Translations under genes and position numbers: made by a program | In this document: in pieces, positions 1-64,000 of the stretch | Layout: every line of letters begins with the position of its first letter | Position numbering within the stretch: the stretch's first letter is position 1 | Notes under the pieces: generated by a model | Databases searched by the model: none | What the model was told of the DNA's origin: nothing | The model's input: the letters and a program-made list of their open reading frames with translations, nothing else | DNA from: Alphaproteobacteria bacterium | GTDB taxonomy: Bacteria > Pseudomonadota > Alphaproteobacteria > Ferrovibrionales > Ferrovibrionaceae | Reading direction: 5' to 3' | NCBI GenBank assembly: GCA_017307375.1 | Contig: JAFKFH010000005.1 | Span: 310,001-374,000 of the forward strand | Length of the DNA: 64,000 nt

Positions 1-21
1 AGCCTTCCGCCTGCCGGCCCG

Positions 22-525
22 CTACTGGACCAGCATCTCCTTGAACAACACATCCGAGATCTTGGCCGGCGCGATCGCCGCGTTGACCCGGTAGAGCAAT
101 TCCTCCTTCAGACGCTGCAGCCCCGCCGATCCGGCCAGATCCTCCGAGCGCATCTCGCGCAGATAGACCTGAAAATTGTCGATCACCCGCGGCATCTTCT
201 GGTTCAACTGCACCAGCGTATCGGCCTGGTCGTATTCCAGCGCGACCTTGAGCTTCAGGAAGCTCTGCGTCCGGCCGGTCGACTGCAGGTTCACAAGGAT
301 ATCCGGCAGGTCGAGGAACGCCAGGATCTTCGGTTGCGCCGGCTTGGCCGCTTCCTCGGCATGCTCGGCCGGTTTCTTCTTGAACAGGAAGAACCAGGCA
401 GCCCCACCGCCGCCGCCCAGCAGGATGAGGGCGATCAGCGCGATCAGGATCAGTTTTTTGCCGGCGAGCTTCTTCTTCGGTGCGCCTTCGCCGCCTTCGC
501 CGTCCGTTGCTTCCTCGTCGGCCAT
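22..525 (-). CDS. fliL: Flagellar basal body-associated protein FliL
   Basis: FliL is an inner-membrane protein at the flagellar basal body that associates with the stator and supports torque. The 167-residue product has a short acidic cytoplasmic N-terminus, a Lys-rich stretch, one membrane helix at about residues 25-48 (rich in Leu, Ile and Gly), a Lys-rich exit and a periplasmic domain. That domain begins with the FliL-typical run of a short strand followed by a conserved Asp/Leu/Val strand (ILVNL, residues about 77-81) and ends in KEMLVQ. Length and layout fit the family. In alphaproteobacteria fliL is often followed by fliM, which would lie beyond the left edge. It is the only flagellar gene visible here. 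Confidence 0.93.
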   Translation of the reverse strand: MADEEATDGEGGEGAPKKKLAGKKLILIALIALILLGGGGGAAWFFLFKKKPAEHAEEAAKPAQPKILAFLDLPDILVNLQSTGRTQSFLKLKVALEYDQADTLVQLNQKMPRVIDNFQVYLREMRSEDLAGSAGLQRLKEELLYRVNAAIAPAKISDVLFKEMLVQ

Positions 526-684
526 CGCCTCAACCCAACGGTAGCGGTCCCGCAGCCGCCGCCCTACTAAATCAGGAATACGGGAGTCTAACCCGATTAA
601 CTATAGGGCGCGAGTGTAAACAAGGCGTTAGCCGCGAGCCCCCACCCGATTGGGCGAGAGTGCAAATATTACCGAATTCAGCGT

Positions 685-2295
685 TCAGTTGCTTTTCGGG
701 ATCTCGAAACTAGGCGGCTGCACCTCATCGTCCATGCCGTTGTCCGGCAGGATGATCTCGATCGAGTTGGGATCGACCGTGCTCGGCGCTTCGAGGAAAA
801 CGGTCACGATCTTCGGGAAGGCGATGACCAGCGCGACCATCACGAGTTGCAGCAGCACCCAGGGAATGGCGCCCCAGTAGATATCGGCGCTCTTGACCTC
901 CTTGGGCGCCACGCCGCGCAGGTAGAACAGCGCGAAGCCGAATGGCGGGTGCATGAACGAGGTCTGCATGTTGACGCAGAGCATCACGCCGAACCAGATC
1001 AGCGCCGCTTCCGGCCCGACGATCGGGGCCAGCAGCTTCTGCGCCACCGGCGCCAGCATCGGCAGAATGATGAAGGCAATCTCGAAGAAATCGAGGAAGA
1101 AGGCGAGGAAGAAGATGAACAGGTTGACGACGAGCAGGAAGCCCCAGACCCCGCCGGGCAGTGAGCTCAGCAGATGCTCGATCCACAACCCGCCGTCGAC
1201 CCCCTGGAAGACGATCGAGAAGCAGGTCGAGCCGATCAGGATGAAGGTGACCATCGCGGTGATGCGCATGGTCGACTGGTAGGCCTGGACGATCAGGTCG
1301 CGCAGGTCGGGCAGCACCAGCACGCGCAGGCACAACCAGACCACCGCCAGATAGGTGATCGCGAAGGCGATCTTGAACGCCACGTTTTCGGTGAACAGCA
1401 GGGCAATGGCCACGCCGATGCCGCAGGACACGAGGCCGACCAGGAAGATGCGGTGCGACGCCTGGCCGAGACGGGGATGGTGCAGCACGGCCAGCACCAC
1501 GGCACCGATCGCGCCGACGGCGCCGGCCTCGGTCGGGGTGGCTAGGCCCATCATCATGGTGCCCAGCACCAGGAAGATCAGTACGGCCGACGGCACGATG
1601 CCGCGCAGGCACTTCCTCCACAGCGCCCAGCCCGTCAGGGTGCGGTCCTCCTTGGGGACCGCGGGCACCCAGGTCGGCTTGATGATCGACACGGCGAAGG
1701 TGTAGGCGGCAAACAGCGCGATCTGCAGGATCGACGGCCCCCAGGCGCCGAGATACATGTCGCCGACCGACTTGCCGAGCTGATCGGCCAGCACGACCAG
1801 CACCAGCGACGGCGGCACCAGCTGGGTGATGGTACCCGACGCCGCCAGCACCCCGGTGGCATAGCGCATGTTGTACTTGTAGCGCATCATCACCGGCAGC
1901 GAGATCATCGCCATGGCGATGACCTGGGCGGCAACGGTCCCGGTGATGGCGCCCAGGATAAAGCCGACGATGATCACCGAATAGCCGAGGCCGCCGCGGA
2001 TCGGACCGAACAGCTGGCCCATCGAATCCAGCATGTCCTCGGCCAGGCCGCAACGCTCCAGCACCGCCCCCATGAAGGTGAAGAACGGGATCGCGAGCAG
2101 CAGGTCGTTGGCCAGCACGCTGCCGAACACACGCAGCGGTATTGCCTGGAGGAAGCCCAGGTCGAAGAAGCCGAGCTTGATCGACATGAAGCCAAAGAAA
2201 AGGCCGACGGCGGATAGCGAGAAGGCGACCGGGAAACCCACCAGGGTGAAAACGATCAGGCCGCCGAACATCAGCGGCGGCATCAGTTCGAGCAT
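685..2295 (-). CDS. TRAP transporter large permease subunit (DctM family, FcbT3-like)
   Basis: This is the large, channel-forming subunit of a TRAP transporter, which drives solute uptake with an ion gradient and a periplasmic binding protein. The 536-residue product is almost wholly membrane helices and carries family stretches such as AIPFFTFMGAVLER and MQTSFMHPPFGFALFYL. I chose the ATG two bases after the small-subunit stop; the frame stays open upstream but only as antiparallel noise through that gene. Compared with the paralogue at 3667-5130 it has about 60 extra residues near the middle that add two hydrophobic segments. It pairs with the gene at 2298-2837. The substrate is unknown; mannitol/chloroaromatic or 2-oxoacid-type substrates are family guesses. 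Confidence 0.93.
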   Translation of the reverse strand: MLELMPPLMFGGLIVFTLVGFPVAFSLSAVGLFFGFMSIKLGFFDLGFLQAIPLRVFGSVLANDLLLAIPFFTFMGAVLERCGLAEDMLDSMGQLFGPIRGGLGYSVIIVGFILGAITGTVAAQVIAMAMISLPVMMRYKYNMRYATGVLAASGTITQLVPPSLVLVVLADQLGKSVGDMYLGAWGPSILQIALFAAYTFAVSIIKPTWVPAVPKEDRTLTGWALWRKCLRGIVPSAVLIFLVLGTMMMGLATPTEAGAVGAIGAVVLAVLHHPRLGQASHRIFLVGLVSCGIGVAIALLFTENVAFKIAFAITYLAVVWLCLRVLVLPDLRDLIVQAYQSTMRITAMVTFILIGSTCFSIVFQGVDGGLWIEHLLSSLPGGVWGFLLVVNLFIFFLAFFLDFFEIAFIILPMLAPVAQKLLAPIVGPEAALIWFGVMLCVNMQTSFMHPPFGFALFYLRGVAPKEVKSADIYWGAIPWVLLQLVMVALVIAFPKIVTVFLEAPSTVDPNSIEIILPDNGMDDEVQPPSFEIPKSN

Positions 2296-2297
2296 GG

Positions 2298-2837
2298 TCA
2301 CTGGGCCGGCCTCTCGTACTTCGATTCGATGGTGATCAGGCCCTGGAGTGCTGCAAACCGCTTGATCAGCTCGGAAATACCCTGTGCAGCCAGCAGCACG
2401 AAGCCGAGCGGGATCAGCAGCTTGGCCGGCCAGCGCAACAGGCCGCCGGCATTGTTCGAATATTCGTTCTCGATGAACGAATGGAGGAAGAACGGCCAGG
2501 ACAACCAAGTGAACAGGATACAGGCCGGCAGCAGGAAGAAGATGATGCCGAATATGTCGATCCAGTGCTGGCCGCGCTCGCTGGCCTGCAGATAGAAGAT
2601 ATCGACCCGGACATGCTCGTTGCGCTTGAAGGTGTAGCTGGCCCCCAGCATCACCACAGCGGCAAACATGTACCACTGCACCTCGAGCCAGGCATTGGAC
2701 GAAATGTTGAAGGCATAGCGGACCATCGCGTTCGCCGCGCTGATGACGCAGGCCAGCACCACCATCGCGTTGGCGAACTTGCCGAATTTTTCATTGACCC
2801 AGTCAATGACATGACTGACGCGCAGCAAGGATTGCAC
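2298..2837 (-). CDS. TRAP transporter small permease subunit (DctQ family)
   Basis: This is the four-helix small subunit that assembles with the DctM subunit encoded two bases downstream. I place the start at a GTG, giving 179 residues. It has a G-rich ribosome-binding stretch about ten bases upstream and aligns with the start of the paralogue at 3092 (both begin LL-x-x-S-x-x-ID-x-x-NE). A longer reading back to 2969 is open, but the added 44 residues look non-coding. Shared landmarks are an EVQWYMFAAV helix start, the RNEHVRVDI segment and a WPAKLLIPLGF helix. The gene is divergent from the second TRAP pair. Confidence 0.9.
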   Translation of the reverse strand: MQSLLRVSHVIDWVNEKFGKFANAMVVLACVISAANAMVRYAFNISSNAWLEVQWYMFAAVVMLGASYTFKRNEHVRVDIFYLQASERGQHWIDIFGIIFFLLPACILFTWLSWPFFLHSFIENEYSNNAGGLLRWPAKLLIPLGFVLLAAQGISELIKRFAALQGLITIESKYERPAQ

Positions 2838-2982
2838 GGACCGACGCCCCCCTGGAAGGACCGCCAGCTCCCCGCCCGATCGGCCCTCGGCTTGATATAC
2901 GCCTTTTGGATATGTCAAGGACGCGGCAGTGACAAGCGCAAAGCATGCCAAGCATGTGCCCGGACACAACTCGCTTCCACCT

Positions 2983-2997
2983 GCCTAATGTTTAGGC
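2983..2997. promoter_or_regulatory. Candidate operator/promoter region between two divergent TRAP operons
   Basis: The 254-base gap between the divergent small-permease genes holds a perfect inverted repeat, GCCTAA-TGT-TTAGGC, just upstream of a TATATT hexamer at 3000-3005 that could be the -10 of the plus-strand operon. On the minus strand there is a perfect -35 hexamer TTGACA (2913-2918) followed after 15 bases by TATCAA, inside an imperfect 27-bp palindrome (2892-2918). No regulator gene is adjacent, so what binds here is unknown. The repeat is seen directly; its role is inference. Confidence 0.4.
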
Positions 2998-3091
2998 GAT
3001 ATATTCTCTGCACTTGCCGGAAAAGCGTTGGAACCTCGCGCGCGACCGTGTCATAGAGCGAAAGAGAGGTTGCGTCTGGGAGGAACCCGGC

Positions 3092-3670
3092 ATGGGAGTG
3101 CTGCTCGCATTGAGCCGGCAGATCGATCGCATGAACGAATCGATCGGCAAGGCGGTGTACTGGCTTGTCTTGATTTCGGTGCTGATCAGCTCCGGCAACG
3201 CGGTCATGCGTTATACGATCAACTACTCGTCGAACTCGCTGCTCGAGATCCAGTGGTACCTGTTCTCGGCAGTCTTTCTGCTCTGCGCGCCCTACACGCT
3301 GCTGCGCAACGAGCATATCCGCATCGACGTCGTCGTCGCCCGCTTCGGCCGGCGCACGCTGACTTGGATCGACATCTTCGGCACCATCTTCTTCCTGCTG
3401 CCGATGACGCTGATCATCATGTACTTGTCCTGGCCGATGTTCTGGCAGTCCTTTGCCAGCGGCGAACGCTCGGGCGATGCCGGCGGGCTGATCCGCTGGC
3501 CGGCCAAGATCCTGGTGCCGATCGGCTTCGCGCTGCTGTCGCTGCAGGGCCTGTCCGAACTGATCAAGCGGATCGCCTTCCTCAAGGGCATGATTCCCGA
3601 CCCGATCGCCGAGCCGGTCGATCCCGCGCTCATTGAAGCGGAACGCGCCGCGGAAGAGGCCCTTCGATGA
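3092..3670 (+). CDS. TRAP transporter small permease subunit (DctQ family), second copy
   Basis: This is the paralogue of the small subunit at 2298-2837, reading the opposite way. The 192-residue product has the same four-helix plan and the same landmarks (EIQWYLFSAV, RNEHIRIDV, WPAKILVPIGF), plus a longer acidic C-terminal tail. The ATG at 3092 has a clear GGGAGG Shine-Dalgarno nine bases upstream; an in-frame extension back to 3014 has none. The stop overlaps the next gene's start as ATGA, so the two subunits are translationally coupled. Confidence 0.93.
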   Translation: MGVLLALSRQIDRMNESIGKAVYWLVLISVLISSGNAVMRYTINYSSNSLLEIQWYLFSAVFLLCAPYTLLRNEHIRIDVVVARFGRRTLTWIDIFGTIFFLLPMTLIIMYLSWPMFWQSFASGERSGDAGGLIRWPAKILVPIGFALLSLQGLSELIKRIAFLKGMIPDPIAEPVDPALIEAERAAEEALR

Positions 3671-5130
3671 TCGCGGAGTTCGTCGCCCACAACATGGCGC
3701 CCCTGATGTTCGGGGCGCTGGTGGTGTTCCTGCTGCTCGGCTACCCCGTTGCCTTCGCGCTGGCCGCCAACGGCCTGCTGTTCGGCTTCGTCGGCATCGA
3801 ACTCGGGCTGTTCGGGCCGCAATTGCTGCAGGCGCTGCCCGAGCGCGTCTTCGGCATCATGCGCAACGACACGCTGCTGGCGATCCCGTTCTTCACCTTC
3901 ATGGGTCTGATCCTCGAACGATCCGGCATGGCCGAGGATTTGCTCGATACGATCGGGCAATTGTTCGGGCCGCTGCGCGGCGGCCTTGCCTATGCCGTCA
4001 TCTTCGTCGGCGCGCTGCTCGCGGCGACGACCGGCGTGGTCGCCGCCTCGGTGATCTCGATGGGCCTGATCTCGCTGCCGATCATGCTGCGCTACGGCTA
4101 TGACCGCCGGCTCGCTTCCGGCGTTATCGCAGCGTCCGGCACGCTGGCCCAGATCATCCCGCCCAGCCTGGTGCTGATCGTGCTGGCCGACCAGCTCGGC
4201 CGTTCGGTCGGCGACATGTACGAGGGCGCGTTCGTCCCCGGCCTGGTGCTCACCGCGCTCTACGCCGGCTATGTCTTCATCGTCTCGATGCTGAAGCCGG
4301 ATGCCGCGCCGGCCTTGCCGCCGGAAGCCCGCTCGCTGCGGGGCTGGAAGCTGGCCTGGCGGGTCTGCACGTCGCTGCTGCCCCCGCTGATCCTGATCTT
4401 CCTGGTGCTCGGCACCATCTTCCTCGGCATCGCCACCCCGACCGAGGGCGGCGCGATGGGGGCAGCCGGCGCGCTGATCCTGGCGATCATGAACCGCCGG
4501 CTCAACTGGTCGCTGCTGCGGCAGGGCATGGATACGACGGCCAAGCTGTCGGCTTTCGTCATCTTCATCCTGATCGGCTCGACCGTGTTCGGCCTGGTCT
4601 TCCGCGGCGTCGACGGCGACCTGTGGGTCGAGCATCTGCTGACCAGCCTGCCCGGCGGCCAGCTCGGCTTCCTGATCGTCGTCAACGTGATGGTCTTCCT
4701 GCTGGCCTTCTTCCTCGATTTCTTCGAGCTGGCCTTCATCGTCGTCCCGCTGCTCGGACCGGTCGCCGAAAAGCTCGGGATCGATCTGATCTGGTTCGGC
4801 GTGCTGCTCGGGGTCAACATGCAGACCTCGTTCATGCATCCGCCGTTCGGCTTCGCGCTGTTCTATTTGCGGTCGGTCGCGCCCAAGAACGACTATATCG
4901 ACAAGGTCACCGGCAAGCTGACGCCCAAGCTGACCACGATGCAGATCTATTGGGGCGCGGTGCCGTTCGTGCTGATCCAGATCCTGATGGTGGCGCTGAT
5001 CATCGCTTTCCCCGGCATCGTCCATCGCGACAAGCACGAGATGGCGGATCCTGCCTCGATCAAGATCGAACTGCCGCAGACCGACTACTCCGACGAACCG
5101 CCGCCTAGTTTCGATACCCCGAAGAACTGA
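3667..5130 (+). CDS. TRAP transporter large permease subunit (DctM family), second copy
   Basis: This 487-residue polytopic membrane protein is the channel subunit paired with the preceding gene through an ATGA overlap. It shares long near-identical blocks with the copy at 685-2295 (NMQTSFMHPPFGFALFYLR, the IPPSLVLIVLADQLG region, and a closing PPPSF-x-x-PK tail). It lacks the roughly 60-residue central insertion of that copy and instead has a short extra loop, about residues 415-430, with KVTGKLTPK. A strong terminator follows the stop. The convergent binding protein at 5202-6299 is the natural partner of one or both permease pairs. Confidence 0.94.
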   Translation: MIAEFVAHNMAPLMFGALVVFLLLGYPVAFALAANGLLFGFVGIELGLFGPQLLQALPERVFGIMRNDTLLAIPFFTFMGLILERSGMAEDLLDTIGQLFGPLRGGLAYAVIFVGALLAATTGVVAASVISMGLISLPIMLRYGYDRRLASGVIAASGTLAQIIPPSLVLIVLADQLGRSVGDMYEGAFVPGLVLTALYAGYVFIVSMLKPDAAPALPPEARSLRGWKLAWRVCTSLLPPLILIFLVLGTIFLGIATPTEGGAMGAAGALILAIMNRRLNWSLLRQGMDTTAKLSAFVIFILIGSTVFGLVFRGVDGDLWVEHLLTSLPGGQLGFLIVVNVMVFLLAFFLDFFELAFIVVPLLGPVAEKLGIDLIWFGVLLGVNMQTSFMHPPFGFALFYLRSVAPKNDYIDKVTGKLTPKLTTMQIYWGAVPFVLIQILMVALIIAFPGIVHRDKHEMADPASIKIELPQTDYSDEPPPSFDTPKN

Positions 5131-5143
5131 GCCGGCGCATTAA

Positions 5144-5177
5144 AAAGCCCCGCGATCCGGCAGGATCGCGGGGCTTT
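5144..5177. terminator. Bidirectional rho-independent terminator
   Basis: A perfect 15-bp stem, AAAGCCCCGCGATCC / GGATCGCGGGGCTTT, closes a four-base loop. T-rich sequence follows on the plus strand (CTTTCCTTTT) and a T-run follows on the minus strand, so it can end both the permease operon and the convergent binding-protein gene. Confidence 0.93.
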
Positions 5178-5201
5178 CCTTTTCAGTCCAGTCCGGTTCG
5201 A

Positions 5202-6545
<1,344 letters not shown>

Positions 6546-6561
6546 TCACTGGTACGCGCCC

Positions 6562-7026
6562 ATGCCGAACGCCGGCGGACAGCTTCTCTGGTATACCGCC
6601 CTTCTCCTCGCCGTCGCCATGCCGGCCGTGGCGCAGGCGCTCGAGGCGACGCAGCCGAAGCACGGGCTGGGCGGTGCGGCCGGCGGCCCCGCCGTCGGAC
6701 TGGACATCGGGCCGTGGCCGGCGCGCGGCCTGCCCCGGCCGTTCGACGAGGTCCCGGCCAGCCCCATCCTGGCCCGCCTGCCCGGCCCGGCCCTGATCAA
6801 TGCCGGCCGGGTCGACAACGAACTGACCCGTGCCTGCCGTGCCGGGACCCTCAAACTGCCCCTGCCGCGATCCCGTGCGGTGGTCGGCGAGAAGACCTAT
6901 GTGGCGGCACGCGGCCGCGACCTGCCCCGGGCCCGCAGCGGTGCCGCGGGCAACGCGCTCTACATTTTCCAGTATGCGGATGCGAATCGCTGCACGGTAT
7001 GGGAGGCTGGGGCCCGACAACGCTGA
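6562..7026 (+). CDS. Small secreted protein of unknown function
   Basis: I do not recognise this protein. The 154-residue product has a plausible Sec signal peptide (hydrophobic core about residues 8-20, cleavage near AQA at 24-26). The mature part is rich in Pro, Gly and Ala, with two Cys residues about 70 apart and a C-terminal ALYIFQYADANRCTVWEAG segment. The start is the first ATG that gives a signal peptide; its ribosome-binding site is weak. The reading frame stays open further upstream but that part looks non-coding. It lies 39 bases before the transporter operon and may be its first gene. Confidence 0.5.
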   Translation: MPNAGGQLLWYTALLLAVAMPAVAQALEATQPKHGLGGAAGGPAVGLDIGPWPARGLPRPFDEVPASPILARLPGPALINAGRVDNELTRACRAGTLKLPLPRSRAVVGEKTYVAARGRDLPRARSGAAGNALYIFQYADANRCTVWEAGARQR

Positions 7027-7065
7027 GGGCCCAAGGCCCGCGCATCGCGCTTCAAGGGGATCGTC

Positions 7066-8271
7066 ATCATCACATCGCAGCCATCAACCGCACGGCCCGG
7101 CTGGCCGAGCGTCGCGCTTGCCACCGCCGCCGGCATTCTCGCCGCCTATCAGATCGGCAAGGTCGCGCCGCTGTTGCCGGAGTTGCGCCAGGCGCTCGGT
7201 TTCGACCTCGTCACCGGGGGCTGGATCGCCTCCTGCATCAATGCCGTCGGCTGCCTGCTCGGCCTGACCACCGGCCTGCTGGCCGACCGTATCGGGCGGC
7301 GGCGACTGCTGCTGGCGGGCCTCGGCCTGCTTTGCCTCGGCGGGCTTGCCGGCGCGGCCGCCGGCGATGCGCTGTCGCTGCTGCTCAGCCGGCTGCTGGA
7401 AGGCATCGGGGTCGTCACCATCGTCGTCGCCGCCCCCGCGATGGTCGCCGAGGCGGCCGAGCCCGCCCAGGCCCGGCTGGCCCTGGGCGTCTGGGCCACC
7501 TACATGCCGACCGGGGTGGCGCTGGCCATGGCGACGGCGCCGGCGATCGCGCACGGCGCCGGCTGGCGGGGGCTGTGGCTGCTCGGCAGCCTCGTGGTCG
7601 CGCTGTTCGCCCTGCTCTGCCTGTTCCGGCTGCCAGCCAGCCTCGGGCGCCCCACCCGCAATCCCGCCCTCGGCTTCGCCGCCGCCTGGAAAGGCGCGGC
7701 CAGCCGGCCCGGCCCCTGGGTGCTCGGCGCCTGCTTCGGTGCCTATGCGCTGCAGTGGTTCGCGGTCATGACCTGGCTGCCGACCCTGGTGATCGAGGCG
7801 ACCGGATCGAGCGCTGCCGCGGTCGGGCCGTTCGTGGCGCTGGCCGTCGCGGTCAACGTCGTCGGCAACCTCGCCGGTGGCCGGCTGCTGCAGGCCGGAC
7901 TGCGCTCGTCGACGCTGATCGCGATAGTGAGCGCCACACTGGGGCTGATCGGCCTGTTCGTCATGTCGCCGGCGACCGACCCGACACTGCGCCTGGTCCT
8001 GGCCTGCCTGTTCTCGGCGATCGGCGGCATCATTCCCGGCGCCATCTTCGCGGCGGTGCCACGCCATTCGCCCGGGCCCGCGTTGATGGGCGCCGTCAAC
8101 GGCCTGGTCGTCCAGGGCTCGAATCTCGGCGTCCTGCTCGGTCCGCCGGTGCTGGCGCTGATGGTCAAGCTCACCGGCGGCTGGGACGGCGCCCGCTGGG
8201 TGATGCCGGCGGCCGGGCTGCTCGGCCTGACCCTGGCCGGCCTGCTGCGGCGGCTGGAACGGCGGACATGA
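7066..8271 (+). CDS. MFS transporter (start uncertain, no canonical start codon upstream of helix 1)
   Basis: This is a major facilitator with about 12 helices. The loop-2/3 signature GLLADRIGRRR (motif A) is present. Helix 1 (PSVALATAAGILAAYQIGKV) is encoded at about 7105-7160, but between the in-frame TGA at 7024 and the first usable start (TTG, 7174) there is no ATG, GTG or TTG. The TTG would delete helix 1. I therefore place the start tentatively at an ATC (7066), six bases after AAGGGG; this is a guess, and a base error or natural mutation is as likely. The stop overlaps the next start as ATGA. The substrate is unknown; the fold resembles cyanate/aromatic-acid type MFS permeases. Confidence 0.8.
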   Translation: MITSQPSTARPGWPSVALATAAGILAAYQIGKVAPLLPELRQALGFDLVTGGWIASCINAVGCLLGLTTGLLADRIGRRRLLLAGLGLLCLGGLAGAAAGDALSLLLSRLLEGIGVVTIVVAAPAMVAEAAEPAQARLALGVWATYMPTGVALAMATAPAIAHGAGWRGLWLLGSLVVALFALLCLFRLPASLGRPTRNPALGFAAAWKGAASRPGPWVLGACFGAYALQWFAVMTWLPTLVIEATGSSAAAVGPFVALAVAVNVVGNLAGGRLLQAGLRSSTLIAIVSATLGLIGLFVMSPATDPTLRLVLACLFSAIGGIIPGAIFAAVPRHSPGPALMGAVNGLVVQGSNLGVLLGPPVLALMVKLTGGWDGARWVMPAAGLLGLTLAGLLRRLERRT

Positions 8272-9143
8272 CCAGGGCAGGCCGCGGTGACGTCCTGCTG
8301 CTGCTGACCGTCTCGATCTGGGGATTCGTCTTTCCGATCTCGAAGACGGTGCTGCACCAGATGCCGCCGATGGCCTTCGCCTGTCTGCGTTATCTCAGCG
8401 CCGGGCTGCTGCTGCTCGGGGTGCTGGCGCTGCGCGAGAAGCGGGTTGCCGTGCCGTGGCGCGAGGTACCCGGGCTGACGCTGATCGGCTGGCTCGGCGT
8501 CACCGTCTTCCAGATGTTGTGGGCCAACGGCCTGACGCTGACCACGGCCTCGAAGGCATCGGTGCTGGTCGCGACCTCGCCGATCTTTGCGGTGCTGTTC
8601 GCCTCGTTCGGCCGCCAGCGTCCCCGGCCGCGCGCCTGGGCCGGCGTGCTGATCGCCTTCGCCGGCGTCGTCATCCTGGTCAATGGCAGCCTGACCCGGA
8701 TCACCATGGGGGGCGGGGCGCTCGCCGGCGACCTGATGTTCATCGTCGCCGCGGCGCTGTGGACGATCTATTCGATGATCTCGCCGCCCTATCTGACCCG
8801 GCTAGGCACGCTTCGCGTCTCGGCCTGGTCGATGACCCTGGGCGCCCTCTGGCTCGTCCCGGTATGGATCGTCAGCGGCGAACGGCTCGACCTTGCCGCC
8901 CTGACACTGCCGACGGCGGCGGGCTTCGCCTACACCGTGGTGCTGGGCGGCGCGCTTGCCTTCATCTGGTGGTACGAGGGGCTGCGGGCCCTTGGGCCGG
9001 CGCGCGCGATCGTCTATTCCTATCTCATTCCGGTGATCGGGGTCATCGCCTCGGTCGCCTTGCTGGGCGAGCCGTTCGGCATCGCCCATGCCGTCGGCGC
9101 CGCGGTGGCGCTGGCCGGCGTCATTCTCGCCCGCTCTGCATGA
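8268..9143 (+). CDS. EamA/DMT-family transporter
   Basis: The 291-residue product has ten predicted helices in two EamA repeats. The first begins with WGFVFPISKTVL and contains the LTTASKASVLVATSPIF stretch; the second ends with the family-typical PVIGVIASVALLGEP. Members export amino acids and other metabolites across the inner membrane; the substrate is not readable here. Both ends overlap neighbours as ATGA, with the MFS gene before and the MaoC gene after, so this sits inside a translationally coupled operon. A very long open frame runs upstream on this strand, but it is a shadow of the MFS gene. Confidence 0.9.
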   Translation: MTRAGRGDVLLLLTVSIWGFVFPISKTVLHQMPPMAFACLRYLSAGLLLLGVLALREKRVAVPWREVPGLTLIGWLGVTVFQMLWANGLTLTTASKASVLVATSPIFAVLFASFGRQRPRPRAWAGVLIAFAGVVILVNGSLTRITMGGGALAGDLMFIVAAALWTIYSMISPPYLTRLGTLRVSAWSMTLGALWLVPVWIVSGERLDLAALTLPTAAGFAYTVVLGGALAFIWWYEGLRALGPARAIVYSYLIPVIGVIASVALLGEPFGIAHAVGAAVALAGVILARSA

Positions 9144-9607
9144 GGATCGCACCCTTGTATTTCGACGATTTCCAGCCCGGCCAGCGCTTCGTCACCCCCG
9201 CGATGACCGTCACCGAGTCGCAGATCCTCGACTTTGCGCTGCAGTTCGATCCGCAACCGCTGCACATGGACAAGGTGACGGCCGAGAAGAGCCACTTCGG
9301 CGGGCTGATCGCCTCGGGCTTCCATACGCTGAACCTGTCGTTCTCGCTGTTCTTCCGGCTGCGCCTGGTCGAGACCCACAATCTCGGCTCGCCGGGCATG
9401 GAGGAGGTGCGCTGGCTGAAGCCGCTGCGGCCGAGCGACACGATCCATGCCGAAATCGAAGTGACCGCGATCAAGCCGTCGCAGTCGCGGCCCGACCGCG
9501 GCGTCGTCACCATGCGTCACGACACCTTCAACCAGAAAGGTGAGCTGATCCTCACCGTCTCCTGCCTGCACATGCTGAAACGACGCCCGGCCGAAGGTGC
9601 CGCATGA
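9140..9607 (+). CDS. MaoC-like hotdog dehydratase
   Basis: This 155-residue single hotdog domain resembles (R)-specific enoyl-CoA hydratases and related dehydratases. It has the opening YFDDFQPGQRF, a DPQPLHMD segment in the place of the family Asp/His active-site motif, and GGLIASGFHT as the central helix. A Met in the DPQPLHMD region and the missing N-terminal half separate it from full-length MaoC, which is normal for the short family. The start ATG overlaps the upstream stop. The physiological substrate is unknown; nearby transporters and an acetyltransferase suggest a small acyl-group pathway. Confidence 0.88.
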   Translation: MRIAPLYFDDFQPGQRFVTPAMTVTESQILDFALQFDPQPLHMDKVTAEKSHFGGLIASGFHTLNLSFSLFFRLRLVETHNLGSPGMEEVRWLKPLRPSDTIHAEIEVTAIKPSQSRPDRGVVTMRHDTFNQKGELILTVSCLHMLKRRPAEGAA

Positions 9608-10017
9608 TCGACATCGCGCTGACCGACGACCCGACGCGCGAGGAGTGGAACACGGTCCGCGCCGGGCTGGTCGCCTATAACGCCGACTATCTCGGACCGG
9701 ACGACTATCGCCAGCTCTGCCTGTTCGCGCGCGCGGACGGGCAGATCGTCGGCGGGCTGCTCGGCAATACCAATCGCCGCTGGCTCAGCGTCGAACTGTT
9801 CTGGGTCGATGCCCGGCACCGCCGGGGCGGGCTGGGCCGCGATCTGCTCGCCCGGGCCGAGGCGGAAGCCCGCGCCCGCGGCTGCATCGGCGCGACGCTC
9901 GGAACCTATGATTTCCAGGCGCGGCCGTTCTACGAGAAGCAGGGCTACGAAGTCTTCGGCACGTTGGAGCCCTACCCCAACGGCCATTGCAGCTACTACC
10001 TCAGGAAGATTTTCTGA
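9604..10017 (+). CDS. GNAT-family N-acetyltransferase
   Basis: This 137-residue acetyl-CoA-dependent acyltransferase shows the acetyl-CoA loop HRRGGLGRDLLARAEAEAR (residues about 66-84, the R/Q-x-x-G-x-G/A pattern) and a C-terminal FYEKQGYEVFGTLEPY strand-helix typical of GNAT motif B. The start overlaps the MaoC stop as ATGA. It is the last gene of the operon, and its last 17 bases overlap the end of the methyltransferase gene on the other strand. The acceptor is unknown. Confidence 0.9.
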   Translation: MIDIALTDDPTREEWNTVRAGLVAYNADYLGPDDYRQLCLFARADGQIVGGLLGNTNRRWLSVELFWVDARHRRGGLGRDLLARAEAEARARGCIGATLGTYDFQARPFYEKQGYEVFGTLEPYPNGHCSYYLRKIF

Positions 10018-11041
10018 AGGCGTAGAGCCGGCCGGCGACCGGCTTGCCGTCCTCGGTGCGCAGCGCGGTCGTCTCGGTCAAGGCGAGGTCGAAACCGGCG
10101 GCCGTGGCGGTGGCACGGACATAGCCGTCGCCATGGGCATAGCGGCCCGACGGGGTCAGGACGAAGCCGTCGGCCTCGGCCGCCTCGATCGACAGGCCGA
10201 ACAGACCGGCCGGGCACAGGGCGGCCCGGGTCACCGCGAACAGCGGCGCCAGGTCGCCGATATAGATCAGGACGTCGGTGGCAATCGCAAGGTCGTAGCG
10301 CTGCGGCCTGCCGGCCAGGGCCGCGACGATCTCGCCCTCGAACAAATCGTCGTAGAGCTTGCGGGCCCGCGCCTTGGCCAGCATCCCCGGCGACAGGTCG
10401 ATGCCGTCCAGCCGCGCGGCCAGGGTCCGGAACGCCCGGCCGGACAGACCGGTGCCGCAGCCGAGATCGACGATGTCGAGCCCGCCGCGCCCCGTCGGCA
10501 ACGCCCGGTCGACCAGCGCCCGCAACGCCTCGGGTGCGCGGTAGTCGAGCCAATGGCCCAGCGTGTCGTCGAAGGTGCGGGCGAAACGATCGAACAGGTC
10601 GCGGACATAGGCGTCCGAGCAGCGATCGGGGGCTTCCGCCCCACCCAGCGCGGCAATCGAATGGGCCAGTTCCCGGCGCTCGGGCGCGATTTCCAGCGCC
10701 CGGACATAGCAGGCGAGCGCCCGCTCGGGCGCCTTGAGCTCAAGATGCAGGCGCGCGAGCTGCACGAGGGCCGAGGCGGGATCGGGGCTGGCGGCAAGGC
10801 CACCCTCCAGCCGCGCGACCTCGGCCAGCAACTCGGCCGAGCGGCGCTGGGCCGCCGCGGCGGCGGCCAGCGGATCGGCCTTGACCGGTCCGATGCCGTC
10901 GAGCGAAACGGCGATCTCGCCCTGCCCGGCCTGGGCCAGCAGGAAGTCGGAAATCGCGGTGGCCCGGCCGGCGGCGCGGGGGGCCGGCGGGGCGGCAACG
11001 CCGCCCCGCTTGCCGAGCTTGCGCCGCTCGTGCCGGTTCAT
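10001..11041 (-). CDS. SAM-dependent methyltransferase with N-terminal TPR-like region
   Basis: The 346-residue product starts with a basic MNRHERRKLGKRGG tail, then an Ala-rich helical region with TPR-like pairs (about residues 75-130), then a class I Rossmann methyltransferase. The SAM motif VDLGCGTGLSG is followed by an acidic residue after the second strand (LDGIDLSPGM) and the DLAIATDVLIYIGDL segment. The layout is that of TPR-methyltransferases described as trans-aconitate/UbiE-like; the substrate is unknown. It starts five bases after the ettA stop, so the two probably share a transcript. Its 3' end overlaps the GNAT gene. Confidence 0.88.
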   Translation of the reverse strand: MNRHERRKLGKRGGVAAPPAPRAAGRATAISDFLLAQAGQGEIAVSLDGIGPVKADPLAAAAAAQRRSAELLAEVARLEGGLAASPDPASALVQLARLHLELKAPERALACYVRALEIAPERRELAHSIAALGGAEAPDRCSDAYVRDLFDRFARTFDDTLGHWLDYRAPEALRALVDRALPTGRGGLDIVDLGCGTGLSGRAFRTLAARLDGIDLSPGMLAKARARKLYDDLFEGEIVAALAGRPQRYDLAIATDVLIYIGDLAPLFAVTRAALCPAGLFGLSIEAAEADGFVLTPSGRYAHGDGYVRATATAAGFDLALTETTALRTEDGKPVAGRLYAFRKSS

Positions 11042-11046
11042 CGCGG

Positions 11047-12729
<1,683 letters not shown>

Positions 12730-12861
12730 CTGCCTCGGTCCTCGGATCTGTCGCGCTGTTCGGGAATCTGGGCCGCAGGTATGGCACAACCGCCCGCGCG
12801 CGGAAAGAGCGGCGTTGAGGACGCGCGCCGGAATAGAAAATTCTAAAAAATACTCATCCCA

Positions 12862-12888
12862 GGCGGGCGGCTTCCCCCGCCGCCCGCC
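12862..12888 (-). terminator. Possible terminator hairpin after the OmpW-like gene
   Basis: GGCGGGCGG pairs with CCGCCCGCC across a nine-base loop, directly beyond the OmpW-like stop on the minus strand. The T-rich stretch (ATTTTTT) follows only after nine bases, so it may be a weak or non-intrinsic terminator. Confidence 0.4.
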
Positions 12889-12909
12889 CGGCCGCCTCCC
12901 AGAAAACCG

Positions 12910-13569
12910 TCAGAAGCGGTAGCCGATACCGACGCCGACCAGCCAGGGGTCGATCTTGACGTCGTTGGCCTTCAGCGCGTTGGTCGAGACGTCGGTGCGC
13001 ACCCACAGCTTCTTGACGTCGACGTTGAACGACCAGTTGCCGCCCAGCGCCACGTCCATACCGAGCTGCAGCGCCGGCCCGAACGAATTCGAGTAGCTGG
13101 TGTTCTGCACCGCCGGGTTCGAGCCCGACTTCACGCCGTAGAACATCGTGTAGTTGATGCCGGCGCCGACATAGGGGCTGAAGCGCGCCTTCGGGAACGG
13201 ATGGAACTGCGCCGTCAGCGTCGGCGGCAGCAGCCAGACATGGCCCATGTCGATGCCGTTCGCCGTCTTCACGTCATGGCGCGTGGTGCCGAGGATGAGC
13301 TCGGCGGCGATCATGTCGGTGAAGAAGTAGCTGAAGTCGAGCTCGGGCACGAACGAGTTCGAGATGTCGCCGACCTTCAGGCCGGTCGCGGCGCCGCCCT
13401 GCGTCGTGATCGCCGTGTTGCTCGATTGCGGCAGCACGGCGACGCCGCGGCCGCGGACCAGGATGTCGCCCGCTTCCTTGGTCTTGAAATCCTGGGCTTG
13501 GGCGCCGGTGGCGCAGGCGAGGCCGAGGGCCAGCGCGATGCCGGCGGCAGATAGATGTCTTCCCAACAC
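12910..13569 (-). CDS. OmpW-family outer-membrane beta-barrel protein
   Basis: The 219-residue product has a Sec signal peptide (residues about 1-25, ending GAQAQ) and a barrel of about eight strands. It ends with the C-terminal YRF expected for outer-membrane insertion. Family features are the RGRGVAVLP opening strand, the VPELDFSYFFTDMIAAELILGTT region and the PYVGAGINYT strand. OmpW proteins are small porins for hydrophobic compounds, often responding to stress. I use the GTG start, with a GGAG site seven bases upstream. The gene stands alone: upstream is the SDR gene, downstream the ettA operon on the same strand. Confidence 0.9.
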   Translation of the reverse strand: MLGRHLSAAGIALALGLACATGAQAQDFKTKEAGDILVRGRGVAVLPQSSNTAITTQGGAATGLKVGDISNSFVPELDFSYFFTDMIAAELILGTTRHDVKTANGIDMGHVWLLPPTLTAQFHPFPKARFSPYVGAGINYTMFYGVKSGSNPAVQNTSYSNSFGPALQLGMDVALGGNWSFNVDVKKLWVRTDVSTNALKANDVKIDPWLVGVGIGYRF

Positions 13570-13678
13570 TTTCTCACTCCACGATTGGACGTCACCCTAT
13601 CAGGATGATCGTCCTATCGTGGCATGAAGAAGCCGGTTTGGCACCGAGGCGAGTTGTCGCGGGGCCAGGCAATCCGCC

Positions 13679-14380
13679 TCAGACCGACCGGGTCAGCCCG
13701 CCGTCGACGCGCAGGTTCTGCCCGGTGATGTAGCCGGCGCCGTCGGACACCAGGAAGGCCGCCGTGCGGGCGATCTCGTCGACCCGGCCATAGCGCTTCA
13801 TCGGAATGGCCTCGCGACGCTCGGCCTTCTCGGGCAGGCTGTCGATGAAGCCGGGCAACAGGTTGTTCATGCGGATGTTGGCGGCGGCATGCTGGTCGGC
13901 ATAGAGCTTGGCATAGGCGGCAAGCCCGGCCCGCATCACGCAGGAAATCGGGAAAGCGGGATCGGGCTCGAAGGCTGCATAGGTCGAGATGTTGACGAAG
14001 GCGCCGCCGCCCTGGGCGGTCATGATCGGGGTGCAGGCGCGGGCCAGCGTGATCACCGGGGTCAGCACGACATCGACGCCCTTGTGCCACTCGGCCGGGC
14101 CGAGGTCGAGCAGCGCGCCCTTCGGCGGATGGCCCGAGGAATTGATGACCGCGTCGATCCGCCCCCATTCGCGATGGACGGCCGCGACCATCGCCTCCAG
14201 CCCGGCGGGATCGTCGTTGGAGACGGTGAAGCCCAATCCGCCGAGGGCGCGGCCGAGTGCCTCGCCCTTGCCCGAGGCCGACGACACGGCGACGCGATAG
14301 CCAAGCTCGGCGAGGTGGCGGGCGATGGCTGCCCCCATGCCGCTGCCGGCGGCGGTGACGATGGCGGTCTTCTGGGTCAT
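13679..14380 (-). CDS. SDR-fold protein with degenerate Tyr/Lys active site
   Basis: The 233-residue product is a Rossmann-fold short-chain dehydrogenase family member. The nucleotide motif reads TAAGSGMG (family T-G-x-x-x-G-x-G, with the second Gly changed to Ala), NSSG replaces the usual NNAG, and the C-terminal GQNLRVDGGLTR is typical. In the catalytic helix, alignment back from IRMNNLLPGF places S-C-V-M-R where the family has Y-x-x-x-K, so both the Tyr and the Lys are missing. It probably binds NAD(P) but may not reduce ketones in the normal way. A start at 14380 matches family N-termini; the upstream frame belongs to the kinase gene's noise. Confidence 0.85.
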   Translation of the reverse strand: MTQKTAIVTAAGSGMGAAIARHLAELGYRVAVSSASGKGEALGRALGGLGFTVSNDDPAGLEAMVAAVHREWGRIDAVINSSGHPPKGALLDLGPAEWHKGVDVVLTPVITLARACTPIMTAQGGGAFVNISTYAAFEPDPAFPISCVMRAGLAAYAKLYADQHAAANIRMNNLLPGFIDSLPEKAERREAIPMKRYGRVDEIARTAAFLVSDGAGYITGQNLRVDGGLTRSV

Positions 14381-14426
14381 GGTCGTCCTCAATGCTTGAG
14401 ATCTCGCCGGGGATATGGCGAAAAGA

Positions 14427-16856
14427 TCAGCTGCGGGCAAGCCCCGGGGGATCGGTGAGCGCCGCGCGCACCGCCCGCGCCAGCATGTCGAAGGACAGCG
14501 GCTTGTCCAGGATCCGGGGTGCCGGGCCGGGCACGTCGTTCCAGTCCAGCCGGTCGGCGAAGAAGCCGGAGGCGAGCAGGATCGGCAAGCCGGGATGACG
14601 CTTGCGGGCGGCACGTGCCAGGGCAATGCCGTCGACCGGGGGCGGCATCGTGATGTCGGTGATCAGCAGGTCGACCGCCAGCCCGTCCTCGAGCAGCGCC
14701 AGCGCCTCGGCCCCGCCCGGTGCCGAGATCACACGATAGCCGAGCAGTTCGAGCTGGCGGGAAGACGTGCCGAGAAGATCGGGTTCGTCGTCGACCAGCA
14801 GGATGGTTTCCGACCCGCCCGGCAGTTCGGCCGCCGCCGGCGCCAGCCGATCGGGCAGGATTTCCTCGGTCACCGGCAGGTAGAGCAGGAACTCGGACCC
14901 GCGCCCGGGCGTCGAGCGCGCCTTGACCGCCCCATCGGCGGAACGCACGAAGGCCTGCACCTGCGAAAGACCCAGCCCGGTGCCGCGGCCATGCTCCTTG
15001 GTGGTGAAGTATGGATCGAACACACGCTCCAGCACATCCGGTGCCATGCCCGTCCCGCTGTCACGCACGGAAATAATGACATGCGGGTGCGGCGCCGACT
15101 GTTCGAGCCCCGGCGCCTCGTCCGCGGCAACCGGGCGCCGCCGGGTGGCGATCACGAGCTTGCCGCCCGACGGCATGGCATCCCGGGCATTGAGCGCAAG
15201 ATTCATCAGCGCGTCCTGCAGCCCGCCCGGATCGATGCGGGAAACGCAGGGCCGCGCATCGAGATCGAGGACCAGCGAGATCGACGCCGGCAAGGCTGGC
15301 TTGATCAGATCGCGCATCGCGGAAATTACGGCGTTGACGTCGGTCACCTCGCGCTGCTCGGGATGCGGACGCGAAAAACCGAGCAGCTTGGCCGTCAGGT
15401 CGGCGCCACGCAGCGCCGCACTCAACGCGGCCTCGATCCGGCCCGAGAGGGTCGGGTCGCGCGCCACCGACTTCTCGATCAGTTCGAGATTGCCGATGAC
15501 GATGCCGAGCAGGTTGTTGAAATCGTGGGCGACGCCGCCGGACAGCAGGCCGATCGCCTCGAGCCGCCGGCCGCGCTGCACCGCTGCCTCGCCGTTCTTC
15601 CGGTCGGTGATGTCGCCGGCGATACCCTCGACCTCGACGATCGTGCCGTCCGGCCCGGCTACGCCCTTGCCGCGGACCAGCAGCCAGCGCATCGAACCGT
15701 CGGGCTGCAGCACCTGATGCTCGACGATGCGTTCATCGGCGCCCCAATGCGCCCGTCCGAGCGGCACGATGTCGAGATCGGGCTGCCCGGCAAAGGCTGC
15801 CCGCAGATCGCCGCGCAGGCGTGCGCGGGTCGCCGGCTCCTCGCCGCTTGCCGGGCCGAGAATATCGAGCGTCGCGGTTTTCGGGTCGTAGCGCCAGACC
15901 AGTTCGTCCAGCGCGCCGATGACGGCGGCAAGCTGATCCTTGGCGCGCCGCTCGCCTTCGCGCAATCTCGCCGCGCGCCGCTCGGTCAGCCACAGCCACC
16001 AGCCCAGGCTGAGGACGACGAGCGATCGGATCAGCGCGAAGCCAAGGACACGCTGCATCATGCCGCCCCAGCGCTCGCCCAGCAGCGTCTGGCGCGAGGT
16101 CGTCACCACGATCCTGGCGGGGAAACCGGGCACCGTTTCGGTCGAGCGCATCAGGTCTTCATCGGCATCCGGTCCGGACTGGCGCGGATACCCGCGACCG
16201 TCGTCCGGGGCCAGGGCCACCAGGTAGCCGTCGTCGCGCCACAGGGCTATGCTGCGGCCGGGCCCGAGCAGCAGCTTGGCATAGATGTCGGTGAACAGCG
16301 TTATCGGCATCACCGCGATGACCACACCGCCGAAGCTGCCATCGGCGTCGATCAGGCGGCGCGACAATCCGAATCCCGGCGCCTCGGCCATGCCGACCAG
16401 CCGCAGCGGCGAGGCTGCCGCAAGCAGGCTCTGCCCGTCATCGTCGGTCGCCGGCCCGTCGAAGATCCTGATCCCGGCAAAGCTGACGGGCGGGGGCGCC
16501 AAAGTCCGCGACGACCAGCGTGCGACGCCATTGCGATCGGTGACGACGATGCTTGCGACCCCCGGCTCGGATTCGGCACGGCGGGCAAGCAGGTCGTGAA
16601 TGCGCAGGTCGCGCCGCGGCAATGCGGGATCGAGCACGGCGATGTCGCGCGCCACTGTCCGCAGCATCTGGTCGATCTGGTTGAGCGTCTGGGCGGCCTG
16701 CAGGGCCAGGGTCGAGGCGATGGCGCGATCCCGCACCGCAGCCTCGTTGACGATCTCGCGCCGCTCGTTGCGCAGATCGTTGATGGCGATGCCCCAGATC
16801 CCCACGACCAGCAAGACGACAAGAATGGCCACCTGGGTGGCACGTGACTGCAGCAT
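14427..16856 (-). CDS. Hybrid sensor histidine kinase (periplasmic sensor, PAS, HisKA, HATPase, REC)
   Basis: This 809-residue inner-membrane sensor kinase has an N-terminal helix (about residues 8-28), a periplasmic sensor region that looks like dCache (about 35-265), a second helix (about 271-290), a PAS domain (about 310-420), HisKA with GGVAHDFNN and phosphorylatable His444, an HATPase domain (N box LALNARDAM at about 553-561, DSGTGM, GRGTGLGL) and a C-terminal receiver with phospho-acceptor Asp734. It belongs to the group in which the H box reads GGVAHDFNNLL. It is divergent from the orphan TRAP-type binding protein at 16950, 93 bases away, which could present ligand to its periplasmic domain. 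No separate response regulator is adjacent. Confidence 0.92.
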   Translation of the reverse strand: MLQSRATQVAILVVLLVVGIWGIAINDLRNERREIVNEAAVRDRAIASTLALQAAQTLNQIDQMLRTVARDIAVLDPALPRRDLRIHDLLARRAESEPGVASIVVTDRNGVARWSSRTLAPPPVSFAGIRIFDGPATDDDGQSLLAAASPLRLVGMAEAPGFGLSRRLIDADGSFGGVVIAVMPITLFTDIYAKLLLGPGRSIALWRDDGYLVALAPDDGRGYPRQSGPDADEDLMRSTETVPGFPARIVVTTSRQTLLGERWGGMMQRVLGFALIRSLVVLSLGWWLWLTERRAARLREGERRAKDQLAAVIGALDELVWRYDPKTATLDILGPASGEEPATRARLRGDLRAAFAGQPDLDIVPLGRAHWGADERIVEHQVLQPDGSMRWLLVRGKGVAGPDGTIVEVEGIAGDITDRKNGEAAVQRGRRLEAIGLLSGGVAHDFNNLLGIVIGNLELIEKSVARDPTLSGRIEAALSAALRGADLTAKLLGFSRPHPEQREVTDVNAVISAMRDLIKPALPASISLVLDLDARPCVSRIDPGGLQDALMNLALNARDAMPSGGKLVIATRRRPVAADEAPGLEQSAPHPHVIISVRDSGTGMAPDVLERVFDPYFTTKEHGRGTGLGLSQVQAFVRSADGAVKARSTPGRGSEFLLYLPVTEEILPDRLAPAAAELPGGSETILLVDDEPDLLGTSSRQLELLGYRVISAPGGAEALALLEDGLAVDLLITDITMPPPVDGIALARAARKRHPGLPILLASGFFADRLDWNDVPGPAPRILDKPLSFDMLARAVRAALTDPPGLARS

Positions 16857-16949
16857 GCCGGCCGCCCTGGCTCCCCTGTCGCCGTCCCGTAGAGATTGTT
16901 ATGCTACCACGCAGCGAAATTCGACGCGGATGGTTTCTTGCACGGAAGA

Positions 16950-17924
16950 ATGACAAATCTGCGCCGTGGCTTCCTGGCACTGGCTGTCGCCGGGCTGCTG
17001 GCCGCCGGCGGCCCCCAAGCCGTCGCCCAGCCGCTGCGGCTGGCCCATCAGTTCCGCGAGGCCAGCTCGGCCGGTCGGGTGGCCAACGAATTGGCGGCGG
17101 GGCTCGCCGACGAAGGATTGACCATCAAGGTCTTTCCCAACGGACGGTTCGGCGATGCGCCCGCCAATCTGCGCCAGATCGCGACCGACGAACTCGACCT
17201 GACGATCGGCGGCTCGCTTGCGATCGGCTATCTGGCACCTGAGTACCGCAGCCTGCTGATCCCCTTCCTGTTCGATCGGCCCGACGAGATGCTTGCCGTC
17301 GCCGAGGGGCCGATCGGCCGCGAGATGACCGCCGGTTGGCCCGATCGCTTCAATCTGGTGGTCCTCGGCTGGTTCTATTCCAGCCCCCGGGTGATCGCCG
17401 CGGTGCGTCCGATCAGAAGCCCGGACGATCTGAAGGGGCTGAAGCTGCGTGTCGGCGGCGACGACGCCTGGATCAATTTCTTCGCCCGGGCGGGTGCTCA
17501 GGTCGCGGTCCGATTGCCTTTGGAAATCGAGGCGGCGGTGCGGGCCGGCGTGATCGAGGCGGCGGAACTGCCGGTGGAGGCGCTCCTCAACAATGCCTTT
17601 GCCCAAGCCTTTCAGGCCGTGGCCTGGACTGCCCATCATTACGAAACGATGTTCATCGGTATCTCGGCCAGCCGGCTTGCCGGATTGTCCGCAGCCCAGC
17701 GCCAGGCACTGGAGGGTCGGGCGGCAGCGATCGCGCGGTCGGCGACCCGGCGGGGTCTCGACGCCGATGCCGGCCTGGCCCAGCGAGTCGCTGGGAACGG
17801 GCTCGCCGTCAACGCGTTCGATCCGGCTGCACTGCGTCCCGAGATACCCAAGGTCGCCGAGGGCTTGTCGGGCCCGCGCGGTACCGACCTGATCGCCCGT
17901 GTCCGGGCCCAGTTCGGCCGTTGA
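16950..17924 (+). CDS. Orphan TRAP-type substrate-binding protein (DctP family)
   Basis: The 324-residue product has a Sec signal peptide (MTNLRRGFLALAVAGLLAAGG) and a DctP-type receptor fold. Family segments are RIPFLFDRPDEMLAV-like (LIPFLFDRPDEML here), the DDLKGLKLRVGG block with its conserved Arg that binds carboxylates, and an E-x-x-x-R-AGVIEAAELPVE block. No permease gene is adjacent. It sits between two hybrid kinase genes, divergent from the first, so it may act as a periplasmic co-sensor rather than a transport receptor; that is inference. The ATG at 16950 gives a clean signal peptide; an earlier ATG at 16896 would put 18 charged residues in front. Confidence 0.87.
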   Translation: MTNLRRGFLALAVAGLLAAGGPQAVAQPLRLAHQFREASSAGRVANELAAGLADEGLTIKVFPNGRFGDAPANLRQIATDELDLTIGGSLAIGYLAPEYRSLLIPFLFDRPDEMLAVAEGPIGREMTAGWPDRFNLVVLGWFYSSPRVIAAVRPIRSPDDLKGLKLRVGGDDAWINFFARAGAQVAVRLPLEIEAAVRAGVIEAAELPVEALLNNAFAQAFQAVAWTAHHYETMFIGISASRLAGLSAAQRQALEGRAAAIARSATRRGLDADAGLAQRVAGNGLAVNAFDPAALRPEIPKVAEGLSGPRGTDLIARVRAQFGR

Positions 17925-17951
17925 GTTCTTCACCCCAACCCAGGATCCGTC

Positions 17952-18263
17952 ATGCGTCGCTTTGCCCTTGTCCTTCTCGCCGCGATCGCCGTCAGCCCCG
18001 CCGCCCGGGCCAGCAACATTCCAGACTCTTACTGGGCCGAGCCGTTGCCGACGGCGATGTATGCCGCAACGATCCGCGACATCCAATCGAAGTTGAAGGA
18101 ACTGAATTGCTACCGCGGCGCGATCGACGGCATCGCCGGCCGTGGCACCACCGGGGGGATCAAGGCGTGGCAGAAGGCCAACAACGCGCCGCAGAACGGA
18201 ATCGTCAGCGAACCGCTGATGCAGTCGCTGCTGAACGCCCAGTCGGTGCCCTGCAGGCGCTGA
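17952..18263 (+). CDS. Small periplasmic peptidoglycan-binding domain protein
   Basis: The 103-residue product has a signal peptide (residues about 1-20, ending ARA) and one PG_binding_1 domain (about 40-95): IRDIQSKLKELNCYRGAIDG followed by the GTTGGIKAWQKANN helix. Two Cys residues, in NCY and near the C-terminus (PCRR), could form a disulphide. Such small exported proteins bind cell-wall peptides; a catalytic domain is absent. It starts 27 bases after the binding-protein gene on the same strand, so they are probably co-transcribed, and ends three bases from the stop of the convergent kinase gene. Confidence 0.8.
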   Translation: MRRFALVLLAAIAVSPAARASNIPDSYWAEPLPTAMYAATIRDIQSKLKELNCYRGAIDGIAGRGTTGGIKAWQKANNAPQNGIVSEPLMQSLLNAQSVPCRR

Positions 18264-18266
18264 CCC

Positions 18267-20510
18267 TCAATCCGGGCAGGCCGCGGCCAGCGCATCGGCC
18301 AGGGCCTGCGGCCGGACCGGCTTGGTGACGACGGCGGCCATGCCCGCCGCCCGGTAGGCGGCCTGCGCCTCGGGCAGCACGTTGGCGGTCACGGCAATGA
18401 CCGGGACGCGTCCGGCGGCGCCCGGCAGCGCGCGGATCGCCCGCGTCGCCTCGACACCGTCGATTCCCGGCATCTGGATATCCATCAGCACCACGTCGTA
18501 CGCGCCGCTGGCCGCCGCATTGACCGCGGCCTCGCCGGAAACGACCGTCGTGGCGCGATGCTTCCAGGCGGCAAGCAGGCTTTCGAGCACCTCCCGATTG
18601 ATCGCGTTGTCCTCGGCGACCAGGACCGCCAGGCTGCGGCCCGGCACGGCCTTGGCCGGCGGGGACGGCAGTTCGGGCGGGGCGGCAGCTTGGGCCAGCG
18701 CGGTGAACCAGAAGCGGCTGCCGCGGCCGTCGGGCTGCTCGAAGCCGACATCGCCGCCGAGCAGACGCGCTAGCCGGCGCGCGATCGCCAGCCCCAGCCC
18801 CGAACCGCCGTGACGCCGGCTGGTCGAGGCATCGCCCTGGGCGAAGCTATCGAACATGCGGGCCTGAACCGCGGGGGAAACGCCGATGCCGGTATCGGTG
18901 ACGGCGGCCCGCAATTCGACGAGATCGGGTCCGACATTGCTGGCCCGCAAGGTGACGTCGATGCGTCCGCCCTCGGTGAACTTGATCGCATTGCCGACGA
19001 GGTTCAGCAGGATCTGACGAAAGCGTCGCTCGTCGGTCCGCACCCAGGCGGGGACCGACGGATCGGCGTCGAAGGTCATCACGTTGTCGCGCTCCTCGGC
19101 CCGCGGCGTCAGCAGGTCGACGACGGCGCGGAGGCTTTCCGCCGGATCGAACACTTCCGGCTCGATCGCGAGCTTGCCGGCTTCGATCCGGGCAAGGTCG
19201 AGAATTTCGTCGACCAGCGTCAGCAACTGGTCGGCCGAGCGCCGCATCAGCGTCAGCCAGCGCCGCTGCTCGGCCGTCAGATAGGTCGCGCCGATCACTT
19301 CGCCCATGCCGATGATGCCGTTCAACGGTGTGCGCAGTTCGTGGCTGACCACCGCGAGGAAGTCGGATTTGGCCCGGCTTGCCAGTTCGGCCTGTTCCTT
19401 GGCCAGGGCCAGCGCTTCACGCTGGCGGACGATCTCGGTGAAATCGGTATAGAGCCCGACCGTGCCGCCGGTGGCGGTCTTGTGCTTGCGGATAAAGACG
19501 AAACGCCCGTCGCGCAATTCCTCGACCAGGCCGCCGGCGACCGGGGTCGCGTGATACTGCTCGAGGCTTGCCCGCCAGTCGGCCTTGGCCTGGCCGGTGC
19601 CAGTAACGATCTCGTTGGCCAGCGCGGTATCGAGGATTTCGGCCAGCGAGGTCCCGCGGCGCAGGATCGGCTCGGTCGACGGAAACAGTTCGATGAAACG
19701 ACGGTTGTAGATCACGACCCGATCGGCGGCATCGTAGAGCACGAAGCCATCGCCCAGGGCGGAGAGGGCATCGTCGAGTTGCTCGGACGCCCGCCGTGCC
19801 TCCGCCTCGCTCGACGAGATCGCGGCTGTCGCGCTCTCGGCCCGGTCACGCGCCGCGCGAAGTTCGCCGGTGGCAAGATCGAGCGCATGGCGCTTCTGCT
19901 CGGTCTGCCGGTAGAGACGCCAGATGGCGACGGCGGAAGCGGCGGCCGTCACGACCAGCAGCAGGAAACCGAAGGCGAAAATCTCCAGCCGCCGGAGGAT
20001 GCGTGCGCGGGCCGCGAGACGCTGCTGGCCGGCCAGGAAGGTCGCTTCGGTCGCAAAATCCGCCACCAAGGGCTGCAGGGCGAAGCCCGCCCTGGCGATC
20101 GCCAAGGCGGTGTCGCGCGGCACGTCGCCGCCGACCAGTTGCTCGGCCTCCCCGAGATAGGTCCGGAGGCTGGCGACGACCTGCTGATAGCGCGCGACCG
20201 CGGTGAAGAACGCGCGTGCATCGTCCGTCTCGGCGGCGGCAACCCGCGAATAAAGGGCGTCGATACGCTCACGAATAAGGCCCGGCGTGGCATCCGGCGC
20301 CGCCATCGAGTAGCGCTGGGCGGCGGCGACCAGCCGCCACAGGTCGACCTCGAGCTGGGCGACCAACGCGAGGGTATCATCGTCCGGCCCGCCGATCTGA
20401 CCGGCGAGCTGACCGCGGATGACGCCGAACAACAATCCCAGCCCAAGCGTCACGGCCGCCGCCGCGACGACGATTCCGCTCAAGGCGCGCCGCCAACGCT
20501 GCCGCGTCAT
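18267..20510 (-). CDS. Hybrid sensor histidine kinase with PAS and receiver
   Basis: The 747-residue product has a membrane helix at about residues 10-30, a helical periplasmic domain (about 40-175) and a second helix (about 178-198). A coiled coil (about 200-245) leads to a PAS region (about 246-360), HisKA with phosphorylatable His390 (SHELRTPLNG), an HATPase domain (N box LNLVGNAIKF at about 502-511, DTGIGV, GGSGLGLA) and a C-terminal receiver with Asp677 (VLMDIQMPGIDG). This is the unorthodox-like layout without an Hpt domain, so a separate phosphotransfer partner is expected elsewhere. It is convergent with the peptidoglycan-binding gene. The ligand is unknown. Confidence 0.93.
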   Translation of the reverse strand: MTRQRWRRALSGIVVAAAAVTLGLGLLFGVIRGQLAGQIGGPDDDTLALVAQLEVDLWRLVAAAQRYSMAAPDATPGLIRERIDALYSRVAAAETDDARAFFTAVARYQQVVASLRTYLGEAEQLVGGDVPRDTALAIARAGFALQPLVADFATEATFLAGQQRLAARARILRRLEIFAFGFLLLVVTAAASAVAIWRLYRQTEQKRHALDLATGELRAARDRAESATAAISSSEAEARRASEQLDDALSALGDGFVLYDAADRVVIYNRRFIELFPSTEPILRRGTSLAEILDTALANEIVTGTGQAKADWRASLEQYHATPVAGGLVEELRDGRFVFIRKHKTATGGTVGLYTDFTEIVRQREALALAKEQAELASRAKSDFLAVVSHELRTPLNGIIGMGEVIGATYLTAEQRRWLTLMRRSADQLLTLVDEILDLARIEAGKLAIEPEVFDPAESLRAVVDLLTPRAEERDNVMTFDADPSVPAWVRTDERRFRQILLNLVGNAIKFTEGGRIDVTLRASNVGPDLVELRAAVTDTGIGVSPAVQARMFDSFAQGDASTSRRHGGSGLGLAIARRLARLLGGDVGFEQPDGRGSRFWFTALAQAAAPPELPSPPAKAVPGRSLAVLVAEDNAINREVLESLLAAWKHRATTVVSGEAAVNAAASGAYDVVLMDIQMPGIDGVEATRAIRALPGAAGRVPVIAVTANVLPEAQAAYRAAGMAAVVTKPVRPQALADALAAACPD

Positions 20511-20612
20511 CGGTGTGTCGCCTCGGCCGTGCGGCTGCGGCGATTGTCGTTCAGCGAAAATCCTCCCGTCTCATGGCGTCGAGCATGCCATGCCGCGGGG
20601 ACGAGACAAAGC

Positions 20613-23600
20613 TCAGTCGTCGCCGGCAGCCGGGGCGTGCCCATGGCGGCGGCCGAACCGGCGGCGAGCCCAGCTGGTGAGGTCGTCGATATAGGAGATG
20701 ATCACCGGCACCACGATCAGGGTCAGCAGCGTCGACGAGATCAGTCCGCCGATCACCGCATGGGCCATCGGCGCACGTTGGCGGGCGCCTTCGCCGATCC
20801 CGAGGGCCAGGGGCAGCATGCCGAAGATCATGGCCAGCGTCGTCATCAGGATCGGACGCAGGCGGATGATGCCGGCCTCGGTGATCGCCTCGTCGCGACC
20901 CGCACCGGCGTGGCGCTGCTGATTGAAGAAGTCGACGAGCAGGATCGCGTTCTTGGTCACGAGGCCCATCAGCATGATGAAGCCGATGACCGAGAAGATG
21001 TTCAGCGTCGTGCCGGCGATGAGCAGACCAAGGAACACGCCGATCAGCGACAGCGGCAGCGATACCATGATGGCGATCGGCTGCAGGAACGAGCCGAACT
21101 GCGAAGCCAGGATCAGGTAGATCAGAATGACCGCAAGGCTGAGCGCCAGCCCGGCGAAATAGGCCGTCTCGGCGATATCCTTGGTCGAGCCGCCGTAGAT
21201 GATCTGGTAGCCCGGCGGCAGCTTCATCGCAGCCGAGCGCGCCTGCAGGTCGCGGCCGATGTCGCCGGCCGGCCGGCCGTAGGTATTGGCGCCGACCAGC
21301 ACCTCGCGGGTCAGGTCGCGGCGGTTGATCTGCGATGCGCCGGTGCCCTCGTCGAAGCGGGCGATCTCGGCCAGTTGCACCAGCTTGGGCTGGCCGTCGG
21401 ATCCGGCTTGGCCCGAGGTGACATAGAGCCGTTCCAGGTCACCCTTCGAGGTGCGGTCGTCGCGGCCCAGCCTGATCAGGACGTCGTAGTTGTCACCTGC
21501 CTCGTCGCGCCAGGTCGATGCGGCCTCGCCGGCCAGCAGCGGCCGCAGGGTCTGGACGACCTGGCCGAGGCCGATGCCCAGATCGTTGGCAAGCTCGCGG
21601 TTCAGGCGCACCGACAGGATCGGCTTGGCCGCCTTCAGCGACGAATCGAGGTCGACGACGCCCGGAACGGTCCGCGCCATCGCCATGAATTCCTGCGAAA
21701 TCTGGTCGAGCGTCGCGATGTCGCGGCCCAGGATCGAGACCTGGATCGGCTTCTGGAAGCCGACCGCGCCGGGCACGCCGATATTGAGCGTCAGGCCGGG
21801 AATACGCTGCAGCCGCTCGCGGATCGGCTGGGTCAGGGTCTCGGGGCTGCGCGTGCGCTTGTGGATGTCGATCAGGCGGACGTAGATCGAGCCGACGTTC
21901 TTGCCCTGCGCCATGCCGGCGTTGATGGTGCCGAACGAATAGGCGATCTCGGGAAATTCGGCCAGTGCCTGCTGAACCTGCGCCACCTTTGCGCCGGTGT
22001 ATTCGAGCGACGAGCCGACCGGTCCCGTGATTTCGACGATCATCTCGGAAAGATCGGCGGCCGGCACGAACTCGACGCCGATGCGCGGCACCAGCATGAA
22101 CGAGCCGACGAAGATGCCGATCGCGGCGATCATCGTGATGATGCGGTGGCGCAGGCTCCAGCCGATGATCGCGCCATAGACCCGGCCCATCCATTGATGG
22201 ACGGCCTCGTGCCCCTGCATGAAGCGGTCGACGAAGCCGCCGGGCTTGCGCTTGCTCTCGGGCTCGGGCCACACGCTCGACAGCATCGGGTCGAGGGTGA
22301 ACGAGACGAACAGCGAGATCAGCACGGCGACCGCGACGGTCAGGCCGAACTGCAGGAAGAAGCGGCCGACGATGCCCCCCATGAAGGCGACCGGCAGGAA
22401 CACCGCGACGATGGTGAAGGTGGTGGCCAGCACCGCGAGGCCGATTTCGTTGGTGCCGTCGAGCGCCGCCTGACGGTGGCTCTTGCCCATCTCGTGATGG
22501 CGGGTGATGTTTTCGCGCACGACGATCGCGTCGTCGATCAGGATGCCGATGGCCAGCGACAGCGCCATCAGCGTCATCATGTTGAGGGTGAAACCGGCGA
22601 AGAACAGCGCGACGAAGGTGCCCATCACCGCGATCGGCAAGGTCAGGCCGGTGATGATCGTCGACCGCCAGGATGCCAGGAAGATCAGCACGATCACGAT
22701 CGTCAGCACGCCGCCCTCGAACAGCGTCTGGCGGACATTGGCGACCGAATTGCGGATGCCACGGGACGAGTCGCGGACGATGTCGATCACGATGTCCGGC
22801 GGCAGTCCCTTCTTGATCTCGGCAAGCTGTGCGTAGAGGCGGTCGACCACCTCGATCGTGTTGGCGTCCTGGACCTTGACCACCTCGACGGCGACGGCGC
22901 GGCGGCCGTCGAGCAGGGCGAGGCTCTCTTCCTCCTCGGCGCCGTCGATCACGTCGGCGATTTCCTCCAGCGGGATCAGCGCGCCGCCGCGGCGGGCGAT
23001 CACCAGCGACCGGAAATCCTCCGGCTTGCGCAGCCGGCCTTCGATCTGGACGACGCGGTCGCCGCCGAACTGGGTGACGGTCCCGGCCGGCAGGTCCTGG
23101 TTCTCGATCTTGACAGCGTTAAGAACGGTGTCGACGCCGATGTTGAAGGCGGCGAGGCGCTCGGGGTTCAGCCGGATCTGGATCTGGCGCTTGACGCCGC
23201 CGGCAATGGTGACGCGGCCGACGCCGCGGACGTTCTGCAGTTGCTTGACGATGATCTGGTCGGTGATCGTCGTGATGTCGCGCGGCGTCCGCTGCTTGGA
23301 GGCGACCGAGAACGACAGGATCGGCGCCTCGTCGGGGTTGAAACGCGTGATTTCGGGCGTCTTGACCTCGGTGCGGAACTGCCCGGCGATCGCCGACAGC
23401 TTTTCGCGCACGTCGTTGACCGCGACCTGCGAATTCACCGTCAGATCGAACTCGATCAGCACGACCGAGCGGCCCTCGTAGGATTTCGAGGTCAGCTTGC
23501 GGATGCCGGCAACCGTGTTGACCGCTTCCTCGACCTTGCGCGTGACGTCGGCTTCGACGGCCTCCGGCGAGGCACCGGGATACGACGTCGAAACGACGAC

Positions 23601-23732
23601 GAGCGGGAAGTCGATCGACGGAAACTGGTCGACCCCGAGACGGTTGTAGGAAAACAGCCCGAGCACCAGCAGCGCCACCATCATCATGGTGGCGAAGACC
23701 GGGTTATCGACGCTGACGCGGGTCAACCACAT
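20613..23732 (-). CDS. RND efflux permease (HAE1/AcrB-like)
   Basis: This proton-driven inner-membrane pump component has 1039 residues, the full length of the family. It shows the opening SVDNPVFATMMMVALLVLGLF helix, a large porter domain, the proton-relay Asp pair in GILIDDAIVVREN (helix 4), and the GLVTKNAILLVDF segment with its Lys in helix 10. It starts 24 bases after the stop of its membrane-fusion partner on the same strand; an AAGGGGGCG site precedes the ATG. No outer-membrane factor is next to it, so it probably borrows a TolC-type channel from elsewhere. The substrate is unknown. Confidence 0.94.
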   Translation of the reverse strand: MWLTRVSVDNPVFATMMMVALLVLGLFSYNRLGVDQFPSIDFPLVVVSTSYPGASPEAVEADVTRKVEEAVNTVAGIRKLTSKSYEGRSVVLIEFDLTVNSQVAVNDVREKLSAIAGQFRTEVKTPEITRFNPDEAPILSFSVASKQRTPRDITTITDQIIVKQLQNVRGVGRVTIAGGVKRQIQIRLNPERLAAFNIGVDTVLNAVKIENQDLPAGTVTQFGGDRVVQIEGRLRKPEDFRSLVIARRGGALIPLEEIADVIDGAEEEESLALLDGRRAVAVEVVKVQDANTIEVVDRLYAQLAEIKKGLPPDIVIDIVRDSSRGIRNSVANVRQTLFEGGVLTIVIVLIFLASWRSTIITGLTLPIAVMGTFVALFFAGFTLNMMTLMALSLAIGILIDDAIVVRENITRHHEMGKSHRQAALDGTNEIGLAVLATTFTIVAVFLPVAFMGGIVGRFFLQFGLTVAVAVLISLFVSFTLDPMLSSVWPEPESKRKPGGFVDRFMQGHEAVHQWMGRVYGAIIGWSLRHRIITMIAAIGIFVGSFMLVPRIGVEFVPAADLSEMIVEITGPVGSSLEYTGAKVAQVQQALAEFPEIAYSFGTINAGMAQGKNVGSIYVRLIDIHKRTRSPETLTQPIRERLQRIPGLTLNIGVPGAVGFQKPIQVSILGRDIATLDQISQEFMAMARTVPGVVDLDSSLKAAKPILSVRLNRELANDLGIGLGQVVQTLRPLLAGEAASTWRDEAGDNYDVLIRLGRDDRTSKGDLERLYVTSGQAGSDGQPKLVQLAEIARFDEGTGASQINRRDLTREVLVGANTYGRPAGDIGRDLQARSAAMKLPPGYQIIYGGSTKDIAETAYFAGLALSLAVILIYLILASQFGSFLQPIAIMVSLPLSLIGVFLGLLIAGTTLNIFSVIGFIMLMGLVTKNAILLVDFFNQQRHAGAGRDEAITEAGIIRLRPILMTTLAMIFGMLPLALGIGEGARQRAPMAHAVIGGLISSTLLTLIVVPVIISYIDDLTSWARRRFGRRHGHAPAAGDD

Positions 23733-23756
23733 GGGGCGCCCCCTTCTGCCTGACGA

Positions 23757-24908
23757 TCAGCGCTGGGCCAACCGGGCCTTCATGCCGTCGGCCAGGTTGA
23801 TGAACGGAGCGATCAGGACCTGATCGCCCGGCTTGAGGCCGGATCTGATCTCGGCCATATCGTCTTCGGTTTCCGTCATCCCGACATCGACCGGCCGACG
23901 TGCCAGCATATCGCCGGCCAGCACATAGACCACGCTGGCACCGCCCTCCCGGCGGATGGCCTTTTCCGGCACCGCCAGCGCCTCGTCGACCTGGCTGATG
24001 ATCACCTTGCCCGAGGCGAACATGCCGCCCTTCAGCCGGTGGTCGGGATTGGGCAGGATCACGAAGATCGGAATCGCCCGGGTGCCGGTCGCGACCGTCG
24101 GGTTGATGCGGTCGATCCGGCCGACGAATACCTGATTGCCGAAGCCTTCGACGCGCAAGCGAACCTGCTGGCCGATCGCGAGCCGCGGCACTTCGCGGGC
24201 GGGCACCAGGGCTTCGACCTCGATCTCGTCGAGGCTGACGACCGAAAACAGCCGGGCGTCGACGTTGACGTTCTCGCCCGGATTGACCCAGCGTTCGCCC
24301 ACTTCACCGGCGATCGGCGCGACGATGGTGGCATCGGCCAGCGACTTGCGCGCCTGAGCGACCTGGGCCTCGATCGCCGCGATCTGGGCCGCATTGGCAT
24401 TGAGGTTCGATTGCGCCTGGTCGGAAGCCATGTCCGAGACGATGCCGCGCTGCTTGAGCGTCTGGGCATTGGCGTTCGAGCGCTCCAATACCGCACGCGC
24501 CGCCTTGACCTGTTCGAGATTGGCCACGCGCTCGTTCAAGCGGGCTTTGAGCATCACGGTGTCGAGCCGGGCCAGCACCTGACCTTGCCGCACCTGTTCG
24601 CCGCGGCGCACCAGCACCTCGGCGATCGTGCCGGCGACCTCGGCCTTGACGACCGACTGTCGTACCGGGTTCATCGAGCCCGATACCCGCGCGACCTGGC
24701 GCAGGCCGGTCCGGACCGCGGCAGCCATGTCTTCCGGTGCGAGTTCGATCTGCGGGGTCGGGGCTGGCGCCTGGGCCGTTGCCGGCGGCGCGGCGGCGGG
24801 CCCCCGGCGCTCACGCAAGACATAAGCGGCGCCGCCAGCCAAGCCCAGAATGACGAGCCCGCCCACGATCCACCGCCAGGCGCGACTGCGACCGGTGGCA
24901 CTCCCCAT
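23757..24908 (-). CDS. RND efflux periplasmic adaptor (membrane-fusion protein)
   Basis: This adaptor couples the pump encoded downstream to an outer-membrane channel. The 383-residue product has an N-terminal anchor helix (about residues 14-36), then a half-barrel lipoyl segment beginning EVLVRRGEQVRQGQ, a long hairpin coiled coil (about 120-190), the second lipoyl half (ATIVAPIAGEVGE), a beta-barrel and a C-terminal membrane-proximal domain. The ATG at 24908 (MGSATGRSR) is preferred: an AGGGTG stretch lies upstream, and the 13-residue extension adds nothing family-like. Confidence 0.91.
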   Translation of the reverse strand: MGSATGRSRAWRWIVGGLVILGLAGGAAYVLRERRGPAAAPPATAQAPAPTPQIELAPEDMAAAVRTGLRQVARVSGSMNPVRQSVVKAEVAGTIAEVLVRRGEQVRQGQVLARLDTVMLKARLNERVANLEQVKAARAVLERSNANAQTLKQRGIVSDMASDQAQSNLNANAAQIAAIEAQVAQARKSLADATIVAPIAGEVGERWVNPGENVNVDARLFSVVSLDEIEVEALVPAREVPRLAIGQQVRLRVEGFGNQVFVGRIDRINPTVATGTRAIPIFVILPNPDHRLKGGMFASGKVIISQVDEALAVPEKAIRREGGASVVYVLAGDMLARRPVDVGMTETEDDMAEIRSGLKPGDQVLIAPFINLADGMKARLAQR

Positions 24909-24971
24909 GTCACCCTGCCCCGCCGTCCTCACAACAAGAACGGTCAATTCTTCTCGAATGGCGCGAAGAAT

Positions 24972-24985
24972 TAGCCATTTGGCTA
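24972..24985. promoter_or_regulatory. Candidate operator upstream of the RND efflux pair
   Basis: A perfect 14-bp inverted repeat, TAGCCA-TT-TGGCTA, lies 64 bases upstream of the adaptor start. A second inverted repeat, ATCAGT with ACTGAT (25002-25025, 12-base gap), lies next to it in the 196-base gap between this operon and the divergent cyclase. No regulator gene is adjacent, so either site could serve either gene. Confidence 0.35.
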
Positions 24986-25104
24986 TTTCAAGTCAACATA
25001 TATCAGTGCGAGATATTCGACTGATGGTGATAACTTACGAAGCGTGACGGACTTCGGGACGGAGGCAGGCTATCAACAAAAGCGTCGCAGGCGGATTCCG
25101 GACC

Positions 25105-26925
25105 ATGCCCGTCAATACTTTCCTGATGCAACAAGGCGCCGGGCTTCCGGATACGCGGCATTTTCGCCGGGCAGCCCGGCTGGTCGCCCTGCTTACGGGA
25201 TTTGTCATTGTCATCCTCGCAGGCGGCGCCACGTTCGCGGCGCTGAACGAGCGGGACGAGGCGATCGCTTCCAGCAGCCGGACCCTGGCGGCACTGGTCC
25301 ACAGCCTGGCCGAACACGCGGCACGCACCCTGGCCGAGGCGGACCGGGCGATGCGCACGGTGGTCGAGACGCTCGACGATCCGCGCGCTGGCCCCGCCAC
25401 CACCCACGAACTGCTCAATCGGTTGAGCAGCGAGCTGCCGCAGGTCCGATCGATGCTGCAGCTCGATTCGTCCGGCCGCGCGGTCGCCGATGCGGTCAGC
25501 CAGCCCCCGCGCCCGTTCGTCGGCGCCGATCGCCCCTATTTCCGTGTGCAGCGCGAGGCGACAACCGACGATCTCTTCATCGGCCTGCCGATCAGGGGCG
25601 CGCTGAGCGGCCAGTGGACGATCGCGCTGAGCCGCCGGGTCCTGGCCTCGAACGGCCGCTTTGCCGGGGTCGTCGCGGCAGCACTCGACCTGGCCTATTT
25701 CAACAGCTTTTTCAGCACGCTCCTCGAACCCGGGGGCGATATTGCGATCTTCCGTGCCGATGGCCGCCTGCTGGTACGCCAGCCGATCGTCGAATCCCTG
25801 CTTGGCGCTGAACTCACCACGGGCAAGGAACTGAACGCTCTGGCAAGCCAGGGACCACGACGCGGTACCGGTGTTGACGGCATTTCGCGAATCGTGGCCG
25901 TTCGCGCCGTCACCGGGCAGCCCCTCTTCGTGTCAGCCTCGGTCAGCCTGGATACGGCGCTCGCCAATTGGCGCGAGCGGACACGATGGCTGGCCGGGGG
26001 AACCGCCCTCGCCTGCCTCGTCATCGGCATTCTGGGCTGGCTGCTGTCGCGGCGACTGCAGGCGCTCGCCGTTCAGAGCGCGGCGATGGTGCAGGTCACC
26101 GGGCTGATGGATGCGATGCTGGCGGCGATCGGCCAGGGCATCGTCATTACCGACGCCCGCGACCGCATCATGCTGGCCAACCGCCAGGCCGCCGATCTCA
26201 GCGGCACGCCACCCGACAAGATGCGGCCCGGCGCGAGCCTGACGCTGGCGGCCGGGCGTGGAGTCCGATCGGAGACCCAGGTGATCCAGCTGGCCGACGG
26301 CCGCAAGACGGCAGTCCGCCGCGATGCGATGCCCGACGGCAATACCGTGACGATCCTGACCGACGTCACGGCGGAGAAGGCGGCGGAAGCGAAGCTCACG
26401 CGGCTCGCCATGCTCGATCCGCTGACCGAACTGCCGAACCGGCGCGCCTTCCTGGAGGCCGCGGAGGGCGAGATCAACCGGGTGCGCCGTCATGCCGGAC
26501 GGGCCTGCATCGCCATTCTCGACATCGATCACTTCAAGCAGGTCAACGATAGCCACGGCCATCAGACCGGCGACGTCCTGCTCCGAACGCTGGCCGATCT
26601 CTGGGCCGAAATGCTGCGCTCCAGCGACACCCTCGCCCGCTATGGTGGTGAGGAGTTCATCGTATTGATGCCGGAAACCGAGCCCGGTATCGCGATCCGG
26701 CTGCTGGAACGGTTGCGCCAGGCCACGTCATCGCGCCATCTCGGGGCCGGGCCGGACGATCTGCGGGTTACCGTATCGATCGGCCTGGCCGCGCTGGGGC
26801 CGGACGGCCATGTCGAAGACGCGATCGAGGCGGCAGACGCAGCCTTGTACCAGGCGAAAGCCGAGGGCCGGAACCGCGTGCGCGCCGCGCCCACCGACCC
26901 CGCGGCCCATCGGCGGCAGGGGTGA
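25105..26925 (+). CDS. Membrane diguanylate cyclase (dCache-like sensor, PAS, GGDEF)
   Basis: This enzyme makes cyclic di-GMP from GTP. The 606-residue product has a membrane helix (about 24-46), a periplasmic dCache-like domain (about 50-285), a second helix (about 295-315), a PAS domain (about 335-425) and a GGDEF domain. The catalytic loop is GGEEF (514-518), and the inhibitory RxxD site RSSD (505-508) sits five residues before it, so the enzyme should be active and product-inhibited. FKQVND and the DPLTELPNRRAF lead-in are intact. The start ATG is the first with a full sensor; its ribosome-binding site is weak. It converges on the globin gene. Confidence 0.94.
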   Translation: MPVNTFLMQQGAGLPDTRHFRRAARLVALLTGFVIVILAGGATFAALNERDEAIASSSRTLAALVHSLAEHAARTLAEADRAMRTVVETLDDPRAGPATTHELLNRLSSELPQVRSMLQLDSSGRAVADAVSQPPRPFVGADRPYFRVQREATTDDLFIGLPIRGALSGQWTIALSRRVLASNGRFAGVVAAALDLAYFNSFFSTLLEPGGDIAIFRADGRLLVRQPIVESLLGAELTTGKELNALASQGPRRGTGVDGISRIVAVRAVTGQPLFVSASVSLDTALANWRERTRWLAGGTALACLVIGILGWLLSRRLQALAVQSAAMVQVTGLMDAMLAAIGQGIVITDARDRIMLANRQAADLSGTPPDKMRPGASLTLAAGRGVRSETQVIQLADGRKTAVRRDAMPDGNTVTILTDVTAEKAAEAKLTRLAMLDPLTELPNRRAFLEAAEGEINRVRRHAGRACIAILDIDHFKQVNDSHGHQTGDVLLRTLADLWAEMLRSSDTLARYGGEEFIVLMPETEPGIAIRLLERLRQATSSRHLGAGPDDLRVTVSIGLAALGPDGHVEDAIEAADAALYQAKAEGRNRVRAAPTDPAAHRRQG

Positions 26926-26937
26926 AGTCGCCGCCGG

Positions 26938-27381
26938 CTATCTGCCGACGATGTCGCCACGGGTCGAGGCCAGGATCGCCATCAACTCGTCGTACTCCGT
27001 CTTCGGCACGCCGAATTTCCTGAGCGTCTTGTCCATGTCGCCGGCCATCGCGTTGAATTCGGTGTCGGTGATGTCCATGCCCTTGTGCACCTCCAGCATG
27101 GTGCCGCCCCTGTAGGTGCAGGGCCCGCCCGAGGCCGCACAGATCTGGTCGGCCAGGCTCGCCTTCAGCTTCGGGATGTTCGTGCGGGCAAAACGTCGGT
27201 TGATCACCGGATCGGCCGCGACATTGGCGATGAAATCGTCGACCACGGCGTTGATCGTGGGCATGCCACCGATGCGGGCATAGAGACTGGGCGGCGGCAC
27301 GGTCGGGTCGGCGGCCATTTCGGCGCAGGCGGCAAGGCCGAGGCTGAGGGCGAGAACGAGTGGCAGGTGGAGTTTTTTCAT
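26938..27381 (-). CDS. Group 1 truncated haemoglobin, lipoprotein-anchored
   Basis: The 147-residue product is a lipoprotein (lipobox LAAC, Cys19) followed by a 2-on-2 globin: LYARIGGMPTINAVVDDF, then DQICAASGGPCTY and the proximal His99 in EVHKGMDI. Against a classical group 1 globin, the position of Tyr-B10 is Ile51 (DDFIANV) and Gln-E11 is Leu, so the distal pocket looks apolar. Alignment is mine and approximate. The ATG at 27381 with an AGGAAAG site gives the signal; a 28-residue extension would spoil it. It should sit on the periplasmic face of a membrane. It is convergent with the cyclase gene. Confidence 0.9.
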   Translation of the reverse strand: MKKLHLPLVLALSLGLAACAEMAADPTVPPPSLYARIGGMPTINAVVDDFIANVAADPVINRRFARTNIPKLKASLADQICAASGGPCTYRGGTMLEVHKGMDITDTEFNAMAGDMDKTLRKFGVPKTEYDELMAILASTRGDIVGR

Positions 27382-27517
27382 GTCGTGGCTTTCCTGCGGG
27401 GGGCTGATGGCTGATACGTCGGGAGCAGGCGGCTGGATTTCGACGCGACTGGACCGGCGCGCCACACCGGCCTAGCATGCCGGGCAGATTTCATCCCCTG
27501 TGAGGAGTTCGCACACG

Positions 27518-28771
27518 ATGCGACAGGTGCTTTACGCCGGCGGCGCAACATTCGACGGCAAGGAGTGGTTCCCGAACGGCATGGCCGTGCTGGTCGAGGA
27601 TGCGCGGGTCAAGCGCGTGGCGAAGACGGCCGAGTTCGAGGGTTTCGCCGGCGAAAAGGTCGACACCACCGGCGGCACGCTGATGCCCGGTCTTGTCGAC
27701 TGCCACGTCCACCTGACGCTGGGCGGTGAGGGCGACCCCGGCACCGCGCAGATGAAGCAGAACCTGGCCCAGTGTGCGCTGGCCTCGATGAAGCGGGCGC
27801 AGGAAACGCTGGCGGGCGGCACCGTGGCGGTGCGCGACTGCGGCGGTCGCGACTATGTCGATCTGGCGGTGCGCGACGCGGCCAATCGCGGCGACTTCGT
27901 GGGTCCGACGGTGCGCGCGGCCGGCAAGCTGGTCTGCATGACCGGCGGCCACGGCAATCGCAACGGGCGCATCGCCGACGGCGTCGACGAGGTGATCAAG
28001 GCCGTGCGCGAGCAGATCCATGCCGGCGCCGACTTCATCAAGATCATGGCGACCGGCGGCGTGATGACCCCTGGCGTCAACCCCGAAGACGCCCACTATA
28101 CCCGCGCCGAAATGGTTGCCGGCATCGCCGAGGCGCGCCGCTTCAGCAAGCGGACGGCCAGCCATGCCCAGGGCGCGGAAGGCATCATGAATGCCGTCGT
28201 CGCCGGCGTCACCTCGATCGAGCACGGCATCTTCATGGATGACGACTGCATCAAGGCGATGCTCGAGCACGGCACCTACCTCGTGCCGACCCTGGCCGCG
28301 GTCAACAACATCATCGCCAACAAGGACCGGGGAATCCCGAGCTGGGCGGTCGAAAAGTCGCTGCGCGCCTACGAACGCCACATCGACTCGTTCCGCCGCT
28401 TCCTGGCGGCCGGCGGCAAGATCGCTCTCGGCACCGATGCGGGCACGCCCTACAACATCCACGGCGAGAATGCGCAGGAACTGCGCCTGATGGTCGAGTC
28501 GGGCATGACCCCGCTGCAGGCCCTGATCGCCGGCACCAGCGCCGCCGCCGACCTGGTCGGCCTGCCCGACCACGGCCTCATCGCCGAGGGCAAGCTGGCC
28601 GACCTGCTGATGATCGACGGCGATCCCATCGCCGACATCAACCGCGCGGCCGACCGCCGCAACCATCGTTTCGTGCTGAAGAACGGCAAGATCGCCAGCC
28701 GTAACGATGTCGCCGCCCAGGCCGGCGGCCTCGCCGGCGCGGCGCCCGCCGCCCGCGTCGCGGCCTTCTGA
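27518..28771 (+). CDS. Amidohydrolase-family metal-dependent hydrolase
   Basis: The 417-residue product has the COG1228 layout of imidazolonepropionase-like and Xaa-Pro dipeptidase-like hydrolases. The metal-binding H-x-H is in PGLVDCHVHLTLGG, the bridging Lys in IKIMATGGVMTPG, later His residues in SHAQG and IEHGIF, and the catalytic Asp in GTDAGTPY. There is no signal peptide, so it is cytoplasmic. The ATG at 27518 has an AGGAG site ten bases upstream; a GTG at 27500 overlaps that site. The substrate is unknown; a peptide or carbamoyl compound fits. A strong hairpin follows. Confidence 0.91.
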   Translation: MRQVLYAGGATFDGKEWFPNGMAVLVEDARVKRVAKTAEFEGFAGEKVDTTGGTLMPGLVDCHVHLTLGGEGDPGTAQMKQNLAQCALASMKRAQETLAGGTVAVRDCGGRDYVDLAVRDAANRGDFVGPTVRAAGKLVCMTGGHGNRNGRIADGVDEVIKAVREQIHAGADFIKIMATGGVMTPGVNPEDAHYTRAEMVAGIAEARRFSKRTASHAQGAEGIMNAVVAGVTSIEHGIFMDDDCIKAMLEHGTYLVPTLAAVNNIIANKDRGIPSWAVEKSLRAYERHIDSFRRFLAAGGKIALGTDAGTPYNIHGENAQELRLMVESGMTPLQALIAGTSAAADLVGLPDHGLIAEGKLADLLMIDGDPIADINRAADRRNHRFVLKNGKIASRNDVAAQAGGLAGAAPAARVAAF

Positions 28772-28778
28772 TCGGCGG

Positions 28779-28809
28779 TGGCCGGCCCCGGTGACCCCGG
28801 GGCCGGCCA
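28779..28809. terminator. GC-rich hairpin between convergent genes
   Basis: A perfect 13-bp stem, TGGCCGGCCCCGG / CCGGGGCCGGCCA, closes a five-base loop between the stops of the amidohydrolase and the convergent PLP enzyme. There is no T-run on either side, so if it terminates, it does so by other means. Confidence 0.55.
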
Positions 28810-28815
28810 TCGGCT

Positions 28816-29991
28816 TCAGCACGCCCTCAGCGCCTGCTCCAGATCCTCCAGCAGGTCCGCGGTCGCCTCGATCCCCACGGCCAGCCTGATCAGACCCGGC
28901 GTCAGCCCCTGCTCGGCCAGCGTCTCGGGCGACAGCCGCTCGGCGAACAGCACCGCCGGCTGGGTCACCACCGTCGACACGCCGCCCAGGCTCGAGGCGT
29001 TCCTGGCCAGCTTCATCCGGGCGATGAGATCGATGCCGGCCTGGTAGCCGCCCTTGAGATCGAAGGTCAGCAGGCCGCCGAATCCCGACATCTGCCGCCG
29101 CGCCAGCTCATGTTGCGGGTGGGAGTCGAGACCGGGGTAAAAGACCCGGGCCACCGCCGGATGCCGCTCCAGGAGGCGCGCCGCAGCCAGCGCCGTTGCG
29201 TTCTGCTGACGCACGCGCAGTTCCATCGTGCGAATGCCGCGCAGCGCCAGCCAGGAATTGAACGGCGCGCCGATGGCGCCGGTCGTCATCGACAGGTCCC
29301 ATATCCGTTCCATCACCGCGCGCGACGAGACAACGCAGCCGGCCAGCAGGTCGTGATGGCCGCCGATATATTTGGTGACCGAGTGCATCACGATGTCGAC
29401 GCCCTGGTCGATCGGCCGCTGATTGATCGGCGTGGCGAACGTCGAGTCGCAGGCAGTGAGGATGCCCCGCGCCCGCGCGATCTCGCAGACCGCCCGGAAA
29501 TCCGTCAGGTGCATCATCGGATTGACCGGGCTTTCCAGCACGATCAGCCTGGTATTGGGGCGGATCGCTGCGGCGAAGGCATCGGGATCGCGCTGGTCGA
29601 CGCGTGTCGTCTCGACGCCATAGCCGGGCATCAGGTCGGTCAGCATCTTGGTGATGCCGATATAGTGATTGCGCTGGCCGACGATATGGTCGCCGGCCCG
29701 CACCAGCGCCATGATCGTCGTGGCGATCGCCCCCATGCCCGAGGCGAAGACCAGACCGGTCTCGGCCCCTTCCAGGTCCGCGATCACCCGCGCCAGCCGT
29801 GACGAGGTCGGGTTGCCGCGGCGCGTATAGTAGCTGTCGCCCATTGTCGTGGCGATCTCGGCCAGATGATCGGCATCGCGCGCGCTGTGATTGACCGACT
29901 GATGCAGCGGCGGCGCCATGCTGTAGGGGTCGGCCAGGCCTTCGTCGGCGTGCAGCAGGCGGGTGGTGATCGAGGTGGCTTGCGCGGTCAT
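28816..29991 (-). CDS. PLP-dependent Cys/Met-metabolism lyase (trans-sulphuration family)
   Basis: This 391-residue member of the cystathionine gamma-synthase/beta-lyase/methionine gamma-lyase fold has the PLP Lys207 in HSVTKYIGGH, preceded by DSTFATPINQRP. SYYTRRGNPT and the FASGMGAIAT phosphate-binding segment are intact. Which reaction it runs cannot be read safely: gamma-lyase and beta-lyase members share these marks. The ATG at 29991 has an AGGAG site six bases upstream. The MocR regulator reads into it from the same strand with an 87-base gap. Confidence 0.9.
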   Translation of the reverse strand: MTAQATSITTRLLHADEGLADPYSMAPPLHQSVNHSARDADHLAEIATTMGDSYYTRRGNPTSSRLARVIADLEGAETGLVFASGMGAIATTIMALVRAGDHIVGQRNHYIGITKMLTDLMPGYGVETTRVDQRDPDAFAAAIRPNTRLIVLESPVNPMMHLTDFRAVCEIARARGILTACDSTFATPINQRPIDQGVDIVMHSVTKYIGGHHDLLAGCVVSSRAVMERIWDLSMTTGAIGAPFNSWLALRGIRTMELRVRQQNATALAAARLLERHPAVARVFYPGLDSHPQHELARRQMSGFGGLLTFDLKGGYQAGIDLIARMKLARNASSLGGVSTVVTQPAVLFAERLSPETLAEQGLTPGLIRLAVGIEATADLLEDLEQALRAC

Positions 29992-30078
29992 GGCTTCTCC
30001 TGGAGATCGGGCACGCGCCGTCCCCACCGATGTCCGGGACATCGGCCGTGCCTGGTTGCAATGAAAGTCAGCGAAAGA

Positions 30079-31458
30079 TCAGGTGGCGGTGGCCGGCCGG
30101 CCTGGTCCCTGGGCCAGCAGGCAGGCCGTCGCATCGAGGGCGCGCCGCAGCGCGTGATGGTCGGCAGCCGCACCCAGTCCCAGCCTGACGCCACGGCGGC
30201 GCCCCTGGTCGGGCAACGGCCGGAACGAGGCATCGCCGAGCAGTGCGACGCCGGCGGCCAGCGCCGCCGCGACAAAACCGTCCGACGTCCATTCGGGGCC
30301 GAGTTCGATCCAGCTGCACAGGCTGGCCCCCCCGGCCGGATGCGCATGGCTGCCCAGGGCCTCGGCCGCGATCGCCTGGCGTGCCCGCGCCTCGGCCCGT
30401 TTGGCGCGAAGGGTCGCGGCGGCGGTGCCGTCGCTGATCCAGCGGGCAGCTATCTCGGCCGGCAGGGGCGAGACCGCCCAGAGAGTCGCGAGGATGCGGC
30501 GCAGCACGAGGCGCAGGCATGCCTCGGGCGGCGCCAGGAAGCCGAGCCGCAATCCGCTGCAGACCACCTTCGACAGCGTCGCGATGAAGAACGTCCGCTC
30601 GGGCAACAGCACCGCATAGGATGGCGGCGGGTCGTCGGCATAAAGGCGGTGGATATCGTCCTCGACGATCCACAGGCCGTGGCGGGCGGCCAGCGCGGCA
30701 ATCCGCCGGCGGCGATCCTCCGGCTGCGTCGTCGTGGTCGGATTCTGGATCGTCGGGCAGGTATAGAGCACGGCGGCGTGACGGTGGGCGTAGAGCGCGC
30801 GCTCGAGCGCGTCAGGCTCCAGCCCCTCCCCGTCCATCGCCACCGGGATCAAATCCAGGCCCAGCATGTCGGCCGCCTCGCGCAAGCCGGGATAGGTCAG
30901 TTCCTCGGTCAGCACCGCCTGGCCCGGCCTTGTGCAGGCCGAGAGCGACAGCAGCAGCGCGTTCTGCGCGCCGGCGGTCAGCAGGATCTGCTCGGCCGAC
31001 CGTTCGACGCCGCAGCGCCGTAGCCATACCGCCGCAGCCTCGCGATGGGCGCGTTCGCCGCCTTGCTCCCGATCGGTCAGCAGGTCCTGGCAGCCGGCAT
31101 CGGCCAGCGCACGCAGCGCCGGGCCGAGCGGCGGATCGAGCATGTTCAGCCCGCGATTGATGCGGAGATCGACCGGCCCGGCCAGCGGGCCGGCCCCGGC
31201 CGCCGCGATGAAAGCATCGGCCCGTCGCGCGACATAGGACCCGCGCCCGACGGTGGAGCGGATCAGCCCTTCGGCCCCGGCATCGCGATAGACCCGGGCG
31301 ATCGTGCCGACCGCGACCCCGATCGCCTGCGACAGGTCGCGCTGGGCCGGCAGCCGGTCACCGGGATTGAGCCGGCCCGACCGGATCTCCTCGCGCAGCG
31401 CGGCCATCAGCGCCTGGTGCTTGCGCGGCGTGAAGCGGTTGACGTTGGGCATCCACAT
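30079..31458 (-). CDS. MocR-family (GntR with aminotransferase domain) regulator
   Basis: The 459-residue product has an N-terminal GntR winged helix (about residues 10-75, with the GDRLPAQRDLSQAIGVAVGT recognition region) and a C-terminal fold-type I aminotransferase-like domain that binds PLP through a Lys in TLSKVVCSGLRLGF. MocR proteins sense vitamin B6 or amino-compound levels. I chose the ATG at 31458; a TTG at 31494 in frame would overlap an inverted repeat, and an ATG at 31452 is also possible. The likely target is the PLP enzyme downstream. The 5' gap carries nested palindromes (31471-31533). Confidence 0.91.
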   Translation of the reverse strand: MWMPNVNRFTPRKHQALMAALREEIRSGRLNPGDRLPAQRDLSQAIGVAVGTIARVYRDAGAEGLIRSTVGRGSYVARRADAFIAAAGAGPLAGPVDLRINRGLNMLDPPLGPALRALADAGCQDLLTDREQGGERAHREAAAVWLRRCGVERSAEQILLTAGAQNALLLSLSACTRPGQAVLTEELTYPGLREAADMLGLDLIPVAMDGEGLEPDALERALYAHRHAAVLYTCPTIQNPTTTTQPEDRRRRIAALAARHGLWIVEDDIHRLYADDPPPSYAVLLPERTFFIATLSKVVCSGLRLGFLAPPEACLRLVLRRILATLWAVSPLPAEIAARWISDGTAAATLRAKRAEARARQAIAAEALGSHAHPAGGASLCSWIELGPEWTSDGFVAAALAAGVALLGDASFRPLPDQGRRRGVRLGLGAAADHHALRRALDATACLLAQGPGRPATAT

Positions 31459-31470
31459 GCCCGGCAGTGT

Positions 31471-31533
31471 CGATGGAGCAGGCAATTGGTTCAATTGCCG
31501 AATTGCACCAATTTTGGTGCCGGTGCTCCATCG
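31471..31533. promoter_or_regulatory. Nested palindromes between ccoS and the MocR gene
   Basis: Outer 10-bp arms CGATGGAGCA (31471-31480) and TGCTCCATCG (31524-31533) are perfect inverted repeats. They enclose two smaller ones: GGCAATTG-GTT-CAATTGCC (31481-31499) and GCACCAA-TT-TTGGTGC (31505-31520). The whole can fold as a three-way junction in DNA or in the minus-strand RNA. As DNA, the two inner palindromes could be operators for the MocR protein; as RNA, the structure could be the ccoS terminator or a leader. Which is true is not readable. Confidence 0.55.
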
Positions 31534-31541
31534 CTATCGCG

Positions 31542-31724
31542 CTATCTGGTCCGCTGCCGGGCCGGCCCGGCATCCGCCCCGCCGGCCTCGTCGTCGAACA
31601 GCACGCGGTTGGCGGCGCCGTCCAGGTCTTCAAACTGGCCGCTGCGCAGGGCCCACAGGAAGGCGCCCAGCCCCAGCAGGCCGAGTGCCAGCGCCACCGG
31701 TATGAGCACGATCAATCCGTTCAT
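31542..31724 (-). CDS. ccoS: cbb3 oxidase maturation protein CcoS
   Basis: The 60-residue product has one hydrophobic helix (MNGLIVLIPVALALGLLGLG) followed by the family signature FLWALRSGQFEDLDGAANRVLFDDE. CcoS is a small inner-membrane protein needed for cofactor insertion into cbb3 oxidase. It is the last gene of the operon. Its first 95 bases overlap the end of ccoI in another frame, far more than the usual few bases. The extra C-terminal tail rich in Ala, Gly and Arg is not typical. Confidence 0.9.
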   Translation of the reverse strand: MNGLIVLIPVALALGLLGLGAFLWALRSGQFEDLDGAANRVLFDDEAGGADAGPARQRTR

Positions 31725-34047
31725 CGGAAGCCCTCAAACGCAGGGAATTGAGACTGACCAGCAGCGACGACGACGACATCGCCGCGGCCGCGATCAGCGG
31801 GGTGACGAGGCCGGCGACCGCGAGCGGCACTGCCAGCAGATTGTATCCGATCGACAGCGCGATGTTCTGCCAGACCAGCCGGCGTGCCCGTCGCGCCACC
31901 GAGATCACGGTCGCCACCGGCGCCAGCAGGTCGCCCTGGAAAACCGCATCCGCCGCCGTCTGGCTGATGTCGGCCGCCGACGACGGCGACAGCGACACGA
32001 AGGCCGCGGCCAGGGCCGGGGCATCGTTCAGCCCGTCGCCGACCATCAGGACCTTGGCGCCCCGCGCGGCAAGCTCGGAGAGCACGGCGACCTTGCCGGC
32101 CGGATCGATTTCGGCGCGCCAGTCGTCGATGCCGCAGGCGGCCGCCGTGGCCGCGACGACGTCACGACGGTCGCCCGACAGCAGGACCAGCTTCAGGCCC
32201 CGCCGCTGCAAGGTCGCCAGCACGTCGGCCGCGTCCTTCCTGGGCGCATCGGTGAAGACAAAATGGGCGACACGCCCATCGGCCCGCCGCAGCCAGATTT
32301 CCGGGCCACCGGCCGGCGGCGCATCGATACCGCAGAACTTCGCGCTGCCCAACCGCAAGTCGCCGCAACGCAACCCGGCACCAGGCTCCTCGACGACGCC
32401 GGCCATCGCCGGCACCGCGGCCGGCAGGCTGGCGACCAGGGCGCGCGACAGCACGTGGCGGCTGTCGGCCGCCAGCGCGGCGGCAAGGCGAAGGTCGTCG
32501 TCGTCATGGCCTTCGGCGCGGCGCAACACCGGCTTGCCGCGGGTAAGCGTGCCGGTCTTGTCGAGCACGACGGTATCGACCTGGGCCAGGCGCTCCAGCG
32601 CATCGGCGCTCTTGAGCAGGATGCCGGCGCGGAACAGCCGCGACGACGCCACCACCTGCACCGCCGGCACGGCCAGCGCCAGCGCACAGGGGCAGGTGAT
32701 GATCAGCACCGCGACCGCATTCAGCAGGCTCTCCTGCCAGCCTGCGCCCAGCGCCAGCCACAGGATCAGGGTCGACAGCCCCATGACGTGCACGACCGGC
32801 GCGTAACGCCGGGCCACCTGGTCGGCCAGGCGCACGAAACGGGTGCGGCCCTGCTCGGCATTCTCCATCAGCCGCGCGATCTCGGCCAGCAGGGTGCCTT
32901 CGCCCGCCGCGGTGACCGCGATCTCGATCGGCGGTCCGAGATTGACGGTGCCCGCATGGACCCGCGCCCCGGGACCGACCTGTGCCGGCAGGCTCTCGCC
33001 GGTCACCAGCGCGCAATCGATCTCCGACTGGCCCAGCGCGACTGCGCCATCGGCGCCGATACGCTCGCCGGTACCGACCGCGATGCGGTCGCCGGGGCGG
33101 ATCTCGGCGGCCGGTACCGCCTTGCGGCTGCCATCCGGCTCGATGCGGCGGACCGCGACTGCCGCCAGGCCCAGCAACTGCTCGGCCGCCGATTGCGCCC
33201 GGCCGCGGGCGAGCCGGTCGAGATAGCGGCCGACCAGCAGAAAGAACAGCAGCGACGTCGACGCATCGAAATAGGCGTGCTGGGCGTGTTCGATCGTCTG
33301 CCACAGGCTCATCGCGGTGGCGACGGTGACGCCGAGCGAGATCGGCACGTCCATGTTCATGCGGCCGGCCTTGAGACCGGCCCAGGCCGAGCGGTAGAAG
33401 GGCCTGCCGGCATAGGCTACCGCAGGCAGCGCGATCAGCGCCGACACCCAGTGCAGCAAGGTGCGCGTCGCCGTCCCCATCTCGCCATAACCGGCCCAGA
33501 TGGCGACGGAAAGCAGCATGATGTTGGAGGCGGCAAAACCGGCGACCGCCAGGGCGCGCAACAGCTGATGTTCCTCGCGCCGGGCGCTTTGCCCCATCCG
33601 GCATGGATCGTAGGGCATGACGCGATAGCCCAGCCGCGTGACCGCGGCGACCAGCGTCTCGGCCGTGGTCGCATCGGCCCGCCAGCGCAGGGCCAGCCGT
33701 CGCGTCGTCATGTTCAGCCGGGCATGGGTCACGCCGGGCTGGCGGGCCAGCATGTTCTCGATCAGCCAGACGCAGGCGGCGCAATGCAGGCCGTCGATCA
33801 GCAGATGCAGGCTGGCGATGCCGTCGGCGTCCGTCGTCACATAGGCCGCGGGATCGACCATGGCCGCGGCATCGTCGTCCTCGGGTCGCGGCGCGCGGGT
33901 ATCGTCGCGCAGGATGCGGCGCTGATACCAGCCGTCCAGCCCCAGGCTATGGATAAGTTCATAGGCACCCGCGCATCCCTTGCAGCAGAACCGCTGCGCC
34001 GGATCGGCCAGGGCCGCACCGCAATGCTGGCAGGTGCAGTCGCTCAT
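31630..34047 (-). CDS. ccoI: Copper-translocating P-type ATPase CcoI
   Basis: CcoI supplies copper to the cbb3 oxidase. The 805-residue product starts with a Cys-rich region (CQHCGAALADPAQRFCCKGC), then a heavy-metal domain with LHCAACVWLIEN, the translocation motif TCPCALALA, the phosphorylation site DKTGTLTRG, and the hinge MVGDGLNDAPAL. The ATG at 34047 overlaps the ccoH stop as ATGA. After the last helix (SLNSLRLRA, where family members often end) about 30 more Arg/Ala/Gly residues follow, all inside the ccoS gene in another frame. Confidence 0.94.
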   Translation of the reverse strand: MSDCTCQHCGAALADPAQRFCCKGCAGAYELIHSLGLDGWYQRRILRDDTRAPRPEDDDAAAMVDPAAYVTTDADGIASLHLLIDGLHCAACVWLIENMLARQPGVTHARLNMTTRRLALRWRADATTAETLVAAVTRLGYRVMPYDPCRMGQSARREEHQLLRALAVAGFAASNIMLLSVAIWAGYGEMGTATRTLLHWVSALIALPAVAYAGRPFYRSAWAGLKAGRMNMDVPISLGVTVATAMSLWQTIEHAQHAYFDASTSLLFFLLVGRYLDRLARGRAQSAAEQLLGLAAVAVRRIEPDGSRKAVPAAEIRPGDRIAVGTGERIGADGAVALGQSEIDCALVTGESLPAQVGPGARVHAGTVNLGPPIEIAVTAAGEGTLLAEIARLMENAEQGRTRFVRLADQVARRYAPVVHVMGLSTLILWLALGAGWQESLLNAVAVLIITCPCALALAVPAVQVVASSRLFRAGILLKSADALERLAQVDTVVLDKTGTLTRGKPVLRRAEGHDDDDLRLAAALAADSRHVLSRALVASLPAAVPAMAGVVEEPGAGLRCGDLRLGSAKFCGIDAPPAGGPEIWLRRADGRVAHFVFTDAPRKDAADVLATLQRRGLKLVLLSGDRRDVVAATAAACGIDDWRAEIDPAGKVAVLSELAARGAKVLMVGDGLNDAPALAAAFVSLSPSSAADISQTAADAVFQGDLLAPVATVISVARRARRLVWQNIALSIGYNLLAVPLAVAGLVTPLIAAAAMSSSSLLVSLNSLRLRASDERIDRAHTGGAGTRPAGAGRLPVGPAQRPV

Positions 34048-34526
34048 TTCACGATCAACCGTTCGGTTGCCTGGAAGCGGTCGCGGGCACCATCGACCGT
34101 GACGGCCATTTCCCATTGACCGGCCAGCGGCAGTGCCACCGCCGCACTGTAGCGGCCGCCGCCACGCGCCGGCAAGGCCACCGCGATCTCGGCAGTCTGG
34201 CCGAGCGGCCGGGTGAACACCGCCTCGACCTGCATGCCGTCGATGGCACGGCCATCGCGATCGGTCAGGACCAGCAACGCCTGGCCGTCGCGATAGTCGA
34301 GCCGGGCACTCCAGCCCATCGCGGCATTGGCGCGTACCGCGGCCAGGGTCCGGTTGTAGGCAAGACCTTCCTCGTAGGAATGCTCGCTGACCAGGCCGGG
34401 CCAGCTCTTGACGCCGGCGTAGATGAACACCCCGTTGACGGTGGCCACGACCAGGAAGAAGCCGACCAGCCAGGCCAATACCATGCGGCCGGTCAGCTCA
34501 CGGCCCGATTTTGCCTGCGCGTTCAT
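34044..34526 (-). CDS. ccoH: FixH/CcoH-family cbb3 assembly protein
   Basis: The 160-residue product has one helix near the N-terminus (about residues 15-38, WLVGFFLVVATVNGVFIYAG) and a periplasmic beta-rich domain. The family's Y-x-x-G-x-x-YN segment appears as YEEGLAYNRTL. CcoH is needed for assembly and stability of the oxidase. Both ends overlap neighbours by ATGA. Confidence 0.92.
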   Translation of the reverse strand: MNAQAKSGRELTGRMVLAWLVGFFLVVATVNGVFIYAGVKSWPGLVSEHSYEEGLAYNRTLAAVRANAAMGWSARLDYRDGQALLVLTDRDGRAIDGMQVEAVFTRPLGQTAEIAVALPARGGGRYSAAVALPLAGQWEMAVTVDGARDRFQATERLIVK

Positions 34527-35983
34527 TTGCCCGGCCCCCGGAAGATCCCGCCGTAATGGGCCTCGTCGCCGCTGGCGGGATCGCGCAGCACGAAGCGAAA
34601 ATCGGTGGAGTCGGCCGTGAGGGCGCCACGTGGCACCGTTACGAAGACCCGCTCCGCGGTCACCGCATCGGGGCCGAGCGTGAGCGTCGGTTCAGGCTTC
34701 TCGCCCAGGTTCAACACGTAGATCCGCGCGCCCGGCAGGCCTTCGACCGAGAGGACGGCCTGACGCTCGACGTGCATCTTGTTGATCAGGTGGAAGGTAT
34801 AGCCGTTGCGGACCCCGCCGTCCGACAGCGTCACGAACAGCGGATTGCGATCACGCTGGACGCTCATTTCCAGATTGGGCCGGGTCAGCAGCGTCACCAG
34901 CATGACCAGGCCGACGCCGAGCCACAGCGCCATGTAGACGAACACGCGCGGCCGCCAGATCTTCAGCTTCGGGTTCGGATCGACACCGGTGCGACGTTGT
35001 TCGAGATTGGCCAGCGTATCGAGCGCGATCAGACCGCGCGGCCGGTCGACCTTGTCCATCACATGGTCGCAGGCATCGATGCACAGGCCGCAATTGATGC
35101 ATTCGAGCTGCTGGCCGTTACGGATGTCGATACCCGTCGGGCAGACGGTGACGCAGGCGGCGCAGTCGATGCAGTCGCCGAGCTTGGCGGCAGGCGCCGC
35201 GGGCGTCGCGACGCGCGAGGCCTTGCCGCGCGGCTCGCCACGGTCGGTGCGGTAGGTCACGACGATCGAGTGTTCGTCCAGCATCGCGGCCTGGAACCGC
35301 GAATAGGGACAGGCATAGGTGCAGATCTGCTCGCGCGCCAGGCCGGCAAAGCTGTAGGTGGTCAGGGTCAGCAGGCCGATCGTGGCGTAGGCGGCGGTCG
35401 ATGCCTGGAAGTGCGCCAGCTCGACCGCGAGCGTCGGGGCGTCCGCGAAGTAGAAGACCCAGGCCCCGCCGGTCGCCAGGGCGATCAGCAGCCACAGGAT
35501 ATGCTTGGCGATGCGGCGCAGCGCCTTGTTCACGCTCATCGGCGCCTGGTCGAGCTTCAGCCGCGCATTGCGGTCGCCCTCGACGAAGCGCTCGACCGCC
35601 ATGAACAGATCGGTCCAGACGGTCTGCGGGCAGGCGAAGCCGCACCAGACGCGGCCGATCGTGGCGGTGATGCCGAACAGGCCGATCGCCATCATGATCA
35701 GGATGCCGGTCAGGTAATAGACTTCCTGCGGCCAGATCTCGATGAAGAAGAAATAGAACTTGCGGGCCGGGAAATCGACCAGCACCGCCTGGGACGGCGC
35801 GTTGGGACCACGATCCCAACGCAACCAGGGAACGATGTAGTAGATCGCCAGCAGCAGGACCAGGACCTGCCATTTCAGCTTGCGGAAGCGCCCGGTGATA
35901 TCGCGTACCTGGATCTTCCGCCGCTTGACGTAGAGCGATTCCGGCGCGGCCGGATCGCTGATGGTGCTGGTCCTGCTGGACAT
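34523..35983 (-). CDS. ccoG: cbb3 assembly cupric reductase CcoG (polyferredoxin)
   Basis: The 486-residue product has about five helices and a polyferredoxin core. CGFACPQTVW, CTYACPYSRFQ, the 4Fe-4S run CIDCAACVTVCPTGIDIRNG and CINCGLCIDACDHVM are all present, followed by a C-terminal Ig-like periplasmic domain. CcoG reduces copper for delivery to the oxidase. The ATG at 35983 is chosen over an open frame that extends 16 residues upstream. Confidence 0.94.
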   Translation of the reverse strand: MSSRTSTISDPAAPESLYVKRRKIQVRDITGRFRKLKWQVLVLLLAIYYIVPWLRWDRGPNAPSQAVLVDFPARKFYFFFIEIWPQEVYYLTGILIMMAIGLFGITATIGRVWCGFACPQTVWTDLFMAVERFVEGDRNARLKLDQAPMSVNKALRRIAKHILWLLIALATGGAWVFYFADAPTLAVELAHFQASTAAYATIGLLTLTTYSFAGLAREQICTYACPYSRFQAAMLDEHSIVVTYRTDRGEPRGKASRVATPAAPAAKLGDCIDCAACVTVCPTGIDIRNGQQLECINCGLCIDACDHVMDKVDRPRGLIALDTLANLEQRRTGVDPNPKLKIWRPRVFVYMALWLGVGLVMLVTLLTRPNLEMSVQRDRNPLFVTLSDGGVRNGYTFHLINKMHVERQAVLSVEGLPGARIYVLNLGEKPEPTLTLGPDAVTAERVFVTVPRGALTADSTDFRFVLRDPASGDEAHYGGIFRGPGK

Positions 35984-35993
35984 GGCGTTACCC

Positions 35994-36863
35994 TTACTTG
36001 CCGCCCCCGAGGGAGTGGACGTAGACCGCAAGCTGCTTGATCGTCGCGGGATCCAGACGTCCGGCCCAGGCCGGCATCACGCCCTTGCGGGCATAGCGGA
36101 TCGTCGTGACGATCGAGTTCTTGTCGCCGCCATAGAGCCAGATATTGGCCTTCAGGCTGGGGGCACCCATCTCCGGGTTGCCGACGCCGCCTTCGCCGTG
36201 GCAGGCGACGCAGTTCGCCGCGAAGATTTCCGCCCCCCGGGCTGCTGCCGATTTATCGGTCGAACGACCCGACAGCGACAATACGTATTCCGCCGTATCG
36301 TCGATCTCGTTGGGCTTCAGGATGCCGTCGGCGAGGAAAGCCGGCATCTGGTTCTGATGCGTATCCGGATCGGCATCCCAGCGGATGCCATGGGTGATCG
36401 TCGCCGAGATCTGGTCGAGCGTGCCGCCCCAGATCCAGTTGTCGTCGAGCAGGTTCGGATAGCCCTTGGCCCCCTGCCCGCCGGCACCGTGGCAGGGCGA
36501 GCAGTTGACGGCGAAGGCCGACCGGCCGCCCGACTGGGCGAACTGGAACAGCTCCGCGTTCTGCGGAATCTGGTCCAGCGGCGTCGCGGCGATCTTGTCC
36601 AGATAGACCTGCTGCGCGCCGCGGGCGGCAGCGATCTCCTGGGTGAGCTCGCCCCGGCTGGAATAGCCGAGGATGCCCTTGGTGAAGCCGCCGGGAATCG
36701 GCCAGGCCGGGTAGAGCACCCAGTAGCCGACCGAGAACACGATGCAGGCATAGAACAGCAGCAGCCACCAGCGCGGCAACGGCGTGTTCAGCTCGCGGAT
36801 GCCATCCCATTCGTGGCCGGTCGTCTCCCGGCCGGTGACCTCGTCTCTTTCGATCTTGGACAC
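35994..36863 (-). CDS. ccoP: cbb3 cytochrome oxidase subunit III (dihaem cytochrome c)
   Basis: The 289-residue product carries two CxxCH haem-binding motifs: NCSPCHGAGGQG and NCVACHGEGG, after an N-terminal helix (WWLLLFYACIVFSVGYWVLY). It passes electrons from cytochrome c to the CcoO/CcoN centres. I use the GTG at 36863, which has a strong AAGGAGG site; the frame stays open for 25 further residues upstream, but these overlap ccoQ. Confidence 0.94.
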   Translation of the reverse strand: MSKIERDEVTGRETTGHEWDGIRELNTPLPRWWLLLFYACIVFSVGYWVLYPAWPIPGGFTKGILGYSSRGELTQEIAAARGAQQVYLDKIAATPLDQIPQNAELFQFAQSGGRSAFAVNCSPCHGAGGQGAKGYPNLLDDNWIWGGTLDQISATITHGIRWDADPDTHQNQMPAFLADGILKPNEIDDTAEYVLSLSGRSTDKSAAARGAEIFAANCVACHGEGGVGNPEMGAPSLKANIWLYGGDKNSIVTTIRYARKGVMPAWAGRLDPATIKQLAVYVHSLGGGK

Positions 36864-36868
36864 GGGCC

Positions 36869-37018
36869 TCACTCCTCCTTGAACGGAATCCGCGCCGCCT
36901 CGCGGGCGCGGTCTGCTGCGCCGGGGCGCATGACCCACAGGAAGCAGGCGATGAAGAATACAAAGAAGGTCACCACGCCGATCGAACCGGCCAGCGCCCT
37001 CATTTCATCGTAGGACAT
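36869..37018 (-). CDS. ccoQ: cbb3 cytochrome oxidase subunit IV (CcoQ), very short
   Basis: A 49-residue reading begins MSYDEMRALAGSIGVVTFF and ends ARIPFKEE, with one hydrophobic helix (about residues 9-29) and the CcoQ-like FFVFFIACFLWVMRPG stretch followed by a charged tail. It lies exactly between ccoO and ccoP, ends five bases before the ccoP start, and its tail codons contain the ccoP ribosome-binding site. It is short and easily missed. CcoQ helps stabilise the complex. Confidence 0.88.
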   Translation of the reverse strand: MSYDEMRALAGSIGVVTFFVFFIACFLWVMRPGAADRAREAARIPFKEE

Positions 37019-37033
37019 CGGCAGTTCCTCCCC

Positions 37034-37780
37034 TCAGCGCTGATTGGCACGCGCGTCGTAGCGCGTGAAGTCGACCAGGGTGCCCATCATCTGCAGATAG
37101 GCGACGAGCGCGTCGAGTTCGGTCGCCATCTTCGGGTTCGACGTATCGAACTTGCGGATGACGGCCTTCGGATAGCGCGCCAGGAAAGCCGCGTTGTCGG
37201 CATCCGGGTCGAGCTGGGCGCGCACGTCCTGCCCCGCCTTGGCGATCATCTCGTCGGTGTAGGGCACGCCGACCACGCGCAGCGCCTTCAGATGATCGGC
37301 GATGTCGTTGTCGTCGAGACCGTTGCGGGCCAGGAAGCCGTATGGCGGCATCACCGATTCCGGCACGATCGAGCGCGGGTCGATCAGATGGGCGGTATGC
37401 CATTCATCGGAGTACTTGCCGCCGACGCGTGCGAGGTCCGGACCGGTACGCTTGGAGCCCCACTGGAACGGATGATCGTACATGCTCTCGGCCGCCAGGC
37501 TGTAATGGCCATAGCGCTCGGCCTCATCCCGGAACGGGCGGATCTGCTGGCTGTGGCACAGATAGCAGCCTTCCCGCTGGTAGATGTTGCGGCCGATAAG
37601 CTCGAGCGGCGTGTAGGGCCGCATCCCCTCGACCTTCTCGATCGTGCTCTCGACGAAGAACAGGGGCACGATCTGGACCAGACCGCCGATCGAGACGACC
37701 AGCAGCGACAGGACCATCATCAGCAGGACGTTGCGTTCGATACGGTCGTGAAAATGGGCGTTGCCAGATGGTTGAGCCAT
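37034..37780 (-). CDS. ccoO: cbb3 cytochrome oxidase subunit II (monohaem cytochrome c)
   Basis: The 248-residue product has an N-terminal anchor helix ([20 protein letters not shown]) and one CxxCH motif, [12 protein letters not shown]. The region [20 protein letters not shown] is typical of CcoO. It starts 16 bases after the ccoN stop and is followed by ccoQ. It hands electrons to the CcoN haem centres. Confidence 0.95.
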
Positions 37781-37796
37781 GATGCGCTCCCCCCGC

Positions 37797-39266
37797 TCAG
37801 GCCGCCGCGACGGCGGCGGTGGGCGCGCCGATCGGCGCTTCCACCCGCTGCCGCCCGCGGACGGTCTGGATCAGGTTGTAGACCATGATGATGGCGCCGA
37901 TCAGGTAGAGCCCGCCGCCCAACGCACGGATGACGTAGAACGGATGCATGGCCTCGACCGTTTCGACGAACGAGTACTGCAGGAAGCCGAGGGTGTCATA
38001 GGCCCGCCACATCAGGCCCTGCAGGATGCCCGAGATCCACATCGCGGTGATGTAGAGGACGATGCCGATCGTCGCGACCCAGAAGTGGATGTTGACGAGC
38101 TTCAGCGAATAGAGCCGCGGCTGACCCCACAGGCGCGGAACCAGGTAGTAGACCGCCCCGAAGGTAACGAAGCCGACCCAGCCCAGCGCGCCCGAATGGA
38201 CGTGACCGATGGTCCAGTCGGTATAGTGCGACAGGCCGTTGACCGCCTTGATCGACATCAGCGGACCCTCGAACGTCGCCATGCCGTAGAACGCCACGGA
38301 GACCACGAGAATGCGCAGGATCGGATCGGTGCGCAGCTTGTCCCAGGCGCCCGACAGGGTCATCAGGCCGTTGATCATCCCGCCCCAGGACGGCATCCAC
38401 AGCATGATCGAGAAGGTCATGCCCAGCGTCTGCGCCCAGTCGGGCAGCGCGGTGTAGTGCAGATGGTGGGGACCGGCCCAGATATAGATGAAGATCAGCG
38501 ACCAGAAGTGCATGATCGACAGGCGGTAGGAGTAGACCGGCCGCTGCGCCTGCTTCGGAATGAAGTAGTACATCATGCCGAGGAAGCCGGCGGTCAGAAA
38601 GAAGCCCACCGCGTTATGGCCGTACCACCACTGGGTCAGCGCATCCTGCACCCCGGCGAAGGCCGAATAGGACTTCGCACCGGTGAACGAGACCGGCACC
38701 GCCAGGTTGTTGATGATGTGCAGCATCGCGATCGTGATGATGAACGCGAGGTAGAACCAGTTCGCCACGTAGATATGCGGCTCGCGCCGGCGCACCAGGG
38801 TGCCGACGAAGACCGCCAGATAGGCGACCCAGACCACCGTCAGCCAAAGATCGGTGTACCACTCCGGCTCGGCATATTCCTTGGCCTGGGTGATGCCGAA
38901 CACGTAGCCCGACGCCGCCAGGACGATGAAGGTCTGATAGCCCCAGGCGACGAACCAGGCGAGGTTGCCGCCCCAAAGCCGCGCGCGGCAGGTGCGCTGG
39001 ACCACGTAGAACGAGGTCGCAAGCAGCGCGTTGCCGCCGAAGGCGAAGATCACGCCTGAGGTATGGACCGGCCGCAGCCGGCCGAAGGTGGTCCACGGCA
39101 GATCGAGGTTCAGCAGCGGATAGGCCAGCTGCAGGGCGATCACCAGCCCCGCCAGCATGCCTACCACGCCCCAGAACATGGTCGCCGCGACCAGGAACCG
39201 AATCACATCGTCGTCATAGCCTTGCCCTGTTTCGGCCGGGTTGCCCGCCATCGTACTAGCCGTCAT
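37797..39266 (-). CDS. ccoN: cbb3 cytochrome oxidase subunit I (catalytic)
   Basis: This catalytic subunit holds haem b, haem b3 and CuB. The 489-residue product has about 12 helices. Haem and copper ligands are visible as His residues in [38 protein letters not shown] and the [14 protein letters not shown] segment. It opens the operon ccoN-O-Q-P-G-H-I-S, a high-affinity oxidase for low oxygen. I found no complete FNR/FixK box (TTGAT-N4-ATCAA) upstream; instead there is an inverted repeat at 39329-39352. Confidence 0.96.
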
Positions 39267-39328
39267 GCCCTCGCACCCTTCTGATGGGGCGCTGGGTTAC
39301 GGTTGCGCCCCTTTAGGTCGATGGCACA

Positions 39329-39352
39329 TTGGTCCCGCGAGGCCGGGATCAA
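39329..39352. promoter_or_regulatory. Inverted repeat upstream of ccoN
   Basis: TTGGTCCCG (39329-39337) and CGGGATCAA (39344-39352) are 9-base arms with one mismatch, 63 bases upstream of ccoN. Half of it (ATCAA) resembles an FNR half-site, but the spacing is wrong for FNR. Nearer the start a second pair, GGGGCGC (39286-39292) and GCGCCCC (39305-39311), could form a hairpin in the leader. Roles are inferred. Confidence 0.4.
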
Positions 39353-39471
39353 CCAGCAGTCACGATGTCGCAGCGTAGTTCTACGGACGCGGCAAAACGT
39401 CGCGGCGCCTTGCAATCCATCGCGCCGCGGTCACATAGGCGGGTCGCACGGCGCCGACTAGGGGAAACTAC

Positions 39472-40215
39472 TTACGGGGCGGCGCGGGCAATCAGCGCGG
39501 CAGTCTCGGGGGCCAGGAAACCTTCGACGGTCGCGTCGGTCTCGAGCGCCATCGCCTCGTCGAGCGGCAGCTGGAACGCCCGGTTCAGCACGCGCTTGAC
39601 GTTGCGCCGCGAATGGCCCGGCAGCGTGGCGATCCGGCGGGCCAGCGCGCGGGCTTCGTCGAGATAGGCTGCGTCGGCCGCCACCCGCGAGACCAGGCCC
39701 ATCGCCTGCGCGGTCCGGGCATCGATCCGGTCGCCCAGCAGGATCAGTTCCTTGGCTTTCTGCAGCCCGACCAGATTGGGCAGCAGCGCGGTGACGCCCC
39801 CGGTGACGAACAAGCCCAGCGCGGTTTCGGGAAAGAAGCAGCGGCAACCTTCCGCCATCACCGCCACGTCGCAGTTGATCACCCATTCGAGCCCGCCACC
39901 GACCGCCCAGCCGTGGATCGCGCCGACGACGACGGCATCGCCGCCCATCAGCAGCCGGGTGATGTCCTGGATCGCCTCGATGAAGTTCCGGGTCTCGGCC
40001 GGACCGCGTGACTGGCTTTCGAATTCCTTGAGATCGTCGCCGGCGCAGAAGGCACGGCCGGCCCCGCGCAGCAGGATGACGGGCTGGCCCTGCGCCGCCC
40101 GGATCGCCGCGGCGAAGTCCGACAGCAGTGCCGGATTGATCGCATTCAGCCGCTCGGGGCGGTCCAGGACGATCTCGGCGATGCCGTCGGCGATCGTCAG
40201 TTGCACGGTGGTCAT
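39472..40215 (-). CDS. Enoyl-CoA hydratase/isomerase
   Basis: This 247-residue crotonase-fold protein hydrates or isomerises enoyl-CoA. Oxyanion-hole segments are visible in RAFCAGDDLKEF and in WAVGGGLEWVINCDVAV; a Glu that often acts as catalytic acid lies in the following PETALGLF segment, where Glu follows Pro rather than standing at the usual spot. The opening TVQLTIADGIAEIVLDRPERLNAI is typical. It starts four bases after the upstream CoA-ligase stop. Confidence 0.91.
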   Translation of the reverse strand: MTTVQLTIADGIAEIVLDRPERLNAINPALLSDFAAAIRAAQGQPVILLRGAGRAFCAGDDLKEFESQSRGPAETRNFIEAIQDITRLLMGGDAVVVGAIHGWAVGGGLEWVINCDVAVMAEGCRCFFPETALGLFVTGGVTALLPNLVGLQKAKELILLGDRIDARTAQAMGLVSRVAADAAYLDEARALARRIATLPGHSRRNVKRVLNRAFQLPLDEAMALETDATVEGFLAPETAALIARAAP

Positions 40216-40219
40216 CGGG

Positions 40220-41506
40220 TCATTCCTCCCTGATCACGCGGCGGGTCTTGCCCGCGGTACGCGGCAGCGCGCCGACGGGCAGCATGGTCACCACGGCGGT
40301 CACCCGCAGCGCCTGCTGCAGGTGCCGGGCGACCTCGTCGGCCGAGACGGCACCCGCCCCCTCGACCTCGACCGGCAGGCGGTCGTAAGGCCCGTCGCCG
40401 GCAAGGCGGATGCGATATTCGCCGTTCAAGCCCGGGATCGCATTGAGGACGTCGGCGACCATGGTCGGGAAGACGTTGATGCCGCGCACCACCACCATGT
40501 CGTCGCTGCGCCCGACGACGCGAAAGCGCATGCCCGTACGGCCGCAGCGGCACGGATCGGTGCCGGTCACGGTAACGACGTCGCCCGTGCGGAAGCGGAC
40601 CAGCGGCTGGCACTCCTTCGCCAGATGGGTCAGCACGAGTTCGCCGCGCGCGCCCGCAGTGATCACCAGCGACTCACCGCTCTCCGGCTCGATCAGTTCG
40701 GGGTAGAGCACGTCGCCCGCCATGAAATGCAGGTCGTTGTCCTCGGCGCACTGGCCGGCAAAGTTGGTCAGCACATCGGTCACGCCGTAATTGGCGTTGC
40801 GCGGCGCCATGCCCCAGACTTCGGTCAGGCGGCGGCGCAGATCGGAATTGTCCAGCCCCGCCTCGCCACCGAACAGCCCCAGCCGCAGGCCGAGATCGCG
40901 CGGAGCGAGCCCGGGAAACTCGTCGGCCATCACCTGCTGCAGGACCGCCGGATAGGACGGAGTGCACGAGATCGCGGTCACTTTCAGTTCCCGCATCGTC
41001 TCGATCAGCAGGCGGGTCGAGCCGACGCCGAACGGAATGACCAGCGCGCCGGTCGCCTCGAGCGTCAGATGGTCGGTCAGCCCGCCCATCCACATCTGAT
41101 AATTGAGGCAGTGCACCACCCGGTCACCGGGCCCGAGCCCCGCGGCGCGGTGGCTGCGCGCCCCGACGACGGCAGTCAGGTGCGCGTCTGCAGCCGACAG
41201 GGCCAGGTTCATTGCCTGACCGGTGGTGCCGGAGGTGCGATGCAGGCGATTGACCGCGGCAAGCGGCGAGGCGAGATAGCTGCCGAAAGGCGGGGCTTCG
41301 GCCTGCGCACGACGCAAGGCCGTCTTGTCGCAGAGCGGCAGGTCGGCGATGTCCTCCAGCCGTTCGGGCACCGCGCCGCCTCGCCACAGATCCCGGAAGA
41401 AGTCGGAATGGGCGAGCACATGGGCGCGCTGGCGCGACCAGTTCTCGCCCTGGACGGCCCGCAGCGCGCCGGCATCGAGGAAATCGGCGCCGTCGATCAA
41501 TCCCAT
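40220..41506 (-). CDS. PaaK-like AMP-forming CoA ligase
   Basis: The 428-residue product fits the phenylacetate-CoA ligase branch of adenylate-forming enzymes. The nucleotide loop is TSGTTGQAMN, the motif near the Ala/Gly core reads NYGVTD in place of the usual YG-x-TE, and the hinge and C-terminal parts show FRTGDVV and the VVVRGINVFPTMV stretch. The acid it activates is unknown. It is the second gene of the TetR operon, overlapping the end of the regulator gene by ten bases, and is followed at once by the enoyl-CoA hydratase. Confidence 0.91.
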   Translation of the reverse strand: MGLIDGADFLDAGALRAVQGENWSRQRAHVLAHSDFFRDLWRGGAVPERLEDIADLPLCDKTALRRAQAEAPPFGSYLASPLAAVNRLHRTSGTTGQAMNLALSAADAHLTAVVGARSHRAAGLGPGDRVVHCLNYQMWMGGLTDHLTLEATGALVIPFGVGSTRLLIETMRELKVTAISCTPSYPAVLQQVMADEFPGLAPRDLGLRLGLFGGEAGLDNSDLRRRLTEVWGMAPRNANYGVTDVLTNFAGQCAEDNDLHFMAGDVLYPELIEPESGESLVITAGARGELVLTHLAKECQPLVRFRTGDVVTVTGTDPCRCGRTGMRFRVVGRSDDMVVVRGINVFPTMVADVLNAIPGLNGEYRIRLAGDGPYDRLPVEVEGAGAVSADEVARHLQQALRVTAVVTMLPVGALPRTAGKTRRVIREE

Positions 41507-42180
41507 GGTTTCTGCCCTCCGAAGCCGTGCCGCCAGATTTCCGCCAGGGTTCGCGCCACGGTTTCGAGGTCGGGCGAGACGGCCGCGACGCGCTCGTCGC
41601 GGGCCAGCAGCAGATTGGCGAGATACTGGTCCACCATGCCGCCCAGCGCGTAGGCGCGCCTGACGATTTCGTCTTCATCCGGCATCCCGGCGCCGAACCG
41701 GCGGCGAATCGAGCTGACGACCGTTTCGATCCAGGCCCGGTTCATCCCCTGGAAGATCGCGCGGGCCTGCGGAAAATCCTCGTAGTGATTGAGCAATATC
41801 TTCATCAGCCCGCGATTGGCCGCGAAGATCCGGCAATAGGTCAGGGTCGTCGCCTGCAACGAGGCGGCGCGGCCGGTGCTGTCGCGCGCGGCATCGAGCA
41901 TGCGACGGCGGACATCGGCGACAAAATCCTGCAGCACCGCATTCAGCAGGGCATCGCGATCGGGAAAGTAGAGATAGAACGTGCCTTGCGAAATGCCGGC
42001 GCCGGCGCAGATATCCTGCACCTTGAGCTGGGACAGCGGCGCGGCTTCGAGCAGGGCGCACACTGCCGCGCGCAGCCTCAACGCCGTGCGCTCGCCCTTG
42101 CGCAGGCCTGCACCTTCCGCTTCGGCCTGCAACCTGACCGCGAAGCCTTCGTCGTCTCGCGCTGAGGCGGCCCGGGTCAT
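41497..42180 (-). CDS. TetR-family transcriptional regulator
   Basis: The 227-residue product has an N-terminal TetR helix-turn-helix (about residues 30-85; recognition part GISQGTFYLYFPDRDALLN) and a helical C-terminal ligand domain. It heads an operon with the CoA ligase and the enoyl-CoA hydratase, and a perfect palindrome sits 19 bases upstream of its ATG, so autorepression released by an acyl-CoA or aromatic acid is likely; that is inference from the arrangement. Confidence 0.92.
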   Translation of the reverse strand: MTRAASARDDEGFAVRLQAEAEGAGLRKGERTALRLRAAVCALLEAAPLSQLKVQDICAGAGISQGTFYLYFPDRDALLNAVLQDFVADVRRRMLDAARDSTGRAASLQATTLTYCRIFAANRGLMKILLNHYEDFPQARAIFQGMNRAWIETVVSSIRRRFGAGMPDEDEIVRRAYALGGMVDQYLANLLLARDERVAAVSPDLETVARTLAEIWRHGFGGQKPWD

Positions 42181-42198
42181 CGCCGAATCCTTGATAAA

Positions 42199-42216
42199 AA
42201 AACTGACGTCAGTTTT
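42199..42216. promoter_or_regulatory. Perfect 18-bp palindrome, probable TetR operator
   Basis: AAAACTGACGTCAGTTTT is self-complementary over all 18 bases and lies 18 bases upstream of the TetR-gene ATG. An outer TTGAT (42191-42195) / ATCAA (42226-42230) pair surrounds it. Size and position are typical for TetR autorepression. Confidence 0.8.
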
Positions 42217-42269
42217 GCTTTTTTAATCAAATCAATGCAAGTCAAATATCGTGCTTGCAGACTGGCTGA

Positions 42270-42296
42270 AAAATCGCCGGTGCATCGGGCACCGGC
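42270..42296 (-). terminator. Rho-independent terminator after the MarR gene
   Basis: On the minus strand, GCCGGTGC pairs with GCACCGGC across a five-base loop, followed by a T-run (GATTTTTC), six bases after the MarR-gene stop. Confidence 0.85.
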
Positions 42297-42301
42297 CGTG
42301 C

Positions 42302-42793
42302 TCACGCCTTCGGTACGTTGGGCGACCGGATCGCGTCGTCCCAAAGCCGCTCGATGCGGCGCAGGGTTTCGTTGGCGTTGGCAAGATCGACGCCCGGGAT
42401 CTGTTCGGCCAGCAACGCCTGGGCGCCGGCGATGCGGCTGCGCAGCGAACGGCCCTTCGCGGTCAGCCGCAGGATCGTCGAGCGGCGGTCGCGCTCGGAG
42501 ATCATCTGCTCGATATACCCCGACTCGACCAGCTTCTTCACGTTGTAGGAGGCGTTCGAGCCGAGATAGTAGCCGCGCTCCATCAACGTGCGGATGTTGA
42601 TTTCCTCGTCGGCGATATTGACGAGGGTCAGGCACTGCACGGGATTGACGTCGTCGACGCCGAGGCGATCGAGCTGGGCGCGCACGACATCGAGAAAGCG
42701 GCGATGCAGGCGCTCGATCTGACGCGTGAGGTCGTGGTAGGCGGCGATATCACCGTCCATAGTAGGGGCTGTTTCGGCGCCGTTGTCGTTCAC
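42302..42793 (-). CDS. ldtR: MarR-family regulator, LdtR-like
   Basis: The 163-residue product has a MarR winged helix: helix INIRTLMERGYY, the recognition segment LGSNASYNVKKLVESGY and the wing ISERDRRSTILRL. It resembles LdtR, an alphaproteobacterial regulator of an L,D-transpeptidase and osmotic-stress genes. I start at a GTG with AAGGGA seven bases upstream; the ATG at 42760 has no such site. A TGCA-N8-TGCA element (42868-42883), the motif I recall for LdtR binding, lies upstream, which supports the name. No L,D-transpeptidase gene is in this window. Confidence 0.82.
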   Translation of the reverse strand: MNDNGAETAPTMDGDIAAYHDLTRQIERLHRRFLDVVRAQLDRLGVDDVNPVQCLTLVNIADEEINIRTLMERGYYLGSNASYNVKKLVESGYIEQMISERDRRSTILRLTAKGRSLRSRIAGAQALLAEQIPGVDLANANETLRRIERLWDDAIRSPNVPKA

Positions 42794-42867
42794 GTTTGGG
42801 TCCCTTGCAGCGAATCGATAGCGGCGACGATCCTGCCGCCTCAACTGCTTCTGTTCGGTTAACATCG

Positions 42868-42883
42868 TGCAGGACAACGTGCA
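42868..42883. promoter_or_regulatory. TGCA-N8-TGCA element, probable LdtR-type binding site
   Basis: TGCA, eight bases, TGCA, seen once in the 291-base gap between the MarR gene and the DUF2336 gene. It is set within two direct copies of CGTGCA. The spacing is exactly that of the motif reported for LdtR, as I recall it. The gap otherwise shows only an A/T-rich stretch (ATTTAATTAACC, next to the site). Confidence 0.65.
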
Positions 42884-43084
42884 AGATTTAATTAACCTTT
42901 TGCCGGCATCGTCGATAATGGAAGGCTCGGCTTTGCGGTATTCGGCACCGGACCGGGCATCCTGGACATCTGAACCGGAAAATCGCCGGGACGGGTGCCG
43001 GCCGTGGGGACAGTCGGACTTGGCGCTGCTAGAATGGCGCCTGGACAGCAGAATGCGGGCCACCAACATGCAGGCCACACGGGC

Positions 43085-44197
43085 ATGACGACGCATATCA
43101 GACTGGAAACGCCGGAAGATTTCGAGCGCCTGCGGGCGCTGGCCCGGCGCCGCAGCCCGGCCGAGCGCGAACTGCTCTATCTCAGCATCGGCGACATCCT
43201 CGAAGAGCACGGCCAGGCGCTGCCGGATCGCGGCTGCGCGCTGGTCACCGAAATCCTGCGCAACCTGCACGACGACATCGAGACCGACCTGCGCGCCAAG
43301 CTGGCGCGCCGCCTGGCCACCAATGCCGATGTCCCGCGCGACGTGATCGTGCTGCTGGCCAACGACCGCATCGAAGTCGCCTACGCCATCCTGCTCGGTT
43401 CCAGCGTGCTGTCGACCGCCGATCTGGTCGAGATCGTGCGCCATCGCACCATGCGTCATCGCCTCGCGGTCGCCATGAGGCCCGAGATCGCGGCCTCGGT
43501 CTCGGAGGCGCTGGCCGAGACCGGGAACGAGGACGTTCTTGTCGCGCTGCTCGACAATCATTCGGCGGAAATCTCGCCCGAACTGATGGCCCATCTGGTC
43601 GAGGAGTCGCGGCGCCAGCAGGCGCTGCAGGCCCCGCTGGTGTCGCGCCCAGACCTCGAACAGTCCCTGGCCCGCCGCCTCTACGGCTGGGTCAGCGAGG
43701 CGCTGAAGACCCAGATCGCCCAGCGCTACAACCTCGATCGTCGTGTCCTCGACGAGGCGCTGGACGGCGTGGTCGAAAGCGTGCTGGCCTCCGACGGGAT
43801 GGCCCGCGAGAACGATCCGACCACCCGGGTCGTCGACGAGCTCGCCGAATCCGGCTCGCTGACCGGCCCTTTCCTGGTCAATGCGCTCAAGCGTGGCGAG
43901 GTTCTGCTGTTCGAGATCGGCCTGGCCCGGCTGGCCCATGTGCCGCTGCCGGGCATCCGCCGCGTGCTCTACGAACTCGACGGCGAATCGCTCGGCTTCG
44001 CCTGCCTGGTCGCCGGGTTGGATCGCGAAGATTTCATCACGCTCCACCAGCTGACCCGGCGCGCCCGCGGCCAGCGGATCGCGACCGACGGGGCGGCGGC
44101 GAACGCATTGCGCGCCTTCTACGATGCGACGACCGCCACCGATGCCGCCCGTCATCTGAGCGCGGCGATTCAGCGCCCGCGCCACCAGATGGTCTGA
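43085..44197 (+). CDS. DUF2336 domain protein of unknown function
   Basis: This 370-residue alpha-helical protein fits the DUF2336 family, common in alphaproteobacteria and without a known function. No signal peptide or membrane helix is visible, and the repeating short helices (for example [24 protein letters not shown]) suggest a HEAT-like or superhelical fold for protein contacts. The start ATG at 43085 ([13 protein letters not shown]) is preferred; the frame stays open 30 residues upstream but looks non-coding. It is divergent from the MarR gene. Confidence 0.85.
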
Positions 44198-44303
44198 ACG
44201 GCGCCGCCGGTACCCGATCATACCGAGGTTTGCTCGCGCCGCGGTTGACCCGGGGCCCGGCGAACCCCAGATTGGGGAACGCAAGGAGGCGACAGTATCT
44301 CCG

Positions 44304-45293
44304 ATGATCGATCCGTTCGGCCGGCCCATCAGCTATCTTCGCGTGTCGGTGACCGACCGCTGCGATTTCCGCTGCGTCTATTGCATGGCCGAGGACATGA
44401 CGTTCCTGCCCAAGGCGGAAGTCCTGAGCCTCGAGGAACTCGACCGGCTGATCAAGGCGTTCATCCGCAAGGGCGTGCGCAAGCTGCGCCTGACCGGCGG
44501 CGAACCGCTGGTGCGACGCGGCATCATGAATCTGGTCGACTCGATCGGACGCGAGATCGGCTCCGGCGGCCTGGATGAACTGACGCTGACCACCAATGGC
44601 AGCCAACTGAAGAAACATGCCGAGGCGCTGGCCGCGGCCGGCGTGCGCCGCATCAATGTCTCGCTCGACACGCTCGACCCGCAGACCTTCACCGCCCTGA
44701 CCCGCTGGGGCAAGCTCGAGCCCGTTCTCGACGGCATCTACGCGGCCAAGGCGGCCGGGCTGGCGGTCAAGATCAATGCCGTGGCGCTGAAAGGCGTCAA
44801 CGAGCACGAGTTCGACCGGATGATCGCCTGGTGCGGCGAACATGGTTTCGACCTCGTTCTGATCGAGGTGATGCCGATGGGCGAAATCGGCGAGATGCGG
44901 GTCGACCAGTACCTGCCGCTGTCGATGGCCCGGGCCCAGATCGCACGGAACTGGACGCTCGACCCGACCGACTACCGCACCGGCGGACCCGCACGCTATT
45001 CGATCGTGCGCGAGACCGGCCAGCGGCTGGGTTTCATCACGCCGCTGACCCATAATTTCTGCGAAAGCTGCAACCGCGTGCGGCTTACCTGTACCGGCAC
45101 GCTGTACATGTGCCTGGGGCAGGAGGACGCCGCCGACCTGAAGACCCCGCTGCGCGCCTCGGCCGACGACGGCTTGCTCGAGCAGGCGATCGATGCGGCG
45201 ATCCTGCGCAAGCCGAAGGGCCATGATTTCGTCATCGACCGTCGCACCCAGGCGCCGGCCGTGCCCCGCCATATGAGCGTCACCGGCGGCTGA
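44304..45293 (+). CDS. moaA: GTP 3',8-cyclase MoaA
   Basis: MoaA is a radical-SAM enzyme that starts molybdenum cofactor synthesis from GTP. The 329-residue product has the SAM iron-sulphur cluster motif CDFRCVYC near the N-terminus, the [11 protein letters not shown] segment, a C-terminal cluster [15 protein letters not shown] with its third Cys, and the conserved final Gly-Gly (SVTGG). A GGAGG site lies upstream. I saw no clear molybdenum-cofactor riboswitch in the 106-base gap before it; a short CCCC-AGATT-GGGG hairpin there is not sufficient. The NAD kinase gene follows on the same strand. Confidence 0.97.
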
Positions 45294-45346
45294 CCCGCCG
45301 GCCACAGCAAAGCGACAAGCCAGGCCCCCATGACCGTCTCCCCGCG

Positions 45347-46114
45347 ATGACCTTCGATCAGCGCATAGCCTTCGTCGCCGCCACCGGCGAGGCCGAAATC
45401 GCCAAGGCCGGGCTGGAGGCGCGCTATCCGCATGTGCCGCCGGCCGAGGCCGACGTCATCGTGGCGCTGGGCGGCGACGGCTTCATGCTGGCGACCCTGC
45501 ATCGCTACATGCGGCGCAACGTGCCGATCTACGGCATGAACCACGGCACCATCGGCTTCCTGATGAACGTCTTCAACGAAGACGGCCTGCTGGAACGGCT
45601 GGAAAAGGCTACCATCTCGACGATCAACCCGCTGCGCATGCGCGCCTATCGCGATTCCGGCACCGAGAGCGAGGCGCTGGCCTTCAACGAAGTCTCGTTG
45701 CTGCGCCAGACCCGCCAGACCGCCAAGATCCGGATCACCATCGACGACAAGGTCCGGGTCGACGAATTGATCTGCGACGGCGTCATGGTTGCGACCCCGG
45801 CCGGGTCGACCGCCTACAATCTGTCGGCCCATGGCCCGATCCTGCCGTTGAATGCCGGCGTACTGGCCCTGACGCCGATCTCGGCCTTCCGCCCGCGGCG
45901 CTGGCGCGGCGCACTGCTGCCGCGCAAGGCGCAGGTTCGCTTCGACATTCTCGAGCAGTACAAGCGCCCGGTCAGCGCCACCGCCGACGCGACCGAGGTG
46001 CGCGATGTGGTCGCCGTCGAGATCGCGGAGGCGCCCGAGATCTGCATGCGGCTGATGTTCGATCCCGAGCACGGCCTGGAAGAAAGAATCCTCAGCGAGC
46101 AGTTCAACGCCTGA
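45347..46114 (+). CDS. nadK: NAD kinase
   Basis: This enzyme phosphorylates NAD to NADP. The 255-residue product has the ATP-binding [11 protein letters not shown] motif, [10 protein letters not shown], the NE-x-SLLR segment and [17 protein letters not shown]. Length fits the shorter alphaproteobacterial form. It starts 53 bases after moaA and could share its transcript, though the functions differ. Confidence 0.95.
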
Positions 46115-46151
46115 GTAGAAGAAGACTATAGAAAACCGAGGGGAAACGACG

Positions 46152-46772
46152 ATGGGCAAGCCGGTCATCTACGGCATTACGCGCAGCCGCGCCTTCCGCT
46201 GCCTGTGGGCAGCCGAGGAACTCGGCCTCGATTGCGAGCAGGCACAGGTCAACTTCGCCGACGGTTCGTCGCGGACGCCGGAATTTCTCGCGATCAATCC
46301 GATGGGGGCAGTGCCGGCCCTGGCCGATGGCGACCTGAAGCTGTTCGAATCGCTGGCAATCAACCTGTATCTCGCCAAGAAGCACGCCGAAAAGGGCCTG
46401 TGGCCCGCGACGCTGGAAGATGAGGCACGGGTGTTCCAGTGGACCCTGTGGGTCGCGACCGAGATCGAACCCCAGGCCTCGACCATCCTGTTCCATGGCG
46501 CCCTGCTGCCCGAGGACAAGCGGGATCCCGCCGCGCTGGCTGCCGCACAGAAGAAGATCGCCAGGCCCCTGGCCGTACTGGATCAGCATCTGTCCGACCG
46601 CGACTACCTGCTGGGCGGCAGCTTCACCATCGCTGATCTCAACGTCGCCGCTGTGATGGCCTGGCTGCAGGTCGGCCGCCTCGACATGTCGGCCTGGCCA
46701 AACGTGACCGCCTGGATGGCGCGCTGTCTGAAGCGGCCGGCGGTCAAGACGGTGAATTCCCGCCCGGCCTGA
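46152..46772 (+). CDS. Glutathione S-transferase family protein
   Basis: The 206-residue product has a thioredoxin-like N-terminal domain with the ITRSRAFRCLWAAEELG helix, the NPMGAVPALADGDLKLFES segment with its cis-Pro and Ser that bind glutathione, and an all-helical C-terminal domain (about residues 90-205). The active-site residue is not clear from sequence: a Ser at 12 in TRSRAF could serve. Detoxification or a side-chain transfer is likely; the substrate is unknown. Confidence 0.9.
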   Translation: MGKPVIYGITRSRAFRCLWAAEELGLDCEQAQVNFADGSSRTPEFLAINPMGAVPALADGDLKLFESLAINLYLAKKHAEKGLWPATLEDEARVFQWTLWVATEIEPQASTILFHGALLPEDKRDPAALAAAQKKIARPLAVLDQHLSDRDYLLGGSFTIADLNVAAVMAWLQVGRLDMSAWPNVTAWMARCLKRPAVKTVNSRPA

Positions 46773-46818
46773 ACCCGCACCGCGATCGGCCAGCAAGCAG
46801 CGGACCGAATTTTGCCAC

Positions 46819-46834
46819 TGGCTTAATTAAGCCA
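46819..46834. promoter_or_regulatory. Perfect 16-bp palindrome upstream of the ArsR-type gene
   Basis: TGGCTTAATTAAGCCA is fully self-complementary and ends 19 bases before the GTG start of the ArsR-type gene. It has the A/T-rich CTTAATTAAG core common for ArsR/SdpR-type sites. Autorepression is the simplest reading. Confidence 0.75.
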
Positions 46835-46853
46835 TTCGCGAAATATTGATCCT

Positions 46854-47159
46854 GTGGACAGCTTCACGGCTTTGGCCGACCCGACCCGCCGCCAGATTCT
46901 CGAACTGCTCAGCCGTGGCGACCATGCCGCTGGCGAGATCGCGGAACGCTTCGCGGTGAGCGCCCCGGCGATCTCGCAGCATTTGAAAGTGCTGCGCGAA
47001 GCACGGCTGGTTCGCGCCCGGATCGACGGCCAGCGCCGGATTTACAGCCTCGACCCCGCCGGCTTTGCCGAGGTCGATGCCTGGATGCATCAGGTCCGGC
47101 AATTCTGGTCGGCGAGACTCGATGGGCTGCCCACCCGCCACGGCGAGCCGGACAACTGA
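46854..47159 (+). CDS. ArsR/SdpR-type helix-turn-helix repressor
   Basis: The 101-residue winged helix has the ADPTRRQILELLSRGDHAAGEIAE helix-turn-helix region, then VSAPAISQHLKVLREARLV and a wing RIDGQRRIYSLDP. No metal-binding Cys cluster is visible, so this is the SdpR/redox-free branch rather than an arsenic sensor. It starts with GTG. In many genomes such a gene is followed by a SRPBCC/AHSA1 gene; here it is not: the next gene is convergent, 15 bases away. Confidence 0.9.
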   Translation: MDSFTALADPTRRQILELLSRGDHAAGEIAERFAVSAPAISQHLKVLREARLVRARIDGQRRIYSLDPAGFAEVDAWMHQVRQFWSARLDGLPTRHGEPDN

Positions 47160-47174
47160 TCCGCCTTCGCTTGG

Positions 47175-48140
47175 TCATCCGTCGTTCAGATGGCAGGCCG
47201 AGAGGTGCCCGGCTGCGACGGGCCGCAGCACCGGCGCCTCGCTGCGGCAACGCGGCATCGCATGCGGGCAGCGCGGGTGGAAGTGGCAACCCGGCGGCGG
47301 ATCGAGCGGTGACGGAATTTCGCCGGCGACCGGTCGAAAATCCTGGTCCGGCGCGTCAAGCCTGGGCACGGCGGCCAGCAAGGCAAGGGTATAGGGGTGA
47401 TTGGCGCGGGCAAACAGGTCCGCGGCCGGGCAGAGTTCGACGATCCGGCCGAGATACATGATGGCGATGCGGTCGGCGACATGCTCGACCACGCCGAGAT
47501 CGTGGCTGATGAACAGGTAGGTCAGGCCGAGCTGGTCCTTGAGGTCGAGGAACAGGTTGATGACCTGGGCCTGAATCGACACGTCGAGGGCCGCGACCGC
47601 CTCGTCGCAGACGATGAAGCGCGGATTGACGGCGAGCGCCCGGGCGATGCCGATACGCTGGCGCTGGCCGCCCGAGAACTGGTGCGGAAAGCGGCGGGCA
47701 TAGGCGGGATCGAGGCCGACCCGCGCCAGCAGCCCGGCAACGAACGCGGCCTTGTCGCGCCGTGCCACCAGGCCATGGGCGACCGGCGCCTCGGCAATCG
47801 CTTCGCCCACGCGCATCCGCGGGTTCAACGACGCATAGGGGTCCTGGAAGATCATCTGCGCGTTGAGCCGTGCCGCCCCCTGCCCCAGCACCGCGCCCTC
47901 GAACAGCGCGCGGCCCGTCGTCGGCATCATCAGACCCGCCGCGATGCGACCCAGCGTCGACTTGCCGCAACCGGATTCTCCGACCAGCCCGACCACCTCA
48001 CCCGCCGCGATTTCCAGGTCGACCCGGTCTAGCGCCTGCACGACCTCGCCCTTCAGTCCCGCGCCCAGCAGGTTGGCCAGCCGCCCCGCGACGTCCAGCT
48101 TGCGCACGAAGCGCTTGGTGATGCCTTCCAGCCTGATCAT
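47175..48140 (-). CDS. Peptide/opine-type ABC importer ATP-binding protein (second ATPase)
   Basis: The 321-residue product carries Walker A GESGCGKST, signature FSGGQRQRIGI, Walker B FIVCDEAVAAL, and a C-terminal Cys-rich oligopeptide-importer extension (PPGCHFHPRCPHAMPRC) that in the DppF family can hold an iron-sulphur cluster. The usual DEPTSAL is DEAVAAL here. Its ATG overlaps the preceding ATPase stop. It is the last gene of the five-gene operon. Confidence 0.93.
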   Translation of the reverse strand: MIRLEGITKRFVRKLDVAGRLANLLGAGLKGEVVQALDRVDLEIAAGEVVGLVGESGCGKSTLGRIAAGLMMPTTGRALFEGAVLGQGAARLNAQMIFQDPYASLNPRMRVGEAIAEAPVAHGLVARRDKAAFVAGLLARVGLDPAYARRFPHQFSGGQRQRIGIARALAVNPRFIVCDEAVAALDVSIQAQVINLFLDLKDQLGLTYLFISHDLGVVEHVADRIAIMYLGRIVELCPAADLFARANHPYTLALLAAVPRLDAPDQDFRPVAGEIPSPLDPPPGCHFHPRCPHAMPRCRSEAPVLRPVAAGHLSACHLNDG

Positions 48141-49102
48141 GCCGCGTCACCCAGCGGATGGATGCAGCGCACCGCCCGGTCCGCGCCGGCCTCGGCCAGG
48201 GCGGGCATGGCTTCGCAGGCCGCGGTGGCGCGGCTGCAGCGCGGCGCGAAGGCACAGCCCGGCGGCAGGCGGCCGAGCGACGGGGCCATGCCGGGAATGG
48301 CGACGAGGCGCTGCCCCCTGCCCGCCCCGCGCGGCAGCGAGTCGAGCAGACCGCGGGTATAGGGATGCAGCGGTGCGGCCAGCACCGCGCGGGCCGGGCC
48401 GCTTTCGACGATGCGCCCGGCATACATGACAGCGATGCGGTCGGCGAGCCCGGAGACGACGGCGAGATCGTGACTGATCCAGATCAGGGCCGTGCCGCTC
48501 TCGCGCGCCAGCTTGCGCATCTCGAACAGGATCTGGCCCTGGATGGTGACGTCGAGCGCCGTGGTCGGCTCGTCGGCGATGATCAGTTGCGGCTTGTGCA
48601 GCAGGGCGATGGCGATGGCCACGCGCTGGCGCATGCCGCCCGAGAACTGGTGCGGATAGGCCAGCAGCCGTTCGTCCGGTGACGGAATGCCGACGCGTGC
48701 CAGCGCGTCGCGCGCCCGTGCCCGCGCCGCCTCGCGGCCGGCATCCTCGTGGGCCAGCACGGCCTCGATCATCTGGGTGTCGATGCGCAGCACCGGGTTC
48801 AGGGTCATCATCGGATCCTGGAACACCATGGCGATGCGCGCGCCGCGCAGCCGTCGCAACTCCTCCTCCGGTAGGCCGACGAGATCGCGTCCCTGGAACA
48901 GGACGCGGCCGCCGGCGATGCGCCCCGGCGGATCGATCAGCCCCAGGATAGAGAAGCCGGTGATCGACTTGCCGGAACCCGATTCGCCGACCAGGCCGAG
49001 GATCTCGCCGGGGCCGACCTGCAGCGAGACGCCGTCGACCGCGCGGATCAGCCCGGCGCGGGTCGGGAACTGGGTCTGCAGGTCCTCGACCACAAGGGTC
49101 AT
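48137..49102 (-). CDS. Peptide/opine-type ABC importer ATP-binding protein (first ATPase)
   Basis: The 321-residue product has Walker [10 protein letters not shown] (Ile in place of the last Thr), signature [11 protein letters not shown], Walker [17 protein letters not shown] and the C-terminal extension [17 protein letters not shown]. It is a DppD/OppD-type subunit. The start ATG at 49102 overlaps the preceding permease stop; upstream reading in the same frame is antiparallel noise from that gene. Confidence 0.93.
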
Positions 49103-49992
49103 TGCGGCCCCCGCGGGTTCAGCACTTCGCGCAGCCGGTCGCCGACCAGGTTGATCGCGACGATGGTCACGAGCAGCGCCACGCCGGGAAACATGCTGAT
49201 CCAGTACTTGCCCGACAGGACGTACTGGAAGCCGTTGGCGATCAGCAGGCCGAGCGAGGGTTCGGTCACCGGCAGGCCGAGGCCGAGGAACGACAGCGTC
49301 GCCTCGAGCGCGATGGCATGGGCCATCTGCACGGTGGCGATCACGATGACGGGCGCGAGGCAGTTCGGCAGCATGTGGCGGAACAGGATGCGCGCCGACG
49401 ACAGGCCCAGGCCCCGCGCCGCCTCGACGTAATCCTTGCGCCGTTCGACCATCGCCGAGGCGCGCACGGTGCGGGCGTAATAGGCCCATTGCACGGTGAC
49501 CAGCGCGAACACGATCTTGCCGATGCCGTTGCCCAGTACGGCGATGAGGATCAGCGCGATCAGGATCGCCGGGAAGGAGAGCTGGATGTCGACGATGCGC
49601 ATGATCGCCCCGTCGATGCGGCCGCCGGCATAGGCTGCGATCAGGCCGAAGGCCAGGCCGACCGCGAGGGCGATGCCGGTCGCCGCCGCCCCGACCGCGA
49701 CCGAGATGCGCAGGCCGTACAGGATCGCCGAGACCATGTCGCGGCCCTGGTCGTCGGAACCGAGCCAGAAGCGGAAACCGGCCGACGCTTCCGAGCCCGG
49801 CGGCAGGCTGCCGTCCATGATGTCGAGCTGGGCCAGCGCATAGGGATTCTGCGGCGAAATCAGCGGCGCGGCCAGCGCCAGGCCGAGGCAGATGACGAGC
49901 AGCACCAGGCCGAACATGGCCAGCCAGCTTTCGGCATAGGCCGAAACCATCCGTCGCCAGGGGGCCTCGTCGTCGACGATCGCCGCGCTCAA
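49099..49992 (-). CDS. Peptide/opine-type ABC importer permease (DppC-like)
   Basis: The 297-residue permease has about six helices and the ATPase-contacting EAA-type loop with EAARGLGLSSARILFRHMLPN. FWLGSDDQGRDMVSAILYG is the typical DppC-type N-terminal periplasmic segment. The start is a TTG that overlaps the preceding stop as TTGA; a later ATG (residue 15) is possible but would lose the coupling. Confidence 0.9.
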   Translation of the reverse strand: MSAAIVDDEAPWRRMVSAYAESWLAMFGLVLLVICLGLALAAPLISPQNPYALAQLDIMDGSLPPGSEASAGFRFWLGSDDQGRDMVSAILYGLRISVAVGAAATGIALAVGLAFGLIAAYAGGRIDGAIMRIVDIQLSFPAILIALILIAVLGNGIGKIVFALVTVQWAYYARTVRASAMVERRKDYVEAARGLGLSSARILFRHMLPNCLAPVIVIATVQMAHAIALEATLSFLGLGLPVTEPSLGLLIANGFQYVLSGKYWISMFPGVALLVTIVAINLVGDRLREVLNPRGPQ

Positions 49993-50966
49993 TGGTCGAG
50001 GTCCTTCAGCCGGATGCGCGGATCGAGCAGCGAATAGACCACGTCGACCACCAGGTTGATGAAGATGACGATGGCCACCGTGACCATCAGATAGGCGACG
50101 ACCACGGGGCGGTCGAGGCGCTGGATCGAATCGATGATCAGCTTGCCCATGCCCGGCCAGTTGAAGATCGATTCGGTGACGACGGCGAAGGCGATGACGG
50201 CGCCGAGTTCGAGGCCGAGCACGGTCACCACCGGCAGCATGATGTTCTTCATCACGTGCACGCCGACGATGCGGCCCCAGGACAGCCCCTTGGCCCGCGC
50301 GAACCTGATGTAGTCGAGCGGCAGCACCTCGCGCACCCCGGCCCGCACCAGGCGGATCATCAGCGCGATGTTGAGCAGCGCCAGGTTGATCGCCGGCAGG
50401 ATCAGGTGCCGCCAGCCGTCGACCGTGAACAGACTGGACTTGATCCCCAGGAATTCGGCAACCGGCCCGCGGCCGTTCGACGGCAGCCAGCCGAGCTGGA
50501 CCGCGAACACGAGGATCAGCATGATGCCGACCCAGAAAGTCGGCAGCGAAAAACCGAGGATCGAGCCGGCGAGGATCGTGCGCCCGGCAAACCCGTCGGG
50601 CCGCAGCCCGGCCCAGAGGCCGAGCGGCAGGCCGATGACCACCGTGAGGAACACGGCAGCGAAGGCGAGTTCCAGCGTCGCCGGCAGACGCTGCAGGATC
50701 AGCGTCACCGCCGGCAGGCCGAACACGAACGAGCGGCCGAAATCGCCGCCCAGCGCACCCTGAACGAAGCTCGTGTACTGCTCCCAGATCGGCTTGTCGA
50801 GGCCGAGCGCGGCGATGGCCCGCGCGCGCTCGACCTGATCGGCATCGGCGGCGACGAATATCTCCACCGGGTCGCCGATCAGGTAGACGCCGAAGAACAC
50901 CAGCAGCGACATCACGAACAGCACCAGCGCCGCCTGCAGCAGGCGCCGGATCACATAGGCGGTCAT
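49989..50966 (-). CDS. Peptide/opine-type ABC importer permease (DppB-like)
   Basis: The 325-residue permease starts with MTAYVIRRLLQAALVLFVMS, typical for DppB. It has a long periplasmic loop after the first helix and the coupling loop RFARAKGLSWGRIVGVHVMKN. It begins ten bases after the binding-protein stop. Confidence 0.93.
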   Translation of the reverse strand: MTAYVIRRLLQAALVLFVMSLLVFFGVYLIGDPVEIFVAADADQVERARAIAALGLDKPIWEQYTSFVQGALGGDFGRSFVFGLPAVTLILQRLPATLELAFAAVFLTVVIGLPLGLWAGLRPDGFAGRTILAGSILGFSLPTFWVGIMLILVFAVQLGWLPSNGRGPVAEFLGIKSSLFTVDGWRHLILPAINLALLNIALMIRLVRAGVREVLPLDYIRFARAKGLSWGRIVGVHVMKNIMLPVVTVLGLELGAVIAFAVVTESIFNWPGMGKLIIDSIQRLDRPVVVAYLMVTVAIVIFINLVVDVVYSLLDPRIRLKDLDH

Positions 50967-50976
50967 CGGATCCGCG

Positions 50977-52551
50977 TCAGCCGGCCGGTTTGACCGTCAT
51001 CGCGTATGTGTATTCGTCGGCCCGCGGCGCGTAGGTCAGGCCCTTCTTCATCGCCCAGGAATTGACGTTGTAGAACAGCGGAATGATCGCGTGGTCCTGC
51101 ATCGCCATCGCGGTCGCATCCTGCAGCAGCTGCTCGCGCTTCTTGTCGTCGATCGTGGCCATGATCTCGTCGATGGCGGCATCGAGCTTCGGGTTCGAAT
51201 AACGGCCGCGGTTGGAGGCGCCCCACCCCTTGTCCTTGTTCGGCGTCGCGACCAGCGAGCGCAGCGGCGACGAAACCTCGCCGGTACCCGACCCCCAGCC
51301 GACCAGCATCACCGAGAAGGCATAGGTCGGCCCGGCCGACTGGGTCGCATAGGTCGACCAGGGCTGGGTCTGCACCTTGGTCTCGATGCCGGCACGGGTG
51401 AACATCGGGCCGATCGCCTGGATCACCTTGTCGGCATTGGGATAGCGGTCCGACGGGCCATGGATGGTCATCGCCAGGCCGTTGGGAAAGCCGGCCTCGG
51501 CCAGCAGCTTCTTGGCAAGCTCGACGTCGTAGGCGTCGGGCTGGAACTTCGACGAGGCGCCGAAGAATCCTTCCGGCAGGAAACCGCCGGCGGCGATCGC
51601 CTCGCCCTCGAAGATGCGGTCGACGATCGCCTTGCGGTTGATCGCGTGGCTGAGCGCCGCACGGACCCGAGGATCCTTCAGCGGATTGGCCTTCAGCGGC
51701 TGCCCGGCCTTGTCGGTGACCATCGGCGTCTCGTCGCGGAAGCTGTCGAGATGCAGGTAGATCAGCCGGTTCGAGGTGATCGAGGCCATGCTGAGCGTCG
51801 GCGATTTCTTGATCGCGGCCAGGTCGACCGAGGGCACGGCATCGATGATCTGCACGTCGCCCGACAACAGGGCGGCGGTGCGTGTCGCATTGTTGGGCAT
51901 CACGCGGACGACGACATTGGCCCAGTGCGGCTTCGCCCCCCAATAGGCGTCGTTGCGTGCCAGCACCACGCGGTCGCCGGCCTGGAACGAGACGAACTTG
52001 TAGGGGCCGGTGCCGATCGCGGCCGGGCCTGAATTGAACTCGGCCGTCGGCGCCTCGACCGCCTTGCGCGAGGTGATGTTCACCGAGGCGAGGTCGTTGG
52101 GCAGCAGCGGGGCGGGCTTCTGGGTCTTGAAATGCAGGGTCAGGTCGTCGACCACGACGATCTCGGCGATCGGGCGTACCGAGGCGGAGAACGACGACGG
52201 GCTGTTCGGGACCCAGGGCACGCGCTTGAACGTCGCCACCACGTCGGCTGCGCCGAAAGGCGTACCGTCGTGGAAGGTGACACCCGGGCGCAGCTTGAAT
52301 TCCCAGGTCGTGTCGTCAATCGCCTTCCAAGAAACGGCGAGCCCCGGTTTCAACCGCTGCTGCTCGTCCTGGTCGACCAGGCGGTCGAAGATATGCGCGG
52401 CGATGGTATTGTTCGGACCGACGTTATGGTAGTGCGGGTCGATCGAGGTGATCGAGCCGGCCAGGCCGATGGCGAGGTCCTGGGCCGCGGCGGCGAACGG
52501 CAGGAAGGCAACGGTCAGTCCCAGCGCCAGGCGGCGCAGACGGCTGCTCAT
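50977..52551 (-). CDS. Peptide/opine-type ABC importer substrate-binding protein (family 5)
   Basis: The 524-residue product has a Sec signal peptide (MSSRLRRLALGLTVAFLPFA, cleavage near AAAQD) and the family 5 fold: the PGVTFHDGTPFGAADVV segment and VRAALSHAINRKAIVDRIF block, both diagnostic. The substrate could be a di- or oligopeptide, an opine or an N-acylated amino acid. It is the first gene of the importer operon, divergent from an aspartoacylase-like gene 113 bases away. Confidence 0.94.
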   Translation of the reverse strand: MSSRLRRLALGLTVAFLPFAAAAQDLAIGLAGSITSIDPHYHNVGPNNTIAAHIFDRLVDQDEQQRLKPGLAVSWKAIDDTTWEFKLRPGVTFHDGTPFGAADVVATFKRVPWVPNSPSSFSASVRPIAEIVVVDDLTLHFKTQKPAPLLPNDLASVNITSRKAVEAPTAEFNSGPAAIGTGPYKFVSFQAGDRVVLARNDAYWGAKPHWANVVVRVMPNNATRTAALLSGDVQIIDAVPSVDLAAIKKSPTLSMASITSNRLIYLHLDSFRDETPMVTDKAGQPLKANPLKDPRVRAALSHAINRKAIVDRIFEGEAIAAGGFLPEGFFGASSKFQPDAYDVELAKKLLAEAGFPNGLAMTIHGPSDRYPNADKVIQAIGPMFTRAGIETKVQTQPWSTYATQSAGPTYAFSVMLVGWGSGTGEVSSPLRSLVATPNKDKGWGASNRGRYSNPKLDAAIDEIMATIDDKKREQLLQDATAMAMQDHAIIPLFYNVNSWAMKKGLTYAPRADEYTYAMTVKPAG

Positions 52552-52664
52552 GACATAAGTCTCCCGATTTTTGACGTCTTTATAAGAAGCCCCATTGGCG
52601 CGAACTCTACATTAGGCCGCGCAGCGGTGCTATCACTGTCGCCGCAGGGCAAAACCCGAGGGGT

Positions 52665-53603
52665 ATGAAGGACATGCGGCTCCAGCCGATCGACATCGAG
52701 CGCTATGCCGGGGGCAATACCGGCATCGACCACGTCTGGCATTTCGCCGGCCCGGTTTCCGGGCCGCATGCCGCGATCCTGGCGCTGATGCACGGCAACG
52801 AGCTATGCGGCGCCCATGCGCTGGCCTTCCTGCTCGATAGCGGCCTGCGCCCGGCGCGCGGCGCCCTGACATTGGCCTTCGCCAATGTCGACGCCTATCG
52901 CAGCCTCGATCCCGCCAACCCGAATGCCGCCCGCTGCCTGGACGAGGACATGAACCGCGTCTGGTCGCCAGACGTGCTCGACGGCCCGCGCCAGTCGCGC
53001 GACCTGGCCCGCGCCCGGCTGCTGCGGCCGGTCTTCGACAAGGTCGACCTGCTGCTCGACCTGCATTCGATGCAGACGGAAAGCCCGCCGCTGGTCCTGT
53101 CCGGCCCGCTGCCCAAGGGTCGCGCCTTCGCCCGCACGCTGGGCGTGCCCGCCCATATCGTCGCCGATGCCGGTCATGCCAATGGCGTGCGCCTGCGCGA
53201 CTATGGCGGTTTCGGCGATCCGGGCAGCCAGAAGAACGCGCTGCTGGTCGAATGCGGCCAGCATTACGACCCGGCATCGGCCGACGTCGCCATCGACTGC
53301 TGCCTGCGCTTCCTGACCGCTGCCGGCATGCTCGACCGGGCTGCCGCGGTCAGCCTGCGCCCGCTGCCGCCGGCCCAGCCCCAGCGGGTGGTCGAGGTGA
53401 CCGAGGCGGTGATGATAACCGGCGACAGCTTTACCTTCACCGCCGAGTATCGGGGCATGGAAGTGATCCCGCGCGCCGGCACGGTGATCGGCCATGACGG
53501 CGACCGGCCGGTCGCCACGCCTTACGACGACTGCGTCATGGTGATGCCGTCCAAACGCCAGACGCGCGGCCAGACCGCGGTGCGGTTCGGACGCCTCGTC
53601 TGA
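52665..53603 (+). CDS. Succinylglutamate desuccinylase/aspartoacylase-like hydrolase
   Basis: The 312-residue product fits the M14-type deacylase family that releases an acyl group from an N-acylated amino acid. Zinc ligands are in LMHGNELCGA and LLDLHSMQ (His-x-x-Glu and His), and a catalytic-type Glu lies in LLVECGQHYD. No signal peptide, so it should act on solutes imported into the cytoplasm. Divergent from the importer, it may process what that importer brings in; the link is inference. The AbrB-family gene follows two bases later. Confidence 0.88.
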   Translation: MKDMRLQPIDIERYAGGNTGIDHVWHFAGPVSGPHAAILALMHGNELCGAHALAFLLDSGLRPARGALTLAFANVDAYRSLDPANPNAARCLDEDMNRVWSPDVLDGPRQSRDLARARLLRPVFDKVDLLLDLHSMQTESPPLVLSGPLPKGRAFARTLGVPAHIVADAGHANGVRLRDYGGFGDPGSQKNALLVECGQHYDPASADVAIDCCLRFLTAAGMLDRAAAVSLRPLPPAQPQRVVEVTEAVMITGDSFTFTAEYRGMEVIPRAGTVIGHDGDRPVATPYDDCVMVMPSKRQTRGQTAVRFGRLV

Positions 53604-53605
53604 CG

Positions 53606-54631
53606 ATGCTGGGCCGCAACGTCCTGGCGCTGGCGGCAGGCGCCGCCGGCGGCGCGCTGTTCTACTGGCTGCGCATGCCGCTCGCCTGGATGCTCGGCGC
53701 GATGACCGCGACCGCCGTGCTGGCGCTGTCGGGCGCCCGGCCCGAGGTGGTGTCCTGGCTGCGCTCGGGCCTCATCATGGTGCTGGGCGTGCTGCTCGGC
53801 TCATCCTTCAGCCCGGCGCTGCTCGGTCATCTGCGCGACTGGGTCGACAGCTTCGTCGCCCTGATCATCTACCTGCCGCTCCTGTCGGCGCTCGGCTACG
53901 CGGTGTTTCGCTATGTCGGTCGGCTCGACCCGACCACCAGCTATTTCAGCGGCATGCCCGGGGGCCTGAGCGAGATGGTCACGGTCGGCACCGAACAGGG
54001 CGGCGATACCGCGGTGATCTCGCTGCTGCATGCGATCCGGGTGTTCACGGTCGTCATGCTGATCCCGTTCTATTTCCGCTATGTCGAAGGGCTGGTCGTG
54101 CCGTCGGGCGTGACGGTGCTGGGTCCGACGCATCTGACGCCGCTCGATGCGCTGCTGCTGCTCGGCTGCATCGCCGTCGGCGGGCCGCTGGCCGGCTGGC
54201 TGCGCCTGCCGGCCTCGCAGTTGCTGGGGCCGATGCTGCTGTCGGCCGGCATCCATTTCGGCGGGCTGACCGACGGCAAGCCGCCGGCCGAACTGGTCGC
54301 CATCGCCCAGATCGGGGTCGGTGCCGCGCTGGGCTGCCGCTTCGCCGGGCTGAAATGGACCCGCATCGCCCGTATCGCGCTGCTCTCCCTGCTGGCGACG
54401 CTGCTGATGCTGTCGGCCGCCGCGCTGACCTCGAAGCTGATCGAGACGTTCGCCGGGATCAGCGCGGCCGGCGCCCTGCTCGCCTTCGCCCCCGGCGGCC
54501 TTGCGGAAATGTCCCTCGTCGCGCTTGGACTGGGCATCGACACCGCCTATGTCGCGACGATGCATCTGGTGCGCGTGATCCTGGTCGTGATCATCGCGCC
54601 GCTGGCATGGAAGCTGCTGGCGCGGCGGTGA
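53606..54631 (+). CDS. AbrB-family membrane protein (putative transporter)
   Basis: The 341-residue product has about ten helices in a two-fold repeat, each with a Pro/Gly-rich segment: MLGAMTATAVL and FSGMPGGLSEMVTVG in the first half, PMLLSAGIHFGG and FAPGGLAEMSLVALG in the second. The name comes from an early link to ammonia monooxygenase; function is not settled. It follows the hydrolase closely and is probably co-transcribed. Its last 41 bases overlap the end of the convergent MFS gene. Confidence 0.85.
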   Translation: MLGRNVLALAAGAAGGALFYWLRMPLAWMLGAMTATAVLALSGARPEVVSWLRSGLIMVLGVLLGSSFSPALLGHLRDWVDSFVALIIYLPLLSALGYAVFRYVGRLDPTTSYFSGMPGGLSEMVTVGTEQGGDTAVISLLHAIRVFTVVMLIPFYFRYVEGLVVPSGVTVLGPTHLTPLDALLLLGCIAVGGPLAGWLRLPASQLLGPMLLSAGIHFGGLTDGKPPAELVAIAQIGVGAALGCRFAGLKWTRIARIALLSLLATLLMLSAAALTSKLIETFAGISAAGALLAFAPGGLAEMSLVALGLGIDTAYVATMHLVRVILVVIIAPLAWKLLARR

Positions 54632-55862
54632 GCCCGCCGACCGGCGGGGTATCGGCAAGGGCGATCGCGCGTCGGAGCAGGATGCAGAGGCCGAGGCCGA
54701 GCACGGCCACGGCGCCGAGCGCGAGGAAGGCCGCTTCATAGCCCAGATGCAGCGCGATCAGCCCGGCAAAGGCCGGGCTGATCGCGGCCCCGATTCCCTG
54801 CAGCGTCATGACGGCGCCAAGCCCCGCGTTGACGTAGCCGCTGCCGCGCAGGATCCGGGCGACGAGGCCGGGCAAGGCCACGCCAAGCAGGCCCGCGCCG
54901 ATACCGTCCAGGACCTGTACGGGGATCAGTGCCCAGGCCGAGGGCCAGCAGGCGGCGACCAGCCCGCGCAGCGGCAGGGCAAGCATCGCGGCAAGCAGCA
55001 GCCGGCCATAGCCATGCCCGGCGGCATGCCGCCCGGCGAACAGCGCCACCGGGATCATCACGAGCTGCGCCACGATGATCGTCAGCGCGGTGAAGGCGCT
55101 GGGATCGGCATCGCCGCGCGCGACGGCGGCCTGGCCAAGCAACGGCAGCATGGCGGCATTGCCCAGGTGGAACAGCAGCATGACGACACCCAGCAGCCGC
55201 AGGGCCGGCGACGCGGCAAGGGCACGCAAGGTCATCGGCGCGGCCTCGCCATGCGGTCCGGGCCGCGGATCGCGGCCGCGCGCGGCCGCGTCGTCGATGT
55301 CCTCCGGCCGGATTCCGCGCAGACAGATCAGCGCGCCGCACCCCATCGCCGCCATGACGACGAACACGGCGGGCAGGCCCCAGCGATACCCGGCCAGCCC
55401 GGCCAGCGCGGCGGCCGCAACATTGCCGGCATGGTTCCAGGCTTCGTTGGTCCCGAGCTGGCGCGCCAGGCCGGCCTGGCCGACCAAACCGAGGGTCAAG
55501 CCCATGATCGCCGGTCCGATCAGCGCGCCCACGACACCGGTGGCGATCTGCGAAGCCCCGGTGACGGCGGGCGACGGGTCGTACCACAGGGCGAGGTTGC
55601 CGATCAGCAACAGCACGATCCCGCCGGCCAGCAGCAATCGCTTGTGCCGCGAGATATCGACCAGCAGCCCCAGCGGCATGGTCGCCAGCATCGCGGCGAT
55701 GCCGCCTGCAGTCATGACATAGCCGATGTCGTCGGCCTGCCAGCCCTGCGTCATCAGGAAAACGCCCAGGAAGGGCCCCAGGCCGTCGCGGACGTCGGCC
55801 AGGAAAAAATTCAGCCCGGACAAGCGGCGCACCGAGCCGCTGCGTGCCTGGATCATCACCAT
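54591..55862 (-). CDS. MFS transporter
   Basis: The 423-residue product has about 12 helices. Motif-A-like sequence MPLGLLVDISRHKRLL lies after helix 2, and the N-terminal part (FFLADVRDGLGPFLGVFLMTQ) is typical for a group of uncharacterised MFS proteins. The ATG at 55862 has a GAGG site; upstream the open frame (43 residues) looks non-coding. Its C-terminal 41 bases overlap the AbrB-family gene on the other strand. Confidence 0.9.
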   Translation of the reverse strand: MVMIQARSGSVRRLSGLNFFLADVRDGLGPFLGVFLMTQGWQADDIGYVMTAGGIAAMLATMPLGLLVDISRHKRLLLAGGIVLLLIGNLALWYDPSPAVTGASQIATGVVGALIGPAIMGLTLGLVGQAGLARQLGTNEAWNHAGNVAAAALAGLAGYRWGLPAVFVVMAAMGCGALICLRGIRPEDIDDAAARGRDPRPGPHGEAAPMTLRALAASPALRLLGVVMLLFHLGNAAMLPLLGQAAVARGDADPSAFTALTIIVAQLVMIPVALFAGRHAAGHGYGRLLLAAMLALPLRGLVAACWPSAWALIPVQVLDGIGAGLLGVALPGLVARILRGSGYVNAGLGAVMTLQGIGAAISPAFAGLIALHLGYEAAFLALGAVAVLGLGLCILLRRAIALADTPPVGGLTAAPAASMPAAR

Positions 55863-55932
55863 GGATGCCTCGTTATCGCGTGATGCGGGGCGGGCCGGCG
55901 CCGCGCCGAGGCGTGACGCCGGCCCCGATCGG

Positions 55933-56595
55933 TCAGCGGTCGTAGAGCGGCTGCAGGGCGGCGAGGCTGGTACCGACGCTGAGCGCTTCAAGCGACGTGC
56001 CGATCGCGTTGCGCGTTCCGAGGCCGGCGGCAGCGAACGGCGTGCCCGGCTGCACCGGCTGGCTCAAGCTGTCGGGCGGAAACCTGACGATGGCGCCATC
56101 GGCGAGAATAATGCCGTTGACCTCCCCGCGCGGACCGGAGAGTACGGCGTCGACCAGGCCTTCCACCTGCTGCGGCTGCAGCCGCTGGGCCCGGAGATGC
56201 GGCGGTAGCGGCCGGCCGTCGCCTGCCAGCGGCTGGTCGAAGACGGTCTGCCCGGTGGCGACGTTGACGATGGCATCCGCCTTGACGATGCCGCGGTTCT
56301 CGGCCCGACCGATCACGCGAACCGCGTCGCCCGGCTTGACCGCCGCGGCCAGCGCATCCGACAGGTGAGGCGGGAACCTGACGATTCCGCCGTCGGCCAG
56401 GCGCAGGCCATCGACCTCGCCATAAGGATTGATCAGCAGGCGCTGGACCTGGCCTTCGACCGCGGCGCGACCGGCCGGGCCGGGCGGCGGCGGGGGCGGC
56501 CGCAAGCCGGCCGCGGGTTCGGTCGGCGCGGCCTCGGCCCCCGTCGCGATCAGCGTCAAGGTCAGGGCAGCGACGGAAACGAGATGTCTGGGCAT
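55933..56595 (-). CDS. Secreted protein with internal duplication, predicted sigma-54 target
   Basis: The 220-residue product has a Sec signal peptide (residues about 1-23, ending AEA), a Pro-rich linker and two copies of a short motif: GEVDGLRLADGGIVRFPPHL (about 59-78) and GEVNGIILADGAIVRFPPDS (about 156-175). The first copy is followed by a KPGDAVRVIGRAENRG stretch typical of small beta-barrel folds. I recognise no family name. The ATG at 56595 has an AGGAG site. A textbook sigma-54 promoter lies 39 bases upstream, with a likely activator site before it, next to the gene for an NtrC-type activator. Confidence 0.7.
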   Translation of the reverse strand: MPRHLVSVAALTLTLIATGAEAAPTEPAAGLRPPPPPPGPAGRAAVEGQVQRLLINPYGEVDGLRLADGGIVRFPPHLSDALAAAVKPGDAVRVIGRAENRGIVKADAIVNVATGQTVFDQPLAGDGRPLPPHLRAQRLQPQQVEGLVDAVLSGPRGEVNGIILADGAIVRFPPDSLSQPVQPGTPFAAAGLGTRNAIGTSLEALSVGTSLAALQPLYDR

Positions 56596-56633
56596 CGGGC
56601 AACTCCTGGGTGGGGTGGTGACACCCCTACCCC

Positions 56634-56649
56634 GCAATTGCCGTGCCAA
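56634..56649 (-). promoter_or_regulatory. Sigma-54 (-24/-12) promoter for the duplicated secreted protein
   Basis: The minus strand reads TTGGCACGGCAATTGC, matching the sigma-54 consensus TGGCACG-N4-TTGC at every fixed position. Transcription would start near 56622, giving a leader of about 27 bases before the ATG at 56595. The promoter is oriented away from the NtrC-type activator gene and into the secreted-protein gene. Confidence 0.85.
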
Positions 56650-56711
56650 TCTGTTTCTACAATAAAATCAAAGGCTTGATTTGAAGACACAGGCCGATCC
56701 GTCCGCCCTCG

Positions 56712-56745
56712 CGACAGGTTGGTGTCACCAGATCGGACACTGTCG
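56712..56745. promoter_or_regulatory. Inverted repeat, likely activator (enhancer) site or hairpin terminator
   Basis: GTGTC (56722-56726) and GACAC (56736-56740) are inverted repeats nine bases apart, with an outer CGACAG (56712-56717) / CTGTCG (56740-56745) pair. The centre is about 107 bases upstream of the predicted sigma-54 start, the usual range for NtrC-type enhancers. It also lies just past the stop of the activator gene, so it could instead be the end of that transcript; no T-run follows. Confidence 0.6.
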
Positions 56746-56755
56746 GCAGTGCCGC

Positions 56756-58102
56756 TCAGGCGAGCCCGAATTCCGTCAGCTTGCGATAGAGCTGCTGGCG
56801 CGACAGATCCAGGCGGCGGGCAGCCTCGGCCCGGTTGCCGGCTGTCGCCGCGAGCGCGCGCAGGATCATCTCCCGTTCGACCTGGGCCACGGCGCTGGCC
56901 ATCGTGCCCGCCCAGTCGATTTCGGGGCCGGCCGCGGATGCAGCGACCGACTGCAGGCCGACATGATCGGCCTCGATCACGGCGCCATGGCTGAGCAGTG
57001 CAGCCCGCTCCATCGCGTTGCGCAGTTCGCGGACATTGCCCGGCCAGGGATGGGACAGCAGCAGGCGTGCCGCAGCGGGGCTGAGCCGCTTGGGCGCATC
57101 GCCGCCGAGCAGGCGCAGGAAATGTTCGGCCAGCGGCAGCACGTCGCCGAGACGTTCGCGCAGCGGCGGCAGGGTCAGCGGCACGACCTGCAGCCGATAC
57201 CAGAGGTCCTCGCGAAAGCGCCCGGCCTTGACTGCTGCCGGCAGATCGTGATGGGTGGCCGCGACGACGCGCACGTCGACAGGCATGACGCCGCGCGCCC
57301 CGACCGGTGCCACCTCGCGCTCCTGCAGCACGCGCAGGATCTTGGCCTGGGTGGGCAGCGGCATGTCGCCGATCTCGTCCAGGAACAGCGTGCCGCCCTC
57401 CGCCTCGCCAAAGCGGCCGACGCGGTCGGCGACCGCCCCGGTGAACGCCCCTTTGACATGGCCGAACAACTCGCTCTCCATCAGCTCGGCGGGGATGGCG
57501 GCGCAGTTGACGGCGACGAAGGGCTTGCCGGCGCGGGGGCTGCTGCGATGCAGGGTGCGGGCGACCAGTTCCTTGCCGGTCCCGGTTTCGCCCAGGATCA
57601 GGACCGTGGCGTCGCTGCCCGCGACCAGGCCGATACGCTTGAAGACCTGGCGCATCGCCTCGCTGCTGCTGACCAGTTCGCCGTCTTCGGCGGGCGGGTG
57701 GCCTGCAGCCGCCGGGTCGGGCGGCCGGGCATCGCGCTCGCTCGCCAGCAGCCGCAGGGCGCGCCCCAGCGTCTCCACCAGGGCCGAACGGGCGACCGGC
57801 TTGGTGAGATGATCGAAGGCGCCGAGCCGCATGGCCTCGATCGTGTTGCCGCCGCTCGCATAGGCGGTCAGCATGATGCAGGGTATCTTGCCGACGGCCG
57901 GCGCACGCCGCAGGAAGGCCAGGCCGTCCTCGCCGGGCAGACGCAGGTCGACGATCGCGGCATCCGGCATCTCGGTGCGCAAAAGCCGCAGCCCGGCGTC
58001 GACCGAGCCAGCCTCGAGCACCGCGTGGCCCAGGTCCCCGAGCATCTCGGCCAGGCTGCCGCGGAAGGCCACGTCGTCGTCGACGATCAGGATACGGGCC
58101 AT
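56756..58102 (-). CDS. NtrC-family sigma-54-dependent response regulator
   Basis: The 448-residue product has a receiver domain (acceptor Asp52, VDLRLPGEDG), an AAA+ sigma-54 activation domain with Walker A GETGTGKE (171-178) and the GAFTGA loop (218-223) that touches sigma-54, and a C-terminal Fis-type helix-turn-helix (about 405-448, AEAARRLDLSRQQLYRKL). It overlaps the kinase gene by 16 bases and is the response-regulator partner. The sigma-54 promoter at 56634-56649, just downstream, is the natural target. Confidence 0.95.
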   Translation of the reverse strand: MARILIVDDDVAFRGSLAEMLGDLGHAVLEAGSVDAGLRLLRTEMPDAAIVDLRLPGEDGLAFLRRAPAVGKIPCIMLTAYASGGNTIEAMRLGAFDHLTKPVARSALVETLGRALRLLASERDARPPDPAAAGHPPAEDGELVSSSEAMRQVFKRIGLVAGSDATVLILGETGTGKELVARTLHRSSPRAGKPFVAVNCAAIPAELMESELFGHVKGAFTGAVADRVGRFGEAEGGTLFLDEIGDMPLPTQAKILRVLQEREVAPVGARGVMPVDVRVVAATHHDLPAAVKAGRFREDLWYRLQVVPLTLPPLRERLGDVLPLAEHFLRLLGGDAPKRLSPAAARLLLSHPWPGNVRELRNAMERAALLSHGAVIEADHVGLQSVAASAAGPEIDWAGTMASAVAQVEREMILRALAATAGNRAEAARRLDLSRQQLYRKLTEFGLA

Positions 58103-59424
58103 GGCAGCTCCATCTCGATACGGGTTCCCTTCGCCGTTCCGGCCAGGCGCACCTGCCCGCCATGGGCCTGGACGATTTCCCGGACCAGGGCAAGGCCAAG
58201 GCCGGTGCCACCCGGACGGGCGGTGGTGAAGGGTTCGAACAAGGTAGCGCGCAGTTCGGGCGGCACGCCCAGGCCATCGTCGGCCACCCAGATCAGCAGC
58301 GCCCCGCCGGCGGCGCGGCCGGCACCGAGCTCGACGAGCCCGCCCGGCCCGGTATGCGCCAGCGCATTGAGCAGCAGGTTGTCGATCGCCCTGGCCATTT
58401 GCTCGGGGTCGAACCACGCGGCCTCCACGCCCGCCGCCAGGGCGGGATCGAACGACAGGGTCATGCGCGCCTGATCCTGGCGGCCGGGGGCGATGTGAGC
58501 CTGCAGGCGTTCTTCCAGCCAGCGCCGCAGATCAAGCGTGCGACGCTCGACGCGAAACGGCTGGGTCAGGGCCAGCAGGCTGGCGATCAGCGCCTCCAGG
58601 CGCTGGGTCTGCGACAGCACCGCCTCGAGGGCGCCGGCGACCCGCGCCTCGCGCATCTCCGGCGGCGCCGCCAGCGCATTTTCCGCCTTCATGCGCATGG
58701 TCCCCAGCGGATTGCGGATCTCGTGCGCCAGTCCGGCCGACAGGCGCCCCAACGTGGCCAGCCGCTCGGCCTGGGCCAGCTGCGCCTGCAACCGCGCCGC
58801 CTGGCCCCGCCAGCGCGACAGGGTCCAGGCCAGCCAGGCCCCGGACGCCAGCACCAGCCCCAGCAGCAGGGCTACCGCGAGGATCAGCGGATTGATCACC
58901 TCGGCCGCGATCAGCGGCACGCGCAGCAACGTCCAGGCGATCTGCCCAGATCCCGCCATCTCCGGCGGGCAGGCGGCGAAGACCACCGCTTCGCGCAGGC
59001 CGGGACGCATGTCGACCACCGGCGTACCGGAATCAAGGACGCGCTGGGCGGTCGCGGCTATGCGCTCGAGTTCGGCGCTGGGCGGATCGCGCTTGATCCC
59101 GGTGCCGTCATAGGTCGGAAAGGCATAGGCGACGACACCCGCGCCGGCCTGCCAGAAGCCGCCCTCCACGCCCGCCTGGTCGCGCAGCGCCAGATCGAGG
59201 ACCGCCTGCGCGCCGGCCGGCGACATGCCGCCGGCCAGCCGCGCCGCACCGGCCTGCAGCGCCTCGCAACTGACGGCCGCGACGTGCCGGGCACGCGAAA
59301 TCTGCGCCCCCGCCCCTTGCCGCCCCAGCACCAGCAGCAGCCACACCAGCACCAGCGCGACGACGGCGATCACCAGCCACAGGATCAGCAGGTCGCGTCG
59401 AACGTATTTCTGCAGCGGCAGCAC
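58087..59424 (-). CDS. Sensor histidine kinase, partner of the NtrC-type regulator
   Basis: The 445-residue product has a helix at about residues 13-33, a periplasmic sensor domain (about 40-165), a second helix (about 178-202), a HisKA domain with H-box LSAGLAHEIRNPLG (His234) and an HATPase domain (N box NLLLNALAHT, DDGLGVP, GTGLGLALV). It is close to the ZraS/NtrB-like set of sigma-54 partner kinases, without a PAS domain. The start is a GTG with a GGAGGAG site. It lies 48 bases after the outer-membrane channel gene on the same strand. What it senses is unknown; an efflux substrate or envelope stress is a guess. Confidence 0.92.
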   Translation of the reverse strand: MLPLQKYVRRDLLILWLVIAVVALVLVWLLLVLGRQGAGAQISRARHVAAVSCEALQAGAARLAGGMSPAGAQAVLDLALRDQAGVEGGFWQAGAGVVAYAFPTYDGTGIKRDPPSAELERIAATAQRVLDSGTPVVDMRPGLREAVVFAACPPEMAGSGQIAWTLLRVPLIAAEVINPLILAVALLLGLVLASGAWLAWTLSRWRGQAARLQAQLAQAERLATLGRLSAGLAHEIRNPLGTMRMKAENALAAPPEMREARVAGALEAVLSQTQRLEALIASLLALTQPFRVERRTLDLRRWLEERLQAHIAPGRQDQARMTLSFDPALAAGVEAAWFDPEQMARAIDNLLLNALAHTGPGGLVELGAGRAAGGALLIWVADDGLGVPPELRATLFEPFTTARPGGTGLGLALVREIVQAHGGQVRLAGTAKGTRIEMELPWPVS

Positions 59425-59472
59425 ACCACTCCTCCGGCAACAGGCCGGGGCCAGTATACATGCCGCGCCCGC

Positions 59473-60882
59473 TCAGTCCGTCTTCGTCCAGCCGCCGCCC
59501 AGGACCTTGTAGAGTTCGACCTGGTTGGTCGACTTGGTCAGGTCCATCGTGATCAGGTCCTGCTGCGCGGCATAGAGCGAGCGCTGCGAGTCCAGCACGT
59601 CGAGATAGCTGTCGATCCCGCGCTGATAGCGGGCCTCGGACAGCGAGAAGCTCTCCTGTGTCGCGTCGACCAGCGCCTGCTGCGCCGCCATCCGCTGATC
59701 CAGCGTGCCGTAGTTGGCGAGTGCGTCAGACACTTCCTTGAAGGCGGTCTGGATCGTCTGCTCGTATTGCGCCACGGCGATCGCACGGTCGACACGGGCC
59801 GAATCGAGGGTCGCCTGGTTCTGGTCTGCGGTGAAGATCGGCACGGTGACCTGGGGCGCGAAGCTCCAGGCCGTGCCGCCGCTCTTGAACAGGCCGGACA
59901 GCTCGTTGGAAGCAAGGCCGGCCGACCCGGTCAGCGTCACGCGCGGGAAGAAGTTGGCCCGAGCCGCGCCGATCGAGGCATTCATGGCCTTCAGGCTATG
60001 CTCGGCCGCCAGGACGTCCGGCCGGTCCTGCAGCACCTCGGACGGCAGGCCCACCGGCACGGCGGCGAAGGCCGCGTTGGTGTCGATCTCGTTCAGCGGC
60101 AGCAGCGCATCGGGCACCGGGGCGCCGACCACGAGTTGCAGCGCGTTGCGGTCGATCTCGACCAGCGAGGTGTAGCGGCCGATGTCGACGCGCGCCGATT
60201 CCATGCTGGAACGCGCCTGCGACACGTCGAGGGCCGAGGCGACGCCGAGTTCGAACGAACGCTGGACCAGCCGGTAGGACGCTTCACGGCTGGCGAACGT
60301 GCTCTGCGCCAGAGCGAGGCGCTGCCGATCGGCGGCAAGCGTCAGATAGTCGGTCGAGATCGAGGCGATCAGGGCGATCTGCGTCGAGCGGCGCGCCTCC
60401 TCGGTCTGGAAGTACTGCTCCAACGCCTGCTGGTTCAGGCTGCGGATGCGGCCGAAGAAGTCGATTTCCCAGGACGAGGTCGCGATGTTGGCGCTGTAGA
60501 CGCGCGAGGTGGTGTTGCCGTTGGGGTTGATGCCCGGGGCGCGCTGGGCGGTCTCGCCCGCGGTGCCGCTGACCTGCGGGAACAGGTTCGACCGCTGGAT
60601 GCGATACTGCGCCTGGGCGCGGTCGATGTTGAGCGCGGCGACGCGCAGGTCGCGATTCTCGCGCAGGCCCAGTTCGATCACCTGGCGCAGCTTCGCGTCG
60701 CGCACGAACTGCTGCCAGGGCAGGTCGGCGGCACGGCCGACCGCGGGCGGCGCCTTGTCATAGGCCGGGCCCGACGGCCACAGCGACGGCACCGGCAGGT
60801 TGGGCCGCAGGTATTCGGGCACGAAGCTGCAGCCGGCAAGCAGGCTGGCGGTAAGGCCGATGGCGATGGTCTGGCGGATCAT
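59473..60882 (-). CDS. RND outer-membrane channel (OprM/NodT-like lipoprotein)
   Basis: This outer-membrane channel completes a tripartite pump. The 469-residue product has a lipoprotein signal (LLAGCS, Cys18) and the long helical barrel of the NodT family, with [19 protein letters not shown] and the [18 protein letters not shown] pattern repeated in both halves. The ATG overlaps the pump gene stop as ATGA, so pump and channel are translationally coupled. Confidence 0.95.
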
Positions 60883-63800
60883 TGATGCACGCTCACGCTG
60901 GCAGCCGGCACCTCCGCCTGCGGCCGGGTCTTGCCCTTGAACCGCTTGCGGATCACCACGAAGAAGACGGGGACGAAGAACACGCCGAGCACGGTGGCCG
61001 CGATCATGCCGCCGGTGACGCCGGTACCGATCACGTTCTGGCCGCCCGAGCCGGCGCCTTTCGAGATCACCAGCGGCAGCACGCCGAGGATGAAGGCCAG
61101 CGAGGTCATGATCACCGGACGCAGACGCAAGCGCACGGCTTCGAGCGTCGCCTCGATCAGCTCCTTGCCGGCCTCCTGCTGCTCCTTGGCGAATTCGACG
61201 ATCAGGATCGCGTTCTTCGCCGCAAGCCCGATGGTCGTCAGCAGCGCGACCTGGAAGAAGATGTCGTTGGCCATGCCGCGCAGGGTCGTCGCGATCAGGG
61301 CGCCGATGATGCCGAGCGGCACGACCAGCATGACCGAGAACGGGATCGACCAGCTTTCATACAGCGCGGCCAGGCAGAGGAAGACGATCAGGATCGACAG
61401 CGCGTACAGCGCCGGCGCCTGCGAGCCGGACTGGCGCTCCTGGTCGGACAGGCCCGTCCACTCGATGCCGACACCGGGCGGCAGTTGCTTGACGATCTCC
61501 TCGACCGCCGCCATCGCGTCGCCCGACGACTTGCCGGGCGCCGCCATGCCCAGCACCTCGACGGCCGGCAGGCCGTTATAGCGTTCCAGGCGCGGCGAGC
61601 CGTAGACCCATTTCGCCGTGGCGAAGGCCGAGAACGGCACCATCTGGCCCAGCGAATTGCGCACGTACCAGCGATCGATATCCTGCGGCTGCATGCGGAA
61701 CGGCGCATCGCCCTGAAGATAGACCTTCTTGGTGCGGCCCCGGTCGAGGAAGTCGTTGACGTAGGCCGAACCCCAGGCGGTGGTGAGCGTCGAGTTGACC
61801 TCGGCCAGCGACAGGCCCAGCGCGCCGACCCGCTCCTGATCGATGTCGAGCTGGTATTCGGGCGTATCTTCCTGGCCGTTCGGACGCACCGCGACCAGTG
61901 TCGGATTCTGCGCGGCCATGCCGAGGAACTGGTTGCGCGCGGCCATCAGCCGCTCGTGGCCGATGCCGCCCCGGTCCTGCAGGAAGAAGTCGAAACCGGT
62001 GGCGTTGCCCAGCTCCAGCACCGCCGGCGGGGCGAAGGCGAAGGCCATCGCGCCGCGGAAGCGCATGAACGCCCCCATTGCGCGGCCGGCGACCGCGCCG
62101 ACGCGCAGGGCCGGGCTGTTGCGCTGGGACCAGTCCTTGAGGCGGACGAAGGCGATGCCGGTATTCTGCCCGGCACCGGCAAAGCCGAAGCCCGCGACGG
62201 TGAACACCGACTCGACGGCGGCCTTCTCGTCGTTGGCGAAATATTGCTGCACCTGGGTCAGCACTTCCTGGGTGCGTTCGAGCGTCGCGTTTGGCGGCAG
62301 CTGCACCTGGGCGAACATGATGCCCTGGTCCTCGTCCGGCAGGAACGAGGTCGGCATGCGCACGAACAGATAGCCCATGGCCCCGACGAGGACGAGATAG
62401 ACCAGCATGAAACGGAAGGTGCGGCGCACCATCCAGCCGACCGCCGACTGATAGCCGCTGTTGGTGGCGTCGAAACCGCGGTTGAACCAGCCGAACGGCC
62501 CGCGGCGGGTGGGGCCGTGATGGGCCGACGGCTTCAGCATCGTCGCGCACAGGGCCGGGGTGACCACGATCGCGACGATCACCGACAGCACCATGGCCGA
62601 GACGATGGTGATCGAGAACTGGCGATAGATGACGCCGGTCGAACCGGGGAAGAACGCCATCGGCACGAACACCGCCGACAGCACCAGCGCGATGCCGATC
62701 AGCGCGCCGGTAATCTGGCCCATCGACTTGCGCGTCGCCTCGCGCGGCGACAGCCCCTCCTCGCTCATCACCCGCTCGACGTTCTCGACGACGACGATGG
62801 CGTCGTCGACCAGCAGGCCGATGGCGAGTACGACGCCGAACATCGTCAGCGTATTGATCGAGTAGCCGAAGGCCGCGAGCACTGCGAAAGTGCCGAGCAG
62901 CACGACCGGGATCGCGATCGTCGGGATCAGCGTGGCGCGGAAGTTCTGGAGGAACAGGTACATGACCAGGAACACCAGGACGATCGCCTCGCCCAGCGTC
63001 TTGATCACTTCCTCGATCGAGGTCTTGACGAACGGGGTGGTGTCGTAGGGGATCTCGACCTTCATGCCCGGCGGGAAGAAGGTTTCGAGATCCTTGAGCT
63101 GCTTCTCGACCGCCTTGACAGTGTTCAACGCGTTGCCGCCGGTGGCGAGCTTGATGGCGAGACCCACCGCCTGCTTGCCGTTATAGCGGGCCGAGGTCGA
63201 GTAGTTCTCGCCGCCCAGTTCGATGCGCGCGACATCGCCCAGGCGCACTTCGGCACCGTCGGTATTGGTGCGGAGCAGCACGCGGGCGAACTGTTCGGGC
63301 GTGCGCAGCAGGCTCTGCGCCTGGACGGTCGCCGCGATCTGCTGGCCGGCGACCGCCGGGTTGCCGCCGATCTGGCCGGCCGAGACCTGGGCGTTCTGGG
63401 CCTGCAGGGCCAGTACCACGTCGCTCGGCATCAGCTTGTAATTGTTGAGCTTGTCGGGATCGAGCCAGATGCGCATCGCATACTGGGCGCCGAACAGGGT
63501 GACGTCGCCGACGCCTTCGACGCGGCTGATCGTATCCTGCACGCTGGAGGCGACATAGTCGGCCAGATCGGTCTCGTTCATCGAGCCGTCCTCGGAGAAG
63601 AAGCCGAGCACGAGCAGGAAGTTCGATGTCGCCTTGGTGACCTGGATGCCCTGGCGCTGCACCACTTCCGGCAGCAGCGGCGTGGCCAGGGCCAGCTTGT
63701 TCTGGACCTGGACCTGGGCGATGTCGGGATTGGTGCCGGCCTCGAAGGTCAGCTTGATTTCCATCTGGCCGGTGCCGTCGGAGGTCGACGACATGTATTT

Positions 63801-64000
63801 CAGGCCGTCGATGCCCTTCATGCGCTGCTCGATCACCTGGGTCACGGTGTCCTCGAGCGTCTTGGCCGACGCGCCCGGATAGGTCGCGGTGATCGAGACG
63901 GCAGGCGGGGCGATGTTGGGATACTGCGCGATCGGCAGGCGATAGATGGCGAGCGCGCCCGCCAGCATGATCACGATTGCCACCACCCAGGCAAAGATCG
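60879..64000 (-). CDS. RND efflux permease (AcrB/HAE1-like), 5' end outside the window
   Basis: The reading frame enters from the right edge with no start in the window; the earliest in-frame residues ([19 protein letters not shown]) match the end of the first AcrB helix, so only about a dozen residues are missing. Proton-relay sequence [16 protein letters not shown] (helix 4), the [16 protein letters not shown] segment of helix 10 and the porter-domain segments [12 protein letters not shown] and [15 protein letters not shown] are AcrB-like. The adaptor gene is presumably outside the window. The substrate range cannot be read from sequence. Confidence 0.95.

Follow-up and report, generated by a model that had tools for sequence, protein, structure and literature searches.

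Three perfect inverted repeats occupied 63 bases (31471-31533) between ccoS and the gene of a MocR-type regulator in the window, as we call the whole 64-kb stretch of DNA analyzed here, and the arrangement raised the question of whether such an element works as a structured RNA or as a set of protein-binding sites in DNA. The answer that we consider probable is that a small MocR operon has its promoter-operator here, with the inner palindromes as predicted MocR boxes in DNA; the outer 10-bp arms, judging from related leaders, were probably added by chance in this genome. A preliminary description of this DNA had reported the nested palindromes and had called a chance origin of the double nest very unlikely, offering two operator sites for the MocR protein or an RNA fold in the leader as its function. 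All three pairings proved to be perfect where it had placed them (Table 1). A nest of this size (10/7/7), defined as outer arms of 10 bp that span no more than 80 bases and enclose two hairpins, each with arms of 7 bp or longer and a loop of 2-8 bases, occurred once in the window and in 0 of 60 dinucleotide shuffles. Under a relaxed definition (8/6/6), the element was still alone in the window (three overlapping hits), and the 60 shuffles summed to 13 hits. Outer arms of 10 bp by themselves were common, with 15 pairs in the window versus a mean of 11.9 per shuffle; the rarity of the nest arises from two adjacent palindromes together with arms that happen to flank both. Folded as RNA, both strands adopted the three-way form, the plus strand at -38.5 kcal/mol (z -4.15) and the minus strand at -37.8 kcal/mol (z -5.16), and 0 of 200 shuffles equaled either of them.

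Table 1. Positions in the window of the genes, repeats, boxes and predicted promoter elements at the ccoS-mocR junction.
Feature	Position	Strand	Remarks
Cys/Met-metabolism PLP enzyme, methionine gamma-lyase-like	28816-30042	-	36 bases downstream of regulator
MocR-type regulator	30079-31458	-	GntR wHTH and aminotransferase domain; ATG 31458 (MWMPNV..)
Predicted -10 GACACT (weak)	31466-31471	-	by eye, in register with orthologs; 7 bases before ATG
Outer arm CGATGGAGCA	31471-31480	none	10 bp; MocR-start side; pairs with 31524-31533
Inner palindrome GGCAATTG-N3-CAATTGCC (downstream)	31481-31499	none	8-bp arms 31481-31488 and 31492-31499, 3 bases between; likely MocR operator box over predicted -35
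Box AATTGGTTCAATT	31484-31496	+	from AATTGGTKCAATT search of genome
Predicted -35 TTGAAC	31489-31494	-	by eye, in register with orthologs
Box AATTGGTGCAATT	31501-31513	-	inverted relative to box 31484-31496 and 92% complementary to it
Inner palindrome GCACCAA-N2-TTGGTGC (upstream)	31505-31520	none	7-bp arms 31505-31511 and 31514-31520, 2 bases between; likely upstream MocR operator box
Outer arm TGCTCCATCG	31524-31533	none	ccoS side; pairs with 31471-31480
ccoS	31542-31724	-	upstream gene; end 8 bases from element

The regulator combined an N-terminal GntR winged helix-turn-helix (PF00392, E 1.2e-13, residues 13-74) with a C-terminal fold-type-I aminotransferase-like domain (PF00155, E 4e-18), and it matched GabR chains among solved structures (best E 1.4e-13). 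Its lysine in ..TLSKVVCSGLRLGF, which may be the PLP lysine, aligned with ..SFSKTLGPGLRLGW of MppQ. The best NCBIfam model was EhuR, at 390 bits and below the cut-off of 480. The start of the gene was best set at the ATG at 31458 because MW(M/S)PNV was common to three orthologs, L013, L094 and L095. For the enzyme encoded downstream, the best solved relatives were methionine gamma-lyases, and no NCBIfam model reached its cut-off among the best 25 of 57. There was no ectoine gene among the five proteins at the locus, regulator included, that were scanned by profile. At the ccoS end of the element, a direct repeat of CGCTATC lay in two copies (31532-31538 and 31540-31546) across the ccoS stop codon.

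A pattern-based scan of a genome collection yielded 64 relatives of the regulator, of which one was close (L013, 56% identity) and the next stood at 42%. The L013 locus is cut 40 bases before its ATG, and its missing upstream end was not found by way of the neighboring gene of L095. L094 and L095, both with full leaders, were found by searching around the genome of L013, and all three close orthologs come from around one genome. The gene order, regulator then enzyme, was the same in all three, with identities to the window operon of 56% for MocR and 62-64% for the enzyme. The N-terminus of the regulator was conserved in these orthologs, and GVAVGTIAR, presumably the recognition helix, was identical in all four regulators. 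Among loci taken with flanks of up to 3 kb, the enzyme was matched only in L013, in the window's own locus and, weakly and partially, in L011. Counting the query's own or the center genome, ortholog searches returned 4 of 61 relatives at E <= 1e-80, 2 among 385 genomes from the class (1e-90), 1 among 398 from the phylum (1e-100), 3 of 150 and 3 of 397 around the genome of L013, and 1 of 385 in the class around G758 at 1e-110; the class and phylum sets were samples of larger groups, as was the set searched at order level. None of the 17 same-family genomes searched matched the regulator at E <= 1e-80, and the plasmid collection gave no match to it at 1e-60. The operon may have been acquired by horizontal transfer, as its regulator was without a same-family match at that threshold and had its close orthologs around the genome of L013.

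Sequence alone guided the alignment of the four leaders, and pairing was counted with the window row left out because that row would support itself; the letters of L013 covered the downstream palindrome and one outer arm only. In the relatives, the upstream inner palindrome was paired in 13 of 14 cells, a count reached in none of 2000 random draws (null mean 5.8), and its downstream neighbor in 17 of 24 (null mean 10.1, P 0.004), while the outer arms in L094 and L095 were paired in 9 of 20 cells (null mean 8.4, P 0.47), which is chance. That the inner pairing is conserved and the outer one is not was observed directly in these few relatives. The preliminary description had proposed to look for the three-part pairing in orthologous MocR leaders, of which the inner part was recovered and the outer part was not, and this outcome, with the inner palindromes kept in relatives and the outer arms at chance, comes close to what it had named as speaking against the nested fold. 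Pooled over all three helices, pairing reached 77.1% versus 68.8% in shuffles (0 of 500), and the pairs changed on both sides numbered 8 versus 4.3 (6 of 500), with such changes assigned to 4 of the 10 outer pairs. The pooled values seem to back the whole fold, but once split by helix, the excess belonged to the inner helices. When slid by +5, the downstream helix was paired in 20 of 24 cells in the relatives versus the 17 in the window's own register, a gain to be expected from a 5-bp difference in the spacer between half-sites, which is N3 in the window and N8, from ATTG to CAAT, in L094 and L013. In the window leader, outer arms like the ones present had a low probability for such flanks (P 0.003 for length, 0.0015 for score), and the best flank helix lacked significance in both L094 (P 0.35) and L095 (P 0.25). 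On the sense strand, against mononucleotide shuffles, the leader fold had a z of -5.72 in the window, -1.63 in L094 and -1.28 in L095. Judged on these leader sequences, support for the outer arms outside this one genome is absent.

The inner palindromes occupied -62 to -47 (upstream) and -41 to -23 (downstream) in the window. Counterparts of the upstream palindrome were found at -67 to -49 as TCAAT-N9-ATTGA in L094 and CCAAT-N9-ATTGG in L095, a symmetric base change in both arms, and the downstream counterpart, ATTGA-N6-TCAAT, lay at -36 to -21 in L094 and -35 to -20 in L013 and was degenerate in L095. Spacings varied within and between boxes, with loops of 2 and 3 in the window and of 9 and 6 in the relatives. 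The local similarity of the window leader exceeded that of dinucleotide shuffles (n=500) for L094 (P 0.002), L095 (P 0.018) and L013 (P 0.012); the best local alignments with L094 and L095 fell in registers other than that of the global alignment, and therefore reflected shared words, not a fixed layout. The words ATTG, CAAT, TTGG and CCAA occurred 9 times in the window leader versus 3.4 in dinucleotide shuffles (P 0.004), 10 versus 2.1 times in L094 and 9 versus 2.2 in L095 (0 of 500 each), and 3 versus 0.9 in L013 (P 0.078).

With the boxes kept in register, the promoter layout read by eye was TTGAAC-17-GACACT-7-ATG in the window, TTGAGA-16-TATGCT-6-ATG in L013, TTGATA-16-TACTAT-7-ATG in L094 and TTGTAA-16-TATGAT-7-ATG in L095, so that the predicted -10 would end 6-7 bases short of the ATG in each of the four. 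A strict promoter scan of the window returned no promoter, and the predicted -35 and -10 were unmatched by it. The geometry shared by the four, with a -10 so close to the ATG, makes it probable that the mocR transcript starts at or beside the ATG; the message would then be leaderless, and its RNA would not contain the fold. Every base of the outer arm at 31471-31480 except the first fell inside the predicted -35/-10 spacer.

In the mechanism that we propose, the MocR protein would bind the ATTG/CAAT-type boxes that form the inner palindromes, of which the downstream one lies across the predicted -35 of a promoter that would serve both mocR and the Cys/Met PLP enzyme gene. Binding would control the operon, most likely by repressing it, until an amino-acid ligand, as we infer, reacts with the PLP in the regulator, and the two genes would be co-transcribed. 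With a transcript predicted to start at or next to the ATG, the palindromes would work as DNA. The suggestion of two MocR operator sites made in the preliminary description was supported by counterparts at similar positions, the symmetric base change, the likeness to MocR and EnuR operators and the position over the predicted promoter.

The likeness to EnuR was in arm length and spacing: the EnuR/EhuR (EutR) operator ATTGTnnnnnnACAAT resembles ATTGA-N6-TCAAT of L094 and L013, although the window itself, with ATTG-N3-CAAT, does not match it, as its half-sites are closer and its GC arms extended. The predicted EnuR operator, ATTGTn6ACAAT, lies over the predicted -35/-10 in the promoter that it would control (PMC8739950), and sites over (predicted) promoter core elements were likewise found here. 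The regulator differs from that system in that it fell short of the EhuR cut-off, even with EhuR as its best NCBIfam match, and its neighbor is a Cys/Met-type enzyme gene, with no ectoine gene among the five scanned. More generally, Suvorova and Rodionov 2016 (PMC5320631) describe MocR motifs of two to four boxes, direct or inverted, most with a TGT or TGG group. By its box anatomy, the element has a predicted operator of two to four direct or inverted boxes upstream of the regulator, with the conserved TGG group of the MocR multi-box operators in the available part of PMC5320631, and it differs from them in box distances that vary between relatives. The Cys/Met enzyme group (COG626/COG0626, metB, metC, gamma-lyase, cystathionine) gave no match in a word search of the main text of PMC5320631, and a full-text search of a limited literature collection found no paper with MocR and methionine gamma-lyase together; for MocR with a three-way junction, it found one paper, on another subject by its title. 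The pairing of a MocR regulator with a methionine gamma-lyase-like enzyme may be undescribed, yet it follows a known pattern. The locus offers a candidate operator and a likely target gene, that of the methionine gamma-lyase-like enzyme, for an uncharacterized MocR regulator.

A second reading also places the element in DNA and takes the outer arms as a further MocR half-site pair, making the operator a four-box site of ~60 bp, and this we judge unlikely. MocR motifs with four boxes exist (PMC5320631, Table 2, in the available text), and in L094, the flanks that align with the arms contain additional ATTGG and CAAT words. TGCTCCAT recurs near the ATG in L013, but there it overlaps the predicted -10 and could owe its presence to this. 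The arms, ATGGAGC/GCTCCAT, are unlike the ATTGG/CCAAT box, and a clear counterpart was not seen in L095.

The three helices could also act together, as a three-way junction of RNA that controls translation or RNA stability, either within a longer mocR leader or within read-through RNA from the cco operon, which as a whole we regard as improbable. The fold is strong on both strands, L094 can pair ATGAGG/TCTCAT at roughly the same flanks, and pooled covariation was above that of shuffles and of slid versions; read-through is possible, as 31400-31760 holds no terminator-like site. However, the outer helix was at chance in L094 and L095, their leaders folded poorly, the transcript start was predicted at the ATG, and no Rfam match was found within the element up to E 10. 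As a fold in the leader of the mocR message, the RNA alternative of the preliminary description was unsupported and was rejected, given the chance-level outer helix and the predicted start, and the leaders of the relatives were without a significant fold. Clustered operator boxes can mimic multi-branched RNA. Two related identities were also rejected: an intrinsic terminator, with 0 cases of a GC-rich stem plus T run in 31400-31760, and a described RNA family, as across 31300-31800 the sole hit up to E 10 was a miRNA model that scored below its threshold and lay beyond the element, at 31669-31755. A combined reading, in which the operator in this lineage gained the outer arms and a three-way fold, in cco read-through RNA or in extruded DNA, competes with MocR binding, has very little probability in our estimate; if true, the competing junction would link respiration (the cco oxidase operon) to sulfur amino-acid metabolism. 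Nested palindromes are typical of dispersed or mobile palindromic elements, and the regulator was without a match in the 17 same-family genomes at the threshold given above, but insertion of such an element between ccoS and mocR is scarcely credible, as the 7.54-Mb genome has only one copy of it, which rejects a dispersed or REP-like repeat (the best of 7 other matches covered 25 bases, E 0.08), plasmid and phage collections gave no match to it at E 0.1, and it shares its inner boxes with orthologous operons in other genomes.

Returning to the promoter-operator reading, we surveyed more distant homologs, 30-42% identical in the fold test. ATTG-N7..11-CAAT occurred near the start in 21 of 59 such loci versus 2.1 expected, and ATTGT-N6/7-ACAAT in 13 of the 59; these are the 64 relatives minus 5 left out, and they are related to each other and not independent. 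L010 and L014 apparently represent a single contig. Among 62 rows, from which the window's own two were excluded and 5 had been dropped as too short or partial, and with extrapolated starts, the fold upstream of the homolog had a z below -4 in L011 and L065 only, and neither was multibranched in its best fold. The values for these two leaders, over 100 bases upstream of the MocR homolog, were -6.04 and -4.58.

Within the window's own genome, AATTGGTKCAATT had two perfect matches in 7.54 Mb, both inside the element, and its reversed control had 0 matches, even at one mismatch. Allowing up to one mismatch gave nine sites, the two in the element and seven elsewhere (L079, L080, L081, L082, L083, L084 and L085). 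A wider regulon was not supported, as the flanks of all seven, examined by eye, were without a second such box or a clear set of target genes. GGCAATTGAACCAATTGCC at up to three mismatches matched the element alone, on both strands of one site, and its reversed control gave one match. At L084 (G000:C38:509206-509218 and flanks), an AT-rich, near-perfect hairpin, AAATACGTAAAATTG-GCT-CAATTTACGTATTT, stood within the GC-rich genome and is possibly the operator of another regulator. At L081 (G000:C20:87986-87998), the one-mismatch box AGTTGGTGCAATT lay a short way upstream of an ATG whose product, as we take it, resembles hydantoinase/5-oxoprolinase at its start.
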